Shown: piece after piece, positions 1-20,241 of the stretch
Layout of the letters: each line of letters begins with the position of its first letter
Numbering within the stretch: the stretch's first letter is position 1
IMG/VR virus record: IMGVR_UViG_3300010354_000892
Coordinates: 1 to 20,241 of that record
DNA length: 20,241 nucleotides
Origin: a virus
Strand: one strand, 5' to 3'
Made by a program: the position numbers and the translations under genes
Notes under the pieces: model-generated
What the model saw: the letters and a program-made list of their open reading frames with translations, nothing else
Database searches by the model: none
Told to the model about the DNA's origin: nothing

Positions 1-191
1 AGCCGCACCCGCTGCTCGCAGGCATGGAGTTCTTCACAGATGCACTGCGAGTGCTCAAGCCAGCACTGGTCATTCTGGTCGTAGACGCATTGCACAGTGT
101 CTGGGCACTCCGGCAGGTGGCTATCGTTACGGATATCGTTACGTTGTCGGCTTTCGCCGTCACTAGGCGTCATGTCAGCGTTCGCCGTCAT
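1..191 (-). CDS. Partial Cys-rich small phage protein (C-terminus off window)
   Basis: Reading left on the minus strand from an ATG at 191, 63 codons stay open to the window edge, so the C-terminus is missing. The ATG overlaps the stop of the upstream gene in an ATGA junction, which fixes the start and implies translational coupling. The visible part begins MTANADMTPSDGESR and then becomes cysteine-rich, with seven Cys over about 30 residues, including CPDTVQC, CWLEHSQC and CICEELHAC. That spacing suggests metal binding or disulfides, but I do not recognise a family. It is the last visible gene of the operon that starts at 1518. Confidence 0.6.
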   Translation of the reverse strand, partial: MTANADMTPSDGESRQRNDIRNDSHLPECPDTVQCVYDQNDQCWLEHSQCICEELHACEQRVR

Positions 192-448
192 TGCCTATGC
201 CGCTTTGCGTCGATCCGGGCCCGCTTCTTTTGCTTAATCGCGTCGCCCCAATCCATGATCCGAACCCCGGACGTGATCGGCGTGTAAAGGTGGCTTGTGC
301 CCTTCGGCTCCTCGCGGCCCGTGAGGGCGTAAGGAGTGTGAGAGGGGCAGTACCACCCGTTCAGGAATCTGCGCGTCTCAGGGGCCCCGCATTGCCCGTC
401 TTGGGTCCAGTGGTCGCATGGCATCGGGTCCCGGTACAGGTTAGCCAT
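188..448 (-). CDS. Small Cys/His protein, 86 aa, unknown function
   Basis: ATG at 448 is preceded by a strong ribosome binding site (AGGAGG, 6 nt upstream). The gene overlaps the end of its upstream neighbour by 8 nt. Its product has the pattern CDHW-x5-CGAPETRRFLNGWYCPSH, a Cys/His set that could bind one zinc, followed by a basic tail (KQKKRARIDAKRHRQ). Small proteins with a similar CGAP-x-TRR...CPxH pattern occur in actinobacteriophages, as I recall, without an assigned role. It sits in the leftmost operon of small genes, where host-takeover or anti-defence functions are common. That role is inference only. Confidence 0.75.
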   Translation of the reverse strand: MANLYRDPMPCDHWTQDGQCGAPETRRFLNGWYCPSHTPYALTGREEPKGTSHLYTPITSGVRIMDWGDAIKQKKRARIDAKRHRQ

Positions 449-650
449 TGGCCCTCCTCACAAGGTTCCAGCCGTATTGCCTGCAGTCGCTCATGATGAG
501 CCTACCCGGAAGGACTTGCAGGAGCCCGAACTGCTGCATCGGGTCGCCCGATTGGGGAAGGGAGACGACGATGTATTCGGCCCGCAGGTTTGCCATGTCT
601 TCGTAGGAAACGACATCGCCCTCTTTGATTGCCGGAATGTCGAGTGGCAT
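441..650 (-). CDS. Small hypothetical phage protein, 69 aa
   Basis: ATG at 650 lies one base after the stop of the upstream gene, with AAGGGG about 8 nt upstream as ribosome binding site. The product starts MPLDIPAIKEGDVVSYEDMANL and has alternating hydrophobic stretches (EYIVVSLP, FGLLQVLPGRLIM) consistent with a small beta-rich fold. It ends in a basic stretch. No family is recognised. It is accepted as real because it fits the tight stop/start chain of the operon on both sides and uses GC-rich third positions; the opposing plus-strand frame has no such context. Confidence 0.7.
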   Translation of the reverse strand: MPLDIPAIKEGDVVSYEDMANLRAEYIVVSLPQSGDPMQQFGLLQVLPGRLIMSDCRQYGWNLVRRANG

Positions 651-651
651 G

Positions 652-816
652 TCAGGCCCCTTCCGTTTCCGCGATCTTCCAAGCGTCCCATAGGCCTTGC
701 TCGTAGGCGTCCCGTTCCCGAAGGCGGGCCCCCTCCCAAATCCCTGCTTGCTTCTTCGATTGCGTCTCGGCGCAGGCGCGGTCGTAAGCCGCCTTCAGGA
801 TCTCGCTCATGGTCAT
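652..816 (-). CDS. Small helical hypothetical protein, 54 aa
   Basis: The start is ATG at 816, which overlaps the stop of the preceding gene as ATGA (813-816). A second in-frame ATG lies two codons later. The product, MTMSEILKAAYDRACAETQ onward, is mostly charged and helix-forming with a Trp-rich C-terminal half (GIWEGARLRERDAYEQGLW). A much longer in-frame upstream extension exists, but it lies inside the neighbouring gene in an arginine/histidine-rich shadow composition and is rejected. Function unknown. Member of the 1518-to-left operon. Confidence 0.7.
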   Translation of the reverse strand: MTMSEILKAAYDRACAETQSKKQAGIWEGARLRERDAYEQGLWDAWKIAETEGA

Positions 817-1112
817 GCTGTCACCTTCCTGAATCCCATGTCGGCGACTTCGTAGGTGATGCCGTCGATTGTCACGAGGTCGCCCTTGTCGAAGATGACG
901 CTGAGGGCCGTGTGGGTTCGGTCTTCGGGAAGCGGCTGCATGAGATCCCATATCGGGCCTTCGTACAGGTTGGTCTCTTTGAAGATCTGCTCGCAGAGCG
1001 CGAGGTCGGTTAGGTCGGTCTCGACCTCGAAGGTGACGTTTGCGTCGAGGTCATAGCCGATCATTGGGCGGTCGGAGAAGGCCCGCCATGCGACGTTCAC
1101 TGTCCGGTTCAT
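813..1112 (-). CDS. Acidic hypothetical phage protein, 99 aa
   Basis: ATG at 1112 overlaps the upstream stop as ATGA, and the stop at 813-815 overlaps the next ATG the same way. The product is acidic, with the stretch FEVETDLTDLALCEQIFKET and then a Pro/Asp-rich loop and a beta-rich C-terminus (TALSVIFDKGDLVTIDGITY). It has no transmembrane segment or recognisable catalytic motif. I recall no named family. The mix of acidic small proteins in an early-type operon fits host-directed regulatory or anti-defence proteins, but nothing in the sequence proves this. Confidence 0.78.
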   Translation of the reverse strand: MNRTVNVAWRAFSDRPMIGYDLDANVTFEVETDLTDLALCEQIFKETNLYEGPIWDLMQPLPEDRTHTALSVIFDKGDLVTIDGITYEVADMGFRKVTA

Positions 1113-1321
1113 GAGAGCACCTTCCAGCGGTCGATTTCGGGGTGACGCTTAGCGACCTCGCGCTTGGCGTCTCCGTAGGTGCCCCATGCCCATGCGATTG
1201 CGTCGGCGGGCATTTCTCCGGGCCAGATGGAGTCGGCGGGGACGAAAGCCCATGAGCCGGTTCCACGTGGCTTGCGCCCGTGGCTCCACTCGTATTCGGT
1301 CGTGTCCCATTCGCGACTCAT
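1109..1321 (-). CDS. Trp-rich small hypothetical protein, 70 aa
   Basis: ATG at 1321 follows GGAGGTG, a strong ribosome binding site 7 nt away, and overlaps the upstream stop as ATGA. Its own stop overlaps the next start as ATGA. The product begins MSREWDTTEYEWSHGRKPRG and carries seven Trp in 70 residues. It also has an alternating helix near AWAWGTYGDAKREVAKRHP. Two other frames here are open but lack this start/stop chain. Function unknown. Confidence 0.72.
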   Translation of the reverse strand: MSREWDTTEYEWSHGRKPRGTGSWAFVPADSIWPGEMPADAIAWAWGTYGDAKREVAKRHPEIDRWKVLS

Positions 1322-1518
1322 CGCGCCACCTCCGCAGAATCGCCATTCGTGGAGACGAGGCTGTAGCGGACCGCGATTCGGTGCAGCGCCTTAGTTGCTG
1401 CGTCTGCCGCTGAGGTGTTCTTCGTTGCGGCGTGCTCGTAGCGGGCGAGCATGATGAGCGCGTTGTCTATTGCGATGAGATCTTCGCGGGTCAGTTCGTT
1501 CAGTTCTGAGATGGTCAT
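1318..1518 (-). CDS. First gene of left operon; small helical protein, 66 aa
   Basis: The start is ATG at 1518, preceded by GAGGGGAAC and three bases, the same arrangement as the first gene of the other operon (12275). The frame is open further upstream, but that extension would cover the promoter, leader hairpin and methyltransferase end, so it is rejected. The product starts MTISELNELTREDLIAIDNA and looks all-helical, with no motif I can name. It is the promoter-proximal gene of the seven-gene leftward operon, and its stop overlaps the next gene as ATGA. Function unknown. Confidence 0.75.
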   Translation of the reverse strand: MTISELNELTREDLIAIDNALIMLARYEHAATKNTSAADAATKALHRIAVRYSLVSTNGDSAEVAR

Positions 1519-1531
1519 TTTGTTCCCCTCC

Positions 1532-1550
1532 GGCAGGCCCCTCGCCTGCC
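1532..1550 (-). promoter_or_regulatory. 5' leader hairpin of left operon
   Basis: A perfect 7-bp stem (GGCAGGC / GCCTGCC on the minus strand) encloses a 5-nt GAGGG loop. It sits a few bases after the predicted transcription start and about 10 nt before the ribosome binding site. The loop and stem share CGAGGGGCC with the leader hairpin at 12288-12309. A 5'-end stem-loop could protect the mRNA or gate translation. The fold is read by eye. Confidence 0.55.
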
Positions 1551-1561
1551 TCACACCCCTA

Positions 1562-1590
1562 ACGTTAGCGGCACGGGGGAGGCGCGTCAA
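1562..1590 (-). promoter_or_regulatory. Promoter P1 of left operon (TTGACG-17-TAACGT)
   Basis: On the minus strand, TTGACG (1585-1590) is separated by exactly 17 bp from TAACGT (1562-1567), a good sigma-70-class/group-1 match. The -35 box begins 2 bp after the methyltransferase stop. An AT-rich 13-mer, AGAAAAATATTTG (1611-1623), lies 20 bp upstream of the -35 inside the methyltransferase coding end, and the same 13-mer precedes the promoter at 12.3 kb. Predicted start near 1555. Confidence 0.7.
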
Positions 1591-1592
1591 GT

Positions 1593-2195
1593 CTATTCGG
1601 TCATCTTTCTCAAATATTTTTCTGCCTTCGCAAGACGCGCCGGATTTAACTCGTTCCCCCGAAACACCATCCCCATGCTTGCTGCCGCCCGCGCCGTATA
1701 GCCTGCGCCGCAACAGGGGTCGAGGACAGTCCACCCCGGACGAGCAATCGACCCGAGGACATGCTTCACAAACGGGAGCCCCTTCAGTCCGTGCAGATCC
1801 CTGAATGGAGCGTTCTCTCCTTCGCCGCGCCTGCCGTAAATCAGGACCGCCTGAATGTCTGCGCCATACCAGAACGGGACCGCCTCAGGGTCATGCAGCA
1901 CGGGCGCGACCGCGTTAAACATCTCCTGCCATGAAGCCCGCCCCACTTCGATGAACACGTAGTCCGTCACGTAACGGGAGATGAGATCCGCGTAACGGGC
2001 GCACACTTCCGAATAGGACGGTTGCACGGGTCGGACCCCGGTCGCCTTCTCCGTGTCAGTCGCGAACCGCTTCAGCAACGAGTCTCCCCACGGCGGGTCG
2101 CTGTAGAGGATTTGAATGGGCCGGTCAATGAGGGCGTCTACCTGCTCCCCCATAACGGAGCCCTGAGAGAGCCTATGCGGGCCTATGTGAATCAT
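1593..2195 (-). CDS. DNA methyltransferase (amino-MTase, permuted motif order)
   Basis: The 200-residue product carries the catalytic motif IV SDPPWG (residues 32-37) near its N-terminus and the SAM-binding motif I LDPCCGAGYT (158-167) near its C-terminus. This order is typical of permuted N6-adenine or N4-cytosine DNA methyltransferases. ELNPARLAKAEKYL after motif I fits the motif II region. It is short, with little space for a target-recognition domain. ATG at 2195 has GGGAGG 7 nt upstream and overlaps the glycosyltransferase-like stop as ATGA. A role in protecting phage DNA from restriction, or in base modification, is inferred. It closes the long operon, and its 3' end overlaps the upstream element of the next promoter. 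Confidence 0.88.
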   Translation of the reverse strand: MIHIGPHRLSQGSVMGEQVDALIDRPIQILYSDPPWGDSLLKRFATDTEKATGVRPVQPSYSEVCARYADLISRYVTDYVFIEVGRASWQEMFNAVAPVLHDPEAVPFWYGADIQAVLIYGRRGEGENAPFRDLHGLKGLPFVKHVLGSIARPGWTVLDPCCGAGYTARAAASMGMVFRGNELNPARLAKAEKYLRKMTE

Positions 2196-2845
2196 GCGGG
2201 CCTCCCGTACCGAATCGACCTGATTTCCCTGTAGGTGCCGTCAGGGACCGTCTCCGCCCATGTCACGGTTTCCCGGCGCACCCCGCCGCACGACACCCCT
2301 GTTCCAAGGCTCGATTTCACGTCGAGGTCATGCTGAACGAGGGACGGCAGGCAGTTCCAGATTGGGATACCGGAGAGCCTCGAATAGTCGCCGACCACGG
2401 TGTCGTCATGGTGAGTGTCTTGCCGAGCCGCGAAATCGAGGAGCCCTCGCGTGAACCGTGCCGTGAACAGGATCGCGGGCATCCACAGGAACTTGTAGTT
2501 CTCCACGAAATTATGGCCTTGCTCCCACCATTCCCGCATTACCTTGCGGGGAGGAGCGAACAGGGACACTGCCTCCATACGCCCTTCGAACACGTGTTCG
2601 AGGATTTCGCGTAGCCCGACCGTGAAATCGGGGTGAAGGATCACGTCGTCTTGCAAGATGAGCGCGGGCTCTTGCCCCTCAGCGATGTCCGCCCAAATCC
2701 TCATGGCATTCCAGAGGGGTCCATGCCGGTCCCAATCGGTAAACACGCGGGTCTCCGTGACGACGGGGCAGGAGTCGAGGGCGGGAAATATGCGTTCCTG
2801 AACATAGCCGTGCCGTTGCGGGATCGCCTGTATGTAAACCCTCAC
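2192..2845 (-). CDS. Phage glycosyltransferase-like protein, 217 aa
   Basis: The product starts MRVYIQAIPQRHGYVQERI and has an N-terminal Rossmann-like half. It carries an acidic motif ALILQDDVILHPDF, suited to nucleotide-sugar/metal binding as in GT-A enzymes. THHDDTVVGDY and then LPSLVQHDLDVKSSLG follow; a PSLVQH/PSLVEH...SLLG ending is a hallmark I associate with phage-encoded glycosyltransferase-like proteins. The GTG start at 2845 overlaps the upstream stop as GTGA, and the stop overlaps the methyltransferase ATG. The substrate is unknown: virion protein, DNA or host surface are all possible. Tight coupling to a DNA methyltransferase makes DNA modification worth considering. Confidence 0.75.
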   Translation of the reverse strand: MRVYIQAIPQRHGYVQERIFPALDSCPVVTETRVFTDWDRHGPLWNAMRIWADIAEGQEPALILQDDVILHPDFTVGLREILEHVFEGRMEAVSLFAPPRKVMREWWEQGHNFVENYKFLWMPAILFTARFTRGLLDFAARQDTHHDDTVVGDYSRLSGIPIWNCLPSLVQHDLDVKSSLGTGVSCGGVRRETVTWAETVPDGTYREIRSIRYGRPA

Positions 2846-3117
2846 CGCTTCAGGGCCCGGTTAATCAGTTTCGTGATCGGTAGCGGGTTGCCCATTGTCC
2901 AATACTGGAGCCCGTCCACGTCGTAATACAGGTACGTCTTACTGAAGAACCTGCCTTCGTAGCCGTGCTCACGGATGAACATGACCGCCTCATCGAACGC
3001 GGCCCGCTGGTTCGGATACCACGCCGCCACCGTGTATTCATGCGGGATCGCTGCCATAGTCTTAGCGAACTGCCAGCGCCTCGCGGCGATGAAATCTACG
3101 AACCCCTCGTGATCCAT
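2842..3117 (-). CDS. Conserved-looking hypothetical protein, 91 aa
   Basis: ATG at 3117 lies 3 nt after the terminase stop. The product reads MDHEGFVDFIAARRWQFAKT and onward, with IPHEYTVAAW, a helix (FDEAVMFIREHGY), then FFSKTYLYYDVDGLQYWTMG and a C-terminal LINRALKR. The pattern IPHEYT...YLYYDVDG...YWTMG...INRA matches, from memory, an uncharacterised small protein found in phages and bacteria. No catalytic motif is evident. Its stop overlaps the next GTG start as GTGA, so it is translated with the glycosyltransferase-like gene. Confidence 0.78.
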   Translation of the reverse strand: MDHEGFVDFIAARRWQFAKTMAAIPHEYTVAAWYPNQRAAFDEAVMFIREHGYEGRFFSKTYLYYDVDGLQYWTMGNPLPITKLINRALKR

Positions 3118-3120
3118 GCG

Positions 3121-4668
3121 CTAGATCCATCCGTTCTGTCCGGTGATTGACAGGGGGGCCACGTCAGGCACCTCCCTGTGTGGTGGCTCGAATATAGCCA
3201 ATAGGAGGGCCTCTGCCCTGTCAGGCGAGCCGATGCCACGCTTCCGCATGTCGTCCTTCGACTCGATTTGGATACGGCCTCCCGTATTTGCCCGGTATGC
3301 GGGCGCGGCGAGTTGTGCTGCTGTCGCATGGTCAATGTCGAGGGCGAGGATCTGCTCCCCGTTCTCGTCCGGTTGGATCAGGTCCCTGACCGACCACCAC
3401 ATTTCGGCCCGCTGGTTCGCGTACTTCTCCCGATCGTAAGCGGCTTGCGCCACGTTCACGGGCACAATCGTGGACCCGTGCCTGCCCTCCGATCCCCAAT
3501 CGTCCAGTAACCCGGCGACTCCCCAGCCGACGCCGATTGCGTCGATCTTCACCCGGACCTTCTCCCGGTAGCCGCGCTCCGCGTGGATCTTCTCCGCAGC
3601 GTGGATCGCTTCCAGAACCCGACCGGCGACCTCGACCGGGGAATGGTTGCCCCGGTTCGTGAACGTGATGCTGCCGGTCATGCCGTCCATCTTCGCGATG
3701 ACGAACTCGTCCCCGCCTTCCGCTGCCACGTCCACCCCGAGCCGGATCGGGCCGGGGTCCGCCTGCAGTTTCATCGCTTCCTCAACCCACTGAATCGGGA
3801 GAACAGTGGAGGCGGTCGAGCGGGGGAACCGGGCATAGACGCGGGCTTGCACGAACGCTGACTCCTCCCCGAAGGAGCGAATCACGTCGTCTACCCAAGT
3901 CTGATCCACGAGGTTGCGGGACCATTCGCCAACGGCCTCCCCCGTGAAGTTCGGCGTGTCATAAGCGGAGATCGGGATGACGTTGTAGAGCCCGTTGTTG
4001 CAGGACCGTTCGAACCATGAGCCCATGTTGTCAGTGGGCGGATTGCCGAGGAGGAGGAGCCTTGTGTGCCCACCCGTCATGAGGGCTTCCAAAGCGGAGC
4101 CGATCGTGTTGCCAATGCCGCCCGCCTCGTCCACGACAATGAGCAGGTTCTCCGCGTGGATACCCTGAACCGCCGCCTCGTTATGGTCCTGAGGGGAGAA
4201 CCCGTCCGCGACGGTCTCATGCCCGATCTTCCACTCCGTCGTGAGCACTTCCCCCGGCAGGCCCGCCTTAGCCACCACACGGCGAATATGGGGCCACAGG
4301 ATGTTCCTGACCTGACGGTACGTTGTCGCGGTCGTGACGACCCTGACGGTCTCCAGAGGGTGAACAGCAACCCACCACGCGACGGCACGAGCCGCAATAT
4401 GAGACTTGCCGGGGGCGTGGCACGCCGGGACCGCTGTGCGCTTGTTATCCCTCAGGGATTCGAGGATCTCTACCTGCTTCGACCAGACATCTTCCCCGAG
4501 CCCCTCCGTCACGAACCGCACCGGGTCATTCCGGTAGCGGGCCCAACGGGGGTCCACCCCGCCCTCCAGCATGGTTGCCAGAGCAAGCAGTTCCGTATGC
4601 GACAACGAGGCAAGGACCTGTTGCTGCTTCAGCGGCGTCGCCTCAGCGAGCACCTCCCTAAGACTCAT
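3121..4668 (-). CDS. terL: Terminase large subunit
   Basis: This 515-residue protein powers DNA packaging and cuts the concatemer. The ATPase domain shows a Walker A variant ACHAPGKS (residues 82-89), an adenine-motif region near WSKQVEILESL (62-72) and Walker B LLIVVDEA (175-182). The RNase H-like nuclease domain has acidic residues at D313 (RLGVDVAAEGGDE), D376 (KIDAIGVG) and D483 (SPDRAEAL). LLLLGNPP (204-211) fits the coupling motif. Length is normal for the family. ATG at 4668 lies inside the end of the small terminase gene (11-nt overlap), giving the usual small-then-large order. Unusually, replication-type genes and ParB/PP-loop genes lie upstream, and no portal gene follows. Confidence 0.95.
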   Translation of the reverse strand: MSLREVLAEATPLKQQQVLASLSHTELLALATMLEGGVDPRWARYRNDPVRFVTEGLGEDVWSKQVEILESLRDNKRTAVPACHAPGKSHIAARAVAWWVAVHPLETVRVVTTATTYRQVRNILWPHIRRVVAKAGLPGEVLTTEWKIGHETVADGFSPQDHNEAAVQGIHAENLLIVVDEAGGIGNTIGSALEALMTGGHTRLLLLGNPPTDNMGSWFERSCNNGLYNVIPISAYDTPNFTGEAVGEWSRNLVDQTWVDDVIRSFGEESAFVQARVYARFPRSTASTVLPIQWVEEAMKLQADPGPIRLGVDVAAEGGDEFVIAKMDGMTGSITFTNRGNHSPVEVAGRVLEAIHAAEKIHAERGYREKVRVKIDAIGVGWGVAGLLDDWGSEGRHGSTIVPVNVAQAAYDREKYANQRAEMWWSVRDLIQPDENGEQILALDIDHATAAQLAAPAYRANTGGRIQIESKDDMRKRGIGSPDRAEALLLAIFEPPHREVPDVAPLSITGQNGWI

Positions 4669-5086
4669 CCTCTTCCACCACCGCCGTGAGGAGCGCCGTA
4701 ATCCGCTCCGTCAGTTCATCCCGCGTCACCTCAACCTGCAGGGGACCCTGATTCGGTCCGAGGATCTCCGTCTTGCGGCCCCACCTGTCAGGGAAGGATC
4801 GCTCCAGCCACCACGCGGACGCCTGCCATGTTCCGCCTCCAGCGGCCCGCTGAATGTTGAGGACGTTCCGCATTTCGGCCTCAGCGCGGGCTTTTTCTAC
4901 TTCGTCGGAAAGTCGCTTTAGGAGGGGGCTCGCGTCGTCGGCTTTGGCCTTCTCTAGCCATTCGTAGTAGGTGTCTTTGTGGATTCCGGCGTAGGCGCAG
5001 GCGGTGTAGATGTAGTTACCTGCCCGGATTGCTTCGATTAGGCGGTTGAGGACCTCTTCGGTGAGTTTGGTCTTTCGGCCTGCCAT
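4658..5086 (-). CDS. terS: Terminase small subunit (HTH DNA-binding)
   Basis: The product is 142 residues from ATG at 5086 (MAGRKTKLTEEVLNRLIEAI). An AAAGGA about 12 nt upstream is the only ribosome binding site seen. The N-terminal region, GNYIYTACAYAGIHKDTYYEWLEKA, is a homeodomain-like helix-turn-helix typical of small terminases. A charged helical oligomerisation region follows (EVEKARAEAEMRN), then a Trp-rich segment (ASAWWLERSFPDRWGRK). Position directly before and overlapping the large terminase supports the call. It would bind the packaging site and load the large subunit. The frame extends upstream, but that part has shadow-like Arg/His/Pro composition and is rejected. Confidence 0.85.
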   Translation of the reverse strand: MAGRKTKLTEEVLNRLIEAIRAGNYIYTACAYAGIHKDTYYEWLEKAKADDASPLLKRLSDEVEKARAEAEMRNVLNIQRAAGGGTWQASAWWLERSFPDRWGRKTEILGPNQGPLQVEVTRDELTERITALLTAVVEEDES

Positions 5087-5103
5087 TAGGGGGGTGGTCC
5101 TTT

Positions 5104-5235
5104 CTAGTTGCCGGTGATCCATTGGAAGACGCGAACGGCGATGCCGAGGGTGGCGGCTGTTCCGATGATGAGGAGGGCGAGGAGGATGAAGGCGGCGCAC
5201 CCGTTCATGGAGCGGGGCGGCTTGTTTACTCCCAT
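5104..5235 (-). CDS. Small single-pass membrane protein, 43 aa
   Basis: ATG at 5235 lies inside the end of the upstream ParB-like gene (10-nt overlap) with GAAGAAGG as ribosome binding site. A short basic N-terminus (MGVNKPPRSMN) precedes one long hydrophobic segment (CAAFILLALLIIGTAATLGI), then VRVFQWITGN. The positive residues before the helix favour an N-in orientation. It could be a membrane-acting early protein, for example in exclusion or host control, or a small holin-like peptide far from the lysis genes. Function unknown. Confidence 0.6.
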   Translation of the reverse strand: MGVNKPPRSMNGCAAFILLALLIIGTAATLGIAVRVFQWITGN

Positions 5236-5789
5236 GATGCCTTCTTCATAACGTCGCTCCTGAGGAGTGTAATGGTTTCGTTGCAGTAGGGGCAAGGTAT
5301 GTTAAGGCGGGGTTCGGCGTCGCGCTTGTCTGAGGCGGCAGTGAAGTCGTCTTGGATGCGGGCCTCGATCGCGTCCACCTTGTCTTGGGTTACCTCGTGA
5401 CTGGACTGCTTAAAGGTGGGGTCGAGTTCGATGTCGGGGAAGAATAGGTCCCTGAACTCTAGGTTCGTGAACTCTTTCAGTTCGAGGGAGAGGTCATCGG
5501 TCCACTCCGCGTATTCGGAGGTCCGGTTGTCAATGATCCGGTATTCCTTAGCCTTCTTTGCGGGCATGTCGGAGATGACGACGGGGGCTTCTGTCCAGCC
5601 GAGTTCCCTGAGGGCCCGGTAGCGGGTGTGCCCGACAATGATGGTCAGTTTGGAGTCCACGATGATTGGGGCTTGGTAGCCGTATTCCTGAATCGACGCT
5701 TTGACCTTCTCTACGGCGAGGTCGTTCTTGCGGGGGTTCCGCCAGTACGGGACGAGGGTGTCCAGTTTCACGGTTTCGATCCGGTTCAT
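5226..5789 (-). CDS. ParB/sulfiredoxin-fold protein 3 with C-terminal CPxC
   Basis: The 187-residue product begins with a ParB N-terminal-type domain: LDTLVPYWRNPRKND (9-23), GYQAPIIVDSKLTIIVGHTRYRAL (37-60) and IIDNRTSEYAEW. GHTRYRAL occupies the position of the ParB GERRxRA motif but diverges from the CTPase consensus. No ParB-type HTH follows. The C-terminus carries IPCPYCNETI, a CxxC knuckle. ATG at 5789 follows GGAGG by 8 nt and overlaps the upstream stop as ATGA. Phage proteins of this type are variously annotated as ParB-like nucleases, adapters of methyltransferases or transcription regulators. Which applies cannot be read from sequence. Confidence 0.85.
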   Translation of the reverse strand: MNRIETVKLDTLVPYWRNPRKNDLAVEKVKASIQEYGYQAPIIVDSKLTIIVGHTRYRALRELGWTEAPVVISDMPAKKAKEYRIIDNRTSEYAEWTDDLSLELKEFTNLEFRDLFFPDIELDPTFKQSSHEVTQDKVDAIEARIQDDFTAASDKRDAEPRLNIPCPYCNETITLLRSDVMKKASWE

Positions 5790-6478
5790 GCGTTTGCCTC
5801 CATGTCGGGACGTTCTGCGGATTCTGATAGGTACTCTTTGCGGATCTTGATCTGCTTATCCGTTTCCCACGCCTGCCCGTAAGACGCGTTCTCGAACAGT
5901 TTCGCGAACCCGGTGACGTACTTCAGTCGGGCGAGTTCCTCAGCCTCCAGCCCCACCTCGTTGCAGATCTCCTCATCTGAGGCCCCGTTGCGGAGCATGT
6001 TAAACACGATCTGGCCCATGCCTGCCACGGAGTGCTTACCCCGTGCGCGGTTGTGGCGGACGGTCGAGGCCATACGGTCGTTGATGTCCTTGTCGATCAC
6101 GACGATGGGAAGCAGACCCCCGTTCAGGTCATAAATGTCCTTATTTGTCCGCATAATCGTGTAGCGGTGGAAGCCGTCCACAATCACGTACTTGCCGAGT
6201 TCCTCATCCCAATACGTGACCACGGGTTGCGTGTACCCGTCGTGGCTAATCGAGACATACAGGAGCCGCATCTCATTCTTCGCAACCGAGTTCGGGTTGT
6301 AGTCGTTCGCCTGCACCATCTCCACCGGGACCCAACGCACATGGTCAATGGGCTGTGTCGAGCGGGGCGATAGGGCAGCGAGGCGCTCCCGAACCGTGGC
6401 GATCGCTTCCTGCCGGTCAGGGGCCTTCTCAATCATGACCGTCAGCGTGTTCAGCATCTCGTCAAGCGATGGTTCCAC
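5786..6478 (-). CDS. IbrB-like ParB-fold protein, partner of PP-loop protein
   Basis: The GTG start at 6478 has an ideal ribosome binding site (AGGAGG, 7 nt) and overlaps the PP-loop gene by 17 nt. The 230-residue protein has a helical N-terminus, then a ParB/Srx-like core: VPVEMVQANDYNPNSV (50-65), SISHDGYTQPVV (76-87) and YVIVDGFHRYTIM (97-109). A helical part with RHNRARGKHS (141-150) and a helix-turn-helix-like ASDEEICNEVGLEAEELARL (166-185) follow. This arrangement, directly after a PAPS-reductase-like gene, matches the IbrA/IbrB pair described in E. coli, where the two act as regulators. DGFHR resembles the DGQHR motif of DndB, a parallel only. Confidence 0.87.
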   Translation of the reverse strand: MEPSLDEMLNTLTVMIEKAPDRQEAIATVRERLAALSPRSTQPIDHVRWVPVEMVQANDYNPNSVAKNEMRLLYVSISHDGYTQPVVTYWDEELGKYVIVDGFHRYTIMRTNKDIYDLNGGLLPIVVIDKDINDRMASTVRHNRARGKHSVAGMGQIVFNMLRNGASDEEICNEVGLEAEELARLKYVTGFAKLFENASYGQAWETDKQIKIRKEYLSESAERPDMEANA

Positions 6479-7577
6479 GGTAATCCTCCTGCTCTGCTAG
6501 TCGAGCCGTGGTGAAGTTATGGGATTCCCAGTTCGACAGTTTCGTCATCTCCACGTCGTTCGTGAGGATGCTGTTAATCTGGACCTTGTAGAGGGCGGGG
6601 CCCACGGCGTGCGGGTAGCGGCGCTCCATGCTCGCGAACCTCTTAGCGAACCGGGTCCGGTACTTCTCCTCTGTGATGAGGTGCTCCAGAAGGTAGTCCC
6701 GGTATTCCAGCCATGAGGTGAACATGAATGGGAGGTCATACACGAAGTAGTCGTCCTTGCCGAGTTTCGCCGCCGTGTCCAGCCCGGAGATCCGGCGGGT
6801 TGCCGCCTCATACGTGGCGGGCTCGATTTCCTGCAGCATGAACAGGGCATGGACGGCGGTCTCATGATGGTAGTTCGAGACCCGCATCTTCCTGACGGGC
6901 ACCCCGTAGCGGTGCATCGCGTCATAATGCGTGTTATAGGTCCAGCCGTGGTCGTGGATCGCCTTCCACACGTCAATGTAAGACCAGTCATAGATTGGGT
7001 GGAAGTTGTAGTGGTCGAGGGGTTTCGAGATCACGTTGCCCCATGTCGCCCACTTATAGGTTGCGCTCCCCGTGGTGGACATGAACCGGACGGGTGACTC
7101 TTCAGCGCGAACCCCGGTGAGGACGGCTGTCGGCGTGTCGGCGAACTCGTGGGCCACGATCGCTTCCATGAGTTTCACGAATCTGTCCACGCCGTAGATG
7201 TTCTCGTGGCGGGCGATCGGGTCCTTCTCCCTAACCCATTCTGCGCCCTCTCCCCAAGCGTCGAGCCATAGGGAATCGGAGGATGTCGCATTCTGCAGCC
7301 GGAACGGGATCTGATACCACCACGGTTCCACGTCCGGTTGGTACATGATGTGCTTCTGGTAGGTGGCGGTTGCCTCGAACTCGCACTCTTGGTCAAGCCA
7401 GAATACGCGCAGGGGGAGGCGACCTTTCTCGCGGGCGACCATCCGGGTCAGTTCGAACACGACAGTGGAGTCCTTGCCGCCCGAGGTCGAGACGATCACG
7501 TTCGGGAACTCATCGAAGATCCATCGGATGCGGTCGAGCGCGGCCTCCAGAACGGTCTCTTTCCTGTAGACCTTCAT
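6462..7577 (-). CDS. IbrA-like PAPS-reductase-family PP-loop protein
   Basis: ATG at 7577 has GAGGGG upstream and overlaps the acetyltransferase stop as ATGA, giving 371 residues; a longer in-frame extension is rejected. The adenylation PP-loop SGGKDS is at 32-37, VFWLDQECEFEAT at 58-70, TGVRAEES at 154-161 and HPIYDWSYIDVWKAI at 193-207, the last typical of the family. The C-terminal third has IbrA-like features (YDAMHRYGVPVRKMRVS). The ECGxH cysteine motif of true assimilatory PAPS reductases is absent, so sulfate assimilation is unlikely. It probably adenylates or thiolates a target, or acts as a regulator with the IbrB-like protein downstream. Confidence 0.88.
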   Translation of the reverse strand: MKVYRKETVLEAALDRIRWIFDEFPNVIVSTSGGKDSTVVFELTRMVAREKGRLPLRVFWLDQECEFEATATYQKHIMYQPDVEPWWYQIPFRLQNATSSDSLWLDAWGEGAEWVREKDPIARHENIYGVDRFVKLMEAIVAHEFADTPTAVLTGVRAEESPVRFMSTTGSATYKWATWGNVISKPLDHYNFHPIYDWSYIDVWKAIHDHGWTYNTHYDAMHRYGVPVRKMRVSNYHHETAVHALFMLQEIEPATYEAATRRISGLDTAAKLGKDDYFVYDLPFMFTSWLEYRDYLLEHLITEEKYRTRFAKRFASMERRYPHAVGPALYKVQINSILTNDVEMTKLSNWESHNFTTARLAEQEDYRGTIA

Positions 7578-7975
7578 AGTCCCCTCACCCGGTAATGGTC
7601 CTTCAGGTCGAAGTGGACAAGCCCGTAGAACCTGTCGCTGTCCATGAGGACGCCTCCGCATCCGAGGTACAGGCGCAGGCTGTTTGGGTTTGTGTAGGCG
7701 ATAGCGAACTGCATTGACATCTCGCGGGAACGGCTTATCTGGTAGCGGATCAGTGTGGCCCCTAGCCCTTGACCCCGGAACAGTGGGCGCACGTACAGGT
7801 TCCTGTACGTTGCCCTGTTGCCGAGATATCGAAGGCCACAGAAGCCTGCGGGCTCGTCGTCCACGTACAGCATGGCGTATTCCGTCTTAGGGACGAACGA
7901 GAGTCCTTCTTTCTTGCCTGCCCCCATGTAGGGCCGGATAACCGCTTCCTCGACTCTTCGAATGTCATGTTTCAC
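7574..7975 (-). CDS. GNAT-family N-acetyltransferase
   Basis: The best start is GTG at 7975, which overlaps the upstream stop as GTGA and gives 133 residues. A TTG at 7999 would add eight. The acetyl-CoA binding motif appears as RNLYVRPLFRGQGLGATLI, where RGQGLG is the Q/RxxGxG/A loop. It is preceded by the beta-strand pair EYAMLYVDDEPAGFCGL and followed by AIAYTNPNSLRLYLGCGGV, the conserved C-terminal part of the fold. The acyl acceptor is unknown: host protein, phage protein or a toxin-like target are all possible. It is embedded between a ParB-fold gene and the PP-loop gene, and its start codon lies inside the parS palindrome. Confidence 0.85.
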   Translation of the reverse strand: MKHDIRRVEEAVIRPYMGAGKKEGLSFVPKTEYAMLYVDDEPAGFCGLRYLGNRATYRNLYVRPLFRGQGLGATLIRYQISRSREMSMQFAIAYTNPNSLRLYLGCGGVLMDSDRFYGLVHFDLKDHYRVRGL

Positions 7976-7983
7976 GTGAAACG
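7968..7983. promoter_or_regulatory. Near-perfect bacterial parS site
   Basis: TGTTTCACGTGAAACG differs from the B. subtilis-type parS consensus (TGTTTCACGTGAAACA) only at the last base. Its inner 14 bp, GTTTCACGTGAAAC (7969-7982), are a perfect palindrome identical to the parS sequence known from Streptomyces and mycobacteria. It straddles the end of ParB-fold gene 1 and the start of the acetyltransferase. Chance of a 16-mer within one mismatch in 20 kb is about 2 in 10,000. Whether host or phage ParB binds it is unknown. Confidence 0.75.
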
Positions 7984-8421
7984 TCCGCACGTCGGGCAAG
8001 GGGCCCCGAATGGGATCTCTGGCAGCGGTTCAGGGTCGGTCGGTGGCTGGAGTGCAGCGAATCCAAAATCGGAGACATCCCATCCCACCGCGTCGAGTTC
8101 GAGTAACTGGTCGGCGAGTACCTGAGGGTCCCAATGGGAGAGTTCGCTCGTCCTGTTGTCTGTGAGGGCGTAGGCGCGGGCCATGTCGTAATCCCAGTCG
8201 GGCGGGACGCGGGTGATCTCGATTTCGCTCCAGCCGAGGGCTCGTGCTGCTTCGAGGGTGCCGTTGCCAGCGATGACGACGTTCTGCCATACCACGAGGG
8301 GGCGCTGTTGCCCGAACATGCTGAGGCTTCCCATGAGTGTTTCGATGTTCCGTTGCGGGTGTCGTCTCGCGTTCTCCGGGTCGGGGATGATCGACCCTAT
8401 TGGCACCTTATGAATCTGCAC
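7972..8421 (-). CDS. ParB/sulfiredoxin-fold protein 1 with C-terminal CPxC
   Basis: The GTG start at 8421 (MQIHKVPIGSIIPDPENARR) has GGAGG 6 nt upstream and lies within the end of the upstream HTH gene, giving 149 residues. It shows the ParB N-terminal-type core: IPDPENARRHP, SLSMFGQQRPLVVWQNVVIAGNGTLEAARALGW, and then AYALTDNRTSELSHWD. GNGTLEAA stands where ParB has GERRxRA. There is no HTH or dimerisation domain. The C-terminus FGAPCPTCGRFT carries a CxxC, like the other short ParB-fold protein at 5226. Such phage proteins are often called ParB-like nucleases. Its stop codon lies inside the parS palindrome. Confidence 0.85.
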   Translation of the reverse strand: MQIHKVPIGSIIPDPENARRHPQRNIETLMGSLSMFGQQRPLVVWQNVVIAGNGTLEAARALGWSEIEITRVPPDWDYDMARAYALTDNRTSELSHWDPQVLADQLLELDAVGWDVSDFGFAALQPPTDPEPLPEIPFGAPCPTCGRFT

Positions 8422-8662
8422 TTGCGGCCTCCGAGCCGCGTGACTCCACAATCCGTTTCACCGTGTTCGGGGTGATCCCGGTTTCCAGAGCGATGCCGTA
8501 CATGCTCCAGCCCCGTTCCATCATGGACGTTACCCGTTCCCGGCGGTCTCGGGAGAGGGCCTTATTCCGTTCGATGTTCCGGGTGATCGTCTCGTTAATG
8601 TCCTTGATAATGTCGAGTTCGGCTCGCTCGTGATCGTTCGGCTTCCTCAGTGGTCTTGGCAT
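8408..8662 (-). CDS. Helix-turn-helix DNA-binding protein, 84 aa
   Basis: ATG at 8662 follows an AGGAG-AGAGGGA purine tract and lies 16 nt inside the end of the RusA-like gene. The product starts MPRPLRKPNDHERAELDII, has a charged helix (NIERNKALSRDRRERV), and then a clear helix-turn-helix, MERGWSMYGIALETGITPNTVKRIVESR, like those of resolvase or sigma-like regulators. A 17-residue N-terminal extension is possible but has a weaker start. It may regulate the operon or help replication or packaging. The sequence supports DNA binding only. Confidence 0.78.
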   Translation of the reverse strand: MPRPLRKPNDHERAELDIIKDINETITRNIERNKALSRDRRERVTSMMERGWSMYGIALETGITPNTVKRIVESRGSEAASADS

Positions 8663-9018
8663 TCCCTCTCTCCTTCGATAATCAGGGTTAGTCTGTCCGG
8701 TCCTCTCAGGCACGGGAGGAACGTGATTTTGCGGACGTAGGTGCCGGTGTCGTCAGGGACGATTCCGGCGTCCACGAGCCCGTCTATTGCCGCCTTGACC
8801 GACGGGTTGCAGGCGGCGGTGTCCTGCAGCCTGCCGCGTGCTTGCGTCGGTTGTGCCGTGATGTCGAGCCATGCCATACGTGGAATCCGCTCCGCTTTGG
8901 CGAGCCACGCGAACGTGTCCCTCCAGTGCTTCACGTGATCGGCCCTGCCCCACCGATTCCCCCGCCTCTCCGCGTTCGTGGTGAGCGGTCTGTTCTCGTA
9001 AGTGAGTTCGAACCGCAT
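8647..9018 (-). CDS. RusA-like Holliday junction resolvase
   Basis: The 123-residue protein starts MRFELTYENRPLTTNAERRG. Its second half contains LQDTAACNPSVKAAIDGLVDAGIVPDDTGTYV and DRLTLIIEGE. This follows the RusA layout: an Asp before a K-containing helix, DGL, then a catalytic DD pair. RusA resolves Holliday junctions, and phage copies may process recombination intermediates before packaging. Here one of the usual N-terminal acidic positions is in LQDTAAC, a divergent form often seen in actinophages, as I recall. Start ATG 9018 has CAGGA 6 nt upstream. Gam and Erf upstream in the operon fit a recombination module. Confidence 0.75.
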   Translation of the reverse strand: MRFELTYENRPLTTNAERRGNRWGRADHVKHWRDTFAWLAKAERIPRMAWLDITAQPTQARGRLQDTAACNPSVKAAIDGLVDAGIVPDDTGTYVRKITFLPCLRGPDRLTLIIEGERECQDH

Positions 9019-9027
9019 GTCCTGAAT

Positions 9028-9375
9028 CTAGCACGCTTGCACCCCTCCTACGGCATCTAACCATACTGTTCCGTATCGGAGTGTTACCGGGATCTCGTCC
9101 GGGTCATCGTTTCGATGGACGAGGAGGCCCTCTTCGTATGCCTGTTCCCGATGAGACTCAACCCACCCGTGGCAGCCGGTTGTGCCCGATCCGCAGAGCA
9201 GAAGGATGTTAGCGGGGCTGTTTATGGTGGGGTCTTTCGAGCCGCCCATTCCCCGAGGCTTTCGGTGGTGGAAACTCCATCGGAGGGAGTCTTGCGTGCC
9301 GCACCGTTCGCACCTGTTCTGCGAGCGATCGGTGACGGAACGGATCGTGGCTTGTGGCATTTTCTGGCGGGTCAT
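9028..9375 (-). CDS. HNH endonuclease
   Basis: ATG at 9375 has AGGAG 8 nt upstream and overlaps the 34-residue zinc-ribbon gene as ATGA, giving 115 residues. The sequence shows RCERCG, then WSFHHRKPRGMGG (the first H of HNH), NSPANILLLCGSGTTGCHGWVESH (N and H of the core plus second Cys pair) and REQAYEEGLLV, a typical HNH end. Zinc is probably held by CERC and the later Cys residues. Free-standing HNH nucleases in phages support terminase-mediated packaging or act as homing enzymes. Position in the replication module leaves the role open. Confidence 0.87.
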   Translation of the reverse strand: MTRQKMPQATIRSVTDRSQNRCERCGTQDSLRWSFHHRKPRGMGGSKDPTINSPANILLLCGSGTTGCHGWVESHREQAYEEGLLVHRNDDPDEIPVTLRYGTVWLDAVGGVQAC

Positions 9376-9476
9376 GCGGGGTCTCCTTCGCAGCATGAGT
9401 GCTTCAGCCCGCAATGGGGGCATCTCCAGCGGCAGCCGATGTTGTCGAATTGCTCCCCGCAGTTCAAGCATTCCAT
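9372..9476 (-). CDS. 34-residue zinc-ribbon micro-protein
   Basis: This short gene lies between two others with no spare bases. Its ATG at 9476 overlaps the upstream stop as TAATG, and its TGA overlaps the HNH ATG as ATGA. The product starts MECLNCGEQFDNIG and contains CxxC, CRWRCPHCGLKHSCC and a short acidic tail, with eight Cys in 34 residues. Two CxxC pairs define a zinc ribbon, and the extra Cys may bind a second metal. I recall similar tiny proteins in actinophage replication regions with no known role. Confidence 0.75.
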   Translation of the reverse strand: MECLNCGEQFDNIGCRWRCPHCGLKHSCCEGDPA

Positions 9477-9790
9477 TAGCGCCTCAGCCTCCGCATTTCC
9501 TCCTTCACGTAGTCCGGCATTGGTATGCCGCCCCCGGACGGTAATGCCATGCGTTCCATCTCCCGGTGCCGCTCATTCCTCCATGCGGTCACAAGATGGG
9601 CGGGCATGAGCATGTCGGTCGTTCGGGCGTAGTGCCAGTTCACGCGGGCGGAAGCCCATTCGTAGGTCATTCCGGGGGCCTCCTGCGAGAACAGGGCGTA
9701 CCACGCTTGAACCTTCACGTCGTCTGTTCCGTGCCGTTGATCGTGCCCGTTCGCGAGGGCGAGGAGGATCGCGGTCTCCGTCTCGTTCAT
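9476..9790 (-). CDS. Replication-associated protein, possible helicase-loader-like
   Basis: ATG at 9790 has AGAGGG 9 nt upstream and overlaps the replication-initiator stop as ATGA. The 104-residue product is helical: MNETETAILLALANGHDQRH, VKVQAWYALFSQEAPGMTY, WASARVNWHYARTTDMLMPA and HLVTAWRNERHREME. This helix pattern, with VQAWY and an HYA...MPAHLV segment, resembles small phage proteins next to replication initiators that are sometimes called helicase loaders. It has no ATPase motif, so the call is by pattern and position. Confidence 0.7.
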   Translation of the reverse strand: MNETETAILLALANGHDQRHGTDDVKVQAWYALFSQEAPGMTYEWASARVNWHYARTTDMLMPAHLVTAWRNERHREMERMALPSGGGIPMPDYVKEEMRRLRR

Positions 9791-10587
9791 GAGATTGCCC
9801 TCTGTTGGCGCTGTGCGTCCCTCTGAGCGGCCCGTTCGATCATGCCCTGTACCTCCGTCACCTTGCGCTCGCTTCGGCCCTCACGGGGCGGCAGAGGGCC
9901 GTCTTGCCACCGCTCACCGTTCAGCCACGTCGCGGGGAGAGCCGTGAATCCTGCCTCCCGGTTCGGATCGTCCCGGTAGCGTGCCGCCCCCGCGATGATA
10001 TCGGAAGCGGGTGCCTTCCGTAGTGCTTTCATCCACGCTCTCCGAGCATGACCCTTGTCGTCTCTTCGGGGATAGGCCTTCCAGAATGAGAGCCATTCGG
10101 GGTCAGAGTCGAGATCGACCGGCTTTTGGACGAGAGAACTGTCTGCTTCAGATATGTCTGTCTTAGGTATGTCTGCTTCCCTATACAACTTTCTTGACGA
10201 CGGTCGTAAAGATTCTTGGGTAGGGGGTGGTAAAGATTCTTGACGACCCCCTGAAGATTCTTGCCACCTGAGGGTGTAGAGATTCGAGGACCGATCGCCC
10301 TTGTCGTCCATGCGGGGCTGTTCTGTCAGCGCCCCTATCCGGGCTAAGACCTCCCTTGCGGCGTCCACCGTCGGGATGCTCACTCCCATTCGATCCGCGA
10401 TTGCCCTCCGCGACGGGAAAGAGGATGCCCGGCCCATTGCGTAGGACTGCAGCACGAGATACAGGCGAACCGCGTTCGCGCTCGCATCCGGGTGGAATAG
10501 AACCCAGTGAGGGATGCGCTCATAGTTAGGCTGTTCGACAGCGAGTTGATGCCCATTCTCGGGCGTGTCGCTGATATTCTCTGTCAT
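9787..10587 (-). CDS. Replication initiator / winged-helix replisome organiser
   Basis: This 266-residue protein starts MTENISDTPENGHQLAVEQP with GGGAG 8 nt before the ATG. Residues 23-90 form a winged helix typical of phage replication proteins (IPHWVLFHPDASANAVRL, then FPSRRAIADRMGVSIPTVDAAREVLARIGAL). A polar linker (109-150) carries three QES repeats. The C-terminal part has FWKAYPRRDDKGHARRAWMKAL and FTALPATWLNGERW, the module shared by phage replication proteins that recruit helicase loaders. The linker is encoded by iteron-like repeats, so the origin may lie inside the gene, as with lambda O. The downstream 104-residue protein is coupled by ATGA. Confidence 0.82.
   Translation of the reverse strand: MTENISDTPENGHQLAVEQPNYERIPHWVLFHPDASANAVRLYLVLQSYAMGRASSFPSRRAIADRMGVSIPTVDAAREVLARIGALTEQPRMDDKGDRSSNLYTLRWQESSGGRQESLPPPTQESLRPSSRKLYREADIPKTDISEADSSLVQKPVDLDSDPEWLSFWKAYPRRDDKGHARRAWMKALRKAPASDIIAGAARYRDDPNREAGFTALPATWLNGERWQDGPLPPREGRSERKVTEVQGMIERAAQRDAQRQQRAIS
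10141..10190. other. AT-richer stretch next to iterons (possible unwinding element)
   Basis: This part of the replication gene is visibly richer in A and T than its flanks and carries its own short repeats: GTCTGCTTC at 10141-10149 and 10171-10179, and ATGTCTG at 10154-10160 and 10169-10175. It lies right beside the iteron-like array. In lambda and similar origins, an AT-rich melting region borders the iterons inside the initiator gene. Confidence 0.4.
10188..10288. repeat. Iteron-like array, putative replication origin
   Basis: The 9-mer AGATTCTTG occurs exactly at 10210-10218, 10234-10242 and 10255-10263. Related copies flank it (ACTTTCTTG at 10188, AGATTCGAG at 10280). Start-to-start spacings are 22, 24, 21 and 25 bp, about two helical turns, so the copies face a similar side of the helix. 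The array lies inside the winged-helix replication gene, encoding its polar QES linker. Coding-level repetition could explain part of it. Confidence 0.5.
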
Positions 10588-10610
10588 ATCGGCTCCCTTC
10601 AGCCGGTCTC

Positions 10611-10639
10611 GCCCCCGGACCCTCCACGGTCGCGGGGGC
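10611..10639 (-). terminator. Strong hairpin between Erf and replication gene
   Basis: In the 57-bp gap after Erf, a 7-bp GC stem (GCCCCCG / CGGGGGC) continues, after a one-base bulge, into a 4-bp GACC/GGTC stem with a 6-nt loop. No T-run follows on the minus strand, and the replication gene follows 23 bp later. It may act as an attenuator, an mRNA processing or stability element, or a weak terminator that lowers replication-gene expression. Confidence 0.45.
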
Positions 10640-10644
10640 TCACA

Positions 10645-11277
10645 CTATCCGTCTATGCGCTGCTTCGCGGCACCGTAGGCGCGTCGGAGCGTCTCCTTCT
10701 CAGCGTTCGAGATGTCGAGGGCTGGAATCTCCTGCGAAATCGCCGCGAGATCCTCCGCCGATTCGGCGTCAGCGAACCGGGCCACGAGATCAGGCACCTT
10801 CGCGCCGTCGGCAGACGGCTTCGCCGCCTTCTGCTGCTTCGGCTCGCCCCGCTCGTAAGACTCCGAATCGGGGTCCGGCTCATCCGTCGGCAGGGTAAGC
10901 GCCTGCAGGAGCGCGGTACGGAAAGCGACAGACATAGCCTTCGGGGTCGCCTTATCGCCGATATCCATTGCCTCGCCCATGACAGAGCACCGGAGCGAAT
11001 CACCCGTCGGCCCGATGAACGTGTAGGCAACCTTCACGATGACGTGTCCCATCGGTTTGCCGCCGCTAGATGTCGCGACTTCGTAGCGGTGATCGAGCAC
11101 CTCCGGCAGAACCACCACTCCGTGCTTGCGGAGGGCAGGCCCGACAGCGTTCACTACAGCGTCGATTCCCCGGAAGTTGAACCGCTGAGACTCGTTGCGA
11201 TCTTTCTTTGCGACTGATTTAACTTCCTCCATGACGTTCGAAAGCGCCTCGTGGATTGCAGGCTTCTGGTCACTCAT
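10645..11277 (-). CDS. erf: ERF-family single-strand annealing protein
   Basis: The 210-residue product starts MSDQKPAIHEALSNVMEEVK. It shows the ERF pattern: VAKKDRNESQRFNFRGIDAVVNAVGPALRKHGVVVLPEV, VIVKVAYTFIGPTGDSLRC, and GEAMDIGDKATPKAMSVAFRTALLQALTLPTDEPDPD. It is a phage annealase that pairs single strands in recombination and concatemer formation. After the ERF domain comes a charged linker and a C-terminal helical segment (DLVARFADAESAEDLAAI). ATG at 11277 overlaps the Gam end by 8 nt, next to a purine-rich ribosome binding site. Gam just upstream and RusA downstream complete a recombination set. No exonuclease is seen in the window. Confidence 0.92.
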   Translation of the reverse strand: MSDQKPAIHEALSNVMEEVKSVAKKDRNESQRFNFRGIDAVVNAVGPALRKHGVVVLPEVLDHRYEVATSSGGKPMGHVIVKVAYTFIGPTGDSLRCSVMGEAMDIGDKATPKAMSVAFRTALLQALTLPTDEPDPDSESYERGEPKQQKAAKPSADGAKVPDLVARFADAESAEDLAAISQEIPALDISNAEKETLRRAYGAAKQRIDG

Positions 11278-11800
11278 CTTCTTCCTCGATTCCCTCTAGG
11301 TCGATAGCGTTCATGTCCGGGTCGATCTTGACTGTTACTCGTTCGGGTACTGGCATAAGGCCGGGGATGACTTCCCCTGTCGTGGGGTCGAGCACGTCCG
11401 CTCCATTCACGACGACGGACTCCTTAATGCGGGCCATGTCAGGGGCATAGGTGACACGAAGAAGATCCTCCCGGTTAGCCCCCTGAGCCCATTCAGTGAA
11501 TGCGCTCTTATCGACTTCTAGCGTCGGAGTCGATTGCCGGGTCGAGACCTTCCCGTCAGGAAGATCCGTAGACTTCCGGCCTCGCGCCCGCTCCTGCATA
11601 GCCCACGCCTGCAGATGCCCGCCATAGAACTCCATTTGACCCTCTAGCGGCTCTGTTACGCGGTCGAGCCATTCCTGTATGCGGCGACCTTCCGCCTCTG
11701 CTAGGGCCTCGTATTGGCTCCTGCGTTGCGCGAGCACGCGGTATTTCCTCATCGCCCACGCCGCCTTCTCCGGCGTGTCGATTCTCAGTTCGTCTGACAT
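11270..11800 (-). CDS. gam: Gam-like host-nuclease inhibitor
   Basis: The preferred start is ATG at 11800 (MSDELRIDTPEKAAWAMRKY), with GGAGG 7 nt upstream, giving 176 residues; a GTG 12 bases earlier is less likely. The protein has a long N-terminal helical region (AAWAMRKYRVLAQRRSQYE, RRIQEWLDRVTEPLEGQMEF), and then GGHLQAWAMQERARGRKST, LPDGKVSTRQSTPTLEVD and an acidic C-terminus. This matches the Mu Gam family, which binds DNA ends and shields them from host exonucleases. It lies directly before Erf with an 8-nt overlap, the usual pairing. Confidence 0.85.
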   Translation of the reverse strand: MSDELRIDTPEKAAWAMRKYRVLAQRRSQYEALAEAEGRRIQEWLDRVTEPLEGQMEFYGGHLQAWAMQERARGRKSTDLPDGKVSTRQSTPTLEVDKSAFTEWAQGANREDLLRVTYAPDMARIKESVVVNGADVLDPTTGEVIPGLMPVPERVTVKIDPDMNAIDLEGIEEEDE

Positions 11801-11952
11801 TCCATCCTCCACTCCAGTTCTCCAGCGGCGACGGCCCGAATAGCCTTATCCATGAAATCTCCCTCATGGGCCCGTTCCGCGAGGATTGAGAGGACCAGCG
11901 GGTCCATTCCCTTCACGATACGGAGCAGGGCTGACAGTTGCCGCGCCGTCAC
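11785..11952 (-). CDS. Small helical hypothetical protein, 55 aa
   Basis: The GTG at 11952 overlaps the upstream stop as GTGA and gives MTARQLSALLRIVKGMDPLV, then LSILAERAHEGDFMDKAIRA and WRMECQTN. The end overlaps the Gam start by 16 nt. It is mostly helical with no motif. The longer open frame upstream is out of register with any start signal and has shadow composition. Function unknown; second gene of the 12275 operon. Confidence 0.65.
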   Translation of the reverse strand: MTARQLSALLRIVKGMDPLVLSILAERAHEGDFMDKAIRAVAAGELEWRMECQTN

Positions 11953-12275
11953 GACAGGGACGCTTCGTAGGCGATTGCGCCGACCTGATCGGCGTACACG
12001 TCCTCCCACTCCTGCTTCCACGTCGTCTTGCCTGCCCGGTGATAGGCGCGGCGAACCACGTAGGTGTCGGCGGAGGTGAGGTGGACGGTAACCCAGTAGC
12101 CGTTGGCTACGGGCAGGAGCACGCCTTCGTGGGCCACGAGCACGCGCCCACCTGAGATTGCCATGACGTTGCCGCGCCCGATCTGATCTACAAGCACCCG
12201 TGCGTTGCACTTGCTGTAGTTATCCGCGGGCTTGTCCGCGTCGATCTTGTATCCGGTGATTTGTACCTGCTTCAT
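11949..12275 (-). CDS. First gene of main operon; hypothetical 108 aa
   Basis: ATG at 12275 follows GAGGGGAAC plus three bases, the same ribosome binding site design as the first gene of the left operon. An upstream open extension would cover the promoter and is rejected. The product begins MKQVQITGYKIDADKPADNY and is beta-rich (NVMAISGGRVLVAHEGVLLP, YWVTVHLTSADTYVVRRAY), with a C-terminal helix. No family is recognised. As the promoter-proximal gene it may be an early regulator, which is inference. Confidence 0.72.
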   Translation of the reverse strand: MKQVQITGYKIDADKPADNYSKCNARVLVDQIGRGNVMAISGGRVLVAHEGVLLPVANGYWVTVHLTSADTYVVRRAYHRAGKTTWKQEWEDVYADQVGAIAYEASLS

Positions 12276-12287
12276 GGGGTTCCCCTC

Positions 12288-12309
12288 TATCGGGCCCCTC
12301 GACCCGATA
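12288..12309 (-). promoter_or_regulatory. 5' leader hairpin of main operon
   Basis: A perfect 7-bp stem (TATCGGG / CCCGATA on the minus strand) encloses the loop TCGAGGGG, starting at about the predicted +1. The ribosome binding site follows within a few bases. The CGAGGGGCC of loop and stem is shared with the hairpin at 1532-1550. The loop exposes a ribosome-binding-like GAGGGG. Confidence 0.55.
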
Positions 12310-12314
12310 CCCCA

Positions 12315-12343
12315 AGAGTAGTGCGTCGCCCCCGTCACGTCAA
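12315..12343 (-). promoter_or_regulatory. Promoter P2 of main operon (TTGACG-17-TACTCT)
   Basis: TTGACG (12338-12343) and TACTCT (12315-12320) on the minus strand are separated by exactly 17 bp. An AT-rich 13-mer, AGAAAAATATTTG (12354-12366), lies 10 bp upstream of the -35 and could act as an UP element or regulator site. The same 13-mer and -35 occur at the left operon. Transcription would start near 12309 and read the recombination, replication and ParB genes. Confidence 0.72.
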
Positions 12344-12381
12344 GCGTGTCGAGCAAATATTTTTCTACCCGGACAACGTGC

Positions 12382-12413
12382 GGCCCCCGGCAGCGAGGGG
12401 ACCGCCGGGGGCC
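12382..12413 (-). terminator. Hairpin terminator candidate after lysis genes
   Basis: A perfect 10-bp GC stem (GGCCCCCGGC / GCCGGGGGCC) with a 12-nt loop lies 25 bp after the last lysis-region gene and 39 bp before the -35 of P2. There is no T-run, but GC-rich hairpins without U-tracts are common as terminators in high-GC Gram-positives. It would separate the late operon from the early operon. The whole 162-bp gap (12276-12437) holds this hairpin, P2 and the leader. Confidence 0.6.
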
Positions 12414-12437
12414 TTGGGGAGCACGCTCAACCCATCA

Positions 12438-12695
12438 TCATTGTACCGGCTTGCACTCTTGCCGACGGTGACGTGCAAGAGATCCGCGAGAGACCTTGTA
12501 CCCCGCCGCCACCAGCGCCGTAGCAATAGCGTTATTAGATAGCGACTTGTTGCCCATCGCCTCCGTGAATGCCTGTAGATCCTCTGGAGTCATGTCGTCC
12601 ATGACGGTACACGTGAAGCAGCGAATACCGATTTGAGGGAGACTCACATTCGCGAGCGCCTCCCGTAAGGATGGGTTAGTCGCGGATTGTTCCAT
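12438..12695 (-). CDS. Small Cys-pair/HTH DNA-binding protein, 85 aa
   Basis: ATG at 12695 lies 20 nt inside the endolysin end. The product MEQSATNPSLREALANVSLP continues with IRCFTCTVMDDMTPEDLQAF, a CxxC pair, and ends with a helix-turn-helix-like SNNAIATALVAAGYKVSRGSLARHRRQEC. The pattern of new-helix start, VSRGSLARHRR and a final Cys is one I associate with small actinophage DNA-binding proteins of unknown role. It is the last gene before the terminator hairpin and may regulate late or lysis expression. Confidence 0.75.
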   Translation of the reverse strand: MEQSATNPSLREALANVSLPQIGIRCFTCTVMDDMTPEDLQAFTEAMGNKSLSNNAIATALVAAGYKVSRGSLARHRRQECKPVQ

Positions 12696-13209
12696 CGGGG
12701 CGGATTCCCATGTCGCGGATCACCTGAGCCGCATCCTTCGCGGTAATGCCGGGAGCAATATAGAAGTGCATCGGGTCGTTCGAAGCGACGAGGCGGTACA
12801 CAATCGGGTAATCGACTCCGGGGCTCCGCTTACAGACTCCCCAACCGAATACGAGCCTGCCGTCATCGGTGCGGAACTTCTTCAGGATCTCGGAGATACG
12901 CGCCGCCTTATCCTTCGGCATCTTCGAAGGCCACGTGTGCGCCCCGATTCCGTCGCTCCAACAGTCGATCGCATAGCCCGCGTGATCCGAAATACCGCTT
13001 CCCATGCGCGGCTCGCGATAGTTGTAGGACCACGTATTGCGGGCAAGGAGCGGCTCTACCTGATCGAGGAGCACGGCGAGCCGAAGGAACAGGGGGGTAT
13101 AGGGGCGGGCCGTTCGAAGCCAGATAGGGCGACCCGGCACGTAGGCCTTACGAAGGCGCGGGTCGGCGCTGAATCTGATAGCGGTATGTCCTGAAATCGT
13201 CTTAGCCAT
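12676..13209 (-). CDS. Endolysin, M15-type peptidase
   Basis: The 177-residue protein has the LAS/M15 zinc peptidase motifs: SDHAGYAIDCWSDG (residues 74-87, with H76 and D82 as zinc ligands) and DPMHFYI (145-151, with H148). Between them is GRLVFGWGVCKRSP. M15 endolysins cut L-Ala-D-Glu or D-Ala cross-links of peptidoglycan at lysis. There is no signal peptide and no cell-wall-binding domain; a separate peptidoglycan-binding domain is encoded at 13754 on the other strand. Start ATG 13209 lies 8 nt inside the upstream gene. Holin-type membrane genes directly upstream support a lysis role. Confidence 0.88.
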   Translation of the reverse strand: MAKTISGHTAIRFSADPRLRKAYVPGRPIWLRTARPYTPLFLRLAVLLDQVEPLLARNTWSYNYREPRMGSGISDHAGYAIDCWSDGIGAHTWPSKMPKDKAARISEILKKFRTDDGRLVFGWGVCKRSPGVDYPIVYRLVASNDPMHFYIAPGITAKDAAQVIRDMGIRPDGTIRD

Positions 13210-13510
13210 GAGTGCTCTCCCTCTTTAACAGCAGCGTCAGGATCTCCTTAAAAGCGGAGATCTCGCCTTTCATTTGCCTCTGCTCGTGCTCAATCCTGTT
13301 GATCTTATCCGTGAGGCTGGAACCCCCATTTGGGAATAGTTGGTGCTCTACCCTCTGTAGCCTGTCCGAGATCGTTCTCCCTTCAGAGTCCACCCCGAGA
13401 GCCCCGTCAATACGCTTCGCTATCTTGTAAATCCGGTGGGCGAAAATACCGATTGCGGTGAGGGCCGCGACAATGGCCCCGGCAATCAGGATGCCGTCTG
13501 TGACGCTCAC
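13202..13510 (-). CDS. Membrane protein with TM and coiled coil (holin-like or lysis accessory)
   Basis: The GTG start at 13510 overlaps the holin-like stop as GTGA. An N-terminal transmembrane segment (GILIAGAIVAALTAIGIFAH, residues 5-24) precedes a basic stretch and a long coiled coil (ISDRLQRVEHQLFPN, LTDKINRIEHEQRQMKGEIS). Proteins of this layout sit in many actinophage lysis cassettes, as second holins or membrane proteins of the DUF2746 kind. It may assist holin function or be a tail-membrane linker; the position favours lysis. Confidence 0.78.
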   Translation of the reverse strand: MSVTDGILIAGAIVAALTAIGIFAHRIYKIAKRIDGALGVDSEGRTISDRLQRVEHQLFPNGGSSLTDKINRIEHEQRQMKGEISAFKEILTLLLKRESTHG

Positions 13511-13719
13511 TCGCTGCCCTTCCCGAACCGGGGATCGGACGGGTCAAGGGCCGTGATGAGGAGCGGCAGCACTGAGGCGAATCCTGCAGCAAGCCACGTC
13601 CGAAGGTCCTGCATGTCCACAGCGAACAGGTCTGCCCCGTCCGCAAGGAACATCCCAAGGACGACGGCGATGAACACCTTCGCATAGGATTTCAGGGCGG
13701 CAGACAACTTAGGATTCAT
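13507..13719 (-). CDS. Holin-like small membrane protein, 70 aa
   Basis: ATG at 13719 has a very strong ribosome binding site (GAGGAGGT, 7 nt). The product MNPKLSAALKSYAKVFIAVV has two hydrophobic segments (VFIAVVLGMFLADG and TWLAAGFASVLPLLITAL) with a polar loop between and a charged C-terminal tail. Size, two-TM layout, and position just before a coiled-coil membrane protein and endolysin fit a holin that permeabilises the inner membrane at lysis. It is first in the leftward lysis operon. Confidence 0.8.
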   Translation of the reverse strand: MNPKLSAALKSYAKVFIAVVLGMFLADGADLFAVDMQDLRTWLAAGFASVLPLLITALDPSDPRFGKGSE

Positions 13720-13740
13720 GGGGAACCTCCTCTAAGCCTC

Positions 13741-13747
13741 TAGGATA
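13741..13747. promoter_or_regulatory. Overlapping divergent -10 boxes; leaderless start on plus
   Basis: The 34-bp gap 13720-13753 between divergent genes holds TAGGATA. On the plus strand TAGGAT (13741-13746) lies 7 nt before the ATG at 13754, so transcription would begin at the start codon. On the minus strand TATCCT (13742-13747) would start about 16 nt before the holin ATG and include its ribosome binding site. No good -35 was seen on either side. Confidence 0.4.
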
Positions 13748-13753
13748 CCTGAT

Positions 13754-14026
13754 ATGACGGCACGATCACGGAAACCTATGGAGCACGTTACCGAAACCCC
13801 GGCGCAAGTAGCCGACCGCTACCCATTCCGGCACCCCCTCGACACGGGGGATCGCGGAATCCTCGTAATGTGGGCGCAGTCGAAACTCATGAAGCATGGC
13901 GTTTATGAGGGCGATCTCGACGGCAGATTCGACCGCGAAGTCACCCTCGCAGTCCGCCAGTTCCAAGGCGGTCGGGGACTGAAAGTGACCGGGGTAATCG
14001 ACCGCAAGACGTGGGACGCCTTGTGA
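13754..14026 (+). CDS. Stand-alone peptidoglycan-binding domain protein, 90 aa
   Basis: The product (from ATG 13754; a later ATG at residue 9 is possible) contains GDRGILVMWAQSKLMKHGVYEGDLDGRFDREVTLAVRQFQGGRGLKVTGVIDRKTWDAL. This is a full PG_binding_1 domain with the repeat pattern G-x2-V-x2-Q-x2-L, G-x-DG-x-F and TW-x-L. There is no catalytic domain, signal peptide or membrane segment. It could be the wall-binding part of a split endolysin or a virion-associated wall-binding piece. It is the first gene of the plus-strand cassette, coupled as GTGA to the glycosyltransferase. Confidence 0.85.
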   Translation: MTARSRKPMEHVTETPAQVADRYPFRHPLDTGDRGILVMWAQSKLMKHGVYEGDLDGRFDREVTLAVRQFQGGRGLKVTGVIDRKTWDAL

Positions 14027-14658
14027 CGATAGGGGTTGTCACCGTCGCCTATGGGCCCACCTATCGGGCGTTCCTGCCTGAATGGGCTGAGGCGGTCGGA
14101 GCACTCCAGACAGTTCCTCAGCAGGTAACGATTGTTACCGATGAGGTGAATCCGGTAATCGCAGACCACGTTTCTGAATACGTCCCCGGCGCGGTATGGG
14201 TGATCTCCCCCCGTGTCCCCATCCATCACCCCCAAGTCCTCGTGAATGACGCAATCGCGATAACTCACACGGACTGGATTTGCAAGATGGACGCGGACGA
14301 CATCATCTACCCCCACGCCTTTAACGGCATGGATCACTACCCGTCAGACATCTTCATGTTCGGCATCCACCTACAGGGCCGAGACATGCCCCCGAACAAC
14401 GTAACCGGGCAACAGGTCCTGCAGTCCACCGAGAATCTCGTGTTCTCCGGTTCCCCCTTCCGAAGATGGGTTTGGGAGGAGAACCACTACCGGGACATGA
14501 TTTATGAGGATTGGGCGTTCTGGAGGGAAGCGGCCCGAGCGGGAGCCATATTCCGGCCTTCAGGCACCATAGATTACGAATACCGGATTCATGGCGGCAA
14601 CATATCGCTGAGGGCCGACGATCAGTATTGGCGAGAGGCAGTGAGGAGCATTACGTGA
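14023..14658 (+). CDS. GT2-like (GT-A) glycosyltransferase
   Basis: The preferred start is GTG at 14023, overlapping the upstream stop as GTGA (211 residues: MTIGVVTVAYGPTYRAFLPE); a GTG at 14011 is possible. The GT-A fold features are an N-terminal VVTVAYG strand, then a QVTIVTD strand, a DxD motif KMDADD (88-93), and a C-terminal IYEDWAFWREAARAGAIF where ED is the usual acidic base region, then YEYRIHGGNIS. It would transfer a sugar from a nucleotide donor. Stop overlaps the epimerase start as GTGA. Confidence 0.87.
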   Translation: MTIGVVTVAYGPTYRAFLPEWAEAVGALQTVPQQVTIVTDEVNPVIADHVSEYVPGAVWVISPRVPIHHPQVLVNDAIAITHTDWICKMDADDIIYPHAFNGMDHYPSDIFMFGIHLQGRDMPPNNVTGQQVLQSTENLVFSGSPFRRWVWEENHYRDMIYEDWAFWREAARAGAIFRPSGTIDYEYRIHGGNISLRADDQYWREAVRSIT

Positions 14659-15668
14659 AGATCGGTATTACTGGAGGCTACGGCTTCATTGGCGGGTGGG
14701 TCACCGACGCATTGCATGAGCGAGGGCATGAAGCACTTATCCTCGACCATAAGGGGCAGGGCTCGGGGCTTTACGGCGATGTTCGTGATGCCACGATCGT
14801 GCAGGAACTTGCGGCACACGTAGACGGCATCATTCATCTTGCGGCTGTGTTAGGGACTGCGGAGACGATTGACAATCCGGGTCCAGCCGCCGAAACGAAC
14901 ATCATTGGCACCCTGAACGTATTCGAGGCGATCACTCGATATGACATCCCGTGCGTGTTCGCCGCCGTAGGAAACTCTGGTATTGGGCGAGGAACCTACT
15001 GCATTACAAAGACGACGGGCGAGCAATTCGTGTCCATGTATCGAGAGGATCGCGGTAGCAAGATCATCGCGGTTCGCCCCATGAACGCCTATGGGCCGCG
15101 ACAGTCAGCGCCCTCCCCATACGGCTCTTCTAAGGTCCGCAAGATCGTCCCGTCCTTCGTTTGCGCGGCGCTATCCGGCGATCCCATGAGACTGTACGGG
15201 GGAGGGGTCCAATACTCTGATTCGGTCTACGTGAAGGACGTGGCGCACTGCTTCGTGCATGCGCTCGAATCAGCCAAAGACGGACTCATCCCCGACTTCC
15301 CAATCGACGTAGGCAATATCGCCCCTCACACGGTCCTAGACGTAGCGAACGCCGTATCTGACGCCGTAGGAGGGGCGGACATAGTTAGCGTCCCCATGAG
15401 GCCCGGAGAGCCCGAAGGGGGCCCCCTCTCGAACCCTGACGCTGTGCAGCAGATAATCAGCGCGGTTCTATCCACCTGTCCCGACCTTAATCCGATCCAT
15501 GCCCGCCGAATCCTGAAGCAACTCGGCACAGTCGTTTCGGCGGACACGGATACGCTCGCCAGCATCGGAGTGGACCCAACGGGGTTTAAGAGCCTGACGG
15601 AAGGTATCGGGCTCACCGTCGAATGGTTCAGGAAGAACGAGGGAATAACGTGGCGATCCCCAAAGTAA
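14655..15668 (+). CDS. NAD-dependent epimerase/dehydratase (extended SDR)
   Basis: The GTG at 14655 overlaps the upstream stop as GTGA and gives 337 residues. The NAD-binding motif GGYGFIG (residues 7-13) opens the protein, HLAAVLGT follows at 61-68, and Y115-x3-K119 (TYCITKTTGE) is the catalytic pair. PMNAYGPRQSAPSPYGSSKV and a GGGVQYSDSVYVKDVAH segment match sugar-nucleotide epimerases. A C-terminal extension of about 70 residues is unassigned. It would make or modify the nucleotide sugar used by the glycosyltransferases beside it. Confidence 0.9.
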   Translation: MKIGITGGYGFIGGWVTDALHERGHEALILDHKGQGSGLYGDVRDATIVQELAAHVDGIIHLAAVLGTAETIDNPGPAAETNIIGTLNVFEAITRYDIPCVFAAVGNSGIGRGTYCITKTTGEQFVSMYREDRGSKIIAVRPMNAYGPRQSAPSPYGSSKVRKIVPSFVCAALSGDPMRLYGGGVQYSDSVYVKDVAHCFVHALESAKDGLIPDFPIDVGNIAPHTVLDVANAVSDAVGGADIVSVPMRPGEPEGGPLSNPDAVQQIISAVLSTCPDLNPIHARRILKQLGTVVSADTDTLASIGVDPTGFKSLTEGIGLTVEWFRKNEGITWRSPK

Positions 15669-16342
15669 TCCACCGGATATGGTTCGGCCCCCGTGACATG
15701 CCAGCCCGATACGCCGAATACGGGCAGGATTGGCGACGACTAAATCCAGAATGGGACCTAATCGACTGGACATATGAGACCCTCCCCCCGCTACGGAACC
15801 AGACCGAGTTCGACGGGTGCGGCGTGACATGGACTCCCGAGAGGGGCGACGCAAAAGAGGCGACCATGATTCAGGTCACGCAAGCCGACATTGCCGCGTA
15901 TGAGATCCTCTACCAGAATGGCGGGCTTTACGTGAACTGCGACATGAAGCCAATAAAGCCGCTCCCCGGAGACTTCTGCGACCACAAAGCAGTATTCGCA
16001 TACGAGATCGACGGGACGCTCATCTCAAATGCGTTCATGGCAGCAATCCCCCATCATCCGGCCCTGAACGCTGTTATCGAGGCGATTCCGGCCTCCGTGC
16101 AGAACGCCAGCGGGCGAAGCATGGATTACGTCACGGGCCCTAGGCATCTCACGGACATCATCCAACGGCAATACCCAAACATCACTATTTGGCCTGCGAG
16201 GTACTGCAATCCGTATCTTCCTAATAGTCAGCCGACATTCCATGAGGACACCATCGCAATCCACTATTGGGGACACGCGACACAAGACGAATCACTTTGG
16301 CCCGACATGGACCGCCAACCCGGAGCGCAACGCTACTTCTGA
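15650..16342 (+). CDS. GT32-like glycosyltransferase (Gly_transf_sug type)
   Basis: The GTG at 15650 has GAGGG upstream and lies 19 nt inside the epimerase end (230 residues). The start IPKVIHRIWFGPRDMPARYA and ADIAAYEILYQNGGLYVNCDMKPIKPL (79-105) are classic for Gly_transf_sug/OCH1-like enzymes. Here the usual DxD is NCD (96-98), with Asn in the first position. FAYEIDG, FMAAIPHHPAL and a final HYWGHATQDESLW follow the family. The 3' end overlaps the convergent gene by 10 bp. It likely works with the epimerase and GT2-like gene on one glycan. Confidence 0.87.
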   Translation: MAIPKVIHRIWFGPRDMPARYAEYGQDWRRLNPEWDLIDWTYETLPPLRNQTEFDGCGVTWTPERGDAKEATMIQVTQADIAAYEILYQNGGLYVNCDMKPIKPLPGDFCDHKAVFAYEIDGTLISNAFMAAIPHHPALNAVIEAIPASVQNASGRSMDYVTGPRHLTDIIQRQYPNITIWPARYCNPYLPNSQPTFHEDTIAIHYWGHATQDESLWPDMDRQPGAQRYF

Positions 16343-16995
16343 GGATCTGGCCTTTCATCCCACCTCAGCCGCACAAACGGATTCTGGTACTCGTTTGCAG
16401 GCCACACCCCAAACCGCTTCCCCTCCCGCCACAACAGGTACGGCAACGACACCTGATCCTGAATCGACCACCGCCGATTCTCCTCCAGCCACAGTTCGCC
16501 GAGCCTCTGCGCCTCCTCCGTGAATCTCCACCCCACAGTGCCGCAAGCGAAGAGGCCCCACCTCTCAGGCATCCCGTCCGCCATGTAAGCCGCTAACTGG
16601 CCCCTCATGTCATAGCCCGCATACTTAGGCCAATCCCAGCAGACCGGGGCCTCCTGCTCAATCCCGAACCTGCCCTCAGGATGAGTCCACACGATGAAGT
16701 CGTTCGCCTCCAGAAGCGGGCGCACCCACTTCGAGAAGCCACTATCCACGACCTCGAACGAGGCATCAAGCCACACTGCCGCATCACAATCGGTATATAA
16801 CCACGGCATCATCTTTGGACGCTTCGCTGCCAGCCGTGGGGCCTCTTCCGAAGGCTCGACCACGACTCTCCAGCCCTCTGTTGCAACATCTTTGGAGTCA
16901 GTGACAAATACCGCGTCATCGAAACCGTGCCCCTCAGGGAGAGCCCGGATCGGATCGTAAGCGCCGTAACAGGCGGAGACTAGAGCAACCCTCAC
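16333..16995 (-). CDS. TOD1/MUCI70-like (DUF616) glycosyltransferase-like protein
   Basis: The 220-residue product starts MRVALVSACYGAYDPIRALP. It shows FDDAVFVTDSKD, AAKRPKMMPWLYTDCDAAVWLDASFEV and FIVWTHPEGR, the pattern of the DUF616 family: a YGxYDP start, AxRxPK, and YD-x3-WxDAS. GTG at 16995 overlaps the upstream stop as GTGA, so it belongs to the tail operon although it faces the cassette. The plus-strand genes end against it with 10 bp overlap. Acceptor unknown; tail or fibre proteins upstream are candidates. Confidence 0.8.
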   Translation of the reverse strand: MRVALVSACYGAYDPIRALPEGHGFDDAVFVTDSKDVATEGWRVVVEPSEEAPRLAAKRPKMMPWLYTDCDAAVWLDASFEVVDSGFSKWVRPLLEANDFIVWTHPEGRFGIEQEAPVCWDWPKYAGYDMRGQLAAYMADGMPERWGLFACGTVGWRFTEEAQRLGELWLEENRRWSIQDQVSLPYLLWREGKRFGVWPANEYQNPFVRLRWDERPDPQK

Positions 16996-17384
16996 AAGAC
17001 GATCATAGACGGGGAGAACTCGACTATTGGCTCATCTGGCCCCTGCGGATAGGGAATCTGGTTCGCGATCAGGAATGCCTCTAGCCGCTTATTCGCGTTC
17101 CAGCCGGAGAATTCCTCCACGATCCGCCACTTATGTGTGACGACATAGAGTTCCGCGTGCGGTTGCCAAGCCGCATAGACGCCGACAAATCCCGCTCCAT
17201 TAGATACCTCTGAGATAACTTCCCAAACCTCAATTTCGTCTATGCGAGGAGTCCGTTTCTCTATCCACGGAGTTGCCTCTGGCATGTATTCAAAGATGGA
17301 ATCGTAGTTCATCCAGTTTTCGTTAAACAGTTCACCATCTTTAACGGGGTGGAGGAGTTGCTCAGTGGCTTTCCAGCGAGGCAT
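16992..17384 (-). CDS. Hypothetical protein, 130 aa, tail operon
   Basis: ATG at 17384 overlaps the fibre-gene stop as TAATG. The product starts MPRWKATEQLLHPVKDGELF and contains WMNYDSIFEYMPEATPW, EVWEVISEVSNGAGFVGVYAAW and VVTHKWRIVEEFSGWNANKR. It is Trp-rich, with a mixed alpha/beta look and no known motif. It lies between a glycine-rich fibre gene and a glycosyltransferase-like gene, so a fibre-assembly or glycosylation role is possible. That is inference. Confidence 0.72.
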   Translation of the reverse strand: MPRWKATEQLLHPVKDGELFNENWMNYDSIFEYMPEATPWIEKRTPRIDEIEVWEVISEVSNGAGFVGVYAAWQPHAELYVVTHKWRIVEEFSGWNANKRLEAFLIANQIPYPQGPDEPIVEFSPSMIVL

Positions 17385-18244
17385 TAGAGGAGATATCGAA
17401 TAACGACGATGCCGCCTGCTCCAGCCCCACCATCAAATGAGCCGCCGGAACCCCCACCGCCACCGCCACCGCTGCCCGTGCTCGCCGTGGCCGACGTTGC
17501 GGCTCCAGTTTTACCTCCATTACCTCCACCGCCGGTCCCTCCGTTACCTGCTGTTCCAGTGGATGAGCCTCCTCCACCTCCTGCAGCGCGGGTAACCGCG
17601 GAGCCCGTTATAGAAGAGGAGAGTCCTGCCCCGCCACTCCCTGAACTAGTATCTGCTACGGCTGCTCCACCAACGCCTCCCGCCCCGCCACCACCACCCG
17701 CTTGCGCGGACGCGCCATTTCCCCCGTTATTACCTTGTCCGGCTGTCCCTGCTCCGCCATTATTTGGGCCAGATCCACCGCCAGCAGATCCCCCATTAGC
17801 GCCGGTACGGTCTGTTAGGCCACCTCCGCCTCCCCCGCCGCCGGTACTTGTGATAGATGAAAACACACTATTCCCCCCTGCTCCCCCTCTCAGCCCCGAG
17901 GCCCCATTACCAAGGCTTCCTGCAGCACCTACCGTAACCGTGTAGTTAATGTTAAGGGCCACGTTTAGAGTGGATGTCAGGTAACCGCCAGCGCCCCCGC
18001 CTCCACCCTGTAGACCACCGCCACCGGCTCCGCCTGCGATTACGAGATATTCGACACTATTAATATTCGATGTTGCAGTAAATGTGCCCGATCCGGCGGT
18101 CGCAAATGTCCAAATCCCATAGCCGCCTACTTCCGTGTATGCCGCTCCTGCCCCGGAACCTAGCGCTGAAGGATTCCATGCTTTTAGATTGCGGGCGGTA
18201 TACAGATTCGACAGGCCCAAGAAAGCGGCTCTCCTAACAGACAT
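17384..18244 (-). CDS. Glycine-rich tail-fibre/adhesin-like protein
   Basis: ATG at 18244 overlaps the upstream stop as TAATG. The 286-residue protein has an N-terminal part (MSVRRAAFLGLSNLYTARNL), a beta segment (WTFATAGSGTFTATSNIN) and EYLVIAGGAGGGG, the standard opening of the glycine-rich phage fibre domain. About 180 residues of Gly-rich repeats follow, with a conserved end GAGGIVVIRYLL. In phage S16 gp38 such repeats form polyglycine-II helices and the loops set receptor specificity. Here it is likely the host-binding fibre tip. The opposite strand has a Pro-rich open frame that is only a shadow. Confidence 0.85.
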   Translation of the reverse strand: MSVRRAAFLGLSNLYTARNLKAWNPSALGSGAGAAYTEVGGYGIWTFATAGSGTFTATSNINSVEYLVIAGGAGGGGLQGGGGGAGGYLTSTLNVALNINYTVTVGAAGSLGNGASGLRGGAGGNSVFSSITSTGGGGGGGGLTDRTGANGGSAGGGSGPNNGGAGTAGQGNNGGNGASAQAGGGGGAGGVGGAAVADTSSGSGGAGLSSSITGSAVTRAAGGGGGSSTGTAGNGGTGGGGNGGKTGAATSATASTGSGGGGGGGSGGSFDGGAGAGGIVVIRYLL

Positions 18245-18582
18245 TAAGCGACCTCGACTCCGAACGCGGAGAACGAGACGGTAGATGCCGAGGAGGAAGC
18301 GTTCAGGTACTTCTGCGTTGCTGTCAGCGTCGCGCCAAGCGTCAGGAAAACAGTGTCGTTCGCCCCTACCGTAGCCCCGTAGACGAGGAACTCGCTCGCG
18401 GTCGGGGCAGCAGAGGCGGACGAGATTGCAAGCCGATACGTTGCCGATGTGGACGCCGTATTACAAATCGCCATAGTAGAAACCACAGCGGTTGTCGCGG
18501 TCGGGCAAGCGTAAACAACCGTGTACGTGGACGCGGCAGCGGTCCCCGACACTTGCCCAAGCACCTTCAGAGTCTCAGCCAC
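18244..18582 (-). CDS. Small phage structural (tail) protein, 112 aa
   Basis: GTG at 18582 starts just after the upstream stop, with GGGAG 9 nt upstream. The product (MAETLKVLGQVSGTAAASTY) is Ala/Ser/Thr-rich and beta-rich: VVYACPTATTAVVSTMAICN, YRLAISSASAAP, FLVYGATVGANDTVFLTLG and VSFSAFGVEVA. The pattern MAExLKVLGQ...NDTxxLTxGxTL...SFxxFGxE is common among small phage tail or decoration proteins as I recall. Stop overlaps the fibre-tip ATG by one base. It may contribute to the tail tip. Confidence 0.8.
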   Translation of the reverse strand: MAETLKVLGQVSGTAAASTYTVVYACPTATTAVVSTMAICNTASTSATYRLAISSASAAPTASEFLVYGATVGANDTVFLTLGATLTATQKYLNASSSASTVSFSAFGVEVA

Positions 18583-18583
18583 G

Positions 18584-18748
18584 TCATGCTCCCATCAACA
18601 GAAAAGAAGTTTTGAACCCTCCAGTGGACCCGCCGCCCCCACCAATAGCCGTATCCACGGCAAGCGCGAGCGCCTCAATATCGCCCGCCACGTCCACCGG
18701 ATCAGAGTCCTGCGGGTACGGCAGACTATACGTTGGGGTTACAGGCAT
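18584..18748 (-). CDS. Small tail-associated protein, 54 aa
   Basis: ATG at 18748 follows AGGAGG by 6 nt, an excellent ribosome binding site. The product starts MPVTPTYSLPYPQDSDPVDV and goes on with AGDIEALALAVDTAIGGGGG and GFKTSFLLMGA. The piece SLPYP-x2-SDPVDVAxDIxALAxAxD is familiar from the N-termini of actinophage tail-fibre or minor-tail proteins. Here it is a separate short gene. It would dock onto the tail through that segment. Confidence 0.75.
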   Translation of the reverse strand: MPVTPTYSLPYPQDSDPVDVAGDIEALALAVDTAIGGGGGSTGGFKTSFLLMGA

Positions 18749-18779
18749 AGGGTCCTCCTAAGGTGAGTCTAGTCTACCG

Positions 18780-19019
18780 TTACGCGATAGCCCCGAGAAT
18801 CAGCAAATCGAGCCCATCCGTGAGCATCGCCACGGTCGCTGAAGCCGAGGGCGAATAGGAGTTCAGATAGCGGACACCTGAAACAGTGACAGTGGAACCC
18901 GCCACCGTCACCGTCACGCTACCCGTCTGCACGGACACAATCTGCCCAAACCGGAGCCTCAGATTCGCTGGAGGACTCTTAAAATCCCCCACAATGCTCT
19001 GGAAATCGAGCCCGATCAT
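18780..19019 (-). CDS. Small beta-rich tail protein (possible OB fold), 79 aa
   Basis: ATG at 19019 overlaps the upstream stop as ATGA. The product starts MIGLDFQSIVGDFKSPPANL and has RLRFGQIVSVQTGSVTVTVAG, TVTVSGVRYLNSY and ATVAMLTDGLDLLILGAIA. The FGQIVSV...GD/DGLxLLILG strand pattern resembles the OB-fold proteins found near tail tips and baseplates. A 31-bp gap with the next gene's ribosome binding site follows. Confidence 0.72.
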   Translation of the reverse strand: MIGLDFQSIVGDFKSPPANLRLRFGQIVSVQTGSVTVTVAGSTVTVSGVRYLNSYSPSASATVAMLTDGLDLLILGAIA

Positions 19020-19966
19020 GCCGACTCCTGCAGCACCCGAACCGTCCGAGCGGTCGCCTTCATCGTCCCCGCCGGGGTCAAAGGAACCGACACCTTATCG
19101 AGCACCACCACCTTACTCAACCGGGTTCCCGTGTTACGGATCTCCACTACGTCCCCCGCGTCAAGCGACGGGTCAGCGATCTGAACCCATTCCACGTTCT
19201 CCTCAGCACCCTTTACCTTCGCTAACTGAGCCGTTGCCACCGCCACGCCGTCCGCCGTTGAAGTGATCAGCGGAGACGACACAAACGTGGGCCGCTCCCC
19301 AAACGCCCCATAACGGTAGGTTGGCGAAGCGGGGTCCTCATCAAACGCGACCACCCGCACCGGGGTCGCCACGTTTGTCCCCTCACCCGTCACAACGACA
19401 CCGTTAAACGTCTGATCCGTGCTTATGCGCCGGGACACGTCCAGAATCATCGCCTCTGGCCCCTCCTCATACACCTCAACCGGGGTCTGCTCCGACGGGT
19501 CAGGCGTCGGCGTAAGGACTGCGATCCCATCCCCATCGAAATACAGATCGAAACCGCCAGCCGTCGCCAGTTTCAGAGCGTCCTGCCACGGGTCTTGCCC
19601 CGAGCCGCCAGACTGCAGGCCAAGGACAATCGCCGGAACTGTCTGGCTTGTCGATTGGAAATCGGTCTCGACATCAGCCCACCGATCCGACAAGAGCAAA
19701 CTGATCGCATCACCGAGATTCGTAGAAGCAGAGATCGGGTACGGGTTTATCCATAGACTCTTCGACACGCGAATAGAGCGATCCACGCCGACGAGATCCA
19801 TCGTCGCCCCGCTAGAACCGTCAGACACATTCACTTCCGTCAGCACGAAGACTCCTAGCGGAACCTGCTCATCGAAGGTCTCGCTCGCGTAGGACTGCTT
19901 CATTGCCCCGTAGGTATCGAATGCTGCCGACAGGTCAGAGTAAGACGGATTTGCGGGGAGAGGCAC
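19016..19966 (-). CDS. Tail protein, probable minor tail / tail-hub (DUF5047-like)
   Basis: GTG at 19966 lies directly after the upstream stop, with AGGAGA upstream. The 316-residue product has VPLGVFVLTEVNVSDGSSGATMDLVGVDRSIRVSKS near residues 35-70, DAISLLLSDRW, WQDALKLATAGGFDLYFDGDGIAVLTP and a beta-rich C-terminal half (FNGVVVTGEGTN, DPSLDAGDVVEIRNTGTR). It resembles hub-type siphovirus tail proteins (gpD or DUF5047-like). It would sit at the tail tip with the glycine-rich adhesin. The family name is a recollection, not a search result. Confidence 0.75.
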   Translation of the reverse strand: MPLPANPSYSDLSAAFDTYGAMKQSYASETFDEQVPLGVFVLTEVNVSDGSSGATMDLVGVDRSIRVSKSLWINPYPISASTNLGDAISLLLSDRWADVETDFQSTSQTVPAIVLGLQSGGSGQDPWQDALKLATAGGFDLYFDGDGIAVLTPTPDPSEQTPVEVYEEGPEAMILDVSRRISTDQTFNGVVVTGEGTNVATPVRVVAFDEDPASPTYRYGAFGERPTFVSSPLITSTADGVAVATAQLAKVKGAEENVEWVQIADPSLDAGDVVEIRNTGTRLSKVVVLDKVSVPLTPAGTMKATARTVRVLQESA

Positions 19967-20224
19967 TCATTCTCCTAAAAGTGGATTCGGCGGAGGAACA
20001 AATACCTGATTTGATACGTCCCAAGTATCCCCAATCGCGGCATACTTCCCGCGAGGGTAGGGATCGGGGTACGGCAGATCAAACTCAAATGTCTGAACCC
20101 ACTCTCCACCGAAGATCGACTGAAGAAAAGCGATTCCAGCCGCTTCATCGGGGGCGTCAATATCGCTCACAAGCGTCACATCTATAACCTGAGAGAGATG
20201 ATTCAGTTTCGCGAACTGTGCCAT
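19967..20224 (-). CDS. Small phage protein, 85 aa, MAxFAKL type
   Basis: ATG at 20224 overlaps the upstream stop as TAATG. The product starts MAQFAKLNHLSQVIDVTLVS and has DEAAGIAFLQSIFGGEWVQT, then GKYAAIGDTWDVSNQVFVPP and a proline-rich end. This layout, FAKL...V, GIAFxxxxFGGxWVQT, YAAIGxxWD, FVPPxP, is widespread in marine myophages and other phages near tail genes, with unknown function. The match is from memory. Confidence 0.78.
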   Translation of the reverse strand: MAQFAKLNHLSQVIDVTLVSDIDAPDEAAGIAFLQSIFGGEWVQTFEFDLPYPDPYPRGKYAAIGDTWDVSNQVFVPPPNPLLGE

Positions 20225-20241
20225 TATCCCACCACCACTAT
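20224..20241 (-). CDS. C-terminal end of an upstream gene (partial)
   Basis: The minus strand reads ...IVVVG and TAA, with the stop overlapping the next ATG as TAATG. Only five residues are visible, so nothing can be said about its product. The overlap suggests a real gene of the tail operon continuing past the right edge. Confidence 0.45.
   Translation of the reverse strand: MVVVG

Follow-up and report, generated by a model that had tools for sequence, protein, structure and literature searches.

Work cited in PMC3997798 has established, for E. coli and Bacillus, stem-loops that stabilize an mRNA from its 5' terminus. A related arrangement is known from cluster K, where the SAS is a fixed 13-mer (GGGATAGGAGCCC) that stands at the start, preceded by the ESAS, which combines an inverted repeat with a SigA promoter (PMC3203893; PMC11373665); the authors of PMC3203893 found little support for a hairpin at the ESAS. 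Cluster O mycobacteriophages carry 17-bp palindromes, TGTTCGG-N3-CCGAACA, with invariant arms (PMC4351075), and at rrnB P1 the alpha sites can shift one or two turns upstream (PMC4390567). The promoters and leaders of actinophages have so far been poorly defined. The put RNA of phage HK022, which spans about 70 nt and has two hairpins, acts on the polymerase, known CsrA sites have the core ANGGA, and the distal UP element has the consensus AAAWWTWTTTT.

We analyzed a linear IMG/VR record of 20,241 bases (the window), in which the minus strand carries most genes between 188 and 13,719. Its source is an uncultured virus of actinobacteria, and we assign the repeated cassette described below (P1 and P2) to an actinobacterial phage. 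The closest terminases of named phages, at 52-53% identity, are those of Arthrobacter phages of the Laroyevirus group; IMG/VR contains many nearer terminase relatives (54-74%), and the gene order agrees in part with that of Edmundo (ParB-like, PAPS reductase, ParB-like, terminase). P1 lies after the terminase and methyltransferase genes. Its first gene (1318..1518, minus strand) encodes 66 aa and had no family match, while the DNA methyltransferase-like gene (1593..2195, minus strand; PHROG 67, E 1e-7; Pfam N6_N4_Mtase below cut-off) overlaps the P1 AT element. A single-protein scan of IMG/VR returned no relatives of the methyltransferase, and at the nucleotide level the P1 region matched none of the named phages searched. 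P2 has lysis genes before it and recombination/replication genes after it. The product of its first gene (11949..12275, minus strand; 108 aa) belongs to a conserved and widespread phage family of unassigned function with an AISGGR motif, present in 142 IMG/VR stretches (loci L387-L466). The family had no Pfam or PHROG match, and its one relative among named phages is in a Mycobacterium prophage (31% identity).

P1 and P2 are both on the minus strand, and all the parts listed in a preliminary description of P1 are present as written and in the same order at both sites: a 13-mer identical in the two, the hexamer pair TTGACG-17-TANNNT, a hairpin that exposes GAGGG(G), and GAGGGGAAC-N3-ATG. At P1, the AT element AGAAAAATATTTG (1611..1623) is embedded in the 3'-terminal part of the methyltransferase gene and separated by 20 bp from the -35 TTGACG (1585..1590), which is 17 bp before the -10 TAACGT (1562..1567) within the palindrome CTAACGTTAG. 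The leader hairpin GGCAGGC[GAGGG]GCCTGCC (1532..1550) begins 11 nt past the -10, near the predicted +1, and folds with -19.3 kcal/mol (z -2.1). The ribosome binding site GAGGGGAAC (1522..1530) and the ATG (1516-1518) follow; these parts (1516-1530) lie just outside the interval to which the module had been assigned (1532-1623). At P2, AGAAAAATATTTG (12354..12366) is 10 bp before the -35 TTGACG (12338..12343), the standard distance for a distal UP element, and the -10 (12315..12320) matches at the hexamer as TACTCT, again after 17 bp. The hairpin TATCGGG[TCGAGGGG]CCCGATA (12288..12309) begins 5 nt past the -10 and can also be drawn with a U bulge and C[GAGGG]G; its fold has -21.4 kcal/mol (z -2.7), and GAGGGGAAC (12279..12287) and the ATG (12273-12275) complete the module. 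In the fold of P2 (12276-12313, minus strand), a 5' GGGG can pair with the CCCC right before the ATG, leaving the SD in a bulge; the fold of P1 has no such closing helix.

Within the window, the 13-mer occurred only at P1 and P2, even at 3 mismatches; the chance expectation for more exact copies is about 8e-5, and the leader string CGAGGGGCC-N6-AGGGGAAC-N3-ATG is expected 1e-7 times. Exact matches to GAGGGGAAC-N3-ATG were likewise confined to the two sites. The pattern TTGACG-N17-TANNNT, with one mismatch allowed, also found only P1 and P2, but the hexamers alone prove nothing because 2.2 matches are expected by chance. The 13-mer and the leader string are thus not chance, and the weight rests on the combination of parts. 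A simple sigma70 scan called neither the P1 nor the P2 promoter, and no curated Rfam family matched either leader up to E = 1.

The core of the 13-mer, AAAAATATTTG, was searched for in IMG/VR at 5-30 bp before TTGAC-N18-TANNNT, with near-duplicates removed. Among the matches listed for viral contigs, 62/100 distinct sites had a gap of 9-11 or 19-21 bp, where 23 were expected (p 1e-16); the preference was gone in a control with a permuted -35 (CATGT), in which 4/34 fell at these gaps. The TTGACG version gave 45/105 at the preferred gaps (p 6e-6) among the matches listed for cellular genomes of many phyla. The gaps of P2 (10 bp) and P1 (20 bp) are the two preferred spacings. The argument in the preliminary description that the two elements differ in position by one helical turn (10 bp) was correct; going by these spacing statistics, the P1 13-mer lies one turn farther out than that of P2 and should therefore face the same side of the polymerase. 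A factor dedicated to the 13-mer, which had also been proposed, found no support, as unrelated viral contigs and cellular genomes of many phyla show the same two spacings; given this phasing in unrelated genomes, we rejected such a factor as the main reading. A common phase relative to the -35 in bacteria that are not related points instead to the alpha-CTD of RNA polymerase. The 13-mer is A/T-rich like the distal consensus and is in phase with the -35; it is best read as a putative distal UP element contacted by the alpha-CTD, a host factor and not a specific regulator. The P1 copy may be taken as a UP element of the distal type that is displaced upstream from its usual position by one helical turn. 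Its sequence supplies the last codons of the methyltransferase gene (...AEKYLRKMTE, then stop), and the codons GAA AAA TAT TTG AGA are rare in this genome (joint frequency 5e-5), which fits a possible DNA-level selection for A/T.

We consider it probable that P1 and P2 each comprise a portable promoter of the sigma70 type whose mRNA would start with a 5'-terminal hairpin followed by the SD, so that the end is shielded and the SD stays open. The two would be copies of one compact expression cassette. RNA polymerase carrying the main sigma factor would recognize TTGACG/TANNNT while its alpha-CTD grips the A/T-rich 13-mer, and transcription would begin next to the hairpin to give an mRNA whose 5'-terminal stem-loop exposes GAGGG(G), with the SD within 0-1 nt of the stem-loop and the AUG 3 nt past the SD. 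The stem-loop would most likely block 5'-end-dependent RNases and hold the SD accessible, yielding a stable and efficiently translated mRNA. A role of the loop and hairpin in RNA stability or translation had been suggested earlier and appears a sensible reading, given a kept loop on differing stems. The AGGG loop core would be an added feature, perhaps with a partner molecule of its own; a specific reader of it is possible. Against this account, a loop conserved in sequence exceeds the needs of simple end protection.

To follow the leader beyond the window, hairpins with a pentaloop and a stem of at least 6 pairs were counted across the terminase clade. AGGGA and AAGGG were the commonest loops among the pentaloop hairpins before an SD and start, with GAGGG close behind. 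We found 16 AGGG pentaloop hairpins in 2118 non-redundant clade leaders, about 19 times the 0.85 expected from 20 shuffles, none of which gave more than 3, although the counts come from related phages and are inflated by kinship (locus L161 contributes 6/16). The stem started 4-11 nt past a -10-like TANNNT in 16/16 cases, at about a putative +1; the -10-like hexamer had been no selection criterion. Clade-wide, 19/28 AGGG pentaloop hairpins lay between a -10 and an SD with start, compared with 16/1396 hairpins with other loops (p 4e-27), and the AGGG figures were 1/14 in unrelated viral DNA and 0/13 in cellular DNA. The stems of the 16 hairpins differ. This variety is no covariation test because the stems were picked for pairing, and a MAFFT alignment of 17 hairpins put the loops out of register; the independent evidence for the hairpin is its loop conservation and position. 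Since the hairpin returns in relatives with rewritten stems and the same loop, it is probably a genuine RNA element rather than an accident, and the clade data fit an RNA hairpin at or next to the predicted +1. The earlier remark that the loop is kept on differing stem bases thus extends to relatives, where the hairpin recurs as an RNA leader element. The genes behind AGGG leaders mostly encode small proteins unrelated to each other, which makes the leader portable.

These data also bear on an ordinary duplication, by which the likeness of P1 and P2 would stem from copying and the hairpins would be functionless. The fragment has only two copies, and the 13-mer and SD are common to both, as copying would predict. 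Spacer, -10, stem and UP spacing nevertheless differ while UP element, loop and SD are kept, and the same loop occurs with other stems in relatives far above chance, so that we regard plain duplication as most improbable.

P2 joins the AGGG set through its bulged-U or 8-nt-loop variant. Its promoter pattern was found in IMG/VR only in L131, where the leader reads ATGAGGGC[AAGGG]GCGCTCAT with one G-G mismatch, and in two contigs of L124/L125; the exact double-GAGGGG leader had zero matches elsewhere in IMG/VR. The leader of L124 orthologous to P2 keeps CGAGGG on a weak stem (fold z +0.6). Orthologous leaders of L166 keep the hairpin and not the loop, numerous 5' hairpins of Arthrobacter phage Ottawa occupy the same place with other loops, promoters without a hairpin occur in L202 and make up most of those in Edmundo, and 1260 leaders near more distant P2-gene relatives gave one new AGGG hairpin against 0.4 expected, with no enrichment. 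The 5' hairpin is therefore common but optional, and the AGGG loop is restricted to part of the clade. As for conservation of the module in relatives, promoter, 5'-terminal hairpin and SD were conserved, while the exact 13-mer module was not found. The observation made in the preliminary description is confirmed and its interpretation partly supported; its assignment of both operons to early expression is at most tentative. In Ottawa (L206) a similar cassette, at 10132, 11340, 11936, 12564, 13510, 14469, 35902 and 47158, runs in the order spacer palindrome, 5' hairpin (GGCCCC-type stem; loop GCAGG, ACCCG, ACCGG or AACCG) and SD. Around 600-660 of L390, near a P2-gene relative, a TTACAAT-type -10 is followed by one more leader hairpin with an AGGGA loop, TGCGGGG[AGGGA]CCCCGCA.

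A constant loop core on changing stems, in a hairpin fixed at about +1 and repeated within genomes (six times in L161), is also what a site for a phage or host RNA-binding protein might look like, acting as a translational switch of the coat-protein or CsrA kind or in put-like antitermination; the AGGGA loops resemble the ANGGA core of CsrA sites. The AAGGG and GAGGG loops, however, lack GGA. The window loops are GAGGG and TCGAGGGG, and GGA was present only in the AGGGA loops of other lineages. The leaders of Ottawa and the orthologous leaders of L166 keep the hairpin without the loop, a candidate protein has yet to emerge, and the hairpin is far shorter than put RNA. The CsrA-like and put-like versions thus have weak or failing features, and we judge a protein site of this kind unlikely as the main function. 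A wider proposal is that a specific partner reads the AGGG loop, be it a phage protein or, from the terminator that precedes the leader, the complementary CCCCUC loop. All cassettes with this loop in a genome would then be post-transcriptionally co-controlled, and the leaders would form a new actinophage RNA leader family; the proposal is tentative and on the whole rather doubtful.

The inverted repeat might alternatively act as DNA, as an operator for a repressor or activator like the cluster O palindromes or the ESAS inverted repeat. A TAAC-N-GTTA palindrome does sit in the -35/-10 spacer of many relatives, and CTAACGTTAG covers the -10 of P1, but P2 has no palindrome. Symmetric operators, moreover, conserve their arms and not the middle, while the leader stems have no common sequence between sites and the loop is the common part, which leaves an operator role for the leader hairpin highly improbable. 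The spacer palindromes themselves, CCTAACCCCGGTTAGG or CTAAACCCGGGTTTAG, fill the -35/-10 interval of many clade promoters (L202, L147-L150, L161, L204/L207 (Edmundo) and L206 (Ottawa)) and may be an operator-like repeat for a putative phage regulator. The P2-type promoters have ACGGGGG in the -35/-10 spacer (window 12315-12343, L124 2034-2064, L131 1503-1534, L129 1775), and the P1 spacer contains its reverse complement, CCCCCGT.

Upstream of P2, folding identified a terminator-like hairpin (12382..12413, minus strand) with the loop GGTCCCCTCGCT, which a scan for T-tailed terminators missed. Its loop core and an upstream GCTCCC are kept in L129, L124 and L131, where the hairpins, at 1697, 1993 and 1461, respectively, have the CCCCTC core on differing stems. 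Complementarity between the terminator loop and the leader loop with SD extends over 7 nt in the window and 8 nt in L129. On lysis-operon readthrough, the terminator loop CCCCUC might kiss the GAGGGG of the P2 leader loop/SD and silence P2 translation. The kept CCCCTC loop of the window, L129, L124 and L131 on its differing stems would suit such a pair, as would the complementarity itself (CCCCUCG/CGAGGGG in the window, CCCCUCAC/GUGAGGGG in L129). The four contigs are in effect two independent lineages, however; the partner in L129 is not in the hairpin loop, the complementarity comes to only about 5 nt in L124 and L131, P1 has no such terminator, and AGGG leaders occur far from any such terminator. 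We consider the kissing pair quite improbable.

The preferred reading thus remains a sigma70-type promoter joined to a 5'-terminal hairpin and SD, a regulatory cassette that is moderately novel and well supported, with a function that is inferred. In a clade to which cultured Arthrobacter phages belong, a portable cassette of UP element, promoter, 5' hairpin and SD, repeated before unrelated genes, would provide testable start-site predictions. A specific partner of the AGGG loop, if there is one, would make the loop a post-transcriptional switch for the whole phage. The spacing statistic also offers a simple way, scalable across bacteria, to test sequences for UP elements.

Compared with known UP elements, the 13-mer is similarly A/T-rich and helically phased, with the -35 about 10 or 20 bp downstream of it; it differs in that the P1 copy is in coding sequence, and its alpha-CTD binding is predicted from the DNA. 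Like put RNA of HK022, the leader is a structured RNA predicted at the very start of phage transcripts, but it has just one short hairpin, immediately ahead of the SD. Like the cluster O palindromes it is an inverted repeat that recurs, in part close to the starts of genes, while the arms of the leader vary and its loop is kept. The closest known arrangements are cluster K SAS/ESAS and the 5' mRNA stabilizers. P1 and P2 resemble the former as a repeated promoter with a start-site element before unrelated small genes, and relatives of this phage have an inverted repeat in the promoter spacer, like the ESAS. At the position 3-7 bp before the start codon where the SAS has its 13-bp GGGATAGGAGCCC, P1 and P2 read GAGGGGAAC; where the ESAS has a SigA promoter over an inverted repeat of 15-17 bp that is imperfect, the -10 of P1 has no more than CTAACGTTAG and that of P2 has no repeat. 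Unlike SAS/ESAS, the hairpin loop is constant here and the paired arms vary. The 5' mRNA stabilizers (E. coli papA and others, the Bacillus aprE leader and the Bacillus polypurine 5' stabilizer) differ from the phage leader family, known from sequence only, in that the latter has a conserved AGGG loop core, free stems and unrelated genes behind it; in both, a stem-loop at the 5' end, predicted in the phage, is followed by a strong SD.

Follow-up and report, generated by a model that had tools for sequence, protein, structure and literature searches.

Replication origins placed inside the gene of their own initiator are a known arrangement. In phage lambda, dimers of the O protein bind the iterons of oriO (PMC7466680), and the annotated genome (NC_001416) has four such iterons inside O, spaced 20, 24, and 23 bp. 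In SPP1, oriL lies in gene 38 and brings direct repeats and an AT-rich element together inside the gene of the origin-binding protein (PMC6316719). For the plasmid pSK41, the ori-encoded linker of rep was reported to be dispensable for the replication function of the protein, and in pPR9 a PF13730 domain replaces RepA_N along with the origin region (PMC5703833). The DNA-binding domain and the iterons of the PLE satellite RepA covary and swap as a module, and the C-terminal domain is conserved (PMC8263062). In the mycobacteriophages Miko, Rachaly, and Jeeves a separate RepA supports replication; the flanking region yielded no repeats there, and a location of the origin in repA or adjacent to it was put forward as no more than a suggestion (PMC7157519).

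Here, we analyzed a complete IMG/VR virus record of 20,241 bp, probably a fragment, which is referred to as the window. We consider it very probable that the linker DNA of its initiator gene is a lambda-like in-gene theta origin, made up of iterons and an unwinding element, with predicted binding of the winged helix in cis. A lambda-type origin within the initiator gene had been proposed in an earlier note on this DNA, and this proposal is supported by an iteron geometry like that of lambda oriO and by a comparative test of synonymous codons. New in the present work are this member, the evidence for a common in-gene layout across a phage family, and a possible second motif (GAACTA/TAGAAC) shared by 3' arrays of the linkers.

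The initiator gene (rep; 9787..10587, minus strand) encodes 266 aa, with an N-terminal winged helix, a linker, and a C-terminal domain. Its assignment is based on phrog_270, on HTH_36/PF13730, and on its homologues, which carry the annotation 'RepA-like replication initiator'. The phrog_270 'replication initiation protein' profile matched most of the protein (aa 19-261, E 2.8e-33), and HTH_36/PF13730 was the best Pfam match (E 2.2e-5), with 24.6 bits just under the cut-off of 25. The winged-helix domain (aa 22-108; 10264..10524, minus strand) was delimited with the HTH_36 match, an AlphaFold model, and fold matches. This model has a winged-helix topology with block pLDDT values mostly of 70-90 and one block at 64; the best interpretable fold matches, with weak E-values, were the DnaD N-domain (2v79) and a plasmid Rep-DNA complex (5kbj). 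Foldseek with the initiator model gave zero matches at E <= 0.001, and a PDB sequence search gave no useful match. The linker (aa 114-156) is predicted to be disordered (pLDDT < 50), and it is followed by a conserved C-terminal domain (aa 162-235; 9883..10104, minus strand) that is common to initiators with unrelated winged helices. RepA_N (PF06970) had no match in the initiator at E values up to 0.1, and the O-like family phrog_391 matched only partially, around the winged helix (aa 45-122, E 4.7e-5). Judged by homology, the initiator is thus of the phrog_270 type, and neither a lambda O nor a RepA_N protein.

The linker DNA contains an array of five direct repeats with centers at 10191, 10213, 10237, 10258, and 10283, that is, with spacings of 22, 24, 21, and 25 bp. 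An exact AGATTCTTG is present at 10210, 10234, and 10255, with no further copy in the window. In the coding direction, and given without strand, the repeats are the degenerate iteron A (10272..10294), iteron B with the exact AGATTCTTG core (10247..10269), iteron C with GGTGGTAAAGATTCTTGACGACC (10226..10248), iteron D, again with the exact core (10202..10224), and iteron E with a TTCTTGACGAC half (10180..10202). The earlier note had described three exact copies and two variants, spaced 21-25 bp, inside the linker of a winged-helix initiator, and all of this was confirmed. Iteron C shows the best dyad (9/11 arm pairs); the five-copy consensus reaches 8/11, a value equalled by 30 of 20,000 random sets, and the other copies have 3-5/11, with A and B matching poorly. 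This partial dyad symmetry suggests, and would fit, binding by a dimer.

Adjoining the array is a candidate AT-rich DNA unwinding element (10135..10214, no strand), which overlaps iterons D and E and has a GC content of 0.41 vs 0.60 for the whole record. No 80-bp stretch of the record has a lower GC than the one starting at 10135 (0.41), a value equalled at 17255. Only 0.025% of 60-mers show a lower stability than that at 10136, which lies in the second-least stable region of the record. Inside the candidate element, three 15-bp repeats (GAAGCAGACATACCT, AAGACAGACATATCT, and GAAGCAGACAGTTCT) follow each other on the coding minus strand (10179-10135); in the close relatives L033/L108 they are partly retained as GAAGCAGAC, which occurs twice, 30 bp apart. 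GC content, stability, and the three 15-bp units thus bear out the AT-richer stretch with repeats of its own that had been noticed next to the array. Of the interval proposed for the origin, 10137-10288, the position held and the extent did not: with the AT-rich part at 10135-10214 and the array at about 10180-10294, the high end had been set slightly short. DnaA boxes (TTATCCACA, TTGTCCACA, or TTATNCACA) were absent from the entire record, and a chromosomal-type oriC was rejected on this ground.

Lambda oriO, whose four iterons are dyads, shares with this locus a position, predicted for the present origin, in the linker of the initiator gene and an AT-rich element 3' in the coding direction, and in both cases the tandem iterons are spaced by about two helical turns. 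Unlike in lambda, the iteron sequence is different, there are five copies rather than four, and the C-terminal domain was unlike O in the family searches that we ran. The plasmids pSK41 (RepA_N) and pPR9 (PF13730 N-domain) likewise combine a winged helix, an origin-bearing linker, and a C-domain, which in the plasmids contacts the host machinery; PF13730 is also the best Pfam match of the present initiator. These are, however, staphylococcal plasmids of Firmicutes, the initiator studied here had no RepA_N match at E up to 0.1, and its C-domain may be unrelated to theirs. SPP1 resembles the locus in having direct repeats and an AT-rich element within the gene of the origin-binding protein; it differs in that it has a further origin, oriR, at a distance of about 13 kb, whereas no second origin was found in our 20-kb fragment.

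To place the locus among its relatives, we used a profile of the C-terminal domain, which gave 513 confirmed relatives in IMG/VR, of which 80 were kept; a second profile, built on the winged helix, gave 17. A search of genome contigs with the winged-helix profile returned a single distant bacterial locus. Further homologues came from 17 public phage records, with lambda as positive control. Repeated 9-mers exceeded the expectation from protein and codon usage in 43 of 62 non-redundant homologue linkers (p<0.01), and 19 missed this threshold; off-frame repeats were significant in 33. An excess was found in only 5 of 243 control segments from other genes of the same loci, and lambda oriO passed the test (13 pairs, 0/2,000 resamplings). 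Repeated 9-mers were absent from the iteron part of the linker in L029/L109 and L033/L108, which are the two closest relatives; L029 failed the repeat test, and the putative iterons of both are placed by homologous position. The repeat sequences themselves diverge widely among lineages, as exemplified by CCGGTTCAAAAATTGAACCGG in L032, GGTAGTCCACAGGTGGAC in L052, and GGGGTGCAC every 22 bp in phage LittleTokyo. Comparison of these loci points to an in-gene layout that is mostly kept while the repeat sequence changes. In Arthrobacter, Gordonia, and Mycobacterium phages, RepA-like initiators combine this C-terminal domain and a linker with repeats, but their winged helices and iterons are different ones. 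In two of the Arthrobacter phages, Altadena and Bumble (L010, L013), the rep-linker iteron CCCCCCCCCTCAAAACCGCG has CCCTCAAAAC in common with the lambda iteron ATCCCTCAAAACGAGGGA, a resemblance that may be due to chance or to convergence.

The earlier note had also suggested that constraints on DNA and protein overlap in the repeats, and it had named synonymous conservation in relatives as a check. When synonymous codons were resampled 20,000 times with the protein and the codon usage of the record fixed, not one trial attained the linker's count of 14 repeated 9-mer pairs, and the same result (0 of 20,000) was obtained when the linker's own synonymous codons were permuted. The centers of iterons E, D, C, B, and A fall in codon phases 0, 2, 2, 2, and 1, so that all three phases are used, and two copies of the 11-mer GTCGTCAAGAA, one in iteron C and one in iteron E, lie 46 bp apart and are read in different frames. 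The QES peptide was not retained in the two closest relatives, which have KDS, QNS, KES, and QDS instead. In the closest pair, L108/L109, conserved degenerate codons were changed in 6/34 cases in the linker vs 74/130 outside (p = 3.9e-5), although amino-acid identity was lower in the linker (0.62 vs 0.75 for the rest). Two further pairs agree, namely L113/L118 (7/33 codons changed in the linker vs 63/120 elsewhere) and MooMoo/Beakin (5/37 vs 62/152). Synonymous conservation of the linker was not universal, as some pairs showed no difference. The pooled figure (25% vs 38%, with the linker lower in 18/24 pairs) includes one duplicate pair and five with unrelated linkers, and individual pairs were therefore used as evidence. 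The linker repeats are thus constrained as DNA and not as a QES peptide. Of the suggested overlap, the QES repeat is indeed present; a separate peptide constraint is not upheld, since the other two iteron copies lie in other frames, and the QES repeat is best seen as a side effect of having three copies in one frame.

If the winged helix recognizes the iterons in cis, the two should be swapped jointly. L047, L052, and L057 share ~93-100% DNA identity over most of the C-domain, yet they have unrelated winged helices and unrelated iterons, and the DNA identity begins near the domain boundary. The same chimera pattern, at lower C-domain DNA identity (80-97%), was seen in L039/L050. In pairs with unrelated winged helices, sharing of linker 8-mers was near zero even where the C-domains were similar. 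These chimeras lend support to the predicted cis binding. They resemble pPR9, where N-domain and origin were exchanged together, and the modular swap of PLE, although the PLE origin is intergenic and outside repA. Within one winged-helix subfamily, the iteron sequences differ between L052/L122 on the one hand and L124 and L118 on the other (GGTAGTCCACAGGTGGAC, GGTGGTACATCAGTGTACCACC, CCGCCTGTGACGACACCTGC), while iteron positions and a spacing of roughly 20-24 bp are kept; this may reflect fast evolution of recognition.

Many linkers contain a second array with a short period (5-17 bp), and the iterons were located 5' of it in 14 of the 18 linkers with both (p = 0.03). In the 3' part of the linkers of L036, L039, L048, and L059, which have different iterons, we observed a common core AACTAGAACCA with a period of 14-15 bp, and the 3' arrays of L047 and L057, whose iterons differ as well, share AGAACAmCATC with a period of 15 bp. 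AACTA was present in 18/62 linkers vs 4.4 expected from synonymous resampling, a comparison in which gene relatedness is not fully controlled. It is conceivable, if rather doubtful, that a GAACTA / TAGAAC core in the 3' half, which recurs with a period of 14-15 bp in several lineages, is a second sequence-specific element that is kept as winged helix and iterons change, and that it is read, perhaps as single-stranded DNA, either by a helicase-loading factor common to these lineages or by the conserved C-terminal domain. If true, the in-gene origin would have two separable specificity codes.

The rep gene sits in a recombination and replication block comprising a Gam-like gene (11270-11812), an ERF-like gene (10645-11277), rep itself, a gene of unknown function, an HNH gene, and a RusA-like gene. 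The gene of unknown function (9476..9790, minus strand; phrog_6055) overlaps the rep stop and occupies the position of a gene annotated 'helicase loader' in some related phages. Its homologues are 58-63% identical, and two are on contigs with the closest initiators, L108/L110. It had no Pfam match and no similarity to Beakin gp72, and a helicase-loader identity was not established. Elsewhere in the window, a PAPS-reductase-like gene (6462-7661) near the terminase gene is flanked by three ParB-N-like genes on the minus strand (5226-5789, 5786-6478, and 7972-8451), of which two gave clear matches (E 1.5e-9 and 9.5e-5) and the third a match at E 0.069. At 14511-16342, on the plus strand and against the prevailing gene direction, genes for an NAD-dependent epimerase (E 1.8e-34) and a DXD glycosyltransferase (E 2.2e-7) suggest sugar decoration of the phage or host surface.

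On the scale of the whole record, no local repeat cluster was stronger than the rep linker, with 14 pairs vs 6 for the runner-up. The rep linker also ranked first in three phage genomes (Abidatro, Bumble, and Gsput1), and it came third in TinaLin. In the latter Gordonia phage (L127) the top cluster, with 83 repeated 9-mer pairs at 35271-35440, is located in the SSB gene and not in rep. A GC-skew switch at the origin, which the earlier note had led us to expect, was not seen at the rep gene in the record or in four related phage genomes, and the skew was almost monotonic along three of these four. GC skew was therefore dropped as origin evidence. A second origin may lie elsewhere, since the record is only a 20-kb fragment.

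With the repeats, the DNA-level constraint, the AT-rich neighbor, the family-wide layout, and the co-inheritance of winged helix and repeats established, we propose that the tandem ~23-bp iterons are binding sites for the winged helix, probably in dimeric form, of the initiator whose gene contains them. The resulting nucleoprotein complex would melt the adjoining AT-rich repeats on the 3' side of the coding strand, and theta replication from this predicted origin would follow once the conserved C-terminal domain has recruited the machinery of the replicative helicase or primase.

Among the other explanations, the one that survives best is that the repeats are operators, through which the winged helix only autoregulates transcription or roadblocks RNA polymerase, with the origin located elsewhere. 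The winged helix is a common repressor fold, several of the weak fold matches were transcription factors, and cis binding of a repressor would produce the same pattern of repeats and swaps. Nevertheless, the sites lie ~300 bp within the coding region, which is no promoter position, and AT-rich repeats adjoin the array. Moreover, the family is annotated as replication initiators, genes for a DnaB-like helicase, a helicase loader, or SSB are found beside many homologues, and lambda O and pSK41 Rep employ such sites as origins, so that we regard the operator explanation as unlikely. Still less probable is that the repeats are neutral products of replication slippage, tolerated by a disordered linker. 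The predicted disorder and the perfect tandem repeats of 5-8 bp in some homologue linkers would fit slippage, but the copies described here are dispersed at 21-25 bp with differing sequence between them, synonymous sites are conserved rather than free, the repeats move with the winged helix, and control ORFs are without them. The least probable explanation, that a selected QES/QESL peptide repeat or a low-complexity linker caused the DNA repeats, can draw on the three exact copies that encode QES in one frame and on the frequent low-complexity linkers of homologues (e.g. DKDKDK, TETETE), but the frame and synonymous tests refute it for the most part, given the copies and the 11-mer in other frames, the off-frame repeats of homologues, the resampling results, and the close relatives that lose QES and keep synonymous codons.

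The in-gene origin reading provides a concrete predicted origin for a large and mostly uncharacterized family of phage initiators, comprising the IMG/VR relatives and many sequenced actinobacteriophages. The combination of frame and synonymous tests offers a general route to origins hidden in genes, and the natural chimeras are ready-made domain-swap tests of the specificity between initiator and origin.
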